This document shows positions 1 through 64,000 of a stretch of DNA of 64,000 nucleotides, piece after piece (position 1 is the stretch's first letter; each line of letters opens with the position of its first letter). The stretch is from Arthrobacter sp. CJ23 (GTDB lineage: Bacteria > Actinomycetota > Actinomycetes > Actinomycetales > Micrococcaceae), in contig NZ_CP102950.1 in assembly GCF_024741795.1 (NCBI RefSeq), forward strand, positions 3,906,001 through 3,970,000, in the 5' to 3' direction. Both the position numbers and the translations under genes were made by a program. The notes below the pieces were generated by a model. It did not search any database and was not told where the DNA came from. It saw only the letters and a list, made by a program, of their open reading frames with translations.

Positions 1-914
1 CCGGCAGGATCGCCGGAGATGGCTCTTTGAGTGCTTTCTTCGGGAGGCGATGCCGCCCAGCTGGCGAGGAATGCCAGCGCGTTTTCGGAGGCGGAGCCGG
101 GCTCGGCGGTGAAGGTGAACACGATCTGTCCTTCGTCGCCGGGGAGGTCCAACGTTTCGTATTGCAGGGACAGCTCGCCGGCCACCGGGTGGTGGAAGCG
201 CTTGGTTCCCGTGGTGTGGATGCGGACGTCGCGCCCGGCCCAGAGCGCGGCGAACAGGCCGCTGCCCGTGGTGAGCTCGCCGACCAGCTCGTTCAATGCC
301 CGGTCGTGGGGATTCCGGCCCGATTCCAGGCGAAGCATCGCCACCGAGATGGCCGCGATCGAGCTCCAGTCGGGGTAGAAGTCGGCCGCCCGGGGATCGA
401 GGAAGATGTAGCGGGCCTGGTTCGGCAGCCGGCCAGGAACGTCCTGCCCCGACGACTCGGCTGAGTTAAATACCTCCGAGTACAGGGCCCGTCCCAGCAG
501 GTTGGCGGCGAGGACATCGCCGTGGCCGTTCTGCACGATTCCGGCCACTCCGGTCATCCCGTCCAACAGACGCAGCACTCCGGAACGGACGCGCAGCTGC
601 GTTGGCCGCCGGGGCGTCCGGCTTGACGGCGTGTTGGCCGTCCGAGCCAAGTCCATCAGATGTGCCCGCTCTGCCTCGTCCAGCTGAAGGGCAGAGGCCA
701 CGGCCTCGAGCACCGAGTCGGAGACGCCGCGGAGGCCGCCGCGTTCCAGCCGCGTGTAGTAGTCCGTGCTCACCCCGGCCAGCTGCGCCACTTCCTCACG
801 GCGCAGTCCCGGCACACGCCGCAGTTCCCCATAACTGGGGATCCCGGCCTGCTCCGGGCTGACCTTCGCACGACGCGAAATCAAGAACTCACGGATCTCT
901 TCTTTTCTGTCCAC
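1..914 (-). CDS. XRE-family regulator with MmyB-type ligand-binding domain (3' end outside window)
   Basis: DNA-binding transcriptional regulator. The reverse strand reads open from a GTG at 914 to the window edge, so the C-terminus is missing. The N-terminal 75 residues hold the helix-turn-helix typical of this group, with the run PGLRREEVAQLAGVS followed by DYYTRLERG. The rest matches the MmyB-like ligand-binding domain of actinobacterial regulators, with phrases such as AANLLGRALYS and NELVGELTTGS. I chose GTG 914 because homologues begin about ten residues before the HTH; the ribosome site is weak and a TTG lies two codons upstream. Such regulators often control a neighbouring oxidoreductase or exporter, but the target here would lie outside the window. 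A second member of the family sits at 32302-33273. Confidence 0.85.
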   Translation of the reverse strand, partial: MDRKEEIREFLISRRAKVSPEQAGIPSYGELRRVPGLRREEVAQLAGVSTDYYTRLERGGLRGVSDSVLEAVASALQLDEAERAHLMDLARTANTPSSRTPRRPTQLRVRSGVLRLLDGMTGVAGIVQNGHGDVLAANLLGRALYSEVFNSAESSGQDVPGRLPNQARYIFLDPRAADFYPDWSSIAAISVAMLRLESGRNPHDRALNELVGELTTGSGLFAALWAGRDVRIHTTGTKRFHHPVAGELSLQYETLDLPGDEGQIVFTFTAEPGSASENALAFLASWAASPPEESTQRAISGDPA

Positions 915-1011
915 GGGTTCCAAGGTACGCAGCCCGAACATCCGGCGGCAGTGTCTGTCAGACACCCCCAGCCGGCCGGAGACAGAAGCAGCCACGTAGA
1001 AAGAAAACGCA

Positions 1012-1035
1012 CGACGGCGGGACGTCCCGCCGTCG
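1012..1035. terminator. 24-bp perfect GC palindrome downstream of the HNH gene (copy A)
   Basis: CGACGGCGGGAC followed directly by its reverse complement, with no loop. On the minus strand it lies about 120 bp after the HNH-protein stop and is followed by GCGTTTTC, which fits an intrinsic terminator. The core CGACGGCGGG recurs in palindromes at 2710-2759, 21651-21684 and 44266-44304. Confidence 0.6.
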
Positions 1036-1153
1036 ACCGTTTGCGCCTGCGCCCGAACCTTGAGCACATCTACCTTGAGACGGGCACCGAGGGCTGCTCC
1101 GCTTATCCAGGCAGGAGAGTTCGCGTGGCACACCACAACAACGGCCACCGTGC

Positions 1154-2599
1154 TCAGGCGGCGAGATACATCATGGTGGCATGTTCGAGCGGGCTGGCAG
1201 CGTGGGGTGTGCAGCCAGCTGGCCAGTGCGGGGGTTCACGGTCCTGTTGTTCGGGTGGGTAGTGCCGGCCGGTGGGTGAAATCCAGCCCGGCGGTGCATT
1301 GTGCGTTGCCCGCGCAGGTGTCCAGGCGAATGTGTGTTTAAGTCGGTGGTGTTTGGGGCAGACCTGTCCTAGGTTGCTGACACCGGTGGTCCCGCCGTCC
1401 TGCCAGGCCGTCAGGTGATCGTTCTCGTTGTCCAGGGACTGGTTGCTGCAGCCGGGGAAGGTGCAGGCGCCGTCCCGCATCCTGAGCCACCGCTTCAAGG
1501 ATGCGGGGAGCCGGTAACTGGTCCGGCCGATCTCCAGCGACGCCCCATCCCGCGGGTCAACCAAGACCCGGTAGAACGAGCTGGCACCCTCGGCAACGAG
1601 CCTACGCGCGATCGATGCCGGGACCGGCCCGAACCCATCCACCTCCGCGGGCTCATCAGTGAGTCCGAGGAGGGAAAACACGGGGACGGTCACCAGGACG
1701 TCGGCCTTGGGAGAGGGCACCTCACCTGGCTGCCGCTTGGCGCTGCCCAGCAGCAGCCCCGCAGCGATGTCAGCCCGGATCTGGGTGAGTGTGCGCGGCT
1801 CGTCAGCGCCCTGGAGGCCTCGGCCCAGGGCAGAGGCCCTGTTCCAGACTGCGCAGGCCGTGTCACCGGGAAGGTACAGCGAGATCCAGCCCATGCCGTC
1901 CCGGTCCGGGGTATACTCCATTCGCCGGTCCGCCACGCTCTTTGCATGGCGATTCTCCAGGGATTCGGGGTGGTGGCGTTCGCGCCAGGCCCGGACTTTC
2001 CGCCGGAACCGGGAGGGCACCAATTCGCCGGGCGTGGCACAGCGGGCGGCGTCCGGCGCCTTCGGACCGAAGAAATGCGATTCCAAGGCCGAAACGGCCG
2101 ACGGCGGCAGGCCATCGGTTTCGTCGACCACAATCCGGGCGTGTTGCCAGGCGATGGTCCCGGCCTGAAGTGCGTCCAGAGTGGCCGGCAGGGAGGTCGC
2201 CAGCGCCTGGGCCTCCCACAAAAGGGCGGATGCGGCGCGTTCGCCGAGGGTGAGTACGCACGCCACTTCTGCCACCAGGGACATCTCCCGCGCCGATGCC
2301 TCCTGTGCGCTGGCGGGCGGGGCCTCCAGCGCTGCTGTGGCCTCCGCGTAGGCGGCCAGCAGCCGGATCTTCACCGACGCCGCGGCCGACTCGACCCGCG
2401 CCAGTACCTCCAGCCCTTCCAGGCATGCCTCGGAGAACTCCCGCAACGGGTCAGCGTCAGCGGTGTGGTCCGTTTGGTGTGGCAGGGACGAAGGGCAGGC
2501 AACAGCGCCGGCAAGCTGAGCGACCAGCCCGGCCACCGACGCGACGGCAGCCGTCACTGCGGCCCTGCCTCCCGCATCGATAACCGCGCCGGTTTCCAT
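1154..2599 (-). CDS. HNH endonuclease with DUF222 domain (13E12 repeat family)
   Basis: Predicted HNH nuclease of the DUF222/13E12 family, which is present in many copies in actinobacterial genomes and has no settled role. The 481-residue form from ATG 2599 has an alanine-rich helical DUF222 region (about 1-330) and a C-terminal HNH module. A CTFPGC zinc pair starts near residue 379, with catalytic Asp-His at 394-395, Asn 409 and the CPKHH box ending at 418. The open frame continues to 2851, but that extension runs through a strong palindrome (2710-2759), and the shorter start fits the family better. Palindromes with the same core flank the gene. The family is associated with repeated, possibly mobile, loci; DNA cleavage here is inferred from intact motifs only. 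Confidence 0.85.
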   Translation of the reverse strand: METGAVIDAGGRAAVTAAVASVAGLVAQLAGAVACPSSLPHQTDHTADADPLREFSEACLEGLEVLARVESAAASVKIRLLAAYAEATAALEAPPASAQEASAREMSLVAEVACVLTLGERAASALLWEAQALATSLPATLDALQAGTIAWQHARIVVDETDGLPPSAVSALESHFFGPKAPDAARCATPGELVPSRFRRKVRAWRERHHPESLENRHAKSVADRRMEYTPDRDGMGWISLYLPGDTACAVWNRASALGRGLQGADEPRTLTQIRADIAAGLLLGSAKRQPGEVPSPKADVLVTVPVFSLLGLTDEPAEVDGFGPVPASIARRLVAEGASSFYRVLVDPRDGASLEIGRTSYRLPASLKRWLRMRDGACTFPGCSNQSLDNENDHLTAWQDGGTTGVSNLGQVCPKHHRLKHTFAWTPARATHNAPPGWISPTGRHYPPEQQDREPPHWPAGCTPHAASPLEHATMMYLAA

Positions 2600-2709
2600 A
2601 AGCACAGCCTGGCAGAGGGGTCTGACATTTATGCCGCAACCCGTTCCGGCGAAGGCGCGCAGGGAAATCACCTCGCCATTACCGGCAAAACCGTCCTCAG
2701 CAGTGACAA

Positions 2710-2759
2710 AACGCAATCGGACGACGGCGAGTGGGCGCCCGCCGTCGTCCGCTTGCGTT
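2710..2759. repeat. Imperfect palindrome upstream of the HNH gene (copy B)
   Basis: Arms AACGCAATCGGACGACGGCG and its near reverse complement, with one mismatch, pair around GTGGGCGCC. On the minus strand the right-hand end reads GATTGCGTTTTG, which looks like a terminator, yet it lies about 110 bp 5' of the HNH start. An attenuator or a REP-like dispersed element are the alternatives. Confidence 0.6.
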
Positions 2760-2851
2760 GTGGCGGGCTGACTGTGCTGTGAGAACGCAGTCCCGGCGTC
2801 ACACAAGTCGACAGCATCCCGATCCGGACATGCACGTCCTACCCTTGACAC

Positions 2852-3403
2852 GTGACTTTGACTAAGATCCGCACCGCCGCCGCGAGCACCCTCGCCGCCG
2901 CCGGTCTCCTGTTTACCCTCGCCGCCTGTTCCACGCCGGCCGCCACCCAGCCCACTGGCTCCGCACCGGCGTCGACGGCTTCATCCAGCGCCGCCTCCGG
3001 GCCCTGCACCGGCGTGAAGGTCATCGTCGATTCCGGCGCCCTGAAGCAGGCCGCCGCTGATACCTCCGTGTGCGTGCCCGTGGACGCGGCGACTCCCGCT
3101 TCCAAGGTGCTCGACGAGGCAAAGGTGAAGACCGAAGGCACCACGCAGTACCCCACCGAACTCGTATGCCGTGTGAACGGTGTGCCGGCCGCGGACTTCG
3201 ACATCACCCACAAGGCCGGAAAGTACCGGGAAGAATGCGGCAAAACGCCCGCCGCCTTCGCCTACTGGTCCCTCTGGGTTAAGCCAGCAACCGGCGACTG
3301 GGCCTACGCGCAGGAAGGCCTCGCCACCCTGCAGGTGAAGCCGGGAGAGAGCCTGGAACTGCTGTTCACGGTGGACGGCGCGCCGGCCGCACCCACGGCA
3401 TGA
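2852..3403 (+). CDS. Secreted lipoprotein associated with the ECF transporter
   Basis: 183-residue lipoprotein starting at GTG 2852. The signal peptide ends in the lipobox LAAC with Cys 26, followed by a Ser/Thr/Ala/Pro-rich linker (27-50). The mature domain of about 130 residues has three cysteines (positions about 53, 73 and 110) and ends in a LQVKPGESLELLF strand. Its shape and context resemble DUF4430/SCO2322-type proteins encoded beside actinobacterial ECF importers, but I do not recognise it by sequence alone. The stop overlaps the ATG of the ECF gene by 4 bp, so the two are translationally coupled and probably form one uptake system, with this protein as an extracytoplasmic binder. The substrate is unknown; a vitamin is the usual cargo of the class. 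Confidence 0.7.
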   Translation: MTLTKIRTAAASTLAAAGLLFTLAACSTPAATQPTGSAPASTASSSAASGPCTGVKVIVDSGALKQAAADTSVCVPVDAATPASKVLDEAKVKTEGTTQYPTELVCRVNGVPAADFDITHKAGKYREECGKTPAAFAYWSLWVKPATGDWAYAQEGLATLQVKPGESLELLFTVDGAPAAPTA

Positions 3404-6213
3404 CCTTTCGACCCGCGCCGTTACGCGCAGCGGCGGCTCTTGCCGTCGTCTTCATCGCGGCGCGGGTCATCTACCGCATCCTTTTCAATGGGGCGGGCCT
3501 TGGCGAACCGCTTCTGCTCGACCTGCCGGCCGTTCGGCTGCCGGCCCCGTACGCGCATGTGGTCTTCCTCGGTCCGGTCACGGGACAGGGCCTGTGGGCC
3601 GCGGTGGTGTCCGCCCTGCCGATTGCCGGGATCTTCCTCGCTTTCGGCCTGCTCAACGCCTGGGTGGACGTGGCCCGCGGCTTCGTGCACCTGGCCCGAC
3701 GCGGGCCCATGCAGGGCCTGGCCCGGACGCTCGTGGTGGCCTGGGCGGCACTCCCGGCGCTCGCCGACGCCGTGACCTCCGTACGCTTGGCCTTTCGCTT
3801 GCGGGGCGAACGCTTCGGACCCCGCGCGCTGGTGCCCGTGCTCGAGCGCACCCTTGAGCACGCGAGCCGCGTTGCCGCGGCCCTGGAACTGCGCGGCTTC
3901 GGGAGCCGGGCGGCATTCCAACCCGGTAGCAGTACCGAAGCGCCGGTCCTCATCCGGGGCGCACAATTCCGCATCGGTGACGCCCAGGTTCGCGTCGCAG
4001 CGTTCACGCCGCCCAGCGGGTCCGTCACGGTCATCACCGGGACGACGGGCTCCGGCAAGTCCACCATCCTGCGAGGCATCGCCGGCCTCCTCTCGCACGT
4101 TGACGGTGGACAAATTTCCGGCACCGTGCGCGTCGCCGGCACGGACCGTGCCACGATGCCGCCGCGCGATACCGCCGGCCTCGTCGGCGTCGTCCTGCAG
4201 AATCCCCGCGCCGCGTTCGCCAGCACCCGGGTCCGGGACGAAATCTCCCTCGCCCTGGAGCTGCGCGGCATGGCATCCGCCACCGCCAAGGCCCGGGTCC
4301 TGGAACTCGCAGAGCGCGTCGGGGTCTCGGCACTGCTGGACCGGAACATCAGCACCCTCTCGGCGGGTGAGGCAACGCTCGTGGCCATCGCCGCCGCGGT
4401 GGTGGACCACCCGGCCGTGCTCCTGGTGGATGAGCCCCTGGCTGACCTTGATCCCGCCGCCCGCGTACGCGTCATTGCCGTGCTCAACGCCCTCGCCCGC
4501 GATGCCGGTGTCTGTGTCATCGTGGCGGAGCACCGGGCGGAAGCACTCGTGCCGGTTGCCGACTTCTGGTGGACCATCGACGATGGCGCCCTGATGCCGG
4601 GCGCCGCGCCATCCGCTTCCCCGACGGTTGCGCATCCAACGCCGGCAGAGCCAGCTGACCTCGCGCCAGTGCTGACGGCAACAAACCTTGCGGTGCACCG
4701 CAAGGGCACGGCACTCGTGCAAGACGCATCCCTGACCCTGCACCGCGGTGAGATGGTGGCCCTAGTGGGACCGAACGGGGCCGGGAAGTCGTCCCTCCTG
4801 GTGGCGCTCGCGCTCGGCGAAGGAACAGTTATTGGAGGAACGCTCGACGGCGGCCGGGTCGCCCTCGTCCCGGACGCCTCGGACGACCTGTTCACCAGGG
4901 ATACCGTCGCGGGAGAGCTCCGCGCGTCCGAGCGGCGACAGGCCCGCCGCAAGAACGGCGGGCAGCCTGCGCCCGGCTCCGCGGCGTCACACCTGGCCCG
5001 TCTGCGGGGCGACGTCCGGATTCCCATTGGACAGGAGCATCCCCGGGACCTCTCTGCAGGCGAGCGCAGGATCCTTGCCATCGCGCTGCAGACCTTGGAC
5101 GATCCCCAGGTGCTCCTGATCGACGAGCCCACCCGCGGACTCGATCCTGCGGCGCGCACGGCAGTCTCGTCGGCGCTGCGGGCAGCCGCGGACGACGGCG
5201 CGGCGGTCCTGATCGCCACACACGACCTCGACTTTGCCCATAGCCTCGGCGCCCGGATCCTCCCGATGCGTGACGGCGTCGCGCCTTCATCGGCACCGGA
5301 AGCCGCCCCGGAAGAGGCCACCGCACCATCCAAAGCGGCCCAGTCCACAGCGGCCCAAGCCATCCCAGCATCCCGGTTCACCGAGCGAACGCCAGACATC
5401 CCAGCCACAAAGCCCCGCCGCATCCGGATGCCGCGGGGCGTCGAGCTCGCAGTCCTTGCGGCCGCAAACGTCGTGGCCTTCGCAGCATTCTGCTGGCCGC
5501 TGCTTGCCGCGGCGCTCCCGGAGGATGCCGCCGCAGCACTCCCCTATGCGGCGCTGGCCATTGCGCCGCTCGCCGTCATCGCCGTCGTCGTGTCGCTGGA
5601 CGGTTCGGTGAGCTCCGCACACACGGTGGCGTTGCTCGGCGTCCTGGCCGCCGTCGGTTCCGCGGTGCGGGTGGCGAGCACCGGCGTCGGGGGCGTGGAG
5701 GCAGTCTTCATCCTGCTGATCCTGGCCGGCCGGGCCTTCGGTGCCCGCTTCGGCATGCTCCTCGGCGCCGCCACCATCGCGCTCTCCAGCGCCTTGTGGG
5801 GTGGCATCGGGCCCTGGACACCGTTCCAGATCTTCGCCTGCGCCTGGGTGGGCGCGGGCGCGGGCCTGCTCCCCCGGCGGGTGCGGGGCAAGGCCGAACT
5901 GTGGATGCTGTGCGGCTACGGGATCCTGGCGTCATACCTGTTCGGCCTGCTGACCAACCTGTGGTTCTGGCCCTTCGCGGTGGGCGCCGGCACCGGCATC
6001 TCCTACATGCCCGGTGCGCCGCTGGCCACGAACCTCAGCAGCTTCCTGCTCTACTCGCTGGTGACCTCGACGGCGGGGTGGGACACCCTGCGTGCCGTCA
6101 CCACGATCGTCGGAATCGCTGTGGTGGGGCGGGCCATTCTCGCAGCGCTCCGGCGGGTGAAGCCGGTCTCCGGCGCTGGCGGACGTGCGGGCGGGCAGGC
6201 CGCGCAGACCTAA
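3400..6213 (+). CDS. Single-chain ECF transporter (EcfT-EcfA-EcfA'-EcfS fusion)
   Basis: 937-residue energy-coupling-factor importer with all modules in one chain. Residues 1-175 resemble the transmembrane EcfT, including the ALELRGFG coupling motif at 161-168. The first ATPase has Walker A GTTGSGKST (214-222), signature LSAGE (320-324), Walker B LLVDEP (Glu 345) and switch His 378. The second has GPNGAGKSS (457-465), LSAGE (551-555), LLIDEP (Glu 576) and His 608, but its Q-loop glutamine appears to be absent (VPDASDDLF). After an Ala/Pro/Glu linker, residues about 683-930 form six or so hydrophobic segments like an S component. Most ECF systems split these parts over three or four genes. The 4-bp overlap with the upstream lipoprotein gene indicates one operon. 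The substrate cannot be read from the sequence. Confidence 0.85.
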   Translation: MTFRPAPLRAAAALAVVFIAARVIYRILFNGAGLGEPLLLDLPAVRLPAPYAHVVFLGPVTGQGLWAAVVSALPIAGIFLAFGLLNAWVDVARGFVHLARRGPMQGLARTLVVAWAALPALADAVTSVRLAFRLRGERFGPRALVPVLERTLEHASRVAAALELRGFGSRAAFQPGSSTEAPVLIRGAQFRIGDAQVRVAAFTPPSGSVTVITGTTGSGKSTILRGIAGLLSHVDGGQISGTVRVAGTDRATMPPRDTAGLVGVVLQNPRAAFASTRVRDEISLALELRGMASATAKARVLELAERVGVSALLDRNISTLSAGEATLVAIAAAVVDHPAVLLVDEPLADLDPAARVRVIAVLNALARDAGVCVIVAEHRAEALVPVADFWWTIDDGALMPGAAPSASPTVAHPTPAEPADLAPVLTATNLAVHRKGTALVQDASLTLHRGEMVALVGPNGAGKSSLLVALALGEGTVIGGTLDGGRVALVPDASDDLFTRDTVAGELRASERRQARRKNGGQPAPGSAASHLARLRGDVRIPIGQEHPRDLSAGERRILAIALQTLDDPQVLLIDEPTRGLDPAARTAVSSALRAAADDGAAVLIATHDLDFAHSLGARILPMRDGVAPSSAPEAAPEEATAPSKAAQSTAAQAIPASRFTERTPDIPATKPRRIRMPRGVELAVLAAANVVAFAAFCWPLLAAALPEDAAAALPYAALAIAPLAVIAVVVSLDGSVSSAHTVALLGVLAAVGSAVRVASTGVGGVEAVFILLILAGRAFGARFGMLLGAATIALSSALWGGIGPWTPFQIFACAWVGAGAGLLPRRVRGKAELWMLCGYGILASYLFGLLTNLWFWPFAVGAGTGISYMPGAPLATNLSSFLLYSLVTSTAGWDTLRAVTTIVGIAVVGRAILAALRRVKPVSGAGGRAGGQAAQT

Positions 6214-6465
6214 CCCTGCTCAGGACAGGGACCGGCTTCAAATCCGGGTCTGAGGACACCGCGAGGAAACGCGGCCGACAACTGTCTCTGACCTATCGGC
6301 TGAACATCAAGGCGCTGCTCGCGTGCCTCGATGTCGGGATGGTCGGGGGCGGCGGTGAGGAGAAGCAGAGCAGTGCCGCGCCGCATCTTCCGTTTCTGCG
6401 CCCGAGTACGGCATATGATGGCCAAAAAGAGTGGCGGGACGGTCACGCTGCGCGAGAGGATGCAG

Positions 6466-7269
6466 ATGGCGGGGAGGCTGAGGCAGGACAACAGCCAAGT
6501 CCAAGGAGCTGCGGCGTCGCTATTGAATGGTCTTGCTGTACTGGAGGCGTTCTCGGTGCAAAATCCGGTTCTTGGTGTGACTGAGGTTGCTCACCGGGTT
6601 GGCCTCCACAAGAGCACGGTCTCACGCATTTTGAGCGGTCTGGCAGAAGCTGGATATGTCCAGCGGGATGAGGAGACGGGGCGGTATCGCCTCGGGCTGG
6701 GCCTCCTTGCGTTGGCCGGCCCTTTACTGGCGGACCTGGATGTCCGCCGTGCCGCGGTTCCCTATTTGGAGCGATTAACCGAAAGCACCCAAGAGACCAG
6801 CGCAATCTCGGTCTGGAATGGTCATGAGGCCATCGTCGTGGAGCAGGTTGCCAGCCCCTTTCAGGTCAAACACACTGCCACCATTGGAACCCGGTACAAC
6901 ACGTTCGAAAGTTCCTCGGTGCGGGTCTTCCTGGCGGAGCTGGCACCGGCCCTCGCGACCGAGCTGATCGGATCCGGGCAGATACCACGCAAGGCAGGAG
7001 ATGGTTTGCCGGTTGACCACACCACCCACCTGCAGGAAGTCGCCCGTCAGGCATACGCCGTCAACGACGGTGCAACAGCAGAGGAAGAGTTTGGGGTCTC
7101 CGCTCCGGTCCGGGATTACCGAGGCAAGGTGGTTGGGTGCATCACTGCAGCCGCTCCCCGTTCCCGCGTGTACAAGCAGGCCACCAGGGACGCTCTGGTT
7201 CAAGCCGTACAGCATGCTGCCTCGGAAGTATCCACCCGCTTGGGCTGGTCGGCTTCACTTCCGGGCTGA
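6466..7269 (+). CDS. IclR-family transcriptional regulator (paralogue 1)
   Basis: 267-residue regulator: winged HTH (about 13-75, with GLHKSTVSRILSGL as recognition helix) and a C-terminal IclR effector-binding domain ending near SAPVRDYRGKVVGCITAAAP. ATGs lie at 6415, 6418, 6460 and 6466. I prefer 6466 because GAGAGG ends 6 nt upstream and because the protein then lines up end to end with its 270-residue paralogue at 7369-8181. The two are convergent and match at most positions over the first 145 residues, pointing to local duplication. By position it should control the N-carbamoylsarcosine amidase and hydantoinase genes, sensing a pathway compound. That link is inferred. Confidence 0.9.
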   Translation: MAGRLRQDNSQVQGAAASLLNGLAVLEAFSVQNPVLGVTEVAHRVGLHKSTVSRILSGLAEAGYVQRDEETGRYRLGLGLLALAGPLLADLDVRRAAVPYLERLTESTQETSAISVWNGHEAIVVEQVASPFQVKHTATIGTRYNTFESSSVRVFLAELAPALATELIGSGQIPRKAGDGLPVDHTTHLQEVARQAYAVNDGATAEEEFGVSAPVRDYRGKVVGCITAAAPRSRVYKQATRDALVQAVQHAASEVSTRLGWSASLPG

Positions 7270-7368
7270 TTCACCCACGCATCCGGCCGGCCTTCGCGGA
7301 GTTGACCTCACAGTGGCTCCTGGATGCAAGGGCAGGGTTTGCTTTCCCGGAGGAGCCGTAATGGCCCG

Positions 7369-8181
7369 TCAGCGCACTGGATTTGTTTCCCCCGGGAGGC
7401 TGCCCAGCCGAGTCGAAACGCGCTCAGCGGCCTGTAGCACGGCTTCGCGCAGGATCGACTGACTCTTCTGGTACTGAACCCGGGACCGGGGCGCGCTGGC
7501 TGTGATGCAGCCGACGACTTCCCCCCGGTAGTCCCGCACGGGGGCGGACACGCCGTATTCCTCGTAAGTGGTCTCGCCGTCGTTGACGGCGTACCCGTGG
7601 TCCCGCACGGCGGCCAGCTGTTCGTAGACCGGGTCCTCGAGACCGCGGTAGGCCTCTCGCAGCACGATCCGGCCGGCCAGCAGACGGTCGGTCTCCTCGG
7701 GCGGCAGCTCGGCGAGAAACACACGGACTGAGGAGCTGGCGAACTTGTTGTAGCGCGTGCCGATCGCCGCGCTGTGTTTGACCTGATGGGGGGAGGCCGT
7801 CTGTTCCACAACGATCGCGTTGGTGCCGTTCCAGACGGCGATCGCGGCCGTCTCGCCGGTGGCTTCGGTGAGTTCTTCGAGGTGGGGCAGGGCGGTACGG
7901 CGGACGCCGAGTTCGGCCAGCAGCGGTCCTGCCAGGCCGATCATCCCGAGTCCGAGGCGGTATCGCCCGGTGTCTTCGTCGCGCTGCACGTATCCGGCTT
8001 CGTCCAGGCCGGTGAGCATCCGGGAGACGGTGCTCTTGTGCAGGCCGACGAGTTCGGAGATCTCCGTGACGCCCAGGAGGGATCGCTTGGCGACGGAGAA
8101 GGCTTCGAGGACCGTCAGACCGTTGAGCAGCGATGCTGCCGCCCCTTGCGGTTTGTCGGCGGTGGTTTGTGTCTCCAGCAT
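7369..8181 (-). CDS. IclR-family transcriptional regulator (paralogue 2)
   Basis: 270-residue IclR regulator with an HTH at about 12-75 (GLHKSTVSRMLTGLDEAGYVQ) and an effector domain containing VKHSAAIGTRYNKF and SAPVRDYRGEVVGCITASAP. It faces the paralogue at 6466-7269 tail to tail with 99 bp between stops. It lies on the same strand as the amidase gene downstream of it at 8513-9286, but a large hairpin between them argues against co-transcription. A plausible division of labour is that the pair responds to different intermediates of the same pathway or forms heteromers; neither is shown. The near-identity of the DNA-recognition helices suggests overlapping operators. Confidence 0.9.
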   Translation of the reverse strand: MLETQTTADKPQGAAASLLNGLTVLEAFSVAKRSLLGVTEISELVGLHKSTVSRMLTGLDEAGYVQRDEDTGRYRLGLGMIGLAGPLLAELGVRRTALPHLEELTEATGETAAIAVWNGTNAIVVEQTASPHQVKHSAAIGTRYNKFASSSVRVFLAELPPEETDRLLAGRIVLREAYRGLEDPVYEQLAAVRDHGYAVNDGETTYEEYGVSAPVRDYRGEVVGCITASAPRSRVQYQKSQSILREAVLQAAERVSTRLGSLPGETNPVR

Positions 8182-8407
8182 GAGTTCTCCCTCTTCGGGC
8201 GCTAGTGCAAGTCACCCGTATCAGTCATCGTACGATGCCCTTTCCTCCTCTGGCAGGAGGCCGGGCCGCCGGCCGCTGCGGGCACGCCGCGGCGCGGCCC
8301 AGGAGATCCGGGACCTGGTCTCGAATCTGCTCCTTACGGCATTGGGTGGTGGATCGGCATAGCGGGAACCTTGGCGACTGCCGTGTTCCAGAAACGCACT
8401 CATCACC

Positions 8408-8480
8408 GCAGCCCAGCCCGACCTGACGACAGCCGGCACCGCTGAGGGGTGCCGGCTGTGGTCGGGTCGGCCTGGGCTGC
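8408..8480. terminator. Long hairpin terminator downstream of the amidase gene
   Basis: Two 33-nt arms (8408-8440 and 8448-8480) are complementary with three mismatches and close a 7-nt loop. The element sits 32 bp after the amidase stop on the minus strand and is the only structure in the 331-bp gap before the IclR start. No U-tract follows, so its efficiency is uncertain. Confidence 0.65.
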
Positions 8481-8512
8481 CGGACCGCGGGGCTCCGAGA
8501 GGGCGGTGCGGC

Positions 8513-9286
8513 TTAGGCCGGATCCGCGGGGGCCGCCACCTCGGGCTGGGGATCCGAGAGGGTCTTCGGGACCGTGTCCTCGAACTGCGGGAGGCCGTTC
8601 AGGTACTCCACCACCGAATCCGTGGACTCCACGTCACCGAACTTGTTGTCGATGTCGTAGAGGTTCCACTGCACGACGCCCGGGACGCGGTCGCCGATGG
8701 TCTCCCGGGGGATGATCGGGCGGAAGCCCTTCGCGATCGCGTCCTCGACGGTGTGGCGCACGCACCCGGCCGCGGTCGCACCGGTCACGATCAGGGTATC
8801 GATGCGGTTGGAGGTCAGGAAGAGCTCGAGGTTCGTCCCCGGGAACGCCGAGGCGCGATTCTTCTCGATTACGACCTCGCCTTCCGCGGGAGCAATGCGG
8901 TCGTCAATCTGCGCCCAGTAGGAATCCGCCGGAAGGGTTTCCGTGGGGATCTTCGAGTACCACAGGCCCATGTCGTTCGTCCCGGAGGTGGCGTCGCGGT
9001 TGCGGTACACGTTCGTGGTGTAGAAGACCGGGACACCCTTGGCGCGCGCGGCCTCGTTGATCCGCTGGACGTTCGGGATGATCGTCTCCATGCCCGGGCA
9101 GCTGAACGGGTGGCCCGGACGGGTCCAAGCGTTCGCGAGGTCGATGTGGATGACGGCGGGGCGGTTGCCGTAGCCGATCCGACGCTTGAAGCCTCGCTCG
9201 TTGTAGATGTCCGTGCCTGCTTCGAACGCCTCCTCCAGCACTGCTGCCAGGCGGGCTTCGATGTCGTTGAACGTCTCTGTTGTCAT
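8513..9286 (-). CDS. N-carbamoylsarcosine amidase (EC 3.5.1.59)
   Basis: Hydrolyses N-carbamoylsarcosine to sarcosine, CO2 and ammonia in the cytoplasm, a late step of bacterial creatinine breakdown. The 257-residue protein belongs to the isochorismatase-like cysteine hydrolases and matches, nearly residue for residue from memory, the Arthrobacter enzyme of known structure. The triad is visible as Asp 49 (IHIDLANAW), Lys 142 (VIEKNRASAFPG) and Cys 175 (GATAAGCVRH), each two below the published 51, 144 and 177. ATG 9286 is preceded by GGAGA at good spacing; a longer frame to 9328 lacks support. The gene diverges from the hydantoinase gene, which makes its substrate, across a 300-bp control region. 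Confidence 0.95.
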   Translation of the reverse strand: MTTETFNDIEARLAAVLEEAFEAGTDIYNERGFKRRIGYGNRPAVIHIDLANAWTRPGHPFSCPGMETIIPNVQRINEAARAKGVPVFYTTNVYRNRDATSGTNDMGLWYSKIPTETLPADSYWAQIDDRIAPAEGEVVIEKNRASAFPGTNLELFLTSNRIDTLIVTGATAAGCVRHTVEDAIAKGFRPIIPRETIGDRVPGVVQWNLYDIDNKFGDVESTDSVVEYLNGLPQFEDTVPKTLSDPQPEVAAPADPA

Positions 9287-9586
9287 GGCTGTCTCCACTC
9301 TCTCGGGGACCGGGCTTTCCCAGTCCACTTTTTTGTTGCTGTGTCATCACAGTAGTTGCTGTTTGCGCAACGCACAACCCCCTTGTGAGATTTGAAAAAA
9401 AGAACCGCCAGCCATTGCGTGTTGCTTCCACGGGAACTACATTGCTTACTAAGCAACTTGTGACTTATGGCACACAGATTTGCGGTCTAACCCAGCGGAC
9501 TCCAAACGGGGTTGCCAATGGCCGAAAGGCCCACCCAGGCTTCCCTTCAACGCAGTCCTGAGCCTCACTTCCGAAAGGACCCCAGC
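9287..9586. promoter_or_regulatory. Divergent control region of the amidase and hydantoinase genes
   Basis: 300-bp intergenic region, AT-rich for this genome. It holds repeated GTTGCT half-sites (9335, 9355, 9421) plus a perfect TTGCTT-ACT-AAGCAA inverted repeat at 9442-9456, GTTGC-N7-GCAAC at 9355-9371 with the TTGCGCAA palindrome inside it, and CTGTG-TCAT-CACAG at 9339-9352. These are candidate operators for the neighbouring IclR proteins. The hydantoinase ribosome site AAAGGA is at 9574-9579. Confidence 0.5.
9442..9456. promoter_or_regulatory. Candidate IclR operator, 15-bp inverted repeat
   Basis: TTGCTT ACT AAGCAA is a perfect inverted repeat with 6-bp arms and a 3-bp spacer, the size of typical IclR sites. 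It lies about 130 bp upstream of the hydantoinase ATG. Assignment to the two adjacent IclR genes is by proximity. Confidence 0.4.
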
Positions 9587-12500
9587 ATGAAGCGCATCGG
9601 AGTAGACGTCGGCGGCACCTTCACCGACTTGTATTTTTCAGACGACGCCCAGCGCATTGCCGTTGTGGAGAAGGTCCCCTCCACCCCCCACGATCCGTCC
9701 GAAGCCGTTATCTCCGGCATCAAGAAGCTCTGCGAGAAGGCCGGTGTCTCGCTTGCGGAGATCGACCAGCTGGTGCACGGGACCACGGTGGCTACGAACA
9801 CCGCGCTGACGCACACCGGTGCGGAGGTCGGGATGATCACTACCGAGGGTTTCCGTGACATCCTGCACATCGCCCGGCACAAGAAGCCATACAACTTTTC
9901 CCTGCAACAGGAGCTGCCGTGGCAGACCAAGCCCCTGATCAAGCGCCGTCATCGGCTCACGGTCAAGGAGCGCATCACGGCACCCAACGGCGACGTCCTG
10001 GTTCCCCTGGACGAAGATGAGGTCCGTGAGCGCGTGCGCGAGCTGAAGGCTGCCGGAGTCGAGGCCATCGCCGTTTGCCTGCTGCACTCGTATCTGAATT
10101 CCGCCCACGAGCAGCGGATCGGGGAAATCGTCGCGGAGGAGTTCCCCGAGGCTTACCTGTCCCTGTCCAGCGAGATCGTGCCCCTATACCGGGAGTACGA
10201 GCGTTTCTCCACCACCGCGCTCAATGCCTATGTCGGGCCCCGGGTCTCGCGTTACCTCTACCGTCTGCAGGAGCAGGCCGAAGGATTGGGCTACAAGCGG
10301 GAGATCCTGCTGATGCAGTCCTCCGGCGGCATGGTTCCGATCAAGGAGGCCGCCAAGCGGCCGGTGACGCTGATGATGTCCGGACCGGTCGGCGGCCTGA
10401 TCGGCGGCATGTGGGCCGGCCGCCAGTCCGGCTTCGAGAACGTTGTCACCCTGGACATCGGCGGTACCTCGGCGGACATCGGTGTGGCCTATAAGGGTGA
10501 ACTGCGCATGCGTCACCTGCTGGACACTAAGATCGGCGACCACCAGGCCATGGTCCCTATGGTGGACATCGATACCATTGGTGCCGGCGGCGGTTCCATC
10601 GCCTACGTCGACGCTGGCGGGGTCTTCCGCGTGGGTCCTCAATCTGCGGGAGCTGTCCCGGGCCCGGTCTGCTACGGCCGCGGCGGGTCGGAGCCGACAT
10701 CGACCGACGCCCAGGTGCTGCTGGGCCGCATGCGTCCTGACCGGGTCCTGGCAGGCTCAGGTATGGATATGGACCTTGATGGCGCCCGAAAGGCCATGGA
10801 AGGTCTGGCAGAAAAGCTCAACATGTCGGTGGACCAGGCAGCCCTCGGCGCCCTGCAGATCCAGAAGTTCGGTATGACCCAGGCGATCGAGCAGAACTCC
10901 GTGCGCCGGGGCTACGACCCGCGCGACTTCACCCTCGTCGCTGCCGGCGGTGCCGGCGCACTGTTCGCCTGCGAGATCGCCGCGGAGCTGGAGGTCCCGA
11001 AGGTGCTGATCCCGGCCCACCCCGGCATCATGGCTGCCACCGGCCTGTTGGCTACCGACGAGAAGTACGAGTTCGTCGCCACCAACCGGTTCACGTTCGC
11101 CAACGCCAACCCCGCCGCCATCCAGGCCTCCTTCGAGCAGTTGGAACGCGAGGCCAATGCCCAGCTGGATGCCGAGGACGTGCTGGCCGAACGCCGCAAG
11201 CTCGAATGGCTCGCGGACGCCCGCTACGAGGGCCAGGGATACGAGATCCGCTTCGCTGCCCCCGCAGGACCAGTCAACCAAGCCTGGCTGGAAAAGGCCG
11301 AGGCAGCCTTCCACGATGCCCACTTTGAGGAGTACGGCCACCGCTTCAAGAACGGCACCGTGGAGGTCATCAACATCCGCGTGGAGGCCAGCGCCGTGAT
11401 GGATGACCTGCCCACGCCGGAGGCGATCAAGTCCGGTTCCCTCAAAGACGCCCTGGTGGAAACCCGTCCGGTGACCTTCGAACAGGATGGCAAGCCGGTC
11501 ACCTTGGACACCAGTTTCTACGACCGCGACAGGATGGGCGTGGGAATTACCTTCACCGGTCCCGCCATCATCGAACAGTACGACTCCACCACCGTTATTC
11601 CTCCGGGATTCTCCGGAGCGGTGGACGCCGCCGGCAACCTCGTCATCGACTGCCCGGCCGCGACCCAGAGTGCCGAGAAACTGGCCACGCCGATCCTGAT
11701 GCGCGTGATCGGGGGCGCTCTGAACTCGGCGGCCAAGGAAATGGCCTCGGTGCTGTTCCGCATGGCCTATTCCTCGATCATCCGCGAGTCCGAGGACCTC
11801 GGCGCAGGGCTTTTCGACAGGGACGGCAACGTGCTGGCCGAGTCCGACTCCACGCCCATGTTCATGGGCTCCATGCCCAAGATCGTCAAGGGTGTGATCT
11901 CGGTCCTGGGCGACGACATCCACGACGGTGATGTCATCCTGCACAACGATCCTTACTTGGGGGCCACGCACTCCCCCGACGTGGCGATCATCGAACCGAT
12001 CTTCCACGACGGGGAACTCGTCGGCTTCGCCGGAGCCTCGGGCCAGCTGATCGATAACGGCGGCGCGTACTCCGGACTGATGGTGGACATTCAGGACATC
12101 CAGTCCGAAGGCACCATCTTCCGGGCGGTGAAGATTTCCGAGAAGGGCGTCCGCCAGGAATCGCTGATCCGGCACATTCTCAACAACACCCGGACACCCA
12201 CCTCCAACGAGGGCGACTTCCAGGCGATGATCGCCGCCTGCGAGCTGGCCAAGTCCCGCTACATCGCCCTCATTGAGCGCTACGGCTTCGGCGCGGTCCG
12301 CGAGGCCGGCCAGAGCTGGATCGACTACTCGGAGCGGATGCTGCGCCAGGAAATCGCCAAGATCCCGGACGGCGTCTACGAGACCGAGGTCGGCTACCTG
12401 GACGACGACGGCCGCAACTATGGCAAGAAGCTGCCAATCGTCGTGAAGGTGATCGTCGAGGGTGACGAGATTACCTACGACCTCACCGGCTCTTCCGAAC

Positions 12501-13453
12501 AGGTGCCGACCGCCTACAACTGCGCCTTCGAGGGCACCACAGTCTCGGCATTCACGTTCATCACCCGCATGATGTTCCTGGACGAGGTCGCCTTCCCGGT
12601 GTTCGTGCCCCAGAACGAGGGCATGCTCAAGCCCCTGAAGGTGATCGCCCCGGAAGGCACCATCTTCAACCCGAAGTACCCAGCTGCAACCTTCTCCCGG
12701 TTCTCCCAAGTACAACGCGCCGTCGACTTGGCTTTGCGGGCCCTGGCCCCTGTCATCCCCGACCGCGTCACCGCCGGCAACTCCGCCCACATCCACTTCA
12801 TCTCCTACTCCGGATGGGACGAGAAACAGGGCGAGTACTGGGTCTACCTCGAGGTCAACGAGGGCTCCTACGGCGCCCGCGCAACCAGCGACGGGCCGGA
12901 CTCCGTGGACAACCTCATCGCCAACACCCGCAACAACCCGATCGAGGAGCTCGAGTGGCGGTTCCCGATGCGCACCGACCGCTACGAACTGCGCTCCGAG
13001 CCGGCGGCGGCCGGCGAGTTCCGCGGCGGCATCGGCATCGTCCGGGAGAACACCTTCCTGACGGACACCGCGATCACCTGCGAGGGTGAACGCCACGAGT
13101 CGGACGTACCATGGGGCGCGTTCGGCGGCCACGAGGGCCTCAACGGCTCGCTCGTGAAAAACCCCGGCCGGGAGGGCGAGGAGTCCTGGCCGTCCAAAGT
13201 CACCGGCCGCCAACTGCTGGCCGGCGACTCCCTCCAGATCACCGTGCCCAGCGGTGGCGGCTTCGGTGACCCCCAGCGGCGGGACCCCCTGAAGGTCCTC
13301 GAGGACGTACTGGACGGCTTCACAACCGCCGAGGCGGCTGCCCGTGACTACGGCGTGGTCCTCAAGGAGGTCAACGGCCAGCTCACAGTAGATCTGAGGT
13401 CAACCGCCGAACGCCGCGAGGTTTTGGTCTCCGAGCTCAGTTCGGCAACCTGA
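9587..13453 (+). CDS. ATP-dependent N-methylhydantoinase, fused HyuA-HyuB
   Basis: 1288-residue amidohydrolase of the HyuA/HyuB-5-oxoprolinase family, predicted to open N-methylhydantoin to N-carbamoylsarcosine with ATP. The N-terminal half is HyuA: the nucleotide-fold start RIGVDVGGTFTDLYF, HGTTVATNTAL near residue 65, LDIGGTSADIGV near 290 and GAGGGSIAYVD near 330. The HyuB half begins around residue 700 with VIGGALNSAAKEMASVLFRMAYSS (cited in part) and carries HNDPYLGATHSPDV and a final GGGFGDPQRR. HyuA and HyuB are separate genes in many bacteria; here they are one chain, as in oxoprolinases. ATG 9587 follows AAAGGA by 7 nt, while the open frame 25 codons upstream lacks such a site. Substrate choice rests on the divergent N-carbamoylsarcosine amidase; hydantoin or oxoproline are weaker alternatives. 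Confidence 0.88.
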   Translation: MKRIGVDVGGTFTDLYFSDDAQRIAVVEKVPSTPHDPSEAVISGIKKLCEKAGVSLAEIDQLVHGTTVATNTALTHTGAEVGMITTEGFRDILHIARHKKPYNFSLQQELPWQTKPLIKRRHRLTVKERITAPNGDVLVPLDEDEVRERVRELKAAGVEAIAVCLLHSYLNSAHEQRIGEIVAEEFPEAYLSLSSEIVPLYREYERFSTTALNAYVGPRVSRYLYRLQEQAEGLGYKREILLMQSSGGMVPIKEAAKRPVTLMMSGPVGGLIGGMWAGRQSGFENVVTLDIGGTSADIGVAYKGELRMRHLLDTKIGDHQAMVPMVDIDTIGAGGGSIAYVDAGGVFRVGPQSAGAVPGPVCYGRGGSEPTSTDAQVLLGRMRPDRVLAGSGMDMDLDGARKAMEGLAEKLNMSVDQAALGALQIQKFGMTQAIEQNSVRRGYDPRDFTLVAAGGAGALFACEIAAELEVPKVLIPAHPGIMAATGLLATDEKYEFVATNRFTFANANPAAIQASFEQLEREANAQLDAEDVLAERRKLEWLADARYEGQGYEIRFAAPAGPVNQAWLEKAEAAFHDAHFEEYGHRFKNGTVEVINIRVEASAVMDDLPTPEAIKSGSLKDALVETRPVTFEQDGKPVTLDTSFYDRDRMGVGITFTGPAIIEQYDSTTVIPPGFSGAVDAAGNLVIDCPAATQSAEKLATPILMRVIGGALNSAAKEMASVLFRMAYSSIIRESEDLGAGLFDRDGNVLAESDSTPMFMGSMPKIVKGVISVLGDDIHDGDVILHNDPYLGATHSPDVAIIEPIFHDGELVGFAGASGQLIDNGGAYSGLMVDIQDIQSEGTIFRAVKISEKGVRQESLIRHILNNTRTPTSNEGDFQAMIAACELAKSRYIALIERYGFGAVREAGQSWIDYSERMLRQEIAKIPDGVYETEVGYLDDDGRNYGKKLPIVVKVIVEGDEITYDLTGSSEQVPTAYNCAFEGTTVSAFTFITRMMFLDEVAFPVFVPQNEGMLKPLKVIAPEGTIFNPKYPAATFSRFSQVQRAVDLALRALAPVIPDRVTAGNSAHIHFISYSGWDEKQGEYWVYLEVNEGSYGARATSDGPDSVDNLIANTRNNPIEELEWRFPMRTDRYELRSEPAAAGEFRGGIGIVRENTFLTDTAITCEGERHESDVPWGAFGGHEGLNGSLVKNPGREGEESWPSKVTGRQLLAGDSLQITVPSGGGFGDPQRRDPLKVLEDVLDGFTTAEAAARDYGVVLKEVNGQLTVDLRSTAERREVLVSELSSAT

Positions 13454-13468
13454 GCCAGGAGCAGCAGT

Positions 13469-13519
13469 AAGGGGGCGGCCTGGAGCCAGCTAGCGACGCT
13501 GGCCTCCAGGCCGCCCCTT
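13469..13519 (+). terminator. Terminator after the hydantoinase gene
   Basis: AAGGGGGCGGCCTGGAG pairs with the CTCCAGGCCGCCCCTT arm across a short loop that can pair further (CCAGC/GCTGG), followed by CGTTCCCT. It separates the hydantoinase gene from the MFS gene, so the transporter may have its own promoter in the 51 bp that remain, or be reached by read-through. Confidence 0.65.
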
Positions 13520-13570
13520 CGTTCCCTCCTCATCACACCGCCCACCTATCCCCGTGAATTAGGAACAGTC

Positions 13571-14935
13571 ATGACCACTGCCCCAACCTTTCAATTTGTC
13601 GAGTCCGATGTCAGGCCCAAGGACGTCCGGCTGGCGACCTGGATTTGCTTCTTCGCCTGGACCTTCGCCGTCTACGACTTCGTCCTGTTCGGCAACCTCC
13701 TGCCGGTGCTGGCTTCCGACCTCGGCTGGAGTGCGGCCCAGTCCACGGGGATTAATACCTGGGTGACGGCAGGGACTGCCCTCGTGGCCTTCGGGATTGG
13801 CCCGATCGTCGACCGGATCGGCCGCCGCAAGGGCATCCTGATCGCCGTCGTCGGTGCCGCCGTCGCCTCACTGCTGACGGCCACTGTCGGCTGGGTTGTG
13901 GGCCTCTCTGCCGGCCTTGGACTCGTCTTCCTGGTCCTCGTGCGTTCACTGGCCGGCCTCGGCTACGCCGAACAGTCCATCAACGCTGCCTACCTCAACG
14001 AGATGTTCGCCCACAACAGCGATCCCGCCAAGGCCCGCCGCCGCGGTCTCATCTACTCACTCGTCCAATCCGGCTGGCCGGTCGGCTCCGTCCTGGCCGC
14101 CGGGTCCGTCTACCTGCTGTTCCCCATCGGCGGGTGGGCGCTCTGCTTCGCCGTGGCCGCCCTCCCCGCCGTCTTCATCGTCATCGCCGGACGCTGGCTC
14201 AAAGAAAGCCCCCAGTTCGCCCACCGCCACCAGATCGACAAGATGATCAAGGACGGCCGGATGGAAGAGGCACAGCAGCTCGGGGAGAAATACGGAATCG
14301 ACGTCTCCGAGAAGGCCAGCCCACTCGTCTCAGTCTTCCGCGGAGAATCGCTGCGGTCCACCCTGACGATCGGCGGGGCCTTCCTCCTGAACTGGCTTGG
14401 CGTCCTTGCTTTCGCGATCCTCGGCACGTCGCTGCTTACGGCACCGGACGGCAAAAACGTCGAGTTCGACAACGCGCTGCTGATCCTCATCATCTCCAAC
14501 GCCACAGCCTTCGCCGGCTACCTGTTCCACGGCTGGCTCGGCGACCGGATCGGACGCCGCAACGCGATCGGGATCGGTTGGATCCTGTGTGCCATTTCCT
14601 TCTTCACCATGCTCCAGGCCCCGAACGGGGACTTCCCGCTCATCATCGGGCTGTACAGCGCCGGGCTGTTCTTCCTCATCGGCCCCTTCTCCGCCCTGCT
14701 GTTCTTCACCGGCGAAAGCTTCCCCGTCCACACCCGGGCAACGGGAAGCTCCATCATCAACGCCTCCGGCCAAGTCGGAGCAATCATCGGCGGACTGCTC
14801 ATTACCGCCACCCTCGCCGCGGGAGCCGGCTGGATCAACGCCACACTATGGTGGGGCGTCCTCCCCATCCTGGCTTCCGGCTTGCTGATCTTCGCCGCCC
14901 GGAACGTCGACCCCAGCAAAGTCCGCACGGACTGA
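13571..14935 (+). CDS. MFS transporter, probable N-methylhydantoin or creatinine carrier
   Basis: 454-residue major facilitator permease with about 12 hydrophobic segments. The MFS loop motif appears as VDRIGRRKG in the first half and GDRIGRRN in the second, and the central cytoplasmic loop spans about 215-260. The layout resembles the sugar or aromatic-acid proton symporters. ATG 13571 has AGGAA at 6 nt. It lies directly downstream of the hydantoinase gene in the same direction, separated only by a hairpin, so it most likely imports the substrate of the pathway. The sequence alone does not give the substrate. Confidence 0.85.
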   Translation: MTTAPTFQFVESDVRPKDVRLATWICFFAWTFAVYDFVLFGNLLPVLASDLGWSAAQSTGINTWVTAGTALVAFGIGPIVDRIGRRKGILIAVVGAAVASLLTATVGWVVGLSAGLGLVFLVLVRSLAGLGYAEQSINAAYLNEMFAHNSDPAKARRRGLIYSLVQSGWPVGSVLAAGSVYLLFPIGGWALCFAVAALPAVFIVIAGRWLKESPQFAHRHQIDKMIKDGRMEEAQQLGEKYGIDVSEKASPLVSVFRGESLRSTLTIGGAFLLNWLGVLAFAILGTSLLTAPDGKNVEFDNALLILIISNATAFAGYLFHGWLGDRIGRRNAIGIGWILCAISFFTMLQAPNGDFPLIIGLYSAGLFFLIGPFSALLFFTGESFPVHTRATGSSIINASGQVGAIIGGLLITATLAAGAGWINATLWWGVLPILASGLLIFAARNVDPSKVRTD

Positions 14936-14965
14936 CAGGCCCCTGAAACCCCGCACCACAGACAC

Positions 14966-15017
14966 CATCCGCCCGGCGATAACTCCTGGCCCCCACAGAG
15001 TTCCCGCCGGGCGGATG
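14966..15017 (+). terminator. Terminator after the MFS gene
   Basis: CATCCGCCCGGCG (14966-14978) pairs perfectly with CGCCGGGCGGATG (15005-15017). An inner AACTC/GAGTT pair extends the structure, and ACATTAAAT follows. It closes the catabolic block. Confidence 0.7.
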
Positions 15018-15330
15018 ACATTAAATCCCTACAAGCACCGGACTCGGATTCGCGGGATACGCCGTCCGCAAGAGGCCGCCGGTGCCTCTAGGGCTTCACC
15101 CTATTCAGGTGAGCTGCGTCCGTGCGGGATGTGGACGTGGTTGTAGGCGAAACCGAACTTTCGACGCAGAAGGGGCACGCGAAGCTGGCTGACATAGCAG
15201 GATCCTAACCTCAAACCAGATCCGTCGTGCCAGGCAAAGCCCCGCATCGCACCTGTGGAAAGCGTTCGTTTCCGGCTCGGCGGCCGGCGCCGTTGAGGTG
15301 AGGGAGGTGCAGGTCCTGACCATGGTCGGT

Positions 15331-15758
15331 ATCAGAGTTGACCAGACATTTCACCGGAAGGCCTCACGTACCGAGTGTCGATCCCGCCGCACGGACAGTG
15401 GCGCACGGTCCTGACCGTAGCGGGTGGCAAAGATTCCCGTGCTGCAGATTGCCACCGAGATCCTGCACGAGGTCAGGCTCGATGTCTCCAACGGTCTGGC
15501 CCTGGGCGGCTCATCCGCCTCTTGCGGCAGCGTCGATGCAACACCGCTGTTCGTGAGCGTGCTCGGGGCAGTAAGCCGTCGGTGATTCGCCAAAGACACC
15601 ATCGCCGCCTGCTGCCGCACGCGGACCGTGCCCTGGACTGGATCCGGGACTACTCCGGGGACGGCACAAACTTCGCGTACGGCGCCCAAGCTGAACCGCC
15701 CATTGCGCTGTGCGCGCTGCAGGCCTGTGTCTACGCAGCGTACATGGCACGCGCCTGA
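15331..15758 (+). pseudogene. Remnant of a glycogen-debranching-type amylo-alpha-1,6-glucosidase
   Basis: Pieces of one protein appear in shifting frames. First comes LTYRVSIPPHGQWRTVLTV (15357-15420), like the end of the N-terminal debranching domain. Then PVLQIATEILHEVRLDVSN and SVDATPLFVSVLGAVSR appear in another frame, ended by a TGA near 15583. Last is LLPHADRALDWIRDY joined straight to AEPPIALCALQACVYAAYMARA, missing about 25 residues that homologues have between these motifs. The reading needs at least two frameshifts, one stop and one deletion, so no functional product is expected. No transposon ends are visible. The stretch 15018-15330 upstream holds no gene I can support and may be further decayed 5' sequence. 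Confidence 0.6.
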
Positions 15759-15983
15759 CGGTCATCCTCACAAGTCGTCTGCTGAGGCTCCAGTGGAATC
15801 CTCTGATATGCCCAGGTCCGAAATGGCCGGGCTGAGCCCCCGTCCCGGCCGGCCTCCCGGAATCGATGGACTGCCGGAGGGCTTGGAAACTTACGGTCTC
15901 TCGTCAGACCAGTTCTTTGCTTGCCAGGCTGAGATAGCCGTAGCGCGACCGGCCCCGATGTGCGTTCCAACATCGGCTGGCGT

Positions 15984-16013
15984 GCTGTCCGGACCCACCC
16001 GGGTCCGGACAGC
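15984..16013 (-). terminator. Terminator of the MHS transporter gene
   Basis: GCTGTCCGGACCC and its reverse complement form a 13-bp perfect stem with a 4-nt loop, 28 bp beyond the transporter stop on the minus strand. The 15759-15983 stretch before it holds nothing recognisable. Confidence 0.7.
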
Positions 16014-16041
16014 GGGCCGGCCATTGTTCTTGCCCGTGTCC

Positions 16042-17421
16042 TCAGGCCCCGGACACCGATTGTGAGGCCACGGCGCGCGCGGGCACTGTGGGAACGGGGT
16101 CGTCGTGGTAGCGGCGGAGAGGCCGTCCTGCGGTCTCGGGCATGAGGAAGGTGGCGACGAGGAATGATGCGACGGCGATGGTTGCGACGTAGATGGCGGG
16201 GGAGAGCGAGTATCCGGTTCCGGCAACAAGCCACGTTGCCAGGAAGGGTGCGGTGCCGCCGAACACCGCGTAGGTGATGTTGTAACAGGTGCCAGATGCC
16301 GCGAAGCGCACGTCAGTCGAGAACATTTCCGACATAAGGACCGAAGTCACGACATTAGCGGTCACGGCGCCGAGTCCTATGAGCAGTTGGCTCGCAACGG
16401 CGGCTGCGAACGTTCCCTGTTCGGCGATCATATACGCGGGAATGGTGAGGATGGCCAGGAGGCCAGCGGCTGTCTGCATGGTGGGGCGGCGCCCTATGCG
16501 ATCCGAGACGCGGCCCATCACGGGGGCGAGCGCCGTCGCGAGGGTCAGCGAGATCAAGCTCGAGAACAGCGCGAGGTGCTGGGGCAGGCCGACCACCTTG
16601 ATCAGGAAGGTCGACATGTACGTGGAGTAAATGTAAAAGGAGAGCGCCGTGAGCATCACGAACCCGCCTAGACGCAGCATCGCGGGCCACTGGGTGCGGA
16701 AGACGACTCCCAAAGACGGGGCGGGCCGGGAGGCTGAATCATCGATCATCGCTTGGAACTCAGGAGACTCGTGGAGCTTGGCGCGAATGTAGAACGCGAT
16801 CAGGCCCATCGGCACTGACAGTAGGAAGAGGATGCGCCAGCCCCAATCGCCCATGGCCTCGGGGGGCAGGATGAAGCTGAGCAGCGCTCCGAGTCCAGCG
16901 GCGAGGGCGAATGAGGAGAACGTCGCCGCGGACATGGCGGACGAGTAACGTGCCCTGCGCCTGTCGGGGCTGTGTTCGACGACATAGATGGTGGCGCCCG
17001 CGTATTCGCCCCCGGCAGAAAAGCCCTGCAAACACCGGGAAAGCACCAGTAGGACGGCGGCCCAGATGCCGATCGTCTCGTGGCTTGGGATGAGTCCGAT
17101 TGCGGCCGTGGATCCGGACATGAGCAGGACGGTCAGCACCAGGATCTTCTTACGTCCAAGACGATCGCCCAAGCGTCCGAAAAAGATCCCGCCCAAGGGC
17201 CGCAGCGCGAACGCCACAGCGAACACGGCAAACGTCTCGAGCAGACCCGTAACCGGATCCTTGGATGAGAAGAACGTAGCGGCAATGTGGGTTGCCATGT
17301 AGCCGTAGATGGCAAAATCGAACCACTCCACCACAGTCCCGGCAAAAGAGGCCCGTACCACTTTACGCAGGCGCTCCGGGCTCACCTTCTCCAGCGAATT
17401 GTCTGCAAGGTCGCGTTCCAT
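16042..17421 (-). CDS. MHS-family metabolite:H+ symporter
   Basis: 459-residue MFS permease of the metabolite:H+ symporter group (relatives of ProP, KgtP and ShiA). The hallmark N-terminus RASFAGTVVEWFDFAIYGYMA is visible (cited in part) near residue 28, as are GRLGDRLGRKK near 85 and GGEYAGATIYVVE near 138. About 12 membrane segments are present, ending in FLMPETAGRPL. Substrates in the family include osmolytes, dicarboxylates and aromatic acids; none can be chosen here. It stands alone, closed by a hairpin at 15984-16013. Its upstream region contains AGCAAC and GTTGTTG half-sites recalling the control region at 9287-9586, so it might belong to the same regulon; this is weak. Confidence 0.85.
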   Translation of the reverse strand: MERDLADNSLEKVSPERLRKVVRASFAGTVVEWFDFAIYGYMATHIAATFFSSKDPVTGLLETFAVFAVAFALRPLGGIFFGRLGDRLGRKKILVLTVLLMSGSTAAIGLIPSHETIGIWAAVLLVLSRCLQGFSAGGEYAGATIYVVEHSPDRRRARYSSAMSAATFSSFALAAGLGALLSFILPPEAMGDWGWRILFLLSVPMGLIAFYIRAKLHESPEFQAMIDDSASRPAPSLGVVFRTQWPAMLRLGGFVMLTALSFYIYSTYMSTFLIKVVGLPQHLALFSSLISLTLATALAPVMGRVSDRIGRRPTMQTAAGLLAILTIPAYMIAEQGTFAAAVASQLLIGLGAVTANVVTSVLMSEMFSTDVRFAASGTCYNITYAVFGGTAPFLATWLVAGTGYSLSPAIYVATIAVASFLVATFLMPETAGRPLRRYHDDPVPTVPARAVASQSVSGA

Positions 17422-17906
17422 GTTGTCTCCATTCAGTGGATGGCGCCCAGACCGCGTGGTGCTTCACTTTCAGCCCAGAACACTGCGGGGCAGCGCTTCG
17501 CACGTATGATCTAGATCGCCGTTGATCAGACAACAACTTATTTCCCTTGGTAGCAACAAGTCAAGGTTTCTGCCGTGACTCTTCCTGTCACGCGAGGGGT
17601 ATTACTGGACTTTCGCACGCCCCGTATGACTGCCGGGCTCCTGTAACCGTGCCGGATGGTTTAGCCGACGGGACGAAGCATGGACTCGACGAGTAGTCCG
17701 TCGTGGTCCGCGTAGGTCATCGGATGATCTTGGTCCATGGGTTGGGCAGCCAGCCGCGGGACCTGTACGCGTGCTGAATCCCGGCGCCTGCGCAGCGTCG
17801 GCGTCCGTGGCCGTCCAGAAACCTGCCGGGGCGCAGCTCTCCTTGCGGTTGACGTCGCCGGCGAAGATGGTTGCTTGATCCTGGCAGCGGATGGCCCAAC
17901 TGCAAA
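17422..17906. other. Intergenic region between metH and the MHS gene
   Basis: 485 bp with no gene I can support; open frames on both strands are short and compositionally poor. The right half lies beyond the metH stop. The left half should contain the MHS promoter and holds CAACAACTT and AGCAACAAG motifs at 17531-17560 and a small GTGAC/GTCAC stem near 17575-17600. Confidence 0.5.
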
Positions 17907-20900
17907 TCACACCTTGAAGTACTTCGCCTCAGGGTGGTGGAACACGAACGCGTCGGTGGACTGTTCGGGGTGCAGCATCAGCTCATCGCTGAGGACCACG
18001 CCCATCCGCTCGGGTTTCAGCAGCTCCGTCACCTTGCGGCGGTCCTCCATGTCCGGGCACGCGGGGTACCCGAGCGAGAACCGCGCACCTCGGTAGTCCA
18101 GCTTGAACAGACCGGCCTTGTCCTTGGGCTCCTCGGCGGCGAAGCCCAGTTCCGAGCGGATGCGGGCATGCCAGAATTCCGCGAGCGCCTCCGTGAGCTG
18201 CATGACCAGGCCGTTGAGCTCGTAGTAGTCGCGGTAGTGATCGCCGGCGAAGAGCTTGGCAGTCACCTCATCGACATTGCCGCCGGCGGTGACCAGCTGC
18301 ACCGGCAGCACGTCGATCTGCCCCGATTCGCGCGAGCGCACGAAGTCGGCGAGGCACAGGTGCCGGTCGCGGCGCTGGCGCGGGAAGTCGAAACGCAGCC
18401 GCTCGGTGCCAAGCGGACCGCCTGATCCCCCATCCGGGGCGAGCAGGCCCGCGGTCCCGAGGACGCCGTCGCGATCCTCCCCGTGGTGCAGCACCACCAC
18501 CTGTTCCCCTTCGGAGACCACCGGGAAGTAGCCGTACGCGACGGATGCATCGAGCATTCCCTCGCCGAGGATGCGGTCCATCCAGTACCGCAGGCGCGGC
18601 CGGCCCTCGCGTTCCACCAGTTCCTCATAGGAGTCGCCGTCCTCGCCGCGGCCGGGCTTGAGCCCCCACTGCCCCATGAACGTGGCGCGCTCATCGAGGA
18701 AGGCACCGAAATCGTGGAGCGAGACGCCGCGCACGATGCGCGTGCCCCAGAACGGCGGCGACGGCACGCGGTTGTCGGAGGCGACGTCGGAGCGGCCGGG
18801 CATTGCCTCCGGCTCGGTCAGGGTAAGCGTCCCGCCCTTGCGGTGGTGCCGCTTCTTCAGCGCGGGCAGGCCCACCTCCGCAGGGTCGGCGCCGCGGGCC
18901 ACCTGCACCAGCGGCTCCATGAGGGAAAGGCCTTCGAAGGCGTCCTTCGCGTAGCGGACCTCGCCCTCGAACTGGCCTGCCAGGTCCTGCTCCACGTAGG
19001 CGCGGGTCAGCGCCGCGCCGCCGAGGATGATCGGCCACCGCTTCGCGAGCCCGCGGGCCTGCAGTTCCGCGAGGTTCTCCTTCATCACCACGGTGGACTT
19101 CACCAGGAGACCGGACATGCCGATCACGTCGGCGTTGTGCTCCTCGGCTGCCGCGATGATGTCGGCGATGGGCTGTTTGATGCCGAGGTTGATCACCTTG
19201 TAGCCGTTGTTGGTGAGGATGATGTCCACCAGGTTCTTGCCGATGTCGTGCACATCGCCGCGCACGGTGGCGATCACCATGGTGCCCTTGCCCGACGCAT
19301 CCGATTTCTCCATGTGCGGCTCGAGCAGCGCGACGGCGGTCTTCATCACCTCGGCGGACTGCAGCACGAAGGGCAGCTGCATCTCGCCGGCGCCGAAGCG
19401 CTCGCCCACCACCTTCATGCCCTCGAGCAGGTAGTCGTTGATGATGCCGAGCGGGGTCATGCCCTCTGCGCGGGCCAGGTCGAGGTCCTCTTCGAGGCCC
19501 TTGCCTTCGCCGTCGATGATGCGCCGCTCCAGGCGCGCGCCGGTGGGCAGCGCCGCGAGTTCGGCGGCGCGCTGGTCCTTCAGCGCTGCGGTGTCGACGC
19601 CGGCGAACAGGTCCAGCATGCTGGCCAGGGGGTCGTACGTGAGGTTGCCGTCGGCGTCGTATTCGCGGCGGTCCCAGACGAGGTCCAGGGCCACCTTGCG
19701 CTGTTCCTCCGGCAGGGAAGCGAGCGGCACGATCTTGGCGGCATCGATGATGCCGCTGGTGAGTCCGGCCTGCACGGCCTCGTGCAGGAACACCGAGTTC
19801 AGGGCCATGCGCGCTGCCGGGTTCAGGCCGAAGGACACGTTGGAGACGCCCAGGGTGGTGTTGATGCCGGGGTACTTCGCGGTGATCTGACGGATGGCCT
19901 CGATGGTTTCGATGGCATCCCGGCGGGTTTCTTCCTGGCCGGTGGCGATGGGGAAGGTGAGGCAGTCGACGATGATGTCTTCCACGCGCATCCCCCATTC
20001 GCCCACCAAGGCGTCCACCAGGCGCGAGGCGATGGCCACCTTGCCCTCGGTGGTGCGTGCCTGGCCGTGTTCGTCGATGGTCAGGGCGATCACGGCGGTG
20101 CCGTGTTCCTTCACGAGCGGCATGATGCGCGCGAAGCGGCTGTCCGGGCCGTCGCCGTCCTCGTAGTTGACGGAGTTGACCACGGGGCGTCCGCCGATGT
20201 GTTCGAGCCCGGCCTGCAGCACGGGTGGTTCGGTGGAGTCGATGACGAGCGGGAGCGTGGAGGCCGACGCGAAACGTGAGACGACCTCCTTGATGTCGGC
20301 CACGCCGTCGCGCCCCACGTAGTCAATGCAGACGTCCAGCAGGTGCGCGCCGACGCGGACCTGCTCGCGGGCGATGTCCACGCAGTCGTCCCAGCGCTCT
20401 TCGAGCATCGCCTGGCGGAACGCCTTCGAACCGTTCGCGTTGGTGCGCTCGCCGATCGCGAGGTACGCAGACTCTTGGTCGAAATTCACGTGGTGGTAGA
20501 GGGAGGCGATGCCTGCTTCACGCTCGGTGGGGACGCGGCCGCCGTCGGCGCCCCTGCCGCCGCTGGTGACGACGGCGGAGGCGCGGAAGGGCGCAAGACG
20601 CTCGACGACGGCGGCCATGTGCTCCGGCGTCGTACCGCAACATCCGCCCACCAGGCCCAGGCCGAATTCCCGCACGAACTGCTCGTGCGCGGTGGCGAGT
20701 TCCGTGGGTGACAGCGGATAGTGCGCACCGTTGGGGCCAAGGATCGGCAGGCCGGCGTTGGGCATGCAGGCGATCGCGACTGAGGACTGCTTGGAGAGGT
20801 GGCGCAGGTGCTCGCTCATCTCGTCCGGCCCGGTGGCGCAGTTCAGGCCGATGGCGTCGACGCCGAGCGGCTCGAGGGCGGTGAGCGCGGCGCCGATCTC

Positions 20901-21557
20901 GGAGCCCATGAGCATGGTTCCCGTGGTTTCGACGGTCACCTCGACGAAGATCGGGAGCCGGATGCCGCGGGACACGATGGCCTGCTTGCAGCCGTTGACC
21001 GCCGCTTTGGTCTGCAGGAGGTCCTGGCTGGTCTCGATGAGGAAGGCATCCGCTCCCCCGTCGATGAGGCCCTCGGCCTGCAGGGCGAAGGTCTGCTTGA
21101 GGTAGTCGTACGTGGTGTGGCCGAGGCTGGGGAGCTTGGTGCCAGGGCCCATGGAGCCCAGGACCCAGCGCATGCGTCCGTCTGTCTTTTCTGCCGCTTC
21201 GGCGCGGTCCCGGGCGATCTCCGCGCCCTTCCGGGAAAGCTCTTCAATGCGGTCGTCGATGCCGTAGTCGGAGAGGTTTGACCAGTTCGCACCGAAGGTG
21301 TTGGTTTCGACCGCATCGATGCCCACGGCGAAGTACGCGTCATGAATCTCCGCGAGGACATCCGGCCGCGTGGCATTGAGGATCTCGTTGCAGCCTTCCA
21401 GCCCCAGGAAGTCGTCCTCGAGCGACAGCTCCCGCCCTTGCAGCATGGTGCCCATCGCCCCATCGGCAATGACCACCCTCTGGTTCACCGCATCCAGCAG
21501 CTCCTGCGAGCGAACGGGACGGGCGACGGACTCAATATCAAGCGCAAACCGAGGCAT
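17907..21557 (-). CDS. metH: Cobalamin-dependent methionine synthase
   Basis: 1216-residue MetH transferring the methyl group of 5-methyltetrahydrofolate through cobalamin to homocysteine. All four modules are present. The homocysteine-binding barrel (1-330) carries the zinc-site GGCCGTTPEH. The pterin-binding barrel (about 360-640) contains GERTNANGSKAF. The B12 domain (about 660-900) has the axial-ligand motif DVHDIGKN and MSGLLVKSTVVM. The C-terminal activation domain for reductive reactivation ends near residue 1216 with HPEAKYFKV. The length is normal for the family. I saw no convincing cobalamin or SAM riboswitch in the 90 bp between the start and the palindrome at 21651. The gene appears to be transcribed alone and marks the core-genome edge of the accessory island at 22-28.5 kb. 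Confidence 0.97.
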   Translation of the reverse strand: MPRFALDIESVARPVRSQELLDAVNQRVVIADGAMGTMLQGRELSLEDDFLGLEGCNEILNATRPDVLAEIHDAYFAVGIDAVETNTFGANWSNLSDYGIDDRIEELSRKGAEIARDRAEAAEKTDGRMRWVLGSMGPGTKLPSLGHTTYDYLKQTFALQAEGLIDGGADAFLIETSQDLLQTKAAVNGCKQAIVSRGIRLPIFVEVTVETTGTMLMGSEIGAALTALEPLGVDAIGLNCATGPDEMSEHLRHLSKQSSVAIACMPNAGLPILGPNGAHYPLSPTELATAHEQFVREFGLGLVGGCCGTTPEHMAAVVERLAPFRASAVVTSGGRGADGGRVPTEREAGIASLYHHVNFDQESAYLAIGERTNANGSKAFRQAMLEERWDDCVDIAREQVRVGAHLLDVCIDYVGRDGVADIKEVVSRFASASTLPLVIDSTEPPVLQAGLEHIGGRPVVNSVNYEDGDGPDSRFARIMPLVKEHGTAVIALTIDEHGQARTTEGKVAIASRLVDALVGEWGMRVEDIIVDCLTFPIATGQEETRRDAIETIEAIRQITAKYPGINTTLGVSNVSFGLNPAARMALNSVFLHEAVQAGLTSGIIDAAKIVPLASLPEEQRKVALDLVWDRREYDADGNLTYDPLASMLDLFAGVDTAALKDQRAAELAALPTGARLERRIIDGEGKGLEEDLDLARAEGMTPLGIINDYLLEGMKVVGERFGAGEMQLPFVLQSAEVMKTAVALLEPHMEKSDASGKGTMVIATVRGDVHDIGKNLVDIILTNNGYKVINLGIKQPIADIIAAAEEHNADVIGMSGLLVKSTVVMKENLAELQARGLAKRWPIILGGAALTRAYVEQDLAGQFEGEVRYAKDAFEGLSLMEPLVQVARGADPAEVGLPALKKRHHRKGGTLTLTEPEAMPGRSDVASDNRVPSPPFWGTRIVRGVSLHDFGAFLDERATFMGQWGLKPGRGEDGDSYEELVEREGRPRLRYWMDRILGEGMLDASVAYGYFPVVSEGEQVVVLHHGEDRDGVLGTAGLLAPDGGSGGPLGTERLRFDFPRQRRDRHLCLADFVRSRESGQIDVLPVQLVTAGGNVDEVTAKLFAGDHYRDYYELNGLVMQLTEALAEFWHARIRSELGFAAEEPKDKAGLFKLDYRGARFSLGYPACPDMEDRRKVTELLKPERMGVVLSDELMLHPEQSTDAFVFHHPEAKYFKV

Positions 21558-22208
21558 ATGAACAGACTACGTCCGGGGCTCATACTTTGGGCCGTGTTTC
21601 TGTGTACTACGACGGGGGGTGGGGTGCTTTCTGGCCACCACAAAGAAGGAGCGGACGACGGCGGGACCTCCCGCCGTCGTCCGCTTGAGTTAGCGCCGAA
21701 CAGAGTTCTACTTGGCTCAGTCTGCGTCGTCGTAGGGACGGCCGCGGAAGTGAGCTCGGCGGTACTCCCAGGCTGGATTCTGATTGCCGCAGCAATGCCG
21801 CCGGAACCGCCATCGGGGCCACCTTCCGCGGCGCCGGGGACCTTGATTCTTTGGTTCGCTCTGGGGTGACGCCGACGACGGGCAGAGTGCTGCCGGGGCG
21901 CCGAACCGAGCAGATCCACACCTCTGAAGCCGCGCCGCGCAGGAACCGGCGGCGGCTGCAGCCAACCCGTGGTGCCCATCACTGGCCCGAGACCGTGAGG
22001 GGCCCTTGGACCGTTCAGGCGTGACAAGGAACCGGTCGCTGACGCTGGTGGAGCCTGCGGTATTGGCGGTCGACTAGAGCGTCGCCTAGACACACCACTG
22101 GGCGCGGGGAGACTGCCCAGACATGCTCAACCGCAGCGAGCCCCTACCGGAGCCGGTCTGCAGACGGATCCTCGTCGAGTAATGCCCACCGACGAACTTC
22201 CGCGCGAC
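21558..22208. other. Gap between metH and the membrane-nuclease gene
   Basis: About 650 bp without a confident gene. It holds palindrome copy C. On the minus strand a frame at 21717-21965 ends in the gene-like tail NPAWEYRRAHFRGRPYDDAD, but its N-terminal half is low-complexity and I cannot place a start; it may be the 3' remnant of a lost gene that used the palindrome as terminator. Confidence 0.35.
21651..21684. repeat. GC palindrome, copy C
   Basis: GCGGACGACGGCGGGA and its exact reverse complement, 16-bp arms with a 2-nt loop. It shares GGACGACGGCGGG and the following CGCTTG with copy B at 2710-2759. It lies upstream of metH and could act as a terminator in either direction. Confidence 0.65.
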
Positions 22209-23012
22209 CTATGCTGTGCGCGGAGAGTTGAAGGCCGACCAGATAGCGGACTTTAGTGCTACCACATCCACGTTGGACGGATCCACGACATGTACCTGCC
22301 AGCCACGCTCGGCGTACTGCTCTCGAAGGACCTCTGGCAGCCGCCGGGTGGTAATGAGGAGCCCTCCGACCATGTTCGTATCGTTTTGCCGGATGCGCTC
22401 CACATTTGTCAGGAGCGACGCCGGCAGCCTCCCGCTGCCGCGGGCCTCCAAGATCACGCGCTTGCCGCTGGCGTCCTGCAAAAGCCCATCCCCGAATTGA
22501 CCACCCGTCTGCGGATACAGCCGTAGGGCATCTTCTTCCGTGAGCAGCTCCACCCCTGGTGGGAGTGTCTTCCATACGTGATGGAGTATCTGGGCTTCAT
22601 TCAGCACGGCCCTCATCACGGGGCCGGCCGCCTCCGGGGAGATCCGCGAAAGGTCGTCGAGCAGAGCATCACGTTCGGCTGCCGGCAAGTCTTCAGCGTG
22701 ATCGGCGATCACGTCGCCGACCTCGGCGGCGGGCCACTCCACTTCCTTTCCCTCCCACTTGAGGCGGGGAAGCCGCCCTGCCAGAGCCACCAGCAGGAAG
22801 ATTGCCCCGACGACGAGAAGCGCAATAGGCCCCCAGTCTCTGCCAATCGTGAAGACTCCGGTGACGCCTGCGTAGAGGACAGTAAACCCAACGAGTCCGG
22901 CCACAAAGCGGGCAAAGCCGTGAAGCTTCGATGGGTCCGCGCGCTGCTGTCTTGATGGCCCTGGCCCTTTATCGCTCGCGCTCACGTCAGGTCGCGTTGT
23001 GGTTTCCGTCAT
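22209..23012 (-). CDS. Membrane protein with a nuclease-like C-terminal domain
   Basis: 267-residue protein that I do not recognise as a named family. After a polar N-terminus (1-45) there are two hydrophobic segments (about 50-70 and 76-95), then a helical linker (about 105-170). The C-terminal domain of about 110 residues reads FGDGLLQDASGKRVILEARG, then a conserved-looking GGLLITTRR. The spacing of Asp in GDGLL and Glu in ILEAR recalls PD-(D/E)xK restriction-fold nucleases, with Arg in place of the usual Lys. ATG 23012 fits better than the longer frame to 23162. It stands alone at the edge of an island with an AlbA_2 protein and a DUF262 operon, so a role in defence is plausible but inferred. 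Confidence 0.55.
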   Translation of the reverse strand: MTETTTRPDVSASDKGPGPSRQQRADPSKLHGFARFVAGLVGFTVLYAGVTGVFTIGRDWGPIALLVVGAIFLLVALAGRLPRLKWEGKEVEWPAAEVGDVIADHAEDLPAAERDALLDDLSRISPEAAGPVMRAVLNEAQILHHVWKTLPPGVELLTEEDALRLYPQTGGQFGDGLLQDASGKRVILEARGSGRLPASLLTNVERIRQNDTNMVGGLLITTRRLPEVLREQYAERGWQVHVVDPSNVDVVALKSAIWSAFNSPRTA

Positions 23013-23368
23013 GGTTGCTGCCTCCGGCCGGTTGTGGTTCCCGAAAGACCTTACCGGCACAGGCACAGGTAAGCATGAAGCAGAGAAACCAGACTCAACG
23101 TGGCGGACGCCGTCACGCGGTCGGCCCAGACCCAGGGACTTCGGGTTTGATGTCCACCCCAAAGCAGTAGGTCGACGAAAATCAGTACATCCGCGAGGTT
23201 ATCTTGCGGCTTTGGGTTCGTGTTCTTGAATCGCTGCGAGGTCGTCATCCGGGCAGGAGACATCGTTAGCAGCGCGTCCGTCGTCTGCGCATACGACGAG
23301 GAGGACTCGGATCACTGGTCCTTCGTCGGTTGTAACTGGCCAGCTCGGGGCTGTGCGGGTGCCACGGT

Positions 23369-23380
23369 TAGGATGGCACG
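23369..23380 (+). promoter_or_regulatory. Candidate -10 box for a leaderless transcript
   Basis: TAGGAT at 23369-23374 is separated from the ATG at 23381 by 6 nt, so transcription would start at or next to the start codon. The same TAGGAT-N6-ATG layout occurs before 59297. AGGAT could also serve as a ribosome site, and no clear -35 is visible. The 368-bp divergent gap 23013-23380 holds nothing else I can support. Confidence 0.35.
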
Positions 23381-24646
23381 ATGTTCACCTCCATCCACCG
23401 GGCCCTGGGCGCGGCCCCGGGCCCCCTCACCTCGCAGATGATCGAGCAGCTCGTTGAGCAGCACGTTGAAGAAGCGGCCGACCTCGACTTCAAGCAGATC
23501 CTGCCTATCGGAAAAGGCGAATGGAGGGACGAGACAGCCAAAGATTTCGCGGCCATGGCCAACTCCGGGGGTGGCGTAGTGCTCTACGGTATTGCCGAAG
23601 AGCGTGGGCGTGGCACTGCGAAGAAAATCGAACCGATGAAGGTCAATGAGGCCGACATACGGTCACTGACGCAGATTGCTTACACGTTGGTACACCCTCC
23701 GCTCATGGACATCCAGCCGGTCAAGATCGCGGATCCACAGCAACCCGATCGCAGCGTGCTCGCGATGGTGGTGCCGCCAAGCGCCGAGTCGCCCCACATG
23801 TACTGGAAGAAGGAGGCGTTTCTAGCGCCGGTTCGTCACGGCTCGGACACCCGCTGGATGGATGAGCGCCAAATTGAACAGGCTTTTAGCGAACGTTTCG
23901 AGGGCAGACGAAGACGCCAGGCAGATCTGGTCGAATTCTACGATGAGACCCTGGCGCACATCTCGCCTCAAAGGAAGGTGTGCTTCGTCGCCGTCGCTTC
24001 ACCCGCGAGCGTGAAGGGCATGATCGGCTATCCCTCGGAAGTCGGGAGCGCGAGGGACTTCTTCGACTCCGCCTTGCCAAGTGTCAAAGAGTTCATCCGT
24101 TCGGAGTCCTCCGCCATGGACAACTTCAGTGCGTCCCCCGCCATAGGACTACGCCGATGGCGATGGCTGGCCAAATATCAATCTGGGCAAACGAACCACC
24201 TGTTGGAACTCCATAGAGATGGATCGGTGGCTTTGGTTGTGGACATCGGCGGCGAGATCATCAGTGACCGTGGCAACGCAGGTCATGCAGTCACAAGCGC
24301 GTGGAAGCCAGAAACTACGAGTCTGTCCGTCGAATTCGCAATGGCAGGGCTTGGTATGTTTCTTTCGGCTGTCGCGCAACGAACTCGGAACGACGGCGGG
24401 TACGAAGTCCGTGCCGGGCTCACTTGGGACGCAGGCTCCGACGGAACTCTCCCACTGGAGATGTACCTGTCCCACGGCAGGCTAAGTCACGCATCACGTC
24501 CCGAAATTCTCCGGCGATTCGCGCCTGTTCAAGGGCTACTCCGAGCGCGGAGGTCAAGTGAACTGCGGGCGGACTTGCATCTAGTCTGCCGTGACATGTT
24601 GAATCAGGCTGGACTCGATGAAATCAACTATCTCAGGGACAACTAG
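23381..24646 (+). CDS. AlbA_2/Schlafen-like DNA-binding domain protein
   Basis: 421-residue soluble protein. Residues about 20-160 match the AlbA_2 (divergent AAA-4) domain: EEAADLDFKQILPIGKGEWRDETAKD (cited in part), then the signature AAMANSGGGVVLYGIAEE, and later PVRHGSDTRWM near 150-160. This fold also forms the core of Schlafen-like nucleases and of several regulators. The remaining 250 residues are not recognised and have no membrane segments. Domains of this type are frequent in prokaryotic defence loci, often next to DUF262 and AAA genes as here. It is separated from the DUF262 operon by about 640 bp, so it is probably a separate unit. Codon use is intermediate between the core genome and the lower-GC operon downstream. 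Confidence 0.7.
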   Translation: MFTSIHRALGAAPGPLTSQMIEQLVEQHVEEAADLDFKQILPIGKGEWRDETAKDFAAMANSGGGVVLYGIAEERGRGTAKKIEPMKVNEADIRSLTQIAYTLVHPPLMDIQPVKIADPQQPDRSVLAMVVPPSAESPHMYWKKEAFLAPVRHGSDTRWMDERQIEQAFSERFEGRRRRQADLVEFYDETLAHISPQRKVCFVAVASPASVKGMIGYPSEVGSARDFFDSALPSVKEFIRSESSAMDNFSASPAIGLRRWRWLAKYQSGQTNHLLELHRDGSVALVVDIGGEIISDRGNAGHAVTSAWKPETTSLSVEFAMAGLGMFLSAVAQRTRNDGGYEVRAGLTWDAGSDGTLPLEMYLSHGRLSHASRPEILRRFAPVQGLLRARRSSELRADLHLVCRDMLNQAGLDEINYLRDN

Positions 24647-25282
24647 CCCCGCCGACTCCATGGGGGCGCCAATAGATTCCTACCGCCACCCGACGACGGT
24701 GTCCCGACGGGGGGGCGACCGTCGACCTACCATGGGTCGTCATATCGTGATAACTAAGGGGGGCCACACAGGCCAGATCCCATTGACCCCCGACACCGGA
24801 ACCGCGAACCTGCGCCCTATTTGGACAACCAAATGAGAAAATGGCGCGTGAAGCTCCAGTCCCTCCTGGACAGTTGGGCCAAATGGGTTGTCGCATGGAC
24901 GTGTTGTATCGGAGTGCCAATGACCGTTTCCACCAAAGGTTGTCCCCGGCAGAGCTTGGTCTAATCTCAACGGTTAAGACTTCCTCAATGACTGCGGAGG
25001 AGACTAGCGAGCGTGCGATGAGAGTCACGTCGACTGCCGAACATGACCACGACAGTCGTCCGGCTCCGACGGCGGCGCCACCGCCAGGTCTGGCGTGGTC
25101 GATGCGGACAAGGTTATGGCACCACGTACTGGGCACTTGCGAGTCAAACACCAGCCCGGCAATTGAGTGCTAGGTCGCTCAAAACGTCGTGCGACAACCT
25201 TCGGCGGCATCGGAACAGGCCAAGGCAGATTCCGCGTGACGTCAACTCGCCTCGGCAATTGAACTCCTGCATACTGGCATGC
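24647..25282. other. Gap upstream of the DUF262 operon
   Basis: 636 bp with no supported gene; open frames on both strands look random. GC falls towards the operon. A CATACT -10-like box at 25270-25275 sits 7 nt before the DUF262 ATG, suggesting a leaderless transcript; no -35 box is evident. Confidence 0.4.
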
Positions 25283-26452
25283 ATGACCAGCAAAGCAGAC
25301 ACTCTCCCCGAAGAAGAGTGGTACGAGGGACAGCGTCTCGGCGTGGAGGTTGAAGACGAGGGGGAGATTGAGTTTGGCCTACAAGAAGGACCTAAGCCGT
25401 GGGATCCCGAAAAGATCCGCGTCACCACCAAGACTTTTTCGCTTCGGCATATCCTTGATATGATCGATAACCGCGATCTGGACCTCGCCCCCGACTTTCA
25501 AAGGAAGTTTGTTTGGCGGTCTAAGCAGAAGTCCCGTCTAATTGAGAGCCTCTTCCTCCAGATTCCAATGCCAGCGTTCTACTTCTCAGAGGACACTGAT
25601 GGTCTTCTTAGGGTTGTAGACGGCCTTCAGCGACTGACAACCATTCATTCATTTGCCCGTGGTGCAGGCTTTGTCTTGAAGGATCTTGAATACCTATCAG
25701 CACAAGAGGGCCTTCGCTTTGACGCCTTGCCGGCAGTGCTTCAAAGAAGGCTGCTGAATGCTCAAATTGTTGCAAATGTAATTGACCCTTCAACGCCAAG
25801 CGAAGTCAAGTATGACATTTTTGCTAGGATCAATACTGGTGGAGCACCGCTCAATGCCATGGAAATTCGTCATTGCATGAGCAAGGATCGAAGCCGCTCC
25901 TTCCTCAAGCGTTGCACGGAGAGCAACGCTTTTCGCGAAGCAACTGATAATGCACTCTACGATCACATCCGGATGCAGGATCGCGAGGCAGTATTGCGTT
26001 TCTGCGCTTTCCGCCTACTTGGCGACTTAGATAAGTATGAGAAGTTTGGTTCCCTGGAGCGCCTCCTCTCCTGGGCGAACGAGACGCTTGACGATCAAAA
26101 GTTGCTTTCCGACAGCGAACTCCAACGCCTCTTTGAAGACTTTGAACGAGCCATGGTTAATGCCAAGACAATTTTTGGACGGCACGCATTCAGAAAATGG
26201 CCACGAGGGGAGAGCCGCCTCAGCCCAATCAATCGCCCACTGCTGGAAAGCTGGGGAATGGTGCTGGCGGACCATGACCGGTCAGAGATCAAGGCAATGG
26301 CCCACCAGATTGCTTCAAGCGCACGGTCAAGAATGACAGATGACTACTCGTACTTGGAAAGCATTACGACATCCACCTCTCATCCAGGCCGAGTGCGCAC
26401 TCGCTTCGCTACGGCCCAGATGATTCTGGAAGAGGCCCTACGTGCTGAGTAG
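25283..26452 (+). CDS. DUF262 (ParB/GmrS-like NTPase) protein
   Basis: 389-residue protein consisting of the DUF262 domain, the ParB-like nucleotide-dependent fold found in GmrSD enzymes, without the HNH (DUF1524) nuclease that often follows. Motifs in order: APDFQRKFVW at 69-78, VVDGLQRLTTI at 111-121 (the catalytic DGQQR box with Leu for the first Gln) and IFARINTGGAPLNAMEIRHC at 179-198. The C-terminal half is helical and unrecognised. The start ATG 25283 is where homology begins; the longer frame upstream is arginine-rich and not protein-like. It overlaps the ATPase gene by 11 bp, making it the first gene of a three-gene operon of lower GC than the surroundings. DUF262 proteins commonly act in anti-phage systems. 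Confidence 0.85.
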   Translation: MTSKADTLPEEEWYEGQRLGVEVEDEGEIEFGLQEGPKPWDPEKIRVTTKTFSLRHILDMIDNRDLDLAPDFQRKFVWRSKQKSRLIESLFLQIPMPAFYFSEDTDGLLRVVDGLQRLTTIHSFARGAGFVLKDLEYLSAQEGLRFDALPAVLQRRLLNAQIVANVIDPSTPSEVKYDIFARINTGGAPLNAMEIRHCMSKDRSRSFLKRCTESNAFREATDNALYDHIRMQDREAVLRFCAFRLLGDLDKYEKFGSLERLLSWANETLDDQKLLSDSELQRLFEDFERAMVNAKTIFGRHAFRKWPRGESRLSPINRPLLESWGMVLADHDRSEIKAMAHQIASSARSRMTDDYSYLESITTSTSHPGRVRTRFATAQMILEEALRAE

Positions 26453-27515
26453 CCTTGAATTGCATGGTTTCAAACGGTTCTCTCACCTTGAACTTGCGTT
26501 GTCCCCACTTAGCGTTCTGAGCGGATTGAACGGCAGCGGTAAGAGCACAGTGCTGCAGTCACTGGTCTTGGCTCATCAGGCCAGCCTTAGCCCAGACTCC
26601 ACGGTCTCCTTATCCAGTGAAACCGGCCTAGATCTGGGCCATGCGGCTGACCTCCTCAATCACGAGAGCGCTTCCGGTGAGTTCTCAGTCAAAATAACGT
26701 CTGCAGTCCCATATGAATGGGTCTTTGACATCGGCCCCACAGGCGACGTCCCATACTTGAGCATCCTGAACCGGCCGCAGACCCCACCAGAAGTCTTCCA
26801 AGGCGCCGCATTCATACATTTGGCGGCAGAACGCATCGGTCCGCGAACAACCCATCCATCCGCCTATTTTCGGCCCGATGACGCCGTCGTCGGATTTGAC
26901 GGCCGCTATGCCGCTCATACGCTGGCGGTATGTGGCCGGAACGAGGTTCCCGCATCTCTGAGGCACGAGTCTGAGACGGAAGTTTGGACCCTTAGATCTC
27001 AGGTCGAGGCTTGGCTTAGCGACATGGTGGGACCCACTCAAGTAGAAGCCACTCTGGTACCCAAGACCAACCTCGTCACGCTCCGCATTAGGAAGCAAAA
27101 CTTCTCCTCAGAGTGGCTACTGCCCACGAATACCGGCTTTGGAGTCAGCTACTGCCTCCCGATCATTGTTGCTGGACTAACCTCGAAGCCTGGTGGAATC
27201 CTCATCGTGGACAGCCCCGAAGCCCATCTTCACCCGGCAGGACAGTCTGCGATAGGGCGCTTTCTGGCCACCGTGGCCGCCTCCGGGGTTCAGGTTCTCA
27301 TCGAGACACATAGCGACCATGTTATTAATGGAATTCGACGGCACGTCGCCAGTGGCGGAGAAACTAAAGCGAACAGCGTTCTTTTCCACTTTTTCGGAGA
27401 GATGGGGGTCGATTCCATAACAGTCGATGAGGGCGGGCGGCTCAGTCGGTGGCCGGAAGGTTTCTTCGACCAGATGGACAAGGATCTCTTCGCCATTACG
27501 ACGGCTCGCAAATGA
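26442..27515 (+). CDS. AAA ATPase with DUF3696-like C-terminus
   Basis: 357-residue SMC/OLD-type ATPase. Walker A is GLNGSGKST (28-36), Walker B is ILIVDSPEAHLHP (about 253-265) and the switch motif ETHSDH is at 288-293. The C-terminal WPEGFFDQ (336-343) is the DUF3696 hallmark. Between them lies an insert with AAERIGPRTTHPSAYF. The start is GTG 26442, inside the end of the DUF262 gene, so the proteins are probably made in fixed ratio and act together. ATPases of this kind act as sensors or as scaffold for nuclease partners in several defence systems such as Septu; this one has no nuclease domain of its own. It overlaps the third gene by 4 bp. Confidence 0.85.
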   Translation: MLSSLELHGFKRFSHLELALSPLSVLSGLNGSGKSTVLQSLVLAHQASLSPDSTVSLSSETGLDLGHAADLLNHESASGEFSVKITSAVPYEWVFDIGPTGDVPYLSILNRPQTPPEVFQGAAFIHLAAERIGPRTTHPSAYFRPDDAVVGFDGRYAAHTLAVCGRNEVPASLRHESETEVWTLRSQVEAWLSDMVGPTQVEATLVPKTNLVTLRIRKQNFSSEWLLPTNTGFGVSYCLPIIVAGLTSKPGGILIVDSPEAHLHPAGQSAIGRFLATVAASGVQVLIETHSDHVINGIRRHVASGGETKANSVLFHFFGEMGVDSITVDEGGRLSRWPEGFFDQMDKDLFAITTARK

Positions 27516-28456
27516 CCGATTCAATCATTGCCAACTACTTCGTCGATGAGAATGGATTCAAGTTTCACGACGATTCAGATGAGGTGATCAGTGAGGCGTT
27601 TACTGAATTTTCCAAAATCCTTGTCGAAGCAAAGAAGGGCGGCGGTGAAACATATCACACGGAATTAGTTTGGGGCGTTTGCACTTCTAGCGGAAGACGG
27701 CTCACAGATTTACTTTATGGACCTTCAGGGATAGACGCCGATGCCCGTAGATTGCTCTATGGATTGTTGCATAAATGCCAGAATCGGGAATCTCCCTCTC
27801 TTGCAGATGGAGTATTAGTCGGGGATGGCCTTGCCGAAACTGCTTCCACCGGAGCCATCCTTTGCGCACTGGACTTAGAGAATCAACAGCCAGCTGCTCT
27901 ACTGACAACTAACCAATCGTCCATCCGCGGCATCGCACTTATTCGCATCTCTCAAACCGAAGCTGAGCTTCAAGCTTCATACATTGCGGAGGTCAATGAC
28001 TTCAAATACTTCTGGCGACAGGTTCCGGAGATTTGCAATCTGCAGCCGCACGCAATCGAGACAGTGGCACAGCAGGCTTTTCCGGAATCGAATTTCATAG
28101 AAGGTGTCTGGTCTGGCGCCAAGGAATTCGAAGGAGAAATAGCTACCATTCGCGGCACACTCATTAGCCACCTTTCGGGGTTGGATGATCATTTTCTTTC
28201 CGTCTACGGCGAAACAAACGATCCGAACCGTATTGCTGCCGAAATGGGCTCACGGGCAGGAATTGACTGCTCCAAGGAAAGTAACAGGACGCGTCGCAAT
28301 AGCAAGGCTATGTCCTCCCGCGTCCGCTCGATTGGCTCGAAAGACCTCTCTTTCGAATGGCACACCAAGCTCGAAGCCCATAGAAATCGCATCCACTTCG
28401 CCGTTGACGATGGCAAGCTTTATATTGGGATATTCTGCAGGCATCTAGAAATCTAG
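27512..28456 (+). CDS. Unrecognised third protein of the DUF262-AAA operon
   Basis: 314-residue soluble protein without signal peptide or membrane segments. I do not recognise the family. ATG 27512 overlaps the ATPase stop by 4 bp. The C-terminal part looks conserved: SFEWHTKLEAHRNRIHF followed by GKLYIGIFCRHL, and the middle has NDFKYFWRQVPEIC. The Glu, His and Lys residues of EWHTKLEAHRNRIHF could form an active or binding site, but no known catalytic pattern is evident. The obligate linkage suggests it is the effector or specificity part of the system. GC is among the lowest in the window. A TCTAGA repeat follows the stop, and the gene converges on the ABC exporter with only 6 bp between. 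Confidence 0.6.
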   Translation: MTDSIIANYFVDENGFKFHDDSDEVISEAFTEFSKILVEAKKGGGETYHTELVWGVCTSSGRRLTDLLYGPSGIDADARRLLYGLLHKCQNRESPSLADGVLVGDGLAETASTGAILCALDLENQQPAALLTTNQSSIRGIALIRISQTEAELQASYIAEVNDFKYFWRQVPEICNLQPHAIETVAQQAFPESNFIEGVWSGAKEFEGEIATIRGTLISHLSGLDDHFLSVYGETNDPNRIAAEMGSRAGIDCSKESNRTRRNSKAMSSRVRSIGSKDLSFEWHTKLEAHRNRIHFAVDDGKLYIGIFCRHLEI

Positions 28457-28462
28457 AGCCCT

Positions 28463-30511
28463 CTAAACCTCCGCCACAGGCGCCGCGAACTGGGCCTCGT
28501 ACAGCCGCGCGTACGCCTCGCCCGCCTCCAGCAAGGAAGCGTGCGTTCCCTGCTCCACGATCTGCCCGGACTCCATCACCAGGATGAGATCGGCGTCGCG
28601 GATGGTGGACAGCCGGTGCGCGATCACAAAGGAAGTCCGGTCGGAGCGCAGGGCCCGCATCGCCTGCTGCACCAGCACCTCGGTGCGTGTATCCACTGAA
28701 GAAGTGGCCTCGTCCAGGATCAGCACCGACGGCCGGGACAGGAACGCCCGGGCGATCGTCAGCAGCTGCTTCTCGCCGGCGGACACATTGGAGCCTTCGT
28801 CCTCCAAAAGCGTGTCGTAGCCTTCGGGCAGGGAGTGCACAAAGCGGTCAACATAGGTGGCAGTAGCCGCCTCCAGGATTTCCGCCTCGGACGCATCGGG
28901 CCGGCCGTACGCGATGTTGTCCCGGATGGTCCCGCCGAACAGCCATGTGTCCTGCAGCACCATGCCCATCCGCGAGCGCAGCTCGTACCGCGACATGGTG
29001 GCGACGTCCACGCCGTCGAGCGTTATCCGCCCGGCGTCCAGCTCATAGAAGCGCATCATCAGGTTCACCAGGGTGGTCTTGCCCGCCCCGGTGGGCCCCA
29101 CGATCGCGATGGTCTGCCCCGGCTCCGCCACGAGGTTCAAATCCGAAATCAGCGGCTTGTCGGCCGAGTAGGAGAAGGAGATGTTCTCGAACACCAGCCG
29201 CCCCCGCCCGCCAACAGGAACAGCGGGAGGATCTGGATCAGCAGACTCCTCCGGGGTATCCAGCAGTTCGAACACCCGCTCCGCGGACGCCACGCCGGAC
29301 TGCAGCAGGTTGGCCATCGAGCCCAGCTGCGCGAGCGGCATGGTGAACTGGCGCGAGTACTGGATGAAGGCCTGCACGTCGCCCAGCTGCATCGCCCCGG
29401 ACGCCACCTGCAGGCCACCCACCACGGCGATCCCCACATAGACCAGGTTCCCGATGAACGTCATGGCCGGCATGATCAGCCCGGAAATGAACTGCGCGCC
29501 GAAGCTGGCGGCGAACAGCTCGGCGTTCTTCTGCCGGAACCGCTCCTCCACCTCGCGCTGCCGTCCGAACACCTTCACCAGCGCGTGCCCGGTGTAGGTC
29601 TCCTCGATCTGCCCGTTCAGCTCGCCAGTGTTCTTCCACTGCGCCACGAACAGCTTCTGCGAGCGCTTGGCGATCAGCGCCGTGGTCACCAGCGTCAGCG
29701 GCACCGTCACCAGCGCAAGCACCGCCAGCACGGGCGAGAGCAGGAACATCATCAGCAGCACGCCGGCCACGGTCAGCAGCGAGGTGACGGCCTGGCTGAT
29801 GGACTGCTGGAGGCTTTGCGAGATGTTGTCGACGTCGTTGGTCACCCGGCTGAGCAGCTCGCCGCGCTGCACCGAGTCGAAGTAGCGCAGCGGGAGGCGG
29901 TTGATCTTCGCCTCGATCTGCTCGCGCAGCCGGTACACGGTCCGCTGCACGACGCCGTTGAGGATGTACGCCTGCACCCAGCCGAACGCGGACGCCAGCA
30001 CATACAGCACCAGCACCCACAGGAGCACGGAGGACAGCGCCGCGAAGTCGATCCCGACGCCGGGGTTCAGGTCCATGGCGCTGAGCATGTCCGCTTTCGC
30101 GTTCTCGCCGGCGGCCCGCAGTCCCGCGATCACCTCGGCCTTGCCCACCCCGGCGGGCAGCTGTTTGGACACCACGCCGGCGAAGATCAGGTTGGTGCCC
30201 TCGCCCAGCAGCCGCGGGCCGATCACCGAGAACGTCACGCTCGCCACGGCCAGCACCAGGACCAGGGCCAGCCACAGCCGCTCGGGATGCAGGGTGCCCA
30301 GCAGCCTCTTGGCGGACGGCAGGAAGTTCATGGCCTTCTCAGCCGGGACGTTCATTCCGGCGAACGGTCCGCCGCGGCCCGGTCCGGCGGCCGGGCGGGG
30401 TATGCGCTCGACGACGGCGGTCCCGGTATTCGGGGCGGGTCCGGTTCCACCGCTGCTGCTTCCGCCCCTCCCGGGGGTAGCGCCCGACGGCGGGCGGTGC
30501 TGCCCGCTCAT
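28463..30511 (-). CDS. Heterodimeric ABC exporter, consensus-site subunit
   Basis: 682-residue half-transporter of the multidrug exporter type. A Gly/Pro/Ser-rich N-terminal tail (1-60) precedes six membrane segments (about 80-360) and a C-terminal nucleotide-binding domain with Walker A GPTGAGKTT, signature NVSAGEKQLLTIARA and Walker B VLILDEATSSVD, where the catalytic Glu is present. The start overlaps the stop of the partner gene by 4 bp. With its partner it should form one asymmetric exporter like LmrCD or TM287/288, where one ATP site hydrolyses and the other mostly binds. The operon begins with an MmyB-type regulator, consistent with drug- or signal-induced efflux. The cargo is not known. 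Confidence 0.92.
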   Translation of the reverse strand: MSGQHRPPSGATPGRGGSSSGGTGPAPNTGTAVVERIPRPAAGPGRGGPFAGMNVPAEKAMNFLPSAKRLLGTLHPERLWLALVLVLAVASVTFSVIGPRLLGEGTNLIFAGVVSKQLPAGVGKAEVIAGLRAAGENAKADMLSAMDLNPGVGIDFAALSSVLLWVLVLYVLASAFGWVQAYILNGVVQRTVYRLREQIEAKINRLPLRYFDSVQRGELLSRVTNDVDNISQSLQQSISQAVTSLLTVAGVLLMMFLLSPVLAVLALVTVPLTLVTTALIAKRSQKLFVAQWKNTGELNGQIEETYTGHALVKVFGRQREVEERFRQKNAELFAASFGAQFISGLIMPAMTFIGNLVYVGIAVVGGLQVASGAMQLGDVQAFIQYSRQFTMPLAQLGSMANLLQSGVASAERVFELLDTPEESADPDPPAVPVGGRGRLVFENISFSYSADKPLISDLNLVAEPGQTIAIVGPTGAGKTTLVNLMMRFYELDAGRITLDGVDVATMSRYELRSRMGMVLQDTWLFGGTIRDNIAYGRPDASEAEILEAATATYVDRFVHSLPEGYDTLLEDEGSNVSAGEKQLLTIARAFLSRPSVLILDEATSSVDTRTEVLVQQAMRALRSDRTSFVIAHRLSTIRDADLILVMESGQIVEQGTHASLLEAGEAYARLYEAQFAAPVAEV

Positions 30512-32241
30512 GCCGCGTCCTCCGCTGCCAGCTGGGACGAGACGATCTCCCGGTACGTTTCGGAGGTCTCCAGCAGCTCAGCGTGCGTTCCGCGCCCGAC
30601 GATCCTGCCGTCGTCGAGCACTAATATCTGGTCCGCATCGACGATGCTGGAGACGCGCTGCGCGATGATCACGATGGTGGCCCCGGAGGTGCTGCGTTTG
30701 AGGGCCTGGCGCAGCCGGGCGTCGGTGGCGGTGTCCAGGGAGGAGAAGGAATCGTCGAAGACGTAGAGCTCGGGCTGTTTCACGAGCGCCCGGGCGATGG
30801 CGAGCCGCTGCCGCTGGCCGCCGGAGACGTTGGTGCCGCCCTGCGAGATGGGCGCGTCCAGGCCGCCCTCCATTTCCTCCACGAAGTCGCGCGCCTGGGC
30901 GATGCCGAGGGCCTGCCAGAGTTCGTCCTCGCTGGCGTCCGGTTTGCCGTACAGCAGGTTGCTGCGCACCGTGCCGGAGAACAGGTAGGGCTTCTGCGGG
31001 ACTAGGCCGATGTGCCCCCAGAGGAGTTCGGGGTGCAGCTCGCGGACGTCCACGCCGTCGATCCGCACCGAACCGCTGCTCGCGTCGAACAGCCGCGGGA
31101 ACAGGTTCACCAGAGTGGTCTTGCCGGCGCCGGTGCTGCCGATGATCGCCGTCGTCTGCCCCGCGCGGGCCTCGAAGCTGATCCCGGAGAGGACCGGCTG
31201 CTCGGCACCCGGGTAGGCGAACCCGACGTCGCGCAGTTCCAGCTCACCGCGCCCGGCGGACTTGATGACCGGGTTCTCCGGCGGCCGCACGCTCGACTCC
31301 GTCTCCAGCACCTCGCCGATCCGGTCCGCCGAGACGGCCGCGCGCGGGATCATCACGGCCATGAACGTGGCCATCATGACGGACATCAGGATCTGCATGA
31401 GGTAGCTGAGGAAGGCGATCAGCGTGCCCACCTGCATGGAGCCGTCCTCGATCCGGAACGAGCCGAACCAGATCACCGCGACGCTGGAGACGTTCAGGAC
31501 CAGCATCACCACCGGGAACATGAGCGCCATGAGCCGGCCGGCGCGCAGGGCCATCTCGGTGACGTCGTCGTTGGCCTGGGCGAAGCGCGCCGTCTCCAGC
31601 TCCTCGCGCACGAACGCCCGCACCACCCGGATGCCGGCGAGCTGTTCGCGGAGGACGCGGTTCACGGTGTCGATCCGCAGCTGCATGAGCCGGAACAGCG
31701 GCACCATCCGCACCACAATCAGCCCGACGCACACCAACAGCACGGGCACGCTGACCGCGATCAGCCAGGACAGCTGCACGTCTTGCTGGATGGCCATGAT
31801 CACGCCGCCGATGCTCAGCATGGGCGCGGCCACCATCATGGTGCAGCTCATCAGCACCAACTGCTGGACCTGCTGGACGTCGTTGGTGGAGCGCGTGATC
31901 AGACTCGGCGCCCCGAAACGCGTGACCTCCTGCTCGGAGAACTCCCCCACCCTTGTGAAGACGGCGCCGCGCAGGTCCCGGCCCACGGCCATGGCAGCCT
32001 TCGCGCCGAAATACACGGCGGTGATGGCGCAGGCGATCTGCAAGAGCGTGATGAGCAGCATGACGCCGCCCAGCCGCAGGATGTAGCCGGTATCGCCCTT
32101 GGCCACGCCTTCATCGATGATGTCGGCATTCAGCGTGGGCAGGTACAGCGAGGCGATGGACTGCGCCAGCTGGAAAACCACGACGGCGATCAGCAGCCGC
32201 CGCTGCGGCCGCAGGTACTGCACGAGAAGCTTCCAGAGCAT
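30508..32241 (-). CDS. Heterodimeric ABC exporter, degenerate-site subunit
   Basis: 577-residue half-transporter: membrane domain (about 15-300) and nucleotide-binding domain with Walker A GSTGAGKTT, signature NVSGGQRQRLAIARA and Walker B LYVFDDSFSSLD. The catalytic Glu after Walker B is replaced by Asp, the mark of the degenerate ATP site in heterodimeric exporters. ATG 32241 follows TGGAGACCGG, a good ribosome site; the 20 extra codons upstream are unlikely. It lies 60 bp after the regulator at 32302-33273 and overlaps its partner by 4 bp, so the three genes probably form one transcript. Confidence 0.92.
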   Translation of the reverse strand: MLWKLLVQYLRPQRRLLIAVVVFQLAQSIASLYLPTLNADIIDEGVAKGDTGYILRLGGVMLLITLLQIACAITAVYFGAKAAMAVGRDLRGAVFTRVGEFSEQEVTRFGAPSLITRSTNDVQQVQQLVLMSCTMMVAAPMLSIGGVIMAIQQDVQLSWLIAVSVPVLLVCVGLIVVRMVPLFRLMQLRIDTVNRVLREQLAGIRVVRAFVREELETARFAQANDDVTEMALRAGRLMALMFPVVMLVLNVSSVAVIWFGSFRIEDGSMQVGTLIAFLSYLMQILMSVMMATFMAVMIPRAAVSADRIGEVLETESSVRPPENPVIKSAGRGELELRDVGFAYPGAEQPVLSGISFEARAGQTTAIIGSTGAGKTTLVNLFPRLFDASSGSVRIDGVDVRELHPELLWGHIGLVPQKPYLFSGTVRSNLLYGKPDASEDELWQALGIAQARDFVEEMEGGLDAPISQGGTNVSGGQRQRLAIARALVKQPELYVFDDSFSSLDTATDARLRQALKRSTSGATIVIIAQRVSSIVDADQILVLDDGRIVGRGTHAELLETSETYREIVSSQLAAEDAA

Positions 32242-32301
32242 CCGGTCTCCACTCACGCGAAGTGATTCGAAGGCCAGTCTACGACTGGTTGCTGAGGGCA
32301 A

Positions 32302-33273
32302 CTAGGGGGAGATCGCGGCTTTCCTGTTCAGCCCCGAAAGGGCTGCCTGCGTCCCGGTTCCGCTCTTGGGCAAGTACGTGAACAACCGGAGGGACGGAAA
32401 CTGCGGGACGCCCAGGGCCATGGGGGCGAAGCTGAGCCGGCCCAGTGACTCGTGGTCGTAGACCACGTCCACGTGGTAGGAATCGCCCACCACTTGGCGT
32501 TGCCACAGCTCTCGGAAGGTTTCGGACACCTCGCCCAGCTTTCGTGCCATGGCGTCGAACCGGGGGTCGTCCGGAAATTTGGCTGACTGCGCCCGGAACT
32601 GGGCCACCATGGAGCGGGCCATCATCTCCTTGTGCACATGCGGCCGGGCGAGCTCCGGATCCGTGAAGAACCGTTGCAGGCAGCTTTCACCAACCCGGGT
32701 ATCGAAGATGTCCGCGGCGGCAGAATTCATGGCGACAACGGTCCAGAAGGGGTCCGCGACGTAGCTGGGGTTCGCGATGGCGTCCACCAGTTGCTGCAGA
32801 AGGGCGAGCTGGCCGCCGTCGGCGTCGAAGGGAAGTCCGCCGGGACGGGCGCCGGGCCGGCCGTGACCCTGGACTCCCGAGTGGCCGGCCGGGCTGCCGG
32901 CCGCTCCCTGGGGCGGGCGGCGACCCGAGGCGAGCCGCCGGACGTGTGTCCGGTCCTCAGCGCCGAGCTGGAGGGCGTTCGAAATCGCGTCGAGGATTTC
33001 CTCCGAGGCACCGATGGCCCGGCCCTGCTCCAACCACGTGTACCAGGAGACCCCGACGTTCGCCAGGACGGCGACCTCTTCGCGCCTGAGTCCGGGAGTC
33101 CGGCGTCGGGAGCTGGCAGGCAAGCCGACATCCTCGGGGCGGGTCTGTTCCCGGCGCGTGCGGAAGAACTCGCCGAGGCGGGCATGGTTGGACCGGGCTT
33201 GAAGGGACCGTGCCTGCTTGGACTGGGCCTGCTTGGACTGGGCCTGGCTGGAAGTCTGCTGATCGGTGCGCAT
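32302..33273 (-). CDS. XRE-family regulator with MmyB-type ligand-binding domain
   Basis: 323-residue regulator. Residues 1-25 are a repetitive Gln/Ala/Ser/Lys tail (QAQSKQAQSKQAR...) encoded by a TGCTTGGACTGGGCC-type tandem repeat. The HTH follows (about 25-105), with PGLRREEVAVLANVGVSWYTWLEQG. Then comes a Gly-rich variable linker and the MmyB-like domain (about 140-310), with DPFWTVVAMNSAAADIF and ending near RLFTYLPKSGTG. ATG 33273 has GGAGAA upstream. It precedes the ABC exporter genes by 60 bp on the same strand and likely autoregulates this operon. The repeat tail should be of variable length between strains. Confidence 0.85.
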   Translation of the reverse strand: MRTDQQTSSQAQSKQAQSKQARSLQARSNHARLGEFFRTRREQTRPEDVGLPASSRRRTPGLRREEVAVLANVGVSWYTWLEQGRAIGASEEILDAISNALQLGAEDRTHVRRLASGRRPPQGAAGSPAGHSGVQGHGRPGARPGGLPFDADGGQLALLQQLVDAIANPSYVADPFWTVVAMNSAAADIFDTRVGESCLQRFFTDPELARPHVHKEMMARSMVAQFRAQSAKFPDDPRFDAMARKLGEVSETFRELWQRQVVGDSYHVDVVYDHESLGRLSFAPMALGVPQFPSLRLFTYLPKSGTGTQAALSGLNRKAAISP

Positions 33274-33373
33274 GGGTTCTCCACTAATGACGAGCGTCCG
33301 GCCGACCGCATGCAGCGGTCGGCCGGACGGACCGGTGAGCGGAATCCGAACCTTGGATCCGGAGGATTCCTGG

Positions 33374-34078
33374 TTACTGCAGGACGCGCTCACGTTCGGA
33401 GCGGACATCCAACTGTGCATATTCCTCGGAGGCCAGACGTGCGGCATCCGCCGGACTCATGCGGGGCTCGAGGCTGAACAATGCGGCGATCTGTTCGAGG
33501 CGTTGCTCCACTGAACCGGACACCACGTGGAACGGGATGCCCAGTTCGTCCATGGTCTGCTGCAGGATCGAATCCGACATGTTCCGGAATTCGTCGTTGA
33601 CCGGGCGGTGCCCGTCGGCAGAGAGCGGGAGCTCGTTCTTCAGGTGCACGAACACGTCGAAGGAGTTCCTCACGTGGTTCTTGAAACTGTTGCCGAGGCT
33701 CGCCATCACCTCTTCGAAGAAGGCCAGTTCCGGCGTCTTCTCCACCGTTTCCCCGGGCTTCAGATGTGCCGAGGCGCTGGGATTCAGTCCGAGGGAAACC
33801 CGCACAGATCCGTAGATCCATTCCTGCAGGGAGGAACCGTCCGAGATGAAGCCATCCGAGAGCTTGTCCTCGTACACGGCCCGTTCCACGTGGCGCGTCA
33901 CGATCATCTGGATGAGTTCCGCTGCGGTGCATTCCTCGAGGGTCTTGCCCGGGGCGGCCTCCGGGAGGATCTCCCGCATGGTCCTGGCCCGGGTCCGGGG
34001 CAGCCCCGTGTAATGGGACAGTGCCATGGAGGTAAACGTCTTGCCCGAGGAATAGGTACCCGAAATGCCGATGCGCAC
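33374..34078 (-). CDS. P-loop ATPase/kinase-like protein
   Basis: 234-residue cytoplasmic P-loop protein starting at GTG 34078. Walker A is GTYSSGKT (7-14) right at the N-terminus. FISDGSSLQEWIYG near residue 80 could hold the acidic metal ligand, and FDVFVHLKNELPLSADGHRP near 160 resembles the NadR-like/AAA_28 kinases that handle nucleotides or small ligands. I cannot name its substrate. It begins 10 bp after the azoreductase stop, so the two genes are co-transcribed. The Walker B and Arg positions follow the nucleotide-kinase style rather than that of AAA+ machines. Confidence 0.65.
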   Translation of the reverse strand: MRIGISGTYSSGKTFTSMALSHYTGLPRTRARTMREILPEAAPGKTLEECTAAELIQMIVTRHVERAVYEDKLSDGFISDGSSLQEWIYGSVRVSLGLNPSASAHLKPGETVEKTPELAFFEEVMASLGNSFKNHVRNSFDVFVHLKNELPLSADGHRPVNDEFRNMSDSILQQTMDELGIPFHVVSGSVEQRLEQIAALFSLEPRMSPADAARLASEEYAQLDVRSERERVLQ

Positions 34079-34088
34079 TGCGTCCGCC

Positions 34089-34766
34089 CTAGTCGTTGAC
34101 GAGCTGGAGGGTTCCCACGGCGCTGAGCTTGCCGGCGAACTCGATGGCCGCGTCGCTGAGGTCGGCCTCGGCAACCTTGCGGGTGCCTTCCACGTCCCCG
34201 TTGAGGACCGTGGGGGCGAAGCGGACGTGCGTGGCGTCCTCGATGCCAACAAAGTTCAGCCAGTCAGCAAAGAAGGTGCTGCTGAAGTCGGAACCGAAGG
34301 CTGCCGGAACACCGGGAGCGTAGACGCCGCTGGTGTGGATGGCGAGGGCCTGCTTGCCCTCCATGAGGCCGCGGTAGCCAGCAGCGGGGTCAAAACCGAA
34401 GCTCCAGCCTGGCTGGGTGATGATGTCGATCCACTGCTTCAGGACGTAGGGGACGCCGGCGTTCCACATGGGGATGTTGAAGACGTAGGCATCGGCGGCG
34501 GCGAACTGCTCGAAGACAGCACGGGCGGATTCCCACGCGGCGATCTGCTCCGGCGTCTGGTCCTGGCCGGTGAAGACAGCCATCTTGGCGGCAGCCGCGA
34601 CGTGGCCGAAAACAGGAAGGGCACCGTCGTCGAACAGGTTCAGCGTCTCCAGCTCAAAGCTCTCCGCACCGGCAGTCTGGACGGAATCGATGAAGTGCCG
34701 GGCCAGCCGCAGGGAGTCGCTGTTGGCGTAGCGGGGAGAGGCGTTGATGTGGAGGATGGTAGGCAT
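34089..34766 (-). CDS. FMN-dependent NADH-azoreductase / quinone reductase
   Basis: 225-residue flavodoxin-fold oxidoreductase of the AzoR group, reducing quinones or azo compounds with NAD(P)H on FMN. The N-terminal TILHINASPRYANSDS is the FMN-phosphate loop, FNIPMWNAGVPYVLKQWID near residue 90 is the isoalloxazine-binding stretch, and HTSGVYAPG near 135 follows family layout. ATG 34766 is preceded by AAAGGA. The 5' region contains a perfect AGGGCAC/GTGCCCT palindrome. HxlR regulators of the YodB type repress azoreductases in other bacteria, and an HxlR gene lies 1 kb away, so regulation by it is plausible. Confidence 0.85.
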   Translation of the reverse strand: MPTILHINASPRYANSDSLRLARHFIDSVQTAGAESFELETLNLFDDGALPVFGHVAAAAKMAVFTGQDQTPEQIAAWESARAVFEQFAAADAYVFNIPMWNAGVPYVLKQWIDIITQPGWSFGFDPAAGYRGLMEGKQALAIHTSGVYAPGVPAAFGSDFSSTFFADWLNFVGIEDATHVRFAPTVLNGDVEGTRKVAEADLSDAAIEFAGKLSAVGTLQLVND

Positions 34767-34865
34767 TGGCTTCCTTTCGAGGCTTAGCTGCGGGGACGCT
34801 TGTGCCCCGTCATCGATCCTCACCCGCCGCCTCCATGCTGCGTAAGATCGCACTTTTTTGTGCCT

Positions 34866-34885
34866 AGGGCACCTCAAAGTGCCCT
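34866..34885. promoter_or_regulatory. Candidate operator between azoreductase and HAD genes
   Basis: AGGGCAC-CTCAAA-GTGCCCT is a perfect inverted repeat with 7-bp arms and a 6-bp spacer, next to a GCAC-TTTTTT-GTGC repeat at about 34847-34860. It lies 100 bp upstream of the azoreductase start and 48 bp upstream of the divergent HAD gene. Confidence 0.4.
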
Positions 34886-34932
34886 GCCCGCAGGGGCTTC
34901 CATGCGGCGAAAGGGTCCTTAGGATTCTTCCT

Positions 34933-35649
34933 GTGGAAGAATCCGGAAGCCCGTCCCGCCCGTCCCCTGGACCGTCCCAGGCCGTCTACACCGACATCGA
35001 CGGCACCGTCACCGCCTACAACACCATCTTCGAGTTCCTTCGCTTCGACGCCGCCGATCGCTCGTGCGCCGGGGAGGCCGAGGAATTCCTGGCGGGCCTG
35101 CGGTCCGCAGCGAGTAATGGTGTGCCGCGGTCCGTGACCAACGCCCGCTACTTCGGCTGGTGGCGCGGCCGGAGCGTCGCTGAGGTCAAGGAACTCGGCG
35201 AGCGCTGGGCGGATCTCCAGGCTGAATCACCGGACACGTGGCCCTTCCTGGAACCGGTGGCATCCCTTTTGGACGCCCACGCGATGTCCGGCCGGCGGAT
35301 CGTTGCGGTGACGGCGTCGTTCGCTCCCGCGCTGGTGCGTGTCCGCCGCCGCTGGCCCCAGCTTGAACTCCTGTGCACCGCGCCCCGGTCCGCCCATGGC
35401 CTGTACACCGGCGACATCGAGGAAGCCCTGGTGGGGGACGCAAAGGCCCGGGCCGTCGCCGCCCATGCCGCCGCACACGCGGTGGACCTGGCAGCAAGCT
35501 TCGCCTACGGCGACCACCACTCGGATCTCCAGTTCATGGCTCTGACGGGCGAATCCCTTCTGGTCACACCCGAGCCGGTCACACCCGAGCCGGTCACACC
35601 CGAGCCGGTCACACCCGGGACGCTGAACGCTCCGGCGCCCGTGGGTTAA
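34933..35649 (+). CDS. HAD-superfamily phosphatase (HAD-IB, SerB-like)
   Basis: 238-residue phosphohydrolase with the nucleophile motif TDIDGTVTAYN (Asp 21 and Asp 23), a helical cap, the Thr motif VAVTASFAPALV near residue 125 and the acidic motif YGDHHSDLQFM near residue 195. This is the HAD-IB arrangement shared with SerB phosphoserine phosphatase and related lipid phosphatases; the substrate is not clear. The start is GTG 34933, with AGGA upstream. The C-terminus carries VTPEP repeated three times, encoded by a 15-bp tandem repeat, an unusual tail that is probably unstructured and variable. It diverges from the azoreductase gene. Confidence 0.8.
   Translation: MEESGSPSRPSPGPSQAVYTDIDGTVTAYNTIFEFLRFDAADRSCAGEAEEFLAGLRSAASNGVPRSVTNARYFGWWRGRSVAEVKELGERWADLQAESPDTWPFLEPVASLLDAHAMSGRRIVAVTASFAPALVRVRRRWPQLELLCTAPRSAHGLYTGDIEEALVGDAKARAVAAHAAAHAVDLAASFAYGDHHSDLQFMALTGESLLVTPEPVTPEPVTPEPVTPGTLNAPAPVG
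35572..35631 (+). repeat. 15-bp tandem repeat in the HAD gene 3' end
   Basis: GGTCACACCCGAGCC is present three times exactly and a fourth time with changes. It stays in frame and adds five residues (VTPEP) per unit, so copy number can vary without a frameshift. Confidence 0.9.
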
Positions 35650-35734
35650 GGTTTGCTACTCCGTTTCCATGGCTGTCATATGCTCCACGTATGCTGTGCC
35701 CCTGCGGTAAATCTGAGGGAAAGTATTGGGGATC

Positions 35735-36142
35735 ATGACACTTACGGCTGAACAGAAACGACAGACGGCCCGGAAGCACTACAACGCTTCGTTGGACCTT
35801 TGCCCGGCACGTCAACTGCTGGAGGCCATCAGCAGCAAATGGGTCACGCTGGTGATGCTGTCCTTGCAGGATGGGCAGCAACGCCACAGCGAGCTGCGCA
35901 AACAGATTCCCGGAGCCAGCCAGAAAATGCTGACGTCCACCCTGCGCTCCCTCGAACGTGACGGACTGGTTTTGCGGCATGTCACCGTGTCCGTTCCCGT
36001 GCGCACCGACTACGAGCTCACGCCTCGCGGCCACTCGCTTCTCCGGATCATCTTCGACATGAAGGAATGGGCCGAGGAGCACATGGATGACGTGGCGGTT
36101 TCCCGCATGGAGCACGACCGCCACCGGCTCGCCTTCAGCTAG
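35735..36142 (+). CDS. HxlR-family transcriptional regulator
   Basis: 135-residue single-domain winged-helix regulator. It has the HxlR signature: Cys 23 in LDLCPARQLLEAISSKW (own numbering), then QRHSELRKQIPGASQKMLTSTLR and the wing DYELTPRGHSLL. The lone N-terminal Cys is the redox or quinone sensor in YodB and QorR relatives. A TTG at 35726 is an alternative start. It is followed after 15 bp by the thioesterase gene on the same strand. Candidate targets are the azoreductase at 34089-34766 and the flavodoxin/AvrD cluster. Confidence 0.88.
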   Translation: MTLTAEQKRQTARKHYNASLDLCPARQLLEAISSKWVTLVMLSLQDGQQRHSELRKQIPGASQKMLTSTLRSLERDGLVLRHVTVSVPVRTDYELTPRGHSLLRIIFDMKEWAEEHMDDVAVSRMEHDRHRLAFS

Positions 36143-36157
36143 CGCCCGGACGCCGGC

Positions 36158-36835
36158 ATGCACCTGTTTTGCCTGCACCACGCCGGAGGAACCACGGCCA
36201 GTTTTGCGGGCTGGCGATTCGCCGGCATGGACGTCACCAAGCTGGGGTACCGCGGCAGGGATTTTCCGTCCGTGTCTGCGGCGGCAGACGCCCTCGCCGG
36301 GCGCATCGGAGCATCACCGTCACCGGAGATCGCGCTCTACGGCCACAGCATGGGGGCGATCCTCGCGTTCGAGGCCGCCCTTCGGCTTCAGCACACCGGC
36401 CGCGTGGCGCACGTCTTCCTTGCGGCCGCCCGTCCGCCGTCGGGAATGCACGACGGCGGTGCTGCCGCCACCGCGTTAGCGGCGTCGGCGGGTTCCGCCG
36501 CACTGTCCGGGCGTGCCCTGTCGTCGCGCGCCCGCGAGGTACTGCTCGAGGACCTGGCGCTATTGGCGAGGTATCCGGGAAGGCCACCGGCCGGCCAGCT
36601 GGAGGTGCCGGCCACCGTCCTCTTCAGCCCGGACGATCCCGTGGTTCCTGCCGCGGACACCCTTCGCTGGGCGTCATGGTGTTCGGCGGAACCCCGGCTC
36701 CATGAGATTCCCGGTGGCCACCTGTTCCACCTCGGCAACCCGGCAGTACTGGCGATCGTGGAAACCACGCTGTCCCCGGCCCCGGGGGATGTTCCTGCAG
36801 GACCGGGGACAGCGGCTCCCGTGATGGGGCCGTGA
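36158..36835 (+). CDS. Type II thioesterase (alpha/beta hydrolase)
   Basis: 225-residue hydrolase of the editing-thioesterase family that removes aberrant acyl groups from carrier proteins. The N-terminal LFCLHHAGGTTASFAGW is diagnostic, the nucleophile elbow is GHSMG (Ser 64), the acid lies in FSPDDPVVP and the His in EIPGGHLFHL. The C-terminal tail is Pro/Gly-rich. The gene follows hxlR and converges on the flavodoxin gene with 10 bp between stops. Its partner is most likely the acyl carrier protein at 37525-37770, since no NRPS or PKS is present. This links the plus-strand pair to the AvrD cluster. Confidence 0.85.
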   Translation: MHLFCLHHAGGTTASFAGWRFAGMDVTKLGYRGRDFPSVSAAADALAGRIGASPSPEIALYGHSMGAILAFEAALRLQHTGRVAHVFLAAARPPSGMHDGGAAATALAASAGSAALSGRALSSRAREVLLEDLALLARYPGRPPAGQLEVPATVLFSPDDPVVPAADTLRWASWCSAEPRLHEIPGGHLFHLGNPAVLAIVETTLSPAPGDVPAGPGTAAPVMGP

Positions 36836-36845
36836 TGGGGAACTG

Positions 36846-37472
36846 CTAGGCTCCCGCGCTGACGAGTTCGCTGTCCACGACTTCCCGGTCCACAGCGATC
36901 CTGCCGGCGGCAAAGATGCCGGAGATCTCCGCGACCCTCCTGCCCAGGTGCTCGGCGGTGGCGATATCCGCAGGATGGACGCCCTCGACGCCGACGTCCG
37001 AGAACGTCTGCGCCGCGGCACCGTTGAAATAGCCGAAGCGGTTGAGGTCGTTTTCGGATCCCTTGGTGCTCTTCCAGCCGGGGAGCAGGCCGAGGTTGAT
37101 CCAGTTCATGCCGTGCTGCGCGGCAAGGATGGAGAAGTAATCCAGGGTGGAGTTCTTGTCCCCGGCCTTGCAGGCGGCGTTGGTGAAGCCGGCGCCTAGC
37201 TTGTTGTGCCATTTCTGCACGGACCAGCGGCCTGCGGTCTTCTCGGCGAAGGCATGGAAGGCCGACGGCGCTGTGCCCATGTAGGTGGGTGCGCCGAAGA
37301 TGATGGCGTCGGCCTCGTCGAGGAAGTTCCAGGACTCCTCCGTCAGTTCATCCACCCGCAGGAGCGAGGTGGTGGCACCGGCCGATGCGGCCGCGGAAGC
37401 CACTGCGTCCGCCAGGACTTTGGTGTGGCCGGAGCCTGAGTAGTAAACAACTGCGATAGCCGGGATGGCCAT
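36846..37472 (-). CDS. Flavodoxin-fold NAD(P)H oxidoreductase (WrbA-like)
   Basis: 208-residue FMN protein with VVYYSGSGHTKVLADAV at 8-24 (phosphate-binding loop), AIIFGAPTYMGTAPSAFHAF near 56-75 and a C-terminal helical tail. It resembles WrbA and other NAD(P)H:quinone oxidoreductases, although the last 40 residues differ. ATG 37472 is the natural start at the beginning of homology. It is the last gene of the minus-strand run avrD-fabH-acp-flavodoxin, 52 bp after the ACP stop, so it could supply a reduction in the cluster's product or serve as a reductase regulated with it. Confidence 0.8.
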   Translation of the reverse strand: MAIPAIAVVYYSGSGHTKVLADAVASAAASAGATTSLLRVDELTEESWNFLDEADAIIFGAPTYMGTAPSAFHAFAEKTAGRWSVQKWHNKLGAGFTNAACKAGDKNSTLDYFSILAAQHGMNWINLGLLPGWKSTKGSENDLNRFGYFNGAAAQTFSDVGVEGVHPADIATAEHLGRRVAEISGIFAAGRIAVDREVVDSELVSAGA

Positions 37473-37524
37473 GGGTACCTCAATCTTTGTGTTGGTCGGG
37501 CTGGGACTTCTGAGGGGTCTGTGG

Positions 37525-37770
37525 CTAGAAGGCGGGCTGCAGGGCAAGCTTTTCGGCGACCAGAACGGCCGCAGCGCGGGCGTTCCCTGCATCCGCGAGC
37601 TCGAATTCGTCCACGTGCACCCCGAACTTGTTGCTGAGGATGACGGCGGCTTCAACGAGTGAGAGTGAATCGATGTCCAGGTCCGCGAACGAATCGTCCG
37701 GTCCCATGTGGCTGAGCTCGTCCATGGTGGAGCGGATCGCCTCGGCGACGTCCAGAGCAGTAATTTCCAT
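37525..37770 (-). CDS. Acyl carrier protein
   Basis: 81-residue carrier protein. The phosphopantetheine attachment site is Ser 35 in DLDIDSLSLVEA, followed by the recognition helix EAAVILSNKFGVHV. It differs from a housekeeping AcpP, which usually has DSLDTVE, and lies apart from the fatty-acid operon, so it is likely dedicated to the neighbouring KAS III and AvrD enzymes. ATG 37770 begins the homology; the frame extends 14 codons upstream. The gap to the KAS III stop is 85 bp. Confidence 0.9.
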   Translation of the reverse strand: MEITALDVAEAIRSTMDELSHMGPDDSFADLDIDSLSLVEAAVILSNKFGVHVDEFELADAGNARAAAVLVAEKLALQPAF

Positions 37771-37855
37771 TGGTTCCCCCTTGTTCAGGTGGCCCGGGTT
37801 GGCCGGTGCCACGGTGGTCCTGCGGGCACGCGGCCCGCAGGAAGGTGGTGCGGCC

Positions 37856-38830
37856 CTAATGCGGGTCGACCACCGAGATCGATGGCCAGGTCATGGCAAT
37901 GGCGCCCCAGGTGGTTCCGCCGCCAAAGGCCGTCAGGACCACTTTGTCGCCCGGGCTCCTGTGGCCCTTCGTTCCCGCGTCCGTCATGGCCAAGGGAATC
38001 GAGGCGGCAGAGGTGTTGCCCACCCTGTCCAAATGGACTTCGGCCCTGGAGCCTGGGATCCCGGTCAGGGAGGCAACGGTGTTCAGGATCCTGAGGTTTG
38101 CTTGGTGGGCGATCAGGGAATCCACCTCAGCTGCCGTCCAGCCGACACGCTCCAGCACGGTTTCCACGGAGTCGGACATGGCGGTGACGGCCTGAGTGAA
38201 CACCTCCTTGCCCTGCATCTCGAAGAAGCTGCCGACGCTGCGTGGAACGTGGATGAGCGTTTCGCCGTTGCCGTCGGAGTGGAGGGTGGAGGCGAGGACC
38301 GCGCCGGGCTCCTCTGCCGTTCCGGCCGACAGATAGGCCGCGCCGGCGCCGTCCCCGAAGATGACCGAGGTGGTCCGGTCCGTGGGATCGAGCAGGCGGG
38401 TGAACGTGTCCGCACCGATGACGAGGGCCGAGTCCACAGCGCCCGACGTGATGGCCCAGGTGGCCGTCGCCATGGCGTAGACAAACCCGGAGCAGACGGC
38501 GGAGACGTCGAATGCCGCGATGCCGTGCAGCCCGAGGTTCGCCGCGACCTTCGGCGCTGTGGCCGGGCAGACCTTGTCCGGCGTCGACGTCGCCACGATC
38601 ATCAGCCCCACGGACTCGACGCCGGCACTTGCCAGCGCGCGCCGCGCTGCGGTGGTGGCGAGGACGCTGGTGCTCTCGGTCTCGTCAGAATGGCGGCGTT
38701 CGGCGATGCCCGTGCGGCGCCTGATCCATTCGTCCGAAGTGTCCATGATGGTGGACAGGTGCTCGTTGGTGACCACCCTGTCGGGAAGTGCTCCGCCGAG
38801 CCCCCGGACGACGGCCGCCCTGGCACTCAT
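37856..38830 (-). CDS. 3-oxoacyl-ACP synthase III (FabH-like)
   Basis: 324-residue decarboxylating condensing enzyme that joins an acyl-CoA primer to a malonyl-ACP. The triad is intact: Cys 113 in SAVCSGFVYA, His 242 in AHQANLRIL and Asn 272 in GNTSAASIP. The N-terminal VTNEHLSTIMDTSDEWIRRRTGI is standard (cited as motif). ATG 38830 overlaps the avrD stop by 4 bp, showing coupled translation. In this setting it probably makes a beta-ketoacyl chain on the adjacent ACP for the AvrD-like enzyme, rather than initiating fatty-acid synthesis. Confidence 0.93.
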   Translation of the reverse strand: MSARAAVVRGLGGALPDRVVTNEHLSTIMDTSDEWIRRRTGIAERRHSDETESTSVLATTAARRALASAGVESVGLMIVATSTPDKVCPATAPKVAANLGLHGIAAFDVSAVCSGFVYAMATATWAITSGAVDSALVIGADTFTRLLDPTDRTTSVIFGDGAGAAYLSAGTAEEPGAVLASTLHSDGNGETLIHVPRSVGSFFEMQGKEVFTQAVTAMSDSVETVLERVGWTAAEVDSLIAHQANLRILNTVASLTGIPGSRAEVHLDRVGNTSAASIPLAMTDAGTKGHRSPGDKVVLTAFGGGTTWGAIAMTWPSISVVDPH

Positions 38831-39840
38831 TGGCCTGCCCCGGTGGGCAGTTGGTGGGCCACGCTGCAGACGACTTCTCCGCCGTCGAAGGTTCCCACCA
38901 CGTCGGCGCAGCGCCACGGCTCCCCGTCCTTCACGATCAACCGGCTCTTCTGCAGCCGCACGGCCAGTCCGGTTCCGTGCCCGCCCGCCGCTTTCGGACC
39001 CGGTCCGCTGAACGTGATGCGGGTCTTGCGCATCCACAGCGTGTTGCTGTCCGCGCGGTTCATGGCGTCCAGCCGGTAGAGCAGGACCTGCCCCAGTTGC
39101 AGGGTGGCCACGAAGTACTCGACGGCGGAGAGTGCCTGAGGGTAGGCGGCCTCCAGTCCGCGGCGGCGGACCAGGGGGTGGCCCAGGGACGGTTGCTGGC
39201 GGAACGACAGCAGCGCGCAGGCGGTTCCGTCGTCCGGCTCAAGGACCACGTCCAGCAGCGAAACCTGCCGTTCCGCCCAGAGCCCGCCGTAAAGGCGCGT
39301 ACCGGACTCGCCAACCAAGGCATCCTCGGACGGCGACTGGACCGACGCGAGTCCGAGTTCGGCCGGCGCATGGGCCAGCTGCAGAACGGCGTTCATGGAC
39401 GCGACCGAGCACCGCAGGACCGAGGATCCGTCACCCACATCCTGGAGTGTTGCCTGGCAGTCGAGGTGGCCCAGCGCCCCCTCCACTGGCTCGCTGCCGC
39501 CGGAGATGGTCACCGATTGCAGGTAGGCCTTGGGCAGCAGCTCAGGAGAATAGCGGCTGGCGAGCAGGGCCTCGGCCATTCTGCAAGCAAGGACAAGGAC
39601 ATCCGTGGTGCCCAGATGCGGGGTCTGCGCAGAGTCGCCCTTGACGGACCAGACGCCTTCCACGCCCAGTCCGGCGCGGGCAGTGAGCGTGGACTCGGAC
39701 ACCGTATGGGCCACCCGGAGTTCGTGGAGCCGCGGATTGGTGGACTTGTAACCGTGGCTGAAGAAGCGGCGGCGCCCATCGCCCAGGAGCTCGTCGATGG
39801 AAGCGTATCGTTCGGTGGCGGAGCGTAGGGCAAGTGGCAT
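38827..39840 (-). CDS. AvrD-family protein (hot-dog-type, signal biosynthesis)
   Basis: 337-residue protein that I assign to the AvrD family. The opening RYASIDELLGDGRRRFFSHGYK, then HLGTTDVLVLACRMAEALL near 75 and GGSEPVEGALG near 115, follow the layout of Pseudomonas syringae AvrD, recalled from memory. AvrD directs synthesis of syringolides, C-glycosyl lipid elicitors formed by condensing a beta-ketoacyl chain with a pentose; a related logic makes butyrolactones with AfsA. ATG 39840 follows AAGGAA by 5 nt; the seven-codon extension to 39861 is less likely. First gene of the avrD-fabH-acp-flavodoxin run. A perfect 18-bp-arm palindrome lies 70 bp upstream. Confidence 0.72.
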   Translation of the reverse strand: MPLALRSATERYASIDELLGDGRRRFFSHGYKSTNPRLHELRVAHTVSESTLTARAGLGVEGVWSVKGDSAQTPHLGTTDVLVLACRMAEALLASRYSPELLPKAYLQSVTISGGSEPVEGALGHLDCQATLQDVGDGSSVLRCSVASMNAVLQLAHAPAELGLASVQSPSEDALVGESGTRLYGGLWAERQVSLLDVVLEPDDGTACALLSFRQQPSLGHPLVRRRGLEAAYPQALSAVEYFVATLQLGQVLLYRLDAMNRADSNTLWMRKTRITFSGPGPKAAGGHGTGLAVRLQKSRLIVKDGEPWRCADVVGTFDGGEVVCSVAHQLPTGAGQ

Positions 39841-39908
39841 GCGTGTTCCTTGGATCGTCATCGGCGGTGATCCAAGAATCCGCCACGGTGCCGCCGGTAA
39901 CCAGTGTC

Positions 39909-39946
39909 CCCGGATGGTGGTGGTGCCAGCACCACCACCATCCGGG
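39909..39946. promoter_or_regulatory. Perfect 18-bp-arm palindrome upstream of avrD-like gene
   Basis: CCCGGATGGTGGTGGTGC and its exact reverse complement face each other across a CA loop. Because the region is divergent (avrD leftward, amt rightward) it does not end either transcript. It can act as an operator for avrD or as a leader hairpin. Confidence 0.55.
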
Positions 39947-39990
39947 TGCCGGGAAGGGCGCGTCCATCATGATGACCGCGTGAATCGCCG

Positions 39991-40017
39991 TTAACACTCC
40001 CGAAACATCACGGTCAT
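39991..40017 (+). promoter_or_regulatory. GlnR-type box upstream of amt
   Basis: TTAAC-N6-GAAAC-N6-GTCAT matches the actinobacterial GlnR consensus gTnAC-n6-GaAAC-n6-GtnAC at 13 of 15 positions by my count. It lies about 150 bp upstream of the ammonium transporter start, the usual place for nitrogen-limitation control. The 39841-40169 gap otherwise holds only the palindrome at 39909-39946. Confidence 0.5.
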
Positions 40018-40169
40018 GCGATCTTCATGAAGCAGGGATTTCTGTAACTTCTCCGCAACTTGCCTCTTCGGAACCCGAAACATAGCTCACCGAATATTGA
40101 TCAGGGGGTTGCACAGGGCCGGAACATGCGGGCCCGTTCACGGCTGGTTCGAATGGAAGGGACACCCTG

Positions 40170-41513
40170 GTGGAACTCACTGCGGGAAATGTCTGGGTGA
40201 TGATCTCCGCGGCGCTTGCGCTGTTCATGACGCCGGGCCTCGGCCTCTTTTACGGCGGCATGACGCGGGCCAAGGCTGCGCTCAACATGATCATGATGAG
40301 CTTTGTCTCCGCCGGCATAGTCGGCGTGGTCTGGGTCCTGTGGGGCTACTCCATGACAGGCGGCCAGAGCATCCTGGGCCTGTTCGGCAACCCCTTCGCC
40401 AGCTTCGGCCTCGCCAACGTCCCGGCCTCCGAACTCATCAAGGTCGGTTTCAGCGCCACCTTCGCCATTGTCACCGTGGCCCTGATCAGCGGCGCCATTG
40501 CCGACCGCGCCAAGTTCGGCGCCTGGGTCCTCTTCGTCCCCGCTTGGATCACCCTGGTCTACTGCCCGCTGGCCTTCATGGTCTGGGGCGGCGGGCTGAT
40601 GAGCGCCGGCGGCGCTGTCACTGCCGTGTTCGGCCAGGTCATCGACTTCGCCGGCGGCACCGTGGTGGAGATCGCGTCGGGTGTGGCCGCCTTCGTCCTG
40701 GTGCTCATCCTGGGCAACCGCCACGGCTTCAAGAAGGACCCCAGCCACCGCCCGCACAACATCCCCTTCATCATGCTGGGCGCCGCCATTCTCTGGTTCG
40801 GCTGGTTCGGCTTCAACGCCGGCGCCGCCACCACCGCCGAGCAGGCCGGCCTCGTCTGGATCAACACCCTGGTGGCCCCGGCCGCGGCCATGCTCAGTTG
40901 GCTGATCACCGAAAAGATCCGCCACGGCCACCCCACCTCCCTGGGTGCAGCGTCCGGCGCCGTCGCCGGCCTCGTGGCCATCACGCCGTCGTGCGCCAAC
41001 ATCAGCCCGCTCGCCGCAGTGGGCCTGGGCCTGGTGGCCGGCGCCGCCTGTGCCATCTTCGTGGACCTGAAGCACAAGTTCGGCTACGACGACTCCCTGG
41101 ACGTGGTGGGCGTCCACTTCGGCGCCGGAATCGTGGGCACACTCTCCCTCGGCTTCATCGCCCTGCCCGTCAACGGCGAAGGCGGCGGGCTCCTCTACGG
41201 CGGCGGCCTCCAGCAGCTCATCGCCCAGACCGTCGCGGTCCTCATCACCATCGCCGTCTCCGGCATCGCCACCGCCGTGATCGCCCTCGCCATCCACAAG
41301 ACCATCGGCTTCCGCGTCAGCCACGAGAACGAAGTGGCCGGCGTGGACCGCTCCGAGCACGCCGAGTCCGCCTACGAATTCAGCGAGATCTTCCGCGGCG
41401 ACTTCCACGCGCTATTCCAGCACCACACCCCGGCCGGCGGACGGTCCGGCGATGCCCACTCGGCCGATGCCGGTGCCCCTGCCGGGCGGGCCAAGCAGGA
41501 CAGCCTCGCGTAG
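40170..41513 (+). CDS. amt: Ammonium transporter
   Basis: 447-residue Amt/Mep channel with 11 membrane segments. The start MELTAGNVWVMISAALALFMTPGLGLFYGG (cited in part), the pore-lining ADRAKFGAWVLF and WFGWFGFNAGAA near residue 215, and VGVHFGAGIVGTLSLG near 315, which carries a conserved His, are all standard. The cytoplasmic tail is longer than in AmtB and contains Ala/Gly/Asp-rich sequence. GTG 40170 follows GGAAGGGA at about 9 nt. In many actinobacteria amt is followed by glnK and glnD; here it is followed by a large hairpin and a convergent gene, so it appears to stand alone under the GlnR-like box. Confidence 0.95.
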   Translation: MELTAGNVWVMISAALALFMTPGLGLFYGGMTRAKAALNMIMMSFVSAGIVGVVWVLWGYSMTGGQSILGLFGNPFASFGLANVPASELIKVGFSATFAIVTVALISGAIADRAKFGAWVLFVPAWITLVYCPLAFMVWGGGLMSAGGAVTAVFGQVIDFAGGTVVEIASGVAAFVLVLILGNRHGFKKDPSHRPHNIPFIMLGAAILWFGWFGFNAGAATTAEQAGLVWINTLVAPAAAMLSWLITEKIRHGHPTSLGAASGAVAGLVAITPSCANISPLAAVGLGLVAGAACAIFVDLKHKFGYDDSLDVVGVHFGAGIVGTLSLGFIALPVNGEGGGLLYGGGLQQLIAQTVAVLITIAVSGIATAVIALAIHKTIGFRVSHENEVAGVDRSEHAESAYEFSEIFRGDFHALFQHHTPAGGRSGDAHSADAGAPAGRAKQDSLA

Positions 41514-41524
41514 TCCGGTAGTTC

Positions 41525-41607
41525 CTGCTGGATCACCCCACCGCTGCCACCCTTCGATTCCCGCAATAACGGGGTTCCCGGTGGTGGCAGCGGGGGTGAT
41601 CCAGCAG
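41525..41607. terminator. Bidirectional terminator between amt and the DUF1992 gene
   Basis: CTGCTGGATCACCCC (plus a bulge) CGCTGCCACC at 41525-41551 pairs with its reverse complement at 41583-41607. The 31-nt loop can form a small inner stem. It separates two convergent genes. Confidence 0.75.
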
Positions 41608-41627
41608 AATGTCCGCGGCAGGGCGGG

Positions 41628-42281
41628 TCAGGCGGTTCCGGTCCAGATCCGCCGCCACCAGGGGCGCTTGATCTCCGGCTCCGGCACAGGCCCGACGTCG
41701 GCCGCCGCGGCCGCAGCAGCAGCAGCCTTGCGCGCCCGCCAGCGTTCAAGCTCGACGCCGATGTCGCGAGTCTTGGTGATGACCGGCGGGCCGCCCTGGA
41801 GCTGGCGCCGCGCCTCGATGACCCGGGCATTGAAGTCCTCCACGATGTCGCGGACCTGCTTTTCGGTGAACTGGGCATCGAGCCTTGAGTCCAGTTCGGC
41901 GTCCTCGGTGCGCAGGAGAATCGCCTTGGGGCCAAGTCCGCCGAGATGCTCGCGTTGGATCAGGCCTTTGACCCACCAGTCGGGATCGTAGGCCTCCCCC
42001 AGCCCGGGAATCGGCTTGCCGGCGTACTTGAGGTTGTCGAACTTCCCCTGGGCCATGGCGTCGCGGATGAGGTATTCCACCCGGGCTGCGTCGTCCACCT
42101 TCCGGCGCTTCTGCCGGGTTTCTTCCTCGGCGGCCTGCAGCTCAGCATCCTCCTGGGCGTTGCCGCCGGAGACTCGGACCGCGCGCACCTCAGCAGCCCG
42201 CTCAAGCCTTCGCCTGAAGGCACTGTTTTCGCCGTTCACCGTTGACCACCGTCCTTGCCTGCCGGAATCGTGGTTGTGCAT
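41628..42281 (-). CDS. DUF1992 (DnaJ homologue subfamily C member 28-like) protein
   Basis: 217-residue soluble protein. The DUF1992 core spans about 65-150: VEYLIRDAMAQGKFDNLKYAGKPI (cited as motif) followed by the proline box PIPGLGEAYDPDWWVKGLI. The N-terminus is charged and helical, and the C-terminus has an alanine run and ends in PWWRRIWTG. The family is widespread and of unknown role. ATG 42281 is the conventional start; GTG 42239 is an alternative and neither has a strong ribosome site. It converges on amt and diverges from the NADP oxidoreductase gene. Confidence 0.8.
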   Translation of the reverse strand: MHNHDSGRQGRWSTVNGENSAFRRRLERAAEVRAVRVSGGNAQEDAELQAAEEETRQKRRKVDDAARVEYLIRDAMAQGKFDNLKYAGKPIPGLGEAYDPDWWVKGLIQREHLGGLGPKAILLRTEDAELDSRLDAQFTEKQVRDIVEDFNARVIEARRQLQGGPPVITKTRDIGVELERWRARKAAAAAAAAADVGPVPEPEIKRPWWRRIWTGTA

Positions 42282-42369
42282 CCAGTATTCGCCACAACCG
42301 CGTGCGCCGTCCGCCGCCGCAGGGCCTAACGCACGAAATATCCCCCAGGGCGCCGGTGTTTCCTCGGAT

Positions 42370-43011
42370 ATGACAACCATCGGAATCATCGGTGCAGGAC
42401 ACATTGGCAGCCAGATTGCGCGCAAGGCAGTCGAACTCGGCTACGACGTGGTTCTCAGCAATTCCCGCGGGCCGGAAACCCTCGCCGAACTGGTCGCCGA
42501 ACTTGGACCGCACGCCCGGGCCGCAACACCTGCCGAAGCAGCTGCGGCAGGCGATTTCGCCGTCGTGACCGTCCCGTTCAGAAGCCTCGCAAGCATCCCG
42601 GCCGAGCCGCTCGCGGGCAAGATCGTGGTCGACACCGGCAACTACTACTGGGAGCGCGACGGCCGCGTCCCCGCCCTCGACGCCGGCGAGGCCACCACCT
42701 CCGGGCTGGTGCAGGAACACCTGCCCACGTCCAAGGTGGCGAAGGCCTTCAACCACATCAACTACCGCCAGATCACCACGGACGGCACCCCTGCCGGCAC
42801 GCCGAACCGCCGCGCCCTGGCCACCGCCAGCGACTACCCCGAGGCTTCGGAGTTGGTGACCAGGCTCTACGACGAGTTCGGCTTCGACACCGTGAACATG
42901 GGCCCGCTCTCCGAGAGCTGGCGGGCCGAACGGGACCGCCCGGCTTATGTGGTGCGGCAGAACGCGGCCGAACTCGCCGCGAACCTGGCGAAGGCGCCGC
43001 GGACGATCTGA
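42370..43011 (+). CDS. NADPH-dependent F420 reductase-like oxidoreductase
   Basis: 213-residue Rossmann protein: GIIGAGHIGSQIARKAVELGYDV at 4-26 (cited as motif) binds NADP, with SNSRGPETL just after as the phosphate-selective loop. VDTGNYYWERDG near 97 and KAFNHINYRQI near 127 match the family of F420-dependent NADP reductases and their F420-independent relatives. Whether this one uses F420 cannot be told. ATG 42370 has no clear Shine-Dalgarno sequence. It is transcribed alone, ended by the hairpin at 43082-43113. Confidence 0.82.
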   Translation: MTTIGIIGAGHIGSQIARKAVELGYDVVLSNSRGPETLAELVAELGPHARAATPAEAAAAGDFAVVTVPFRSLASIPAEPLAGKIVVDTGNYYWERDGRVPALDAGEATTSGLVQEHLPTSKVAKAFNHINYRQITTDGTPAGTPNRRALATASDYPEASELVTRLYDEFGFDTVNMGPLSESWRAERDRPAYVVRQNAAELAANLAKAPRTI

Positions 43012-43081
43012 GGGGACTTCTGGCAGGGAGACCTGGCTGTGGGGCATCCCCAAATATGCCTGGTCGGGAATATTTCACGTA

Positions 43082-43113
43082 CCGGTCTATGTGAGGCTCC
43101 TCACATAGACCGG
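43082..43113 (+). terminator. Terminator after the NADP oxidoreductase gene
   Basis: CCGGTCTATGTGAGG and its exact reverse complement with a 2-nt loop (15-bp stem), 70 bp after the stop. The downstream sequence is not U-rich. Confidence 0.65.
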
Positions 43114-43399
43114 CGTGTGCGTTGGCGCTCGAAATCAGGCCAGGAACTTCTCGGCGGGGCCTGATTCCACACAAGATTTCTTTGACTTAACCGGCCCGCG
43201 ATCATACTGTTTGGGTGTCTCATTTCCTTGTGAAATAAGACATTCCGCCTCCTGCGAGGCGATTTGCCACCACCCGCCAGAGTCACATCCCTGGGTCTCC
43301 CGGCGGGGCTCCATGTGAGCGCAAGAAGCCCTTCGGTTGCCGCTGAGGGGCTTCCTTCGTTAACCATCCGAGCGGCATCCCCGCACCCCTTGGCAGTTC

Positions 43400-43560
43400 G
43401 CCCGCTGGGCGCAGCATTTCCTTTTGCTAGGTTTGTCCCACTCACCCGAACAACGGGCCCCGGTGGCGGCAACCGCCGGGGATCAATCCATGGTTCGGCG
43501 GCGGGTGGCAAGCAATTCTCTGGATTCCCGAGCTCTTGGAATCTGGAACAACCGCAGGAA
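43400..43560 (+). ncRNA. Structured leader, candidate c-di-AMP (ydaO-type) riboswitch
   Basis: The 558-bp stretch before the amidase gene is rich in hairpins. GGGCCCCGGTGGCGGCAACC then GCCGGGGATCAATCC (43455-43489) resembles the ydaO stem that ends in GGGGUNAAUCC. GATTCC/GGAATC (43523-43543) and AACCGCAGG just before the ribosome site recall its 3' part. Actinobacterial ydaO elements often precede secreted cell-wall enzymes. The match is partial, so this is only a candidate. A further GAAGCCC/GGGCTTC hairpin lies at 43325-43354. Confidence 0.3.
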
Positions 43561-43569
43561 GGAATCAGC

Positions 43570-44256
43570 ATGTCTGAGCGATACTCACAAAGCACTCCCA
43601 TTCAATTCCCGGCACGCCGCAGCATCGTGTTGGGCGGGGCTGCTGTTGCCGCCGGCCTTTTGCTGGGCGCAAGCCCGGCAGAAGCAGCCGGCAGCAAATA
43701 CAACCGGAACAGCGCGGTCAAGTTCGCTCGCTCAATGGCGCTTGACAAGGAGCCATACCTGTTCGGAAACAACTGCACTTGGTTTGTGTCTCGAGCCTTA
43801 TGGGCGGGAGGGCTCCCGAAAAGCAAGACGTGGACGCCGTGGACGTTGAATCCGGGCCTCATCGCTTCAAGGGCGCACATCGCAAGAGGTGGCGGCCCGA
43901 GCAAGGCAGCGGCCAGCGCAGATCACCTCAAAAGCTATCTTGTCCGGGAAAGCAAGATCGGCACGATCCGCGAACTCGATTTCGGAAACAACAATGTGAA
44001 AGATGCCCAGCTTGGCGATGTCATTTTCTACGACTGGGACAATGGAGCCGACGGGTTCGTGGATCACGCGATGATTATCACCGCGTTCTCCGAAGACTCA
44101 AACGGCCGCTACAAATACCCGCTTGTATCCGGCCAGTCCCGGGGGGTACTGGATCAGGGATGGACTTGGAGCGGAGGACGTAGCGGCTGGATCGCCGAAA
44201 AATACAAAGGCTCAAAGGACAAGGCACGCGCCTACTTGGTGAGGATCGCCAACTAA
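43570..44256 (+). CDS. Secreted amidase-domain protein (Amidase_6-like)
   Basis: 228-residue exported protein. The signal peptide has a twin-arginine pair (ARRS, 15-18), a hydrophobic stretch and a cleavage site near AEA-AG (about 40). The mature domain has a papain-like layout: Cys 69 in FGNNCTWFVSRAL, then GDVIFYDWDNG and the His in FVDHAMIITAF. This matches the putative amidase domain of Gram-positive cell-wall or secreted peptidases rather than a standard NlpC/P60. ATG 43570 follows AAGGAA by 6 nt. The long hairpin-rich leader suggests RNA-level control. A terminator follows at once. Confidence 0.78.
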   Translation: MSERYSQSTPIQFPARRSIVLGGAAVAAGLLLGASPAEAAGSKYNRNSAVKFARSMALDKEPYLFGNNCTWFVSRALWAGGLPKSKTWTPWTLNPGLIASRAHIARGGGPSKAAASADHLKSYLVRESKIGTIRELDFGNNNVKDAQLGDVIFYDWDNGADGFVDHAMIITAFSEDSNGRYKYPLVSGQSRGVLDQGWTWSGGRSGWIAEKYKGSKDKARAYLVRIAN

Positions 44257-44265
44257 GGAAGTTTG

Positions 44266-44304
44266 AAAGGCCCGACGGCGGGAGGTTCCCGCCGTCGGGC
44301 CTTT
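44266..44304. terminator. Bidirectional terminator (palindrome copy D)
   Basis: AAAGGCCCGACGGCGGGA pairs perfectly with its reverse complement (18-bp arms, 3-nt loop) between the convergent amidase and IclR genes. A- and U-tracts at the ends fit termination in both directions. The core CGACGGCGGGA is shared with copies A-C. Confidence 0.85.
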
Positions 44305-44313
44305 GCGTTGCGC

Positions 44314-45078
44314 TCAGTACCCCTTCGCCGAGTACGCGCCCAGCGCGCGGCTGATTTCCCGGGCGGCCCCGACGGCGGCCTCGCCGTATTCCTCGAACTT
44401 GGCGGGCACGATGCGGCTGGACGGGCCGGAGATCGAGATGGACCCGGCCGGTTTCTGGCCCGGCCCCAGGACGGCGACGCCGATGGAGGAGATGCCGGTG
44501 CTCAGGCCCTGTTCGTTGATGGAGAAGCCGCGCGCGCGGGTCTCGGCGATCATCTGCCGGAGCAGCGCCGGGTCCACCACGGTCTGCGGGGTCACGGCAT
44601 CCGGCGGCACGGACAGGTATTCGTCAACGTAGCTGTCGTCCGCAGCCGCCAGGAAAGCGATGCCGGTGGCCGAGGCGTGCATGGGCAGGCGCGAGCCCAA
44701 GGGCAGGAATGCGCGTAGGACGTGCGGGGTGTCGAGCCGTTCGAGGACCAGCATGAAGCGGCGGTCCGGCACGGCCAGGTGCACGGTCTCGGTGGTGTCC
44801 AGCTGCAGGGCGTTGAGCGGCCCCATGGCCGCATCGCGGATGGCCGATCCGCTGCTGCCGCGGCTGGCCACGGCAAAGGCGTGGTTGGTCAGCACCCATT
44901 TCCCGGACTGCGCGTCCGATTGCGACACCCAGCCAAGCTCGCCGAGGGTCCGGAGCATGCGCAGCACCGTGGCCTTGGGGACGTCCACCTCGCGGCTAAG
45001 CTCGGACAGGCCCGCCGGCTGGTTGTCCGAGACCGCCTCCAGAACCTTCATAGCAGTGACGACGCTTTGCGTGCTCAT
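44314..45078 (-). CDS. IclR-family regulator of the MatC/CoA-transferase operon
   Basis: 254-residue regulator: HTH (8-65) with VPKATVLRMLRTLGELGWV as recognition part, and an IclR effector domain with HASATGIAFLAA and INEQGLSTGISSIGVAVLG. It diverges from the transporter-CoA transferase-crotonase operon across 124 bp that contain a perfect TGAACC/GGTTCA repeat, its likely operator. The effector would be the imported acid or its CoA ester. It is only distantly related to the IclR pair at 6.5-8.2 kb. Confidence 0.9.
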   Translation of the reverse strand: MSTQSVVTAMKVLEAVSDNQPAGLSELSREVDVPKATVLRMLRTLGELGWVSQSDAQSGKWVLTNHAFAVASRGSSGSAIRDAAMGPLNALQLDTTETVHLAVPDRRFMLVLERLDTPHVLRAFLPLGSRLPMHASATGIAFLAAADDSYVDEYLSVPPDAVTPQTVVDPALLRQMIAETRARGFSINEQGLSTGISSIGVAVLGPGQKPAGSISISGPSSRIVPAKFEEYGEAAVGAAREISRALGAYSAKGY

Positions 45079-45147
45079 CCAACCTCCTGATCGCCGGCCC
45101 CTTGACCGCCCACCTTTCGTGATCTACATTACAGGCGAATTCCAAAA

Positions 45148-45164
45148 ATGAACCGTTGGTTCAT
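45148..45164. promoter_or_regulatory. Likely IclR operator
   Basis: ATGAACC-GTT-GGTTCAT is a perfect inverted repeat (7-bp arms, 3-bp spacer) between the divergent IclR and transporter genes, followed by an extra half-site TGAACCG at 45169-45175. The size and position fit an IclR site that controls both directions. Confidence 0.6.
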
Positions 45165-45202
45165 CCAGTGAACCGAAGATGTTTGATTGGAGAACGGACC
45201 CT

Positions 45203-46585
45203 ATGGGTATTCAAATTGCTGCACTCCTCATATTCGTCGGCGTATTCGTCGTGGCGACCCTGCGCAAGGTGCACATCGGCGTGCTCATGTTTGCCGCGGC
45301 GGCCGGCGTCGGCATCTGGATGGCGGGCATGAGCATCGACAAAGTGGTGGCCGGCTTCCCCATCGGGATCCTGGTCCTGCTGGTGGGCGTGACCTACTTC
45401 TTCTCGATTGCCCAGGCCAACGGGACCATCGACCGGATCATCGAACTGGCCATCACCAAGGTGGGCGACCGCGCCTTCTTCCTTCCCATCGCCTTCTTCG
45501 CGCTCACCGTGGGCATCTCGGCCATGGGATCGCCGCTGGCCGGCCTGGTCATGGCCCCGATCGGGATGCCGCTCGCCAAGAAGTACGGGATCGACCGCAT
45601 GCTCATGGGCATCGCGATCGGCTCCGGCCTCAGCGCCGGCGGCTTCGCCCCCACCAGCCTGTTCGGCATCGTCACCTACGGCACGGCCGAGGCCGCGGGC
45701 ATCGACCTTGACCCTCTGGTCCTGTTCACGGTCGCCCTCGCCGCCAATGTCCTCCTGCTGGCGGCCGCCTACGTGCTCTTCGGCGGCTTCAGGCTCCTGA
45801 ACCGCCGCACGGTTGACGGTTTCGGCGATCTGCCGCGGTTCAGCACCAGCCGCCCAACGCCGTCGCACCCCTTTGAGCGCGAAGGCAACGCCGCCCGCGC
45901 CCGCCAAGTTGTCACGCTGGGCGTCCAGGTTCTGGACGATCCGCGCCGCACGCCGCCTGCCGCGGCGGAAAAGATGAACCGGAACCAGATCATCACCGTG
46001 CTGTGCATGGCCGGCCTGGTCCTGACGGTCATCCTGATGTCCCTCCTCGGCGCGAACCCGGACATCGGCATCCTGTGCTTCGCGTTCGCCTCGGTCCTCA
46101 CGCTCTGCGATCCGGCGTCGGGCAAGTGCGCGGTGGCCAAGATCGACTGGTCCACGGTGCTGCTGGTGGGCGGCATCATCACGTTCGTCGGCGTGCTTCA
46201 GACCATGGGAGCCGTCGCCCTGCTCGGCAAAGCAGCCGGCGGCGTCGGGACACCCCTCGTTGCGGCGCTGGTGATCTGCGCGATCGGCGGGCTCGTCTCG
46301 GCGTTCGCCTCCACCACCGGGATGCTCGCCGCGCTGGTGCCGCTGGCCCTGCCGCTGGTCGCCTCCGGGGACATCGCCGGCTGGGCCGTCATCGCCGCCC
46401 TGGGCGTGTGCTCATCCATTGTGGACGTCTCGCCGTTCTCCACCGTGGGCGCCACCTTCGTGGCCACCGTGGACGAGGACGAACGGCCGCGCATCACCAG
46501 GCTGCTCACCCGCTGGGGCCTCTCCATGGTGGCGGTGGGCCCGCTCCTGCTGGTGGGCGCCCTGGTACTGCCCTCCAGTTTCTAG
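45203..46585 (+). CDS. SLC13/MatC-type dicarboxylate carrier
   Basis: 460-residue permease with about 11-12 membrane segments. The N-terminal half reads like the MatC N-terminal domain (ATLRKVHIGVLMFAAAAGVG, then GFPIGILVLLVGVTYFF), and the C-terminal half has FASTTGMLAALVPLALPLV and SSIVDVSPFSTVGA, the substrate-site helix of this ion-transporter superfamily. A hydrophilic loop spans about 210-265. ATG 45203 is preceded by GGAGA at 8 nt; the earlier ATG 45179 lacks a site. As first gene of an operon with a CoA-transferase and a crotonase it should import the acid they use, probably a short dicarboxylate. Confidence 0.82.
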   Translation: MGIQIAALLIFVGVFVVATLRKVHIGVLMFAAAAGVGIWMAGMSIDKVVAGFPIGILVLLVGVTYFFSIAQANGTIDRIIELAITKVGDRAFFLPIAFFALTVGISAMGSPLAGLVMAPIGMPLAKKYGIDRMLMGIAIGSGLSAGGFAPTSLFGIVTYGTAEAAGIDLDPLVLFTVALAANVLLLAAAYVLFGGFRLLNRRTVDGFGDLPRFSTSRPTPSHPFEREGNAARARQVVTLGVQVLDDPRRTPPAAAEKMNRNQIITVLCMAGLVLTVILMSLLGANPDIGILCFAFASVLTLCDPASGKCAVAKIDWSTVLLVGGIITFVGVLQTMGAVALLGKAAGGVGTPLVAALVICAIGGLVSAFASTTGMLAALVPLALPLVASGDIAGWAVIAALGVCSSIVDVSPFSTVGATFVATVDEDERPRITRLLTRWGLSMVAVGPLLLVGALVLPSSF

Positions 46586-46606
46586 CTGCAAACAAAGGAC
46601 TTCGCC

Positions 46607-47839
46607 ATGATCAAGCCACTCCGCGGCATCACCGTGGTCGACCTCAGCCGGGCCCTCGCCGGCCCGTACTGCACCGCCCTGCTGGCCGACATGGGTGCCA
46701 GGATCATCAAGGTCGAAAGCATCAACGGCGGCGATACCGCCCGCCAATGGCCGCCGTTCCAGGACGGGCACAGCCTGTACTTCGATTCCGTGAACCGCAA
46801 CAAGGCCTCCGTCTGCCTGGACTTCTACTCCGCCGAAGGCCGCGAAATCCTCGGCAGGCTGATCGCCAACGCCGACGTGCTGGTGGAGAACTTCAAGCCC
46901 GGCACGCTGGACAAAATGGGGCTGACGGCGGAGCGGCTCGAGGAACTCAACCCGAGTCTCGTCGTCGGGTCCGTCAACGGTTTCGGCAACGCCGGACCGC
47001 TCAAGGACCACGCCGGGCTGGACCAGGTGATCCAGGGAATGTCCGGCCTCATGTCGGTCACGGGAGCCGGGCCGGGGAGCAACTACCGCGTGGGCGTCCC
47101 GATCGTGGACATCACCTCCGGCATGGTCTGCGCGTTCGGCATCGTGGCGGCGCTGCTGGGGCGGCGCAACGGCGAGCCGGTGCGGCGCGTCTCCACGTCA
47201 CTGCTGGAGACGGCGCTGAATCTCTCGGCGTTCCAGGGCCAGAAGGCCCTCAGCCTGGGCGAAGCCCCCTCGCCGCAGGGCAACAACCACCCGGTCATCG
47301 CGCCCTACGGCATGTTCACCACGGCCACGGATCCCGTGAACATCGCCGTCGGCAGCGACAAGCAGTGGCGGGCGTTCTGCGGCCTGCTCGGCATCCCGCT
47401 GGCCGTGGAGGATCCGCGTTTCCTCACCGGTGCGGACCGTTCGGCGAACAGGGAGCAGTTGACCGGGCTCATCGAGACGGCCCTCGCTGCGAAGCCGGCG
47501 GCGGAGTGGGTGCCCATGATCAGCCAGGCGGGCATCCCCTGCGGCCCCATCTACGACTACACGCAGGCCCTGGCCTCCGAGCAGGTGGCCGCCCTGGGCC
47601 TGGTCCAGCAGCGACGGCGCCGGGACGGTTCCGTGCTGCCGCTACTGCGGGGGCCGTTAAGTCTCGACGGCGGTGCGAGCGAGATCCTGTCGCCGCCGCC
47701 CCTGTTGGGGGAACACACGGCGGAAGTGCTGCGGGAGATGGGATTCTCCGAGGAGGACATCGAGCGGCTCGAGGCCACCGGCAAGGTCATGAACAACTCA
47801 GTAATGGGCACGGAATCAACGGCAGGAGCACGGCCATGA
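46607..47839 (+). CDS. CaiB/BaiF class III CoA-transferase
   Basis: 410-residue family III CoA-transferase moving CoA between an acyl-CoA and a free acid. The start GITVVDLSRALAGPYCTALLADMGA (cited as motif), the ENFKPGTLDKMGL box near 102 and VDITSGMVCAFG near 167, whose Asp forms the acyl-enzyme intermediate, are intact. It begins 21 bp after the carrier gene and overlaps the crotonase gene by 4 bp. The likely reaction is activation of the imported acid, using a CoA ester such as succinyl-CoA; the precise acid is unknown. Confidence 0.9.
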   Translation: MIKPLRGITVVDLSRALAGPYCTALLADMGARIIKVESINGGDTARQWPPFQDGHSLYFDSVNRNKASVCLDFYSAEGREILGRLIANADVLVENFKPGTLDKMGLTAERLEELNPSLVVGSVNGFGNAGPLKDHAGLDQVIQGMSGLMSVTGAGPGSNYRVGVPIVDITSGMVCAFGIVAALLGRRNGEPVRRVSTSLLETALNLSAFQGQKALSLGEAPSPQGNNHPVIAPYGMFTTATDPVNIAVGSDKQWRAFCGLLGIPLAVEDPRFLTGADRSANREQLTGLIETALAAKPAAEWVPMISQAGIPCGPIYDYTQALASEQVAALGLVQQRRRRDGSVLPLLRGPLSLDGGASEILSPPPLLGEHTAEVLREMGFSEEDIERLEATGKVMNNSVMGTESTAGARP

Positions 47840-48639
47840 GCGCTACCGAACGCAGCCCCAGGATCAACGTCAGCGTCAGCGATGGCGTGGCAACCGTCGA
47901 GATCGACAACCCCACGCAGCGGAACGCCCTCACCAAGGCCATGTGCCTGGAGCTCCAGGAGCTCATGCCGCACCTCGAGGCCGATCCAGACGTCAACGTG
48001 GTGGTGCTGCGCGGCGCGGGCGATACGTTCTGCGCGGGCGCGGCCATCAGCGAGCTGTCATCCGTGCTGCTGGACCGGCAGGAGGACGAAACCAGCGTGG
48101 ACCAGCTGAGCCGGGCAGACCACGCCATCACGTCCGTCACCAAGCCCACCGTGGCCTTGGTGGACGGGGCGTGCATGGGCGGGGGTTGGCAGATCGCCTC
48201 GGCCTGCGATTTCGTCATCGCCAGCGAGCGGTCCGTCTTCGCCATCACGCCGGCCAAGATCGGCATCATCTACCCGCGGCCCGGTATCGAACGGCTCGTC
48301 CGGCAGGTGGGCCACGCCAACGCGAAGTTCATCCTCCTCACCGGCCAGGCGTTCACCGCCGCCCGGGCCCAGTCACTCGGGCTGGTGGCCGAGGCAGTTC
48401 CCGACGCGGAGTTCGAGGAGCGGTGCGCCGCCATCGTCGGTTCGCTGCGGAACCGCTCCCGCTTCTCCACCCACTCCATGAAGCGGCTGGTGGACCTGAC
48501 GGACATGAACCACCCGCGCATCGACCAGGAATGGGCCGATGCCTGGGCCGCCATGCCGGACAACCCGGACATGGGCATCGGCATCAGCGCTTTCCTCAAC
48601 CGTGAGCAGCCACAGTTCACCTGGCGGCCCGTGGGGTGA
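47836..48639 (+). CDS. Enoyl-CoA hydratase/isomerase-family protein
   Basis: 267-residue crotonase-fold enzyme. The oxyanion-hole regions are GAGDTFCAGAAISEL near 63 and DGACMGGGWQIASACDFVIAS near 110. The stretch that usually carries the second catalytic Glu (PE-x-x-x-G) reads TPAKIGIIYPRPG here, so that Glu is replaced by Ala, as in some family members that are not simple hydratases. The start overlaps the CoA-transferase stop (ATGA). It processes the CoA ester made by the preceding enzyme. Hydratase, isomerase, decarboxylase or lyase activity all remain possible. Confidence 0.85.
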   Translation: MSATERSPRINVSVSDGVATVEIDNPTQRNALTKAMCLELQELMPHLEADPDVNVVVLRGAGDTFCAGAAISELSSVLLDRQEDETSVDQLSRADHAITSVTKPTVALVDGACMGGGWQIASACDFVIASERSVFAITPAKIGIIYPRPGIERLVRQVGHANAKFILLTGQAFTAARAQSLGLVAEAVPDAEFEERCAAIVGSLRNRSRFSTHSMKRLVDLTDMNHPRIDQEWADAWAAMPDNPDMGIGISAFLNREQPQFTWRPVG

Positions 48640-48780
48640 GGGATGGTGCGGGTGGTGGCGGCCTCGTGTGATCGCTCGGTGTCGCCGTCCGGGGCTTTGA
48701 ATCGCCTTGCGTGGCATGCGTCCTTGCCTCCTCGAGTACCGCCCCTTCCTGCTGCTGGTGCAGTGCCGTAAAGTCGGGCC

Positions 48781-49497
48781 ATGAATGATTCGGCTTCCCA
48801 CCCGGATCCAGTCCCCGATCCCACCACCGGGTTCCGCCGCCGCAGCTCCGCGATCGCCTTGCCGGTCGCCTTCGTCTGTCAGCTGGTCTGCAATGCGCTC
48901 TACGCCGGCGCATCAACCTCGACCGGCCTCAGCAGCACCGGCGGCGCGGCCGGTGGCCTCGAACTGGCCGCTGCGGCTCCCGACACCATGCTGGCAGCGG
49001 TCATGTTCGCTCTCGTCGGATCACTGTTGGCGGTGCTCGGGCTTCCGGCTGCGCTGCGTCTGCTGCGTCCGGCCCGACCGCGACTGGCCTTGTGGGCGGT
49101 AGCGCTCATGGTCACCGGCTACATCAGCTACTTCGGTATCAGCTTCGCCAACCTCGACTGGATCGCCCTGGCCACGAACGGCGTGGACGCGGCCGCCGCC
49201 CTGGATGCATCGCCCGCGGGGACATGGGGCCAGCCGTTCTACCTGCTGTTCGCGATCGGCAATCTTGTCGGCACGCTGCTGCTCGGCCTCGCGGTGATCC
49301 TGGCCGGCCGCGCCGTCGGCGTGCGGTGGTGGGCGGGCGCGCTCATCATCTGCTGGACCATCGGCCACGTCATCAACATCATCGTCGGCAACGAGTGGTT
49401 CGCCGTGGCCGGTGGCGCGCTCGAGATCGTCGGGCTCACGTTCGTGGCCGCGGCGGTGTGGCGGTCGACGAACGCGGACTGGGTGGCGCGGGGCTGA
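48781..49497 (+). CDS. Conserved six-helix membrane protein
   Basis: 238-residue integral membrane protein, not assigned to a named family. Six hydrophobic segments lie at about 25-43, 67-90, 100-120, 148-172, 178-200 and 208-228. The soluble N-terminus is short and polar, and there is no cleavable signal. The overall shape resembles DUF4386-type proteins. ATG 48781 begins right after a CGGGCC spacer without a clear Shine-Dalgarno sequence. It converges with the next gene; no functional partner is adjacent. Confidence 0.6.
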   Translation: MNDSASHPDPVPDPTTGFRRRSSAIALPVAFVCQLVCNALYAGASTSTGLSSTGGAAGGLELAAAAPDTMLAAVMFALVGSLLAVLGLPAALRLLRPARPRLALWAVALMVTGYISYFGISFANLDWIALATNGVDAAAALDASPAGTWGQPFYLLFAIGNLVGTLLLGLAVILAGRAVGVRWWAGALIICWTIGHVINIIVGNEWFAVAGGALEIVGLTFVAAAVWRSTNADWVARG

Positions 49498-49533
49498 CCC
49501 TGGCTTGACAACGATCAGGTCGCTCCTCCGGGA

Positions 49534-50109
49534 TCAGCACAGCTCGTCGTCGAGGACCGATCGCCGCCCGCAATCGCGGCGAAGGTATTCATGGTGTCCC
49601 CGGTCACGGCATTGTCTACAACACGATGGCGCTTCCTGCCCGAGGCTTGGGCCTCCGAGCCAGGGGACGGAGGGGTCCCCATAGTTAATGCCGATCGACC
49701 GGCCCCGCGCGAAATGGGCGTTGGCGATTTCACCGAGTTCGCGGCTGCTCTTCTCGGGGTTGGTCAGTCGGATCCACTCGTAGTCCCACTCCTGCATGTC
49801 CCGTATGTGGCGGACGTGTTTGATGGCGCGCATCTGGTCCGCGAGATCGTCATTGACGAGGGCCGGGCTGGGCGGTGTCATGACCGGTGGGGGCTTGGAC
49901 GGACGGGCAGACTTGAGCGGGCGCACCCTGGCCGGACGGGGCGGGGCCATAGCGAAGCGAACGAGTGCCACGGTCAGTGCAACCACACCGAGAGCGATCA
50001 GGAGAACCCACCAGTACTGGATGAGGAGCCCGATCACGACGAGGGCGAGGACGGGGCCACATCCGACGGCGGCGCCCGCGCTACTTGAGCGACGGCGTTT
50101 GGTTGCCAT
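49534..50109 (-). CDS. Hypothetical protein with N-terminal membrane anchor
   Basis: 191-residue protein not recognised. After a basic start (MATKRRRSSS) it has two hydrophobic segments (about 17-30 and 33-53), a proline-rich linker (58-80) and a helical region with DMQEWDYEWIRLTNPEKSSRELGEIANAHFA (cited in part). The last 45 residues are Cys/Arg-rich and read poorly after YGDPSVPWLGG, which suggests that the original C-terminus was lost to a frameshift near 49680. ATG 50109 is preferred over 50124. Convergent with the membrane-protein gene. Confidence 0.5.
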   Translation of the reverse strand: MATKRRRSSSAGAAVGCGPVLALVVIGLLIQYWWVLLIALGVVALTVALVRFAMAPPRPARVRPLKSARPSKPPPVMTPPSPALVNDDLADQMRAIKHVRHIRDMQEWDYEWIRLTNPEKSSRELGEIANAHFARGRSIGINYGDPSVPWLGGPSLGQEAPSCCRQCRDRGHHEYLRRDCGRRSVLDDELC

Positions 50110-50747
50110 GTTGCAGGATCCCACATGGTACCGACAATTTGTAGGGGCAGAAGTGCTCGAGGGCCAGCGTTGATTTCACGCCCTGCTTCATCGGTCGAGA
50201 GCACCTGCAGTTTCGTCGACATATTCCTACTTCTGGCGCTTTCGTGCGGGCATCCGCAGTTGCGAGGTACCGGAATCGGGCAGGTTGCTGCAGAAAATGC
50301 AGGTACAAAAACATATGCTCGACTCTGAACCTGCCCAAGACGCGTATACCCGGTAAGTACGTGTCCAGCCCGTAGTTTGGTGAGGGTGGTTGCCTGTTCG
50401 AGCCAGGCCAGGTCCGGGAGGTCCACCGCGCTACGGGAGCGATCGGGGCTTCCACCTAACGCTGCGGTGATATGGGACGTTGCCCGCCGGATGACGCACT
50501 GGTTACTGGGCATGACGACCAGTAACCAGTGCGTCATCCAAGTAGCGCCTGACGTGATCGATCCGGTCGACCGTAAGGCATGCCAATGTCCAGCAAAGGA
50601 TCCTTTACCGGGTGCTTGCGGCGGCAAGAGCTTGGCGCGATGCCTCAGGGATGCTGAGATTCGCTGTTTACCGCTTTGAGGGCGCGGGCTGTGAGAATTT
50701 TCGGACGACTGCAACACACTTAGGTATGTGGCGGACAAGTACAGGGT
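50110..50747. other. Gap upstream of the ECF sigma factor gene
   Basis: About 640 bp; frames on both strands look like shadows. It holds the perfect hairpin at 50489-50539. Just before the sigma gene, TGCAACA and GCGGAC spaced about 17 bp apart could be an autoregulated ECF-type promoter, but neither box is a strong match. Confidence 0.4.
50489..50539. repeat. Perfect inverted repeat with 21-bp arms
   Basis: GGATGACGCACTGGTTACTGG and its exact reverse complement enclose a 9-nt loop. No U-tract follows on either strand and no gene ends here, so it is not an evident terminator. Confidence 0.85.
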
Positions 50748-51317
50748 ATGAGCTACCTATCGAGAGCCCCTGACAGGGAAGAGGCCTTTCGGGCACTATA
50801 CGAATCTGCGTATGCCGACCTACTGAAGTTCGTTCAGCGTCGCACTGAAGCGGCGAATGCTGAGGACGTGGTGGCCGAGGCGTTTCTTATAGTCTGGCGA
50901 CGAATTTCGGAAGCGCCGACGCTCCAGGATGACGCCCGAGCCTGGGTCTTTGGCATCGCACGAAATCTCATGCTGAATGCTCGCCGCGGAGAACAGCGAC
51001 GGCAGGCCCTGGGTGTCCGCCTAGCCGAGGCGACGGCGGCATCTCATCGCCCTTCTCACGCTGACCTGGTCAGCAGCCGCGTTGATCTTGGCAGGGCTTG
51101 GGCGCTTCTCTCCGAAGTCCACCAAGAGACCCTGGGACTCGCGATCTTCGAGAAGCTCTCCGCACCACAAGCAGCACAGGTCGTGGGGATTTCTCCCGTG
51201 GCTTTTCGCCTCCGCCTAGCCCGAGCGCGACGAGCCCTGCGACTACTCCTCGACCACTTCCCCCAGAACGAGTCCGCCGTGCCTGCGGCACTTCCCGAAA
51301 AGGCCTCGACACCATGA
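50748..51317 (+). CDS. ECF-subfamily RNA polymerase sigma factor
   Basis: 189-residue alternative sigma factor. Region 2 spans about 10-75, with FVQRRTEAANAEDVVAEAFLIVWRR and WVFGIARNLMLNARRG (cited as motifs). Region 4 lies at about 120-170, with EKLSAPQAAQVVGISPVAFRLRLARARRAL as the -35-binding helix-turn-helix. The start codon has GGG only 1 nt before it, so the Shine-Dalgarno sequence is poor and the transcript may be leaderless or weakly translated. The stop overlaps the next gene (ATGA), whose product is a single-pass membrane protein and the probable anti-sigma partner. Confidence 0.88.
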   Translation: MSYLSRAPDREEAFRALYESAYADLLKFVQRRTEAANAEDVVAEAFLIVWRRISEAPTLQDDARAWVFGIARNLMLNARRGEQRRQALGVRLAEATAASHRPSHADLVSSRVDLGRAWALLSEVHQETLGLAIFEKLSAPQAAQVVGISPVAFRLRLARARRALRLLLDHFPQNESAVPAALPEKASTP

Positions 51318-52135
51318 AAAACAACCAAAATATTGACACACTTCTACGGTCCATGGACGCAGCCGAGCAGAGTACAGCTCCCGACTGGCACCGTTCACAG
51401 AAAGACCTGGAACAGATTCTCAGGTCCCGCCCAACTGCTCCGGCAAGCGGAACCGGACCCATGGAAAACAAAACGACCACGTCACGACCCAGCCGTCGCC
51501 GGCGAGCCCTCACCTTGGGAGCCTTAGCTCTGGCAGCCACGGCCGGGTTCCTCGTCGTGCCCGCACTCTCGGGAGGGGACCCGGCCTTCGCGACGTGGAC
51601 CGCCGCTCCTGGTGAGCTGAGCGGCCCCGAGCGTGTCAGTGCGGTCTCCGACTGCGTCCGCTCTAGTCAAGGTGTTGGCAGCGGCATGTATGCCAACGAT
51701 CTGGCAGCAGCAGAAGTCGCTATCGCTGAGAAGCGCGGCGCCTGGACCACTGTCGTCCTCACTGGAGTCGACGGCTTTCAAGCAACGTGCACCACGGATA
51801 CCACAGCACCATGGTTCAAAAAAGGATCCTTCGGTTCAGTGGGAAACCCCCGAAAAGGTAAGGCGCTCACACCCCGAGGGGTCATGGCTACTCAGCTCGG
51901 AACAGGTGTAATCGCAAACAATCCGCTCTCAATGGCATCTGGTCAGGTTGGCACTGACGTTGCCGCCATCGCTTACACCAGCGCGACCGGCGAACGGATC
52001 ATGGCCACCGTCTCCAAAGGTCAGTTCGCCTTCTGGCTTCCCGGTACTGAACTGACAAACTCTTCCGACCAACCCGTGGCCATCGAAGTGACCTACAGGG
52101 ACAGTTCGACCGAAACTCAATACCTCAGCCTCTAA
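51314..52135 (+). CDS. Membrane-anchored protein paired with the ECF sigma factor
   Basis: 273-residue protein with a cytoplasmic N-terminus (1-58), one membrane segment (about 63-83, RRRRALTLGALALAATAGFL) and an extracytoplasmic domain of 190 residues. The coupling to the sigma gene by a 4-bp overlap and this topology fit an anti-sigma factor or an associated sensor of the CU044_5270 type common in actinobacteria. The usual zinc HxxxCxxC motif is absent. Two Cys in the outer domain (in VSDCVRSS and ATCTTD) could form a disulfide. The ligand or stress sensed is unknown. Confidence 0.65.
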   Translation: MKNNQNIDTLLRSMDAAEQSTAPDWHRSQKDLEQILRSRPTAPASGTGPMENKTTTSRPSRRRRALTLGALALAATAGFLVVPALSGGDPAFATWTAAPGELSGPERVSAVSDCVRSSQGVGSGMYANDLAAAEVAIAEKRGAWTTVVLTGVDGFQATCTTDTTAPWFKKGSFGSVGNPRKGKALTPRGVMATQLGTGVIANNPLSMASGQVGTDVAAIAYTSATGERIMATVSKGQFAFWLPGTELTNSSDQPVAIEVTYRDSSTETQYLSL

Positions 52136-52534
52136 CAGGGGGCCCTGAATCGTGCGTCACGTCGGGGACAAGCCAGTCGGTTCAGGGCGACGCCGTGCTG
52201 AGTAGTGTCCCTAACCCTGCCGTAAGCCGGTCGATCATCGGGCGCCCCAGCGCCCCTAAATACTGCCTGTGCGGATGCTGGAGCTGACATGCCGGTATAC
52301 CCCGCCCGATTAGATGCCCTGTGAAGGTGCCCCAAGTGCAACACCTCATGGCGTCATGCAACCCTACGGATGTGAGACGTCTCACCGGCTGAACAGCTGC
52401 TACGACGGCAGCGCCTTAATTTTCGTGGAATCGTGCGAGTTTGTCCGCGGCCGGCGATTCTTGTGACTATGTCTCACAACCTTCTGGTTGATTCGCTGTA
52501 TCCACCGCTAGTTACAAGACACTCGGAGCAGCCC
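52136..52534. other. Gap upstream of the recombinase remnant
   Basis: About 400 bp. I see no gene, and no terminator for the sigma operon. It includes the short inverted motif GAGACGTCTC at 52373-52382. Confidence 0.4.
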
Positions 52535-52940
52535 ATAACGCCGACACTGATCGGCTATGCACGCGCTTCGAAGCGACAGCAGGCGACAGATCGGTAGCAG
52601 GCGGATCGTCTGGCCGCCGGTCTCGGAGCCGATGACGTCCAGGTTGATCATCGCGACACCCATGGGGTCGATGTTGTTCACGATCATGGCCGGCTCTCGC
52701 ACAACTGGAACAAGGGATCAAACGCGAACGCATTGCCGATTCCATCAGCAAGCGCCGAGAAGCTGGAAAGGCCCTTTGGCTGCCGACGCCACGAGGTCAC
52801 GGACTGTCAGACTCGAAGCGCTGTCCGCCAGGTCGAGGGCGGCGAGCCCGCTGCGCAGATTGCCCGCGATCCCGGAATGTCCCGAGCAACATTCACAGGC
52901 GGCCGCGAGCCCTCACGAACTAATCGCGTCGCATCCCCCC
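52535..52940 (+). pseudogene. Decayed serine recombinase (resolvase/invertase)
   Basis: Fragments of one resolvase lie in different frames. TLIGYARASKRQQATDR is the catalytic N-terminus with the Ser of the active site changed or lost, followed by a stop. Then come ADDVQVDHRD and, after a gap, IADSISKRREAGKAL and SAVRQVEGGEPAAQIARDPGMSRATF, the C-terminal DNA-binding region. A large internal piece of the catalytic domain is missing. It cannot make an active enzyme and marks a past mobile-element insertion. Confidence 0.7.
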
Positions 52941-53010
52941 TTAAGCGACGCCAAGCGAACAAAGAACGCCGCCGAAGAGCAATCAAATCCAGAACCTAGT
53001 GGGCAGAATG

Positions 53011-53271
53011 CTACGGAAGGCACGCCTCCATGGAGCCCAGGTGCAGCTGCGCTCCGGTTTTCACGAACTGTCCGAACGTGGGTGCCCCAGTGCTCTCGGC
53101 GAGAGCCTTGAAGTCGTCTACGTCAAGCTCGCCCGCCGGCGCCAGAGTCGACACAATGACGCCCACACAGCTGGCTTTCGGGTTGGCTGCCTGTGCTGCC
53201 GGCAGCCCGGCCGTGAAGACGAAAAGCACGGCGACGAACAGCATAAGGAATCGACGAATCTGAGTTTTCAT
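53011..53271 (-). CDS. Small secreted protein
   Basis: 86-residue exported protein. The signal peptide MKTQIRRFLMLFVAVLFVF (cited in part) ends near AQA-AN (about 29), leaving a 57-residue mature protein with two Cys (positions 35 and 84) likely to form a disulfide. I do not recognise a family. ATG 53271 has GAGG 6 nt upstream, which makes it a credible gene despite the debris on both sides. Confidence 0.55.
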   Translation of the reverse strand: MKTQIRRFLMLFVAVLFVFTAGLPAAQAANPKASCVGVIVSTLAPAGELDVDDFKALAESTGAPTFGQFVKTGAQLHLGSMEACLP

Positions 53272-53493
53272 TGCTTGCCTCTTGGGAATGCAGTGGGAAT
53301 TCCACCAATGGATGAATGGCAATCTATGCTCGGCCGGGCCGGCGACACAGCCGGCTGCGGCACCATAAGGCCTCTTCGTTGCCCCAGTGCATGGGCCCAA
53401 ACGCGGCGCCGGACAAGAGGTTGGGGCGCCTTCATTGACGGGCACTTTGCTCACGTGTGCCCGCCTGAAAAGCCTACTGCTGCCTGAATTCCG

Positions 53494-53766
53494 ATGTCCA
53501 CAACTGATGCAGGCCCAGAGCAGGAGCCTGTGGGATGGTTTGCCCTGGCGGCGAAAAGCCACCACGCGCCCTCTGCACGGGACATGGCCCTCGCGTTGTT
53601 TATCGGCCTTCTGGGCGTGCTGCTAGGCCTGTCCCCGTGGCTGGTGAAAGGATGTCGAGTTCCCGGGTTTTATGGCGCTGCGCCTCCGCGACCGCGAGAC
53701 GATGCAGCGTTGCCAGGCTCGGTCTCGGCCGGAACGCGTCGCGTCCGGCGGTCAGAGTGTGGCTGA
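53494..53766 (+). CDS. Possible truncated membrane protein
   Basis: 90-codon frame. The first 55 residues look genuine: EQEPVGWFALAAKSHHAPS, then a membrane segment ALALFIGLLGVLLGLSPWLV. After that the translation becomes Pro/Arg-rich and overlaps the antisense transposase remnant, so the original gene was probably cut off by that insertion near 53650. Confidence 0.35.
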   Translation: MSTTDAGPEQEPVGWFALAAKSHHAPSARDMALALFIGLLGVLLGLSPWLVKGCRVPGFYGAAPPRPRDDAALPGSVSAGTRRVRRSECG

Positions 53767-53870
53767 AGATCAAACGCAGGGATTCCTCCAGCCCGGTACC
53801 GCTGATGCCACCGTTCGAGCGTGCGCCGCCCGATGCCTGTTCCCGGGCGAGTGCCGAGCGGCGACAATCT
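53640..53870 (-). pseudogene. Fragment of an integrase/transposase N-terminal region
   Basis: On the minus strand, RRTLERWHQRYRAGGIPAF and HSDRRTRRVPAETEP form the helix-turn-helix start of a Mu- or IS481-type transposase. They are followed in another frame by RPRPSLATLHRLAVAEAQR. The frameshift and the lack of any catalytic domain show it is a remnant. It truncates the plus-strand frame at 53494. Confidence 0.55.
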
Positions 53871-53885
53871 GCGATGCTGTTCACC

Positions 53886-54284
53886 ATGACGATCACCTTT
53901 GAATGGCGCGGAATGGTTCGGAACGAAGAAATCAACCGGCTGCACGCAGAAGGCTTCGATCATGCACTCGTTGACGCCGATTGGACGGATGTTCTCTCGC
54001 GCCTGAGTCTGGGTTGGGTCACGGCCCGCGACGGCCACGGCCTCGTGGGCTTCGTCAATGTGATCTGGGACGGTCAATTACACGCGTTCATCGAAGACAC
54101 ATTGGTGGCATATAGGGCTCGCCGGCAGGGCATCGGGAAACGACTCATCGCCGTTGCAACCGAGCAATCAAGGGAGGCAGGCTGCGACTGGCTTCATGTT
54201 GACTTCGACGAGCACCTAAAGAGTTTCTACCTGGAGGCATGCGGTTTCCGTCCAACCAATGCTGGTCTCATCCAACTTCGCTAG
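53886..54284 (+). CDS. GNAT-family N-acetyltransferase
   Basis: 132-residue acetyltransferase. The acetyl-CoA loop RRQGIGKRLIAVATEQSREAGC (cited as motif) near residue 80, preceded by the strand HAFIEDTLVAYRARR and followed by HVDFDEHLKSFYLEACGF, is the complete GNAT core. The N-terminal NRLHAEGFDH fits members that modify small molecules or antibiotics, but the substrate is unknown. ATG 53886 or 53874 are both possible; neither has a good ribosome site. The gene stands alone, followed by 334 bp (54285-54618) in which I see no gene or regulatory element. Confidence 0.82.
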   Translation: MTITFEWRGMVRNEEINRLHAEGFDHALVDADWTDVLSRLSLGWVTARDGHGLVGFVNVIWDGQLHAFIEDTLVAYRARRQGIGKRLIAVATEQSREAGCDWLHVDFDEHLKSFYLEACGFRPTNAGLIQLR

Positions 54285-54618
54285 CTTGCAGGGACACCAG
54301 CGACGCCGGACGCTTTAACTGGCTGCCCGTCCGGTGAGCCCCAGAAGGTCAGCGGCGACTGATGGCCGCCCAGTGTTCGAGGCACGACACTCACCGAACA
54401 TTTAAGGATTCCTGGACGGTATGGCGGACCGCCACTCAAGGCTGCGTTTTGGGCAGCCAACTGAGCGCTGGACTTGTGTTGCCGCAGGTGCCTGAAATCT
54501 GAGTGGTTAGGCTCGTGCCAATGTGGAAGGCTTGGGGCATGAACGGCATCCATCACATCAAGCTCTGGGCGGTAGACCGGCCGATGCGCCGGCGAGCTCA
54601 CCGGTCTGGTCCGGAGCA

Positions 54619-55293
54619 GTGACCGCCCCCGATCGCCGCCGGGACACGTCCGAGCATCCTTGGCGCGGGATCGACCTCGGCGTGTACGAGCAGCACATGA
54701 GCGACGCGCGGGTCGGGCAGCTTCAACAGCTCCACCACATCACCGGGGAACAACTCGCGGCGTACCCGTCCCGTACCATCGGGGTGCTGGGGGTCGCGGG
54801 AGGCAACGGACTCGATCTCATCAACCCGGAAACCACGGATGCCGTGTACGGCTACGACATCAACGCCGACTACCTCGACGCATGCGAAGCCCTGTACCAC
54901 GACACCCTCGGGGATCGCCTCCATCTGATCGAGACGAGCATCGACCGTTCCGTGAGGATTGAGCCCGTCGGCCTCCTCATCGCCAACCTCATCGTGGAGT
55001 ACGTCGGCGCCGAAGAATTCGCCGCCTTCGCGGCCGCGAATGCCGGCTCCATCGGCGTGCTGTCATGCGTGATCCAACGCAACGACGCGGCAGGCTTCGT
55101 CAGCTCGACGGACTACGCGTCGTCGTTCGACGCTCTCGCCTCAGTGTCATCGGACATCGACCCCGAGGCGCTGGACTCAGCCATGTCGGATGCAGGGTTT
55201 GCAGCCTTGGGCCGCTGCGAGTACCCCTTGCCGAACGGCAAGACCCTCATCAGGCAGGATTTCCGCCCGACCATAGTCGTGGCCCGACTCTGA
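54619..55293 (+). CDS. Class I SAM-dependent methyltransferase-like protein
   Basis: 224-residue protein. TIGVLGVAGGNGLDLI near residue 53 is the SAM-binding glycine motif I, and AVYGYDINADYLDACEALYHD near 75 carries the acidic residue for the ribose (cited as motifs). LLIANLIVEYVG near 115 is motif IV, with Asn in place of the usual Asp/Pro. The C-terminus is degenerate relative to Methyltransf_11/25. The substrate is unknown. The start is GTG 54619, with GGAG just upstream. No neighbour suggests a pathway. Confidence 0.7.
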   Translation: MTAPDRRRDTSEHPWRGIDLGVYEQHMSDARVGQLQQLHHITGEQLAAYPSRTIGVLGVAGGNGLDLINPETTDAVYGYDINADYLDACEALYHDTLGDRLHLIETSIDRSVRIEPVGLLIANLIVEYVGAEEFAAFAAANAGSIGVLSCVIQRNDAAGFVSSTDYASSFDALASVSSDIDPEALDSAMSDAGFAALGRCEYPLPNGKTLIRQDFRPTIVVARL

Positions 55294-55366
55294 TTCCAGC
55301 CAGCCCCGTCCTTAACTCACTCACCTCATGGAGGGCATCGACCCGAGAGTAGGGGACGAAGAACGG

Positions 55367-55702
55367 TCAGAGCCAGGCAGGGAGGGTTGATGCCAGCGCG
55401 ACGTGGACGGCGGTTCCGCCGAGGACGCTGACGACGGCGTTACGTCGCCAGAGGTGAAGACCTGCAGTGACGATGAACCCTGCGGCGATCGCGGCGGTCG
55501 CCGGCGTGAAGGCCGGCGGGACGTGCCGCACCGTGTAGAACACCAGGATGGTCATGATGCCGACAGGCATGTTCTCGTTGAGGTACGGCAGCAGGGCGCT
55601 GTGGCGGATCGGGGCGAGCAGGGCGAACGGGGCAGCCCTTAACGTCCACGTGACGGCCGAGCTGATCAGGACGGCGGCAAGGATGTAGGCCGGCTCAGGC
55701 AT
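55367..55702 (-). CDS. azlD: AzlD-family branched-chain amino acid exporter subunit
   Basis: 111-residue membrane protein with four hydrophobic segments. TWTLRAAPFALLAPIR near 17 and YLNENMPVGIMTILVFY near 40 (cited as motifs) are typical of the small AzlD/BrnE partner. It overlaps azlC by 8 bp and should form with it a two-subunit exporter of branched-chain amino acids (also methionine in BrnFE). The start ATG 55702 lies within the end of azlC. Confidence 0.88.
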   Translation of the reverse strand: MPEPAYILAAVLISSAVTWTLRAAPFALLAPIRHSALLPYLNENMPVGIMTILVFYTVRHVPPAFTPATAAIAAGFIVTAGLHLWRRNAVVSVLGGTAVHVALASTLPAWL

Positions 55703-56438
55703 GGGAAGTCTTCTTCTGCTGGAGGGCATAGCGCACAAGCAGGAATGCCACGAACATGGCCATGGCGGCGACGAGCATTCCCTCGCCAAAAACCACATAG
55801 CCGGCCAGTGCACAGCAGAGAGCGATGACCGGGAGCGGGATACTCCGGCGGACGCGGTAAGCATCGAGGCCGAGGACCAGGAAAAATGCGGTGAGGGCGA
55901 AGTCGAGGCCCACAACCCCTTCCGGGATGAAGGTTCCGCCGAGCGCGCCGGCGGTGACCCCGCCCACCCAGGCGACTTGGAAGCAGGCCTGGATGGCGAG
56001 GATTCGGCGCCGGCTCCACGTCTGCGCCTCAGGGGATGTCGTCAGGGCCCACGCCTCGTCAGTGAGGGTGAATGTGCTGTAGACCTTGGCGCCGCGGCCG
56101 TGCACGCGGTGCAAGGGGAACGAGAGGGCGTAGAAGACGTGCCGGAAGTTGACCAGGAACGCGGTCGCTGCGATCGACGCCAGCGGGGCTAGGGTGACCA
56201 CCATTCCCAGGATGAGGAATTCGAGGGAGCCGGCGAAAATCACGGTCGCGAACACCGGTGCCCACCACCAGTCCAGGGGCGACTGTGCCACCACCACGCC
56301 GAAGGCGACGCCCATCGGCAGTGCAGCCAGGAGCGCAGGGAAGGACGCTCGGATGGCCAGCCGGACATCCCCCGGAGCGGCAGGGGCCGCGGCGCATCCG
56401 GCCGCGGGAAGCACACTCTGCGAGGTATTTTCGGTCAT
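55695..56438 (-). CDS. azlC: AzlC-family branched-chain amino acid exporter subunit
   Basis: 247-residue membrane protein, the large subunit of an AzlCD/BrnFE exporter. ASFPALLAALPMGVAFGVV near 32, IFAGSLEFLILGM near 68 and NFRHVFYALSFPLHRV near 96 are family hallmarks (the last marks the conserved loop). ATG 56438 begins the known N-terminus; an ATG at 56468 would add ten residues. The gene diverges from an Lrp regulator with 62 bp between, the same arrangement as brnFE-lrp in Corynebacterium, so it is likely activated by that regulator when branched-chain amino acids accumulate. Confidence 0.92.
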   Translation of the reverse strand: MTENTSQSVLPAAGCAAAPAAPGDVRLAIRASFPALLAALPMGVAFGVVVAQSPLDWWWAPVFATVIFAGSLEFLILGMVVTLAPLASIAATAFLVNFRHVFYALSFPLHRVHGRGAKVYSTFTLTDEAWALTTSPEAQTWSRRRILAIQACFQVAWVGGVTAGALGGTFIPEGVVGLDFALTAFFLVLGLDAYRVRRSIPLPVIALCCALAGYVVFGEGMLVAAMAMFVAFLLVRYALQQKKTSHA

Positions 56439-56500
56439 GAAGCAATCGTAGAGAGATTTGATGAGCATATGGTTGCTAATCTGCGCTGTATTCTCGTCTT

Positions 56501-56959
56501 ATGAGCAATCAAAGAAAGCTCGATGCCGTGGATCGAGAAATCATATTGCAGCTCTCCAAAGATGGGCGTTTGACCAACCTCGAACTGGCCCGCCGGGTGG
56601 GCCTCACGCCCGCACCGTGCCTGCGGCGGGTCCAACGGCTGGAAGACGACGGGGTAATCGCCGGATACCGGGCGGTTATCGACCCAGCGGCCGCGGGAAG
56701 GGGCTTCTGCGTCATCATGTCGGTCGAGATCACCATGACCAACCGGCAGACGGTCGAGGATTTCGAAACAGCCGTCGCAGCGCTTGACGAAGTGACGGAG
56801 GTCCGGCGGGTGTACGGCGTGCCGGATTACATCGTCAGGGTGGACGTCGCGGATGGCAACGAGTACGAACGCTTCCAGACCCAGAAGATGACAAAACTCC
56901 CCGGGATCCACCGCATTATTTCGCATCCAACAATGAAGGTGATCAAGAGCCTGGACTGA
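56501..56959 (+). CDS. Lrp/AsnC-family regulator
   Basis: 152-residue regulator: HTH at 8-60 (LDAVDREIILQLSKDGRLTNLELARRVGL, cited in part) and an RAM ligand-binding domain at about 70-145 with EVRRVYGVPDYIVRVDVAD. It is divergent from azlCD, which it probably activates in response to leucine, isoleucine, valine or methionine, as Lrp does for brnFE. A hairpin terminator follows its stop at 39 bp. Confidence 0.93.
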   Translation: MSNQRKLDAVDREIILQLSKDGRLTNLELARRVGLTPAPCLRRVQRLEDDGVIAGYRAVIDPAAAGRGFCVIMSVEITMTNRQTVEDFETAVAALDEVTEVRRVYGVPDYIVRVDVADGNEYERFQTQKMTKLPGIHRIISHPTMKVIKSLD

Positions 56960-56997
56960 GCCTCTGACATCAGCTGAAGAGGACAACCGCCTCCTAC

Positions 56998-57030
56998 CCG
57001 CCGCGACCCGTGAGACATGGGTCGCGGCGG
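56998..57030 (+). terminator. Terminator of the Lrp gene
   Basis: CCGCCGCGACCC and GGGTCGCGGCGG (12-bp perfect stem, 9-nt loop), followed by TATCGCTTTTC. A complete intrinsic terminator for the plus strand. Confidence 0.85.
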
Positions 57031-57071
57031 TATCGCTTTTCAACCATTTAGGACACGTTAGGCGGCCGGGC

Positions 57072-58013
57072 TCAGCGGGCCGGGACCAGAACCACCTCGA
57101 ATTCGGTGGCGCCGGGGGTGAAGAACTTCGCGTTGACCACGGCGAGCGTATTGCCCAACAGGGCCGCCGTCGTCGGGGTCTGGAAGTCGGCGCTCTCGAT
57201 AACGCCCTGCATCACGCCGGAGGAGAGATCGGGCGCGAGGGTGAAGCGGCTGACCTGGTTGAGCCCGTTCTGCACGGCCCAGAGGGTGCTGCCTTGGACG
57301 GTGATGCCGTCGACGAAGGGGACGCTGACTCCGGCGATGGCTGCGCTGGCGCCGGTGGCGGGGTCCACCGTGTAGAGCGCGCCGTTGCCCGAATGCGCCA
57401 CGATGAGGGTGCTGCCGCCGGCGGCCGCGGCGATGCCGTTGAGGTTGAACGCGGAGGAGGTGTTGGCGGCCGGACCGCTCAGGGTGAGGGTCTCGACGTC
57501 GCCCAGCTCACCGTGCTGGCCGACCGGCACGAAGTACAGTTCACCGCGGGCAGAGTTGGTGAACCATGCGCCGTCCGGGGTCAGGGTGACATCGTTGATG
57601 AAGCCGCCCAGTGTGGTCAGCTGGTAGTCGGCCACTGCGGCTCCGGTGTCCGTGTTGTAGACGTAGCCATGGCCGGTGCCGCCGCCTGCCACGAACAGCA
57701 GGCTGTTGCGCAGGTCGGTGGTCATCCCGACGGCGGCCCTGCCGGCCGGGGCGTCGATGAACAGTTGGGCGGTGCCGGCGCGGATGTCGCCGCGGTAGAT
57801 GTCGCCGAGGATGAGGTCCCCGGCGTAGAAGGTACTCCCGCGCCCGGGGGCGATGCCTTCGGCGCCGGTGGCGCCCGTCAGCTCAATGAGCGACTGGGCA
57901 GTGGGCGGCTTGGCGGTGGCGAGTGGAGCGGGGATGAACAGGGCCGCCAGCGCAATGAACGCGATGGCTGTGCGGCGAAATGCTTGTGCTGGATTCTGGG
58001 TTCTGCGGCGCAT
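57072..58013 (-). CDS. Secreted beta-propeller (SMP-30/NHL-like) protein
   Basis: 313-residue exported protein. A signal peptide with an Arg-rich start (MRRRTQ, then AFRRTAIAFIALAALF) is cleaved near LATA-KP (about 35). The mature part is made of about six repeats of 40-45 residues with motifs such as GAWFTNSARGELYFVP and TLIVAHSGNGALYTVDPATG, the pattern of six-bladed propellers like SMP-30/gluconolactonase. No metal-binding Glu/Asn/Asp set could be verified, so catalysis is uncertain. ATG 58013 starts the signal peptide; the frame opens 12 codons earlier. It is transcribed alone. Confidence 0.75.
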   Translation of the reverse strand: MRRRTQNPAQAFRRTAIAFIALAALFIPAPLATAKPPTAQSLIELTGATGAEGIAPGRGSTFYAGDLILGDIYRGDIRAGTAQLFIDAPAGRAAVGMTTDLRNSLLFVAGGGTGHGYVYNTDTGAAVADYQLTTLGGFINDVTLTPDGAWFTNSARGELYFVPVGQHGELGDVETLTLSGPAANTSSAFNLNGIAAAAGGSTLIVAHSGNGALYTVDPATGASAAIAGVSVPFVDGITVQGSTLWAVQNGLNQVSRFTLAPDLSSGVMQGVIESADFQTPTTAALLGNTLAVVNAKFFTPGATEFEVVLVPAR

Positions 58014-58172
58014 GACGCTCCCTTGGTAGGGCTTTTCCGCGCGGGGCAATAGGCGGGGAGCTCCGCACGATTGTCCTGTAATTCTAGGGAGGTGCGGGGG
58101 TGGTGGGTAGAGGGTTGGGGACGGGTGGGGACGCTCAGCTGTCCGAGGCGGGCGCGCCGTGGAACACGCTAA

Positions 58173-59297
58173 CTACAGGTAGATCGCAATCGGGATTACT
58201 TTCAAGACTGGTGGGACCAAACCCAATTTCAGCGATGCATCAAATTGGCCATCCTGCGTAAGCGCATCAAGTCGTTCCGTCAAGTCGTCGAGCATTGACT
58301 GCCGCATGCGGTTGAGGAACTTATTCCGGCTCAGAATTGACACCGGCTCCATGCTGATCTCGGCAATCTTGCCCAAGACCCTAAAGGTCCCGTCGAGTAT
58401 TCTGTCTTTGTCTTGATTCAAGAAATATTCCGTGTCACATATAGTCACTGCTGTTACTGACGATTTGTCAATCCCTCTGATGGTCCCGAAGTATTCACGC
58501 GTCGTTTCGTTTCTGAAGTCTTGACGGACCGCCACTGTCGCTGCAGCGGCAAGCTCAGCCTTGGAATCAGCTTCGATGCTCACCTTCATGGCAAATGCCT
58601 GCCGCGCTTCGTGCGATGAGTCAAAATCAAAAGCCTCAAGCGCATCCGTCTTGTGCCTGTGTTTGACTATGGCGGCAACGAGTTCCGGCGTGGCTAGATC
58701 GAGGATGCTGTTCACTTCGTTGGGCTCGAATGAAGCCGAGAACTCTACGAACACCCCCGACCTCAACTGGTCAAGGGTGTTCGCGCCCGCAACCTTGAAT
58801 ACGAGCCCACGTTCATCCAGGGCCGCTCGCACGTTATGTAGGTAATTCGCCTGAGTAAACAAGAACTTCTGGTGTTGGCGCTGCTCGTTCTTGTCCTCGG
58901 AGCCGCCTCTGGTCCTAGCCTCGGCATCGACGTGAGCAGAGGCATCCGGAATGAAGGGGAGCTTGAGACCGAATTTGGCACCACCGTTTATCCCCGCTTC
59001 GGTTGTTCGTTGCCGCATTCCGGCGTTGAAAGTCTCCGCAAACTCTTCCACAGGGAGACCAATTGCAAAGAGCTGTTGGAGCAAGGCTGAGACATACTCT
59101 GGATTCTGGTAGATGACAAGGCCAAAGACGTCATTTTCGTCAGGCAGAGGATGCGTCGCAAGCTCCTGCGCATAGCCGGAAACGGTTCGCCTTTGCACGT
59201 CCAATCTCTTTGCTATCTCGTCAAGGCTTAGCCCCTGCTTAAGCATTCGATCTGTTTGTCGAAGTCGTCCTTCGCGTGTGCCCTGAGCCCCGGTCAT
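58173..59297 (-). CDS. HTH-containing protein of unknown function (possibly DUF6414-like)
   Basis: 374-residue soluble protein. Residues 10-45 form a helix-turn-helix (MLKQGLSLDEIAKRLDVQRRTVSGY, cited in part). The rest is unassigned: YVSALLQQLFAIGLPVEEF near 70, a charged linker near 125-145, FVEFSASFEPNEVNSILDLATPELV near 190 (cited in part) and an Ala/Lys-rich helix near 240. The pattern of an N-terminal strand and a later SFEPNE-type segment recalls DUF6414 proteins of mobile and defence regions, but I am not sure. Lower GC than the genome. A promoter with TAGGAT 6 nt before the ATG suggests a leaderless transcript. Confidence 0.55.
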   Translation of the reverse strand: MTGAQGTREGRLRQTDRMLKQGLSLDEIAKRLDVQRRTVSGYAQELATHPLPDENDVFGLVIYQNPEYVSALLQQLFAIGLPVEEFAETFNAGMRQRTTEAGINGGAKFGLKLPFIPDASAHVDAEARTRGGSEDKNEQRQHQKFLFTQANYLHNVRAALDERGLVFKVAGANTLDQLRSGVFVEFSASFEPNEVNSILDLATPELVAAIVKHRHKTDALEAFDFDSSHEARQAFAMKVSIEADSKAELAAAATVAVRQDFRNETTREYFGTIRGIDKSSVTAVTICDTEYFLNQDKDRILDGTFRVLGKIAEISMEPVSILSRNKFLNRMRQSMLDDLTERLDALTQDGQFDASLKLGLVPPVLKVIPIAIYL

Positions 59298-59303
59298 TGA
59301 GTC

Positions 59304-59331
59304 ATCCTAGCTGATGCAGGTATCCGCACAA
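59304..59331 (-). promoter_or_regulatory. Leaderless-type promoter of the HTH-protein gene
   Basis: On the minus strand TTGTGC (59326-59331), a 16-bp spacer and TAGGAT (59304-59309) form a good -35/-10 pair. Only 6 nt separate the -10 box from the ATG at 59297, which places the transcription start at or next to the start codon. Confidence 0.5.
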
Positions 59332-59460
59332 ATGGGAGCCGCATCCACGCATCTCAGGCTATTGCCGCGGACTGCAAACCTACTCATGGCTCGTGCGATA
59401 GCTGGGATTTGAGGAGAAAGCCAAGCCCTCGGGTCTTTGATGGATCCGACATCTGCAGAC

Positions 59461-61872
59461 CTACATCCCGTCGATTGCTGGATGCATCGCCAGGCGCTTG
59501 AGAACTTCTCCAGCTGCTCTCCGCAACACTCGTGCTGGACGAAGGCTTGCAATGGACGACACTTCTTCAACAATCTGCTGGTCGTAGTTCCACCCTTGTT
59601 CTGCCGCCCGTTGCAGTCCATGAAGTGTCCGCAATGGAATCCGAATGCCGTCTGCCTGCAAGAGGGATAGTAGGCGTCGGCTGGCGATGGCGGTCATGCT
59701 GGACTGCGAACCCCCAATTTCGGCAAGGCCCTTGCCCGCCAATGCCCGGACTTCCGGCGATGCATCCGTTGTCAATTGAAGGAGCACGACCTGGCCCCAT
59801 TCCTCGTCATGGAAGGACTGAGCAACCATAGGAACAGCCAGGCATGCCGCGCTTCGACTCCGCTTGCTGCCCCCAGAAAGCTCAGTTATGGCGCCAACGG
59901 CTTCATCACGCTCAAGGCATCCCAATGCCGCCCCCAGTCGAATTGCTTCTGCAAAGTGGGGCAGCACTTCGTCTGCGAATGGATGGTCTCGGAATACTGA
60001 ATTGATGACATTGGACCAGTCTGAAACGAGATTCTTCCGGGCAGATTCGGGTAGCAGTTCAATGTGGTACGACATCCGATCAAGCGCGCCAGCTTTGAAA
60101 TACCCGTCGACGGCATCATCCGTCACCAAGTTCGTAACTCCGTTCCACACCTCGGGCACATCGAAACGCACCGCGAGACTCACGCCCAAAGAACCGGAAT
60201 CGTACCCCCCCACCGACATTCCACCTGTTCGGGAATCTCGCCGAACCGCTTCCATTGCCTCCAAGGCGGCGGCAACCGCTCGTTCCAACACTTGTGCCGG
60301 GACCGGTTCCGTCTCGGAATGATGATTCAGAATGTACGTCGCGACTTCAAGGTCAGACAACCCCTCATGTATTTGCTGAAGGGACGCACCGCCAATCACT
60401 GCAGCTTGCGCGGCAAGCTCTTTTGCCGTCCCGTCGTTGAGTCGCGCTTCGCCCCAAGTCCTCCATGCTTCCTTGGTCGAAGTTGAAACACTGTCCCAGT
60501 TAATTTCCTCTAGAAGGGCCTGAAGAGTGTTCTCCAGGATTCGGACATCTGGTGAGTCGCGCAGGATTTCGATGGCTTCGCAGGCTACGTGCTCATCGGC
60601 TCCGCTATCCGCAAGAAGCCTCGTTATGGCGCCCCATAATGCCCTTTCGTCCTGGAAGCTCCTCCGCTCAGTCGACCGCAAAAGACTGAACGCAGCGTCG
60701 AGTCCAAGACGAAGCTCAGTTTCGCCCAAGAAGTTGGCCGCCGAAGAGACTGTTATGAGATCTGATCCGGCAACTCTCGAAGGGAACGATGAGCGCCCGA
60801 CGATAACGCGAGCCTCTTCCGCCAACGCCTTGCTTGGCCCACGAGACTGAACGTTTTGTATTGCGACCTCCAAAGCCTCCCTGTCTTCGGTCAGGCGCAA
60901 GAGCCTCAGTGCATCTTGTACGGCAGATGCGTCGGTACCCTCGATGAGTAATCTTGCCTGTGCAAGCCCGAGTCGGCAGCGATGGATCTCATGTGGGTTC
61001 GCAGAAAGTTCAGCAGCAAGCAGGCTGCTCCACGCTGCGTGCAACGCTGGGTGGCCAGAAGACATAATCGCCTTCCTTGGCCGCGCACCCATTTCGTCCA
61101 AGTAACGCTGGTTTACGAGCTCCCGGTCTCTCTGCCCCGCTTGCGACAGGATCCGCGTGTCCGGCCACGAAATACGCGACCGCACCACATCGACCCATTT
61201 TTCCCCGTCGATATCCTCGATGATTGATTCCATCATCCTGAAATGGTTCCGAATCGCATCCAAAACATCTCGTTGCACGACACTCGAAGACCAAGTAACG
61301 CCCCTAGATACTTCGAAGGTTTCCCAGAGGCCAGAAGAAAGTTTGAAACCATTGAGATTGCTCAGAGTCCGCCGAACAGCATCGAAATCCCTCATCTCAT
61401 TTTCCCGAACAGCCAGTTGGATGAGCAGCGCTTTCCGCACTAGGCTCTGGCTCCTACTTTCCTCAAGGGAATCGGAATATCGAATCAAGTCCCTCAACCC
61501 ACTCACAGCTAGTTCAGGTTCGTCTAATTCAACTTGGGCAACACTAGCGAATATGGCGGCGGCTGCGCGAGCCCCGAAGGGAAGGGATACATCTTCGCTA
61601 AACTTCCACAAGAGTGCGGCACCTCGCCCGATGGTAGATTCCATCACTGACGTGTTTGCTGCCTCGACAAGTTGCAGTACCCAATCGGACGATTCAGGAG
61701 CCAAAACATCCCGATACCTCTCGTAATCGTCGGTGCGAAGTTGGCTAACCAGGCCAAGTAGCCCCGGACCATCCACCACTTCCCGGGAGAAGTTCGGATG
61801 CGGTGACACTGCCCACGGAGCCATAACGGCACATACCCAAGCTGGCTGAATTAGATGTCCCGTGCGTTCCAT
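59461..61872 (-). CDS. Large helical-repeat protein of unknown function
   Basis: 803-residue soluble protein, almost all alpha-helical, with HEAT-like pairs of helices (for example TDASPEVRALAGKGLAEIGG near 725 and SLRPARVLRRAAGEVLKRLA near 780). No catalytic motif is seen. The N-terminal 90 residues differ, with LIQPAWVCAVMAPWAVSPHPNFSREV (cited in part). ATG 61872 follows AGGAGG at 7 nt and overlaps the upstream gene by 22 bp, so it is the last gene of a three-gene operon. Such repeat proteins act as scaffolds or sensors. The lower GC and the genes around it suggest acquired DNA and a possible defence role. Confidence 0.6.
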   Translation of the reverse strand: MERTGHLIQPAWVCAVMAPWAVSPHPNFSREVVDGPGLLGLVSQLRTDDYERYRDVLAPESSDWVLQLVEAANTSVMESTIGRGAALLWKFSEDVSLPFGARAAAAIFASVAQVELDEPELAVSGLRDLIRYSDSLEESRSQSLVRKALLIQLAVRENEMRDFDAVRRTLSNLNGFKLSSGLWETFEVSRGVTWSSSVVQRDVLDAIRNHFRMMESIIEDIDGEKWVDVVRSRISWPDTRILSQAGQRDRELVNQRYLDEMGARPRKAIMSSGHPALHAAWSSLLAAELSANPHEIHRCRLGLAQARLLIEGTDASAVQDALRLLRLTEDREALEVAIQNVQSRGPSKALAEEARVIVGRSSFPSRVAGSDLITVSSAANFLGETELRLGLDAAFSLLRSTERRSFQDERALWGAITRLLADSGADEHVACEAIEILRDSPDVRILENTLQALLEEINWDSVSTSTKEAWRTWGEARLNDGTAKELAAQAAVIGGASLQQIHEGLSDLEVATYILNHHSETEPVPAQVLERAVAAALEAMEAVRRDSRTGGMSVGGYDSGSLGVSLAVRFDVPEVWNGVTNLVTDDAVDGYFKAGALDRMSYHIELLPESARKNLVSDWSNVINSVFRDHPFADEVLPHFAEAIRLGAALGCLERDEAVGAITELSGGSKRSRSAACLAVPMVAQSFHDEEWGQVVLLQLTTDASPEVRALAGKGLAEIGGSQSSMTAIASRRLLSLLQADGIRIPLRTLHGLQRAAEQGWNYDQQIVEEVSSIASLRPARVLRRAAGEVLKRLAMHPAIDGM

Positions 61873-62384
61873 CCGCCGGCCTCCTCATAAAGGGATTTTT
61901 CGAATACCTGCTTTTGTTCGGAAGGCAGAGCCATCCCATGCTCAATCATTGTCTGCAGAATCAGGTTCTCAACTTGCGTTCTAAGACTATCGATGGTGTA
62001 TACGCGCAAAATGTGGCGCTGCTTACCAATGTCACCAAGAGTCTGATTTGCAAGAGTTTGAACTTGCTTCTCAGAAACTTTTGGAAAGGCTGCCCTATCG
62101 CATGAGACGAGAACTATTCGCGAATTCTGGGAAGGCGGCCAATTTTGTAATGAATTCCCTATTGAACCGTCTTTAGCGATCTTCTTGTGCCAATTGGCTT
62201 CGTAGGCCAAGAAGTGAACATCAGATTCAACATCGTCCTTGTCGGAGAACTCCCGAATCGGCGTAGTGGGATTATTCAATCGGGAAACGGTATCACGCCA
62301 AACTGCTTCCCATCTGGGATTCATAGTCAGTAACGGAATCCATCTGACAACCAGCGCCTCCGGAGCGTAGCCTCCAGAATTCAA
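61851..62384 (-). CDS. Unknown protein, middle gene of the helical-repeat operon
   Basis: 177-residue soluble protein, not recognised. The start is TTG 62384, overlapping the previous stop by 4 bp; an ATG 20 codons in lacks a ribosome site. Features: WRDTVSRLNNPTTPIREF, then FLAYEANWHKKIAKDGSIG and a hydrophobic strand SRIVLVSCDRAAFP followed by long helices. The Asp/Glu-rich DKDDVESDVHFLAYEANWHKK patch could be an active site, but no family pattern is evident. Its tight coupling on both sides says it works with the membrane protein and the repeat protein. Confidence 0.55.
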   Translation of the reverse strand: MNSGGYAPEALVVRWIPLLTMNPRWEAVWRDTVSRLNNPTTPIREFSDKDDVESDVHFLAYEANWHKKIAKDGSIGNSLQNWPPSQNSRIVLVSCDRAAFPKVSEKQVQTLANQTLGDIGKQRHILRVYTIDSLRTQVENLILQTMIEHGMALPSEQKQVFEKSLYEEAGGWNARDI

Positions 62385-63013
62385 TCTTTCGACTCCGGAA
62401 GTTCTACAATCATCGCTTTCGTTCGATCGACATAAATCGTGACTGCCTCAGATCGCTCGGAATTTCCACAATCCGTCGGAGCCACACGGAAAGGAACAAG
62501 ATCAGAGGCTCCCCTGAGATTTCCTAGCGCGACAACGGCATTGAACGATTTGCCTATCGCAGGGCACTCCGCAAGCCTCGGGGCATCATTCCCAAGTTCC
62601 ACTACTACATCCCTACCCGCATCGGGAGTGAGTATGTTCAATGGTGGAACAGCTAAGAGGGCAGCAGCGGCCAGAGCGCCAGACACGGATCCCCACGTCG
62701 TAATCAAGCGGATTTTGTCTACGATGACAGTCGCGAAATCTGACGTAGACCCCTTTCCCACGGGCTTGGCATATAGGGAAGCCCACAGATAGAGGCAGCT
62801 GCTAATTACGAAAAGCACCCACGAAACGTACGCGGAGGACTGCGCGGACACCGATAAGTCATTCTTGATCGATGAGAATAGCAGTCCTGCGGTAAGCGCC
62901 CCCGTTGCAGTCGCCAAGAGTGTCGCCGCTGAGCGGGAACGGTCACGGTACCGCTCAGCCGTTGAAGGACTCCCACCACCCGTTGATTCTTGCTGCTGTC
63001 CAGTCGACCCCAT
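62381..63013 (-). CDS. Membrane protein, first gene of the helical-repeat operon
   Basis: 210-residue membrane protein. The polar N-terminus (1-28) precedes three or four hydrophobic segments (about 30-48, 58-80 and 102-125); a soluble C-terminal domain of about 85 residues follows, with DVVVELGNDAPRLAECP and VTIYVDRTKAMIVELPES. Two Cys in the C-domain may pair if it lies outside. No named family. It begins the operon 62381-59461. A membrane protein coupled to a soluble sensor and scaffold is a common build of abortive-infection systems, but nothing here proves that. Confidence 0.55.
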   Translation of the reverse strand: MGSTGQQQESTGGGSPSTAERYRDRSRSAATLLATATGALTAGLLFSSIKNDLSVSAQSSAYVSWVLFVISSCLYLWASLYAKPVGKGSTSDFATVIVDKIRLITTWGSVSGALAAAALLAVPPLNILTPDAGRDVVVELGNDAPRLAECPAIGKSFNAVVALGNLRGASDLVPFRVAPTDCGNSERSEAVTIYVDRTKAMIVELPESKD

Positions 63014-63121
63014 CTCATGATCATAAGTCGGCGCAACACTCGCCGAAGGCTTATGTGACGCACGGCAGTTCAGAAGTGACTCCGATGAACAATTCAGACC
63101 GATCCGCGCAATGGATGGCGC

Positions 63122-63445
63122 TCATTGGGGAACCAGTGCTGGCACGGAAGCGTCGGAGCGGTAGTGCACGACGCAACTGCGGATCATGTCGCCTTGCTTC
63201 TCCTCCGACTGGGCATTGTGGTTGGATTTGCAGAGCTCGTGCCGGATGAAGCCAGACACCAAGACTCCCTCATGGAGGCGCGCCTGATCTGGCCCATTGA
63301 ACCCCTCCAGGCTCGGAAGCCGGTCGGCATCGTCGCCGCAGGTGGTCCCCGGACGGTCGGGCGGATTCCATGCCAGGACCAACAGACTCTGCGGGCAGTG
63401 GCCGCACATCCGGTGTAGCGCGATTCGCGGCCTTCGTCGAGCCAT
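63122..63445 (-). CDS. Possible small protein (weak)
   Basis: 107-codon frame with HRMCGHCPQSLLVLAWNPPDRP and FIRHELCKSNHNAQSEEKQGDM (cited as motifs), which look more protein-like than the shadows around it. The CGHCP pair could bind metal. No strong ribosome site before ATG 63445 and no recognisable family. The alternative is that 63014-63682 is non-coding. Confidence 0.25.
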   Translation of the reverse strand: MARRRPRIALHRMCGHCPQSLLVLAWNPPDRPGTTCGDDADRLPSLEGFNGPDQARLHEGVLVSGFIRHELCKSNHNAQSEEKQGDMIRSCVVHYRSDASVPALVPQ

Positions 63446-63605
63446 TTCACTTACCGGCTGCGCCAACGGCCTGTGGGGCGTTGACCCCGGACCATTCAAG
63501 CATCGAGACCAACTGATCGAGCATCTCACCGTTGGCCCATGAGTCAACACACCCCCTTGACTCCGCCCCTCCCATTCCCTAAACTTTTCATAAAGCAGAA
63601 TCTAA

Positions 63606-63625
63606 ATTCCACAAAGCGGAAATTC
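63606..63625 (+). promoter_or_regulatory. Candidate operator upstream of hydroxypyruvate isomerase
   Basis: ATTCC-N7-GGAAAT within an AT-rich stretch, about 60 bp upstream of the isomerase start. TTCC/GGAA inverted repeats are typical of IclR-family regulators that control glyoxylate and allantoin genes. No such regulator gene is in the adjacent window. Confidence 0.25.
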
Positions 63626-63682
63626 TCCAAGAGCCAAGCAGCCCGGAAGATAGATCCCAGCCCCTCCTCGGAAGGACCTACG

Positions 63683-64000
63683 ATGACGTACACAGTGAAC
63701 TGCTCCATCCTCTTGACGGAGCTTCCCCTGCTCGAGCGCCCCGCAGCCGCGAAGGCTGCCGGTTTTGACGCCGTCGAGTTCTGGTGGCCCTTCGACACCT
63801 CCGTCCCCACCGACGCCCAGGTCACCGAGTTTGAGAACGCCATCAAGGATGCAGGCGTCCAGCTCACGGGCCTGAACTTCAACGCCGGCAACATGCCCGG
63901 CGGCGACCGCGGCCTGGTTTCCTGGACCGCCCGCTCCAGCGAATTCCTGGACAACATCGACGTCGTTGCAGGCATCGGCGAGCGCCTCGGCTGCAAGGCC
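63683..64000 (+). CDS. hyi: Hydroxypyruvate isomerase (3' end outside window)
   Basis: First 106 codons of a xylose-isomerase-like TIM barrel. VNCSILLTELPLLERPAAAKAAGFDAVEFWWPF (cited as motif) and LTGLNFNAGNMPGGDRGL, including the characteristic Asn-rich strand, match hydroxypyruvate isomerase, which interconverts hydroxypyruvate and tartronate semialdehyde. ATG 63683 follows GAAGGA by 6 nt. In actinobacteria hyi usually opens or belongs to an operon with glyoxylate carboligase and tartronate semialdehyde reductase, which would lie just beyond the window. The active-site acids are outside the visible part. Confidence 0.88.
   Translation, partial: MTYTVNCSILLTELPLLERPAAAKAAGFDAVEFWWPFDTSVPTDAQVTEFENAIKDAGVQLTGLNFNAGNMPGGDRGLVSWTARSSEFLDNIDVVAGIGERLGCKA

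Follow-up and report, generated by a model that had tools for sequence, protein, structure and literature searches.

Menshen, a system that includes a DUF262 protein, is the described system to which the locus reported here is closest. According to PMC10952713, which cites Millman et al. 2022 for this system, Menshen pairs a DUF262 gene with a partner predicted to be of the OLD type, and phage resistance is abolished when the DUF262 gene is mutated or deleted. In the same account the DUF262 domain of Menshen is not accompanied by DUF1524, the nuclease domain that is carried by the related GmrSD, BrxU and SspE.

Identity and domain content of the operon

The window, by which we mean the whole 64,000-nucleotide stretch of Arthrobacter sp. 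CJ23 DNA that was analysed, contains three co-directional genes that form one operon in the order A-B-C:

25283..26452, plus strand: gene 1, nsnA, ATG start at 25283, 389 amino acids
26442..27515, plus strand: gene 2, nsnB, GTG start at 26442, 357 amino acids
27512..28456, plus strand: gene 3, nsnC, ATG start at 27512, 314 amino acids, the third Menshen protein

The overlaps were measured as 11 bp between nsnA and nsnB and 4 bp (ATGA) between nsnB and nsnC, in agreement with the initial annotation, which had read a single operon. NsnA was found to match the PADLOC NsnA model (PDLC03877) at 1.8e-117 over residues 16-386 of 389, NsnB the NsnB model (PDLC03878, 345 positions) at 7.7e-100 over residues 1-352 of 357, and NsnC the NsnC model PDLC03914 at 6.9e-64 over residues 9-314 of 314. 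We take the symbols NsnA, NsnB and NsnC to denote the three components of Menshen. The window NsnC reaches only 2.8e-5 with PDLC03879, the model numbered beside those of NsnA and NsnB; profile comparison indicates that it is homologous to NsnC of that type, and it belongs to the PDLC03914 subfamily, unlike the PDLC03879 type. The A-B-C order of the PADLOC matches in the window is also the gene order of ten loci of the class (the window included) and of the Methylobacterium plasmid pMaqPC3. As far as identity alone is concerned, it is virtually certain that these genes constitute a Menshen (nsnABC) anti-phage system carried on the chromosome. The trio had earlier been put forward as a candidate defence system that could not be named. 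An unnamed system is ruled out because PADLOC names all three genes, and the claim of novelty therefore fails while the claim of defence is strengthened by the match to a named system.

The Pfam search (E up to 10) returned GmrSD_N/DUF262 (PF03235, 5.1e-26) as the sole match of NsnA, with no match to DUF1524/HNH. NsnB gave 14 matches at the same limit, among them AAA_15 (6.3e-19), AAA_21 (2.5e-16) and DUF3696 (PF12476, 1.1e-10), which forms its C terminus, and no TOPRIM family was observed among the 14. Both proteins were thus correctly described at the outset, the first as a DUF262 protein without HNH and the second as an ATPase without a recognised nuclease domain. The following motifs were read in the sequence:

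25619..25633, plus strand: DGLQR motif of NsnA
26523..26549, plus strand: Walker A motif GLNGSGKST of NsnB, residues 28-36
27210..27236, plus strand: Walker B region DSPEAHLHP of NsnB, from residue 257

The DGLQR motif is the counterpart of the (I/V)DGQQR motif in the NTP pocket of GmrS, as described in PMC10952713. A DUF262 domain with a DG(L/Q)QR motif is common to NsnA and to GmrSD, BrxU and SspE, whereas NsnA lacks their DUF1524 nuclease and works with two further genes. The absence of DUF1524 fits the account of Menshen in PMC10952713; this His-Me finger is a feature of GmrSD type IV restriction, and NsnC is likewise without any Pfam match (E up to 10). NsnB resembles ATPases of the OLD/PtuA type. 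A C-terminal TOPRIM is a feature of OLD and of the Gabija nuclease GajA. The Menshen ATPase is called a predicted OLD nuclease in PMC10952713, whereas NsnB has no TOPRIM match and nevertheless covers the PADLOC NsnB model nearly to its full length. NsnA also matches PD-T4-2_A of the PD-T4-2 system (2.7e-36), far more weakly than its own model, and no PD-T4-2 partner was seen among the matches listed for NsnB (best 25 of 139) and NsnC.

These likenesses would also suit direct restriction, in which NsnA recognises DNA that is modified or foreign, like GmrSD and BrxU, NsnB binds DNA as an ATPase of the OLD kind, and phage DNA is cut by a nuclease that has escaped recognition in NsnA or NsnC. DUF262 proteins in GmrSD, BrxU and SspE work with nucleases on DNA, the likeness of NsnB to OLD/PtuA-type ATPases points the same way, and a similar DNA-directed role is suggested for Menshen in PMC10952713. 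However, neither NsnA nor NsnB has a DUF1524, TOPRIM or other nuclease domain at a Pfam E of up to 10, and we consider direct restriction unlikely.

Predicted fold and candidate active site of NsnC

No match to NsnC was found in Pfam or NCBIfam, so that the earlier statement that gene 3 has no known family stands for these two collections and falls for PADLOC. A sequence search of the PDB returned nothing at E up to 10, and a profile of 89 NsnC sequences returned a single row at chance level (E 0.19). An AlphaFold2 model was obtained with a pLDDT of 86.1 and a pTM of 0.86, in which two domains are predicted:

27524..28006, plus strand: N-terminal domain of NsnC, residues 5-165, alpha/beta, weakly PIN-like
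28079..28456, plus strand: C-terminal domain of NsnC, residues 190-314, predicted RelE/YoeB-like fold

The HMM search and structure prediction that had been proposed for the third protein thus gave a PADLOC family and a predicted RelE-type fold. The model suggests that the C-terminal domain is shaped like the RNA-cutting toxins of the RelE family. RelE-type folds also include proteins that are not RNases, such as ParE. The predicted fold is the same as in the RelE/YoeB/ParE toxin superfamily, but in NsnC the domain is fused behind another domain within a three-gene defence operon and its sequence-profile similarity to the superfamily is not convincing. No Foldseek match to either of the two NsnC models reached an E of 0.001 or less. 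Comparison with viral proteins by fold revealed nothing significant (best E 0.11), and none of 51 pattern matches to NsnC-like genes in viral contigs was confirmed.

In hhalign comparisons with an alignment of 18 YoeB proteins, the C-terminal domain of the window type scored 18.2, a score reached by 1 of 40 decoys, and that of the other type scored 12.6, which was reached by 19 of 40. The N-terminal domain of the window type also scored 18.2 (0 of 40 decoys), and because it scored as high as the C-terminal domain the YoeB profile score is unspecific. The hhalign comparisons with decoys thus failed to establish a relationship to YoeB or PIN at the level of sequence profiles. The acidic active site of PIN domains was observed not to be conserved, as D12, the Asp that follows strand 1, is replaced by Asn in at least 90% of the other NsnC subfamily.

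Residues E244, H284, K286, R293, H295 and H311 were found to be conserved in the C-terminal domain. The residues that reach at least 75% conservation in each of the two subfamilies include E244, R248, H284, R293, H295 and F296 (window numbering). Catalysis by YoeB relies on Glu46 as general base and His83 as general acid, and a role in stabilising the transition state is described for Arg59 and Arg65 (PMC3814384). When the last strands of a YoeB relative (L104) were aligned by eye, K286 corresponded to Arg59, R293 to Arg65 and H311 to His83, and E244 fell within the segment of Glu46. The counterparts in NsnC of the Frankia type, also placed by eye, are R281, R288, K308 and E256. The position of His83 and H311 is occupied by Lys in the other NsnC subfamily. 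This is not fatal to the candidate active site because RelE, as described in PMC3814384, has neither that His nor the Glu and cleaves by a different mechanism.

Distribution and genomic setting

A survey of 296 genomes of the class gave matches to NsnB in 20 and to NsnA in 29 (both at E <= 1e-40) and to the window NsnC subfamily in 5 (E <= 1e-5). NsnB places numbered 22, of which 21 were examined (20 fetched loci and the window, the G215 place being left out). An NsnA-like gene lies directly upstream of NsnB in 10 of the 21, which are exactly those with an NsnB E <= 3.0e-93. The remaining 11 (E >= 4.0e-64) have no NsnA-like gene among ORFs of at least 100 amino acids and are probably other DUF3696 ATPases. 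In all ten NsnA-NsnB loci the third gene is NsnC-like: five belong to the window subfamily (including a copy in G176 that is interrupted by a TGA), four were read directly (L025, L027, L028 and L029), and that of L026, missed by the ORF filter, was counted via L161, which lies on a contig of identical length (772,272 bases) and where NsnC follows NsnA and NsnB. The other NsnC subfamily, searched with one peptide pattern, yielded 42 loci, and NsnA and NsnB lie directly upstream in the same order in 35, one of which (L189) has fragments only. Of the seven unlinked loci, L187 has 157 bases upstream and six give partial NsnC matches only. Gene order, family membership and linkage of nsnABC are thus directly observed.

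NsnB homologues (E <= 1e-30) were found on 20 of 72,556 plasmid records, in 11 of which annotations of both DUF3696 and DUF262 lie under the match. On pMaqPC3 a DUF262 protein, a DUF3696 protein and a hypothetical protein follow in order near a Mu-type transposase and a recombinase.

Damaged copies were also noticed. In L048 (G176:C166:49331-50242), an NsnC with an in-frame TGA follows nsnA and nsnB, whose frames have no internal stop codon. Isolated C-terminal NsnC fragments, comprising the RelE-type part, occur in L183, L184, L188 and L190; the fetched loci contain no match to NsnA or NsnB, and the fragments are probably remnants. The broken NsnC in G176, the partial matches at the six unlinked loci and L189 raise the question of an operon that is decayed or repurposed and has no defence function in Arthrobacter sp. 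CJ23. The three frames of the window, however, are open, overlap and match their models nearly end to end, and Walker A, Walker B and DGLQR are all present, which makes such decay very improbable.

The scarcity of NsnC bears on which protein senses infection. NsnC is the most diverged component: the model of the window subfamily finds it in 5 of the 296 genomes even at the permissive cut-off, against the 20 and 29 of NsnB and NsnA at the strict one, and seven PADLOC NsnC models appear among the matches listed for six NsnC proteins, compared with one model for NsnA and one for NsnB (best 25 for NsnB). Sensors engaged in an arms race diverge fast. NsnC may accordingly be the infection sensor, its variable N-terminal and RelE-type domains binding a phage product or stalled ribosomes, with NsnB as a relay and NsnA, a DUF262 NTPase with an uncharacterised C-terminal half, as the effector. 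A dedicated Menshen paper by Li and co-workers from 2025 reportedly argues for NsnC as the sensor. The set of conserved charged residues in the RelE-type domain nevertheless resembles an active site, and NsnA has no nuclease domain recognised by Pfam; we regard a sensing NsnC as a real possibility, though not the expected outcome.

The composition of nsnABC is foreign. GC content is 0.521 in nsnA, 0.564 in nsnB and 0.495 in nsnC against 0.677 in metH and 0.673-0.676 in two exporter genes, the names of these flanks having been assigned by eye from the sequence, and the lower GC seen at the outset thus holds. Third-position GC is 0.52-0.61 in nsnABC compared with 0.89-0.92 in metH and the two exporter genes. 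Six bases separate the nsnC stop (28456) from the end of the opposite-strand exporter gene (28463). A second block of low GC (about 0.52-0.57) lies at 58173-63013 on the minus strand and encodes a DUF6414 protein with an HTH, one ORF of 803 amino acids and two smaller ORFs; these three ORFs have no Pfam match at E 0.01, and the 803-residue ORF has no PADLOC match.

The AlbA_2 neighbour of the operon exists as first described (PF04326, 2.6e-9). Both it and the gene at 22209-23162 were absent from 51 loci that surround homologues of nsnB or nsnC and from 20 same-genus loci (tblastn E <= 1e-4). On this sequence comparison the AlbA_2 gene appears to be separate from the nsnABC unit, and a fourth or fifth component is unsupported for either gene. 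The 22209-23162 product (minus strand) looks, by eye, membrane-like in its N-terminal part and similar to a restriction endonuclease in its C-terminal half, and no Pfam family scores above its own cut-off.

NsnC of the window type was found in 0 of 36 other same-genus genomes, and the one other NsnC match among 59 genomes is weak and partial (G050, 1.3e-4, residues 7-96); the operon is rare within the genus by these searches. Homologues of the neighbouring exporter are present in 61 of 61 genus genomes, its own included, and the exporter site (14 kb) was fetched in 20 of the other 60. None of these 20 sites contains nsnA, nsnB, nsnC, the AlbA_2 gene or the 22209 gene (tblastn E <= 1e-10, identity >40%). 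Among the 20 sites, the 14 kb that were fetched contain metH in full in L092, in part in L099 and as a 57%-identical piece in L093. The genes beside the exporter vary from strain to strain: an AIPR/AbiU protein in L099 (PF10592 5.5e-47; PADLOC AbiU 6.3e-124), a PIN_8 protein in L092 (8.8e-60; without a PADLOC family) preceded by a protein that weakly resembles TIR (0.0043, which falls short of the cut-off for that family), an HSDR_N protein in L100 (1.2e-11) with ORFs similar by eye in L090, L096, L097 and L098, and apparently metabolic or transport genes at some remaining sites. The pattern is consistent with a variable slot that defence genes occupy in some strains. A second defence cluster lies about 1.2 Mb away in the same genome (L191, G000:C1:2745000-2758500), where a second DUF262 gene (NsnA model, 6.6e-46) adjoins a Gabija pair (GajA 8.2e-210, GajB 1.7e-204), a cytosine methylase and a protein that weakly matches a type II restriction enzyme (7.2e-7).

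Proposed mechanism of Menshen

The reading that we prefer, at slightly below even confidence, is that NsnA and NsnB sense and switch while NsnC is an RNA-cleaving effector. NsnA, with the NTP-binding ParB/Srx-type fold of DUF262, and the AAA/DUF3696 ATPase NsnB would, we infer, together sense infection and act as a switch driven by NTP. The alpha/beta N-terminal domain of NsnC would dock on NsnB or be restrained by it, and NsnC would be released or activated once infection is sensed. Its RelE/YoeB-type C-terminal domain would then cleave RNA, probably on the ribosome, so that translation and phage growth stop in an abortive infection. Against an effector role, the rapid divergence of NsnC would suit a sensor equally well. 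Tentatively, Menshen may also be likened to a toxin-antitoxin system in which two NTPases, NsnA and NsnB, replace the antitoxin and restrain the RelE/YoeB-type RNase domain of NsnC, which infection frees onto ribosome-bound RNA, with the N-terminal domain as the coupling.

Naming the operon removes the claim of a new system, and the remaining interest lies in NsnC. The window contributes one more example of Menshen with an NsnC of the PDLC03914 subfamily. NsnC, a protein without a Pfam family, now has a hypothesis that is open to point mutation. If its C-terminal domain is indeed a RelE-type RNase, Menshen would join the anti-phage systems that attack translation.
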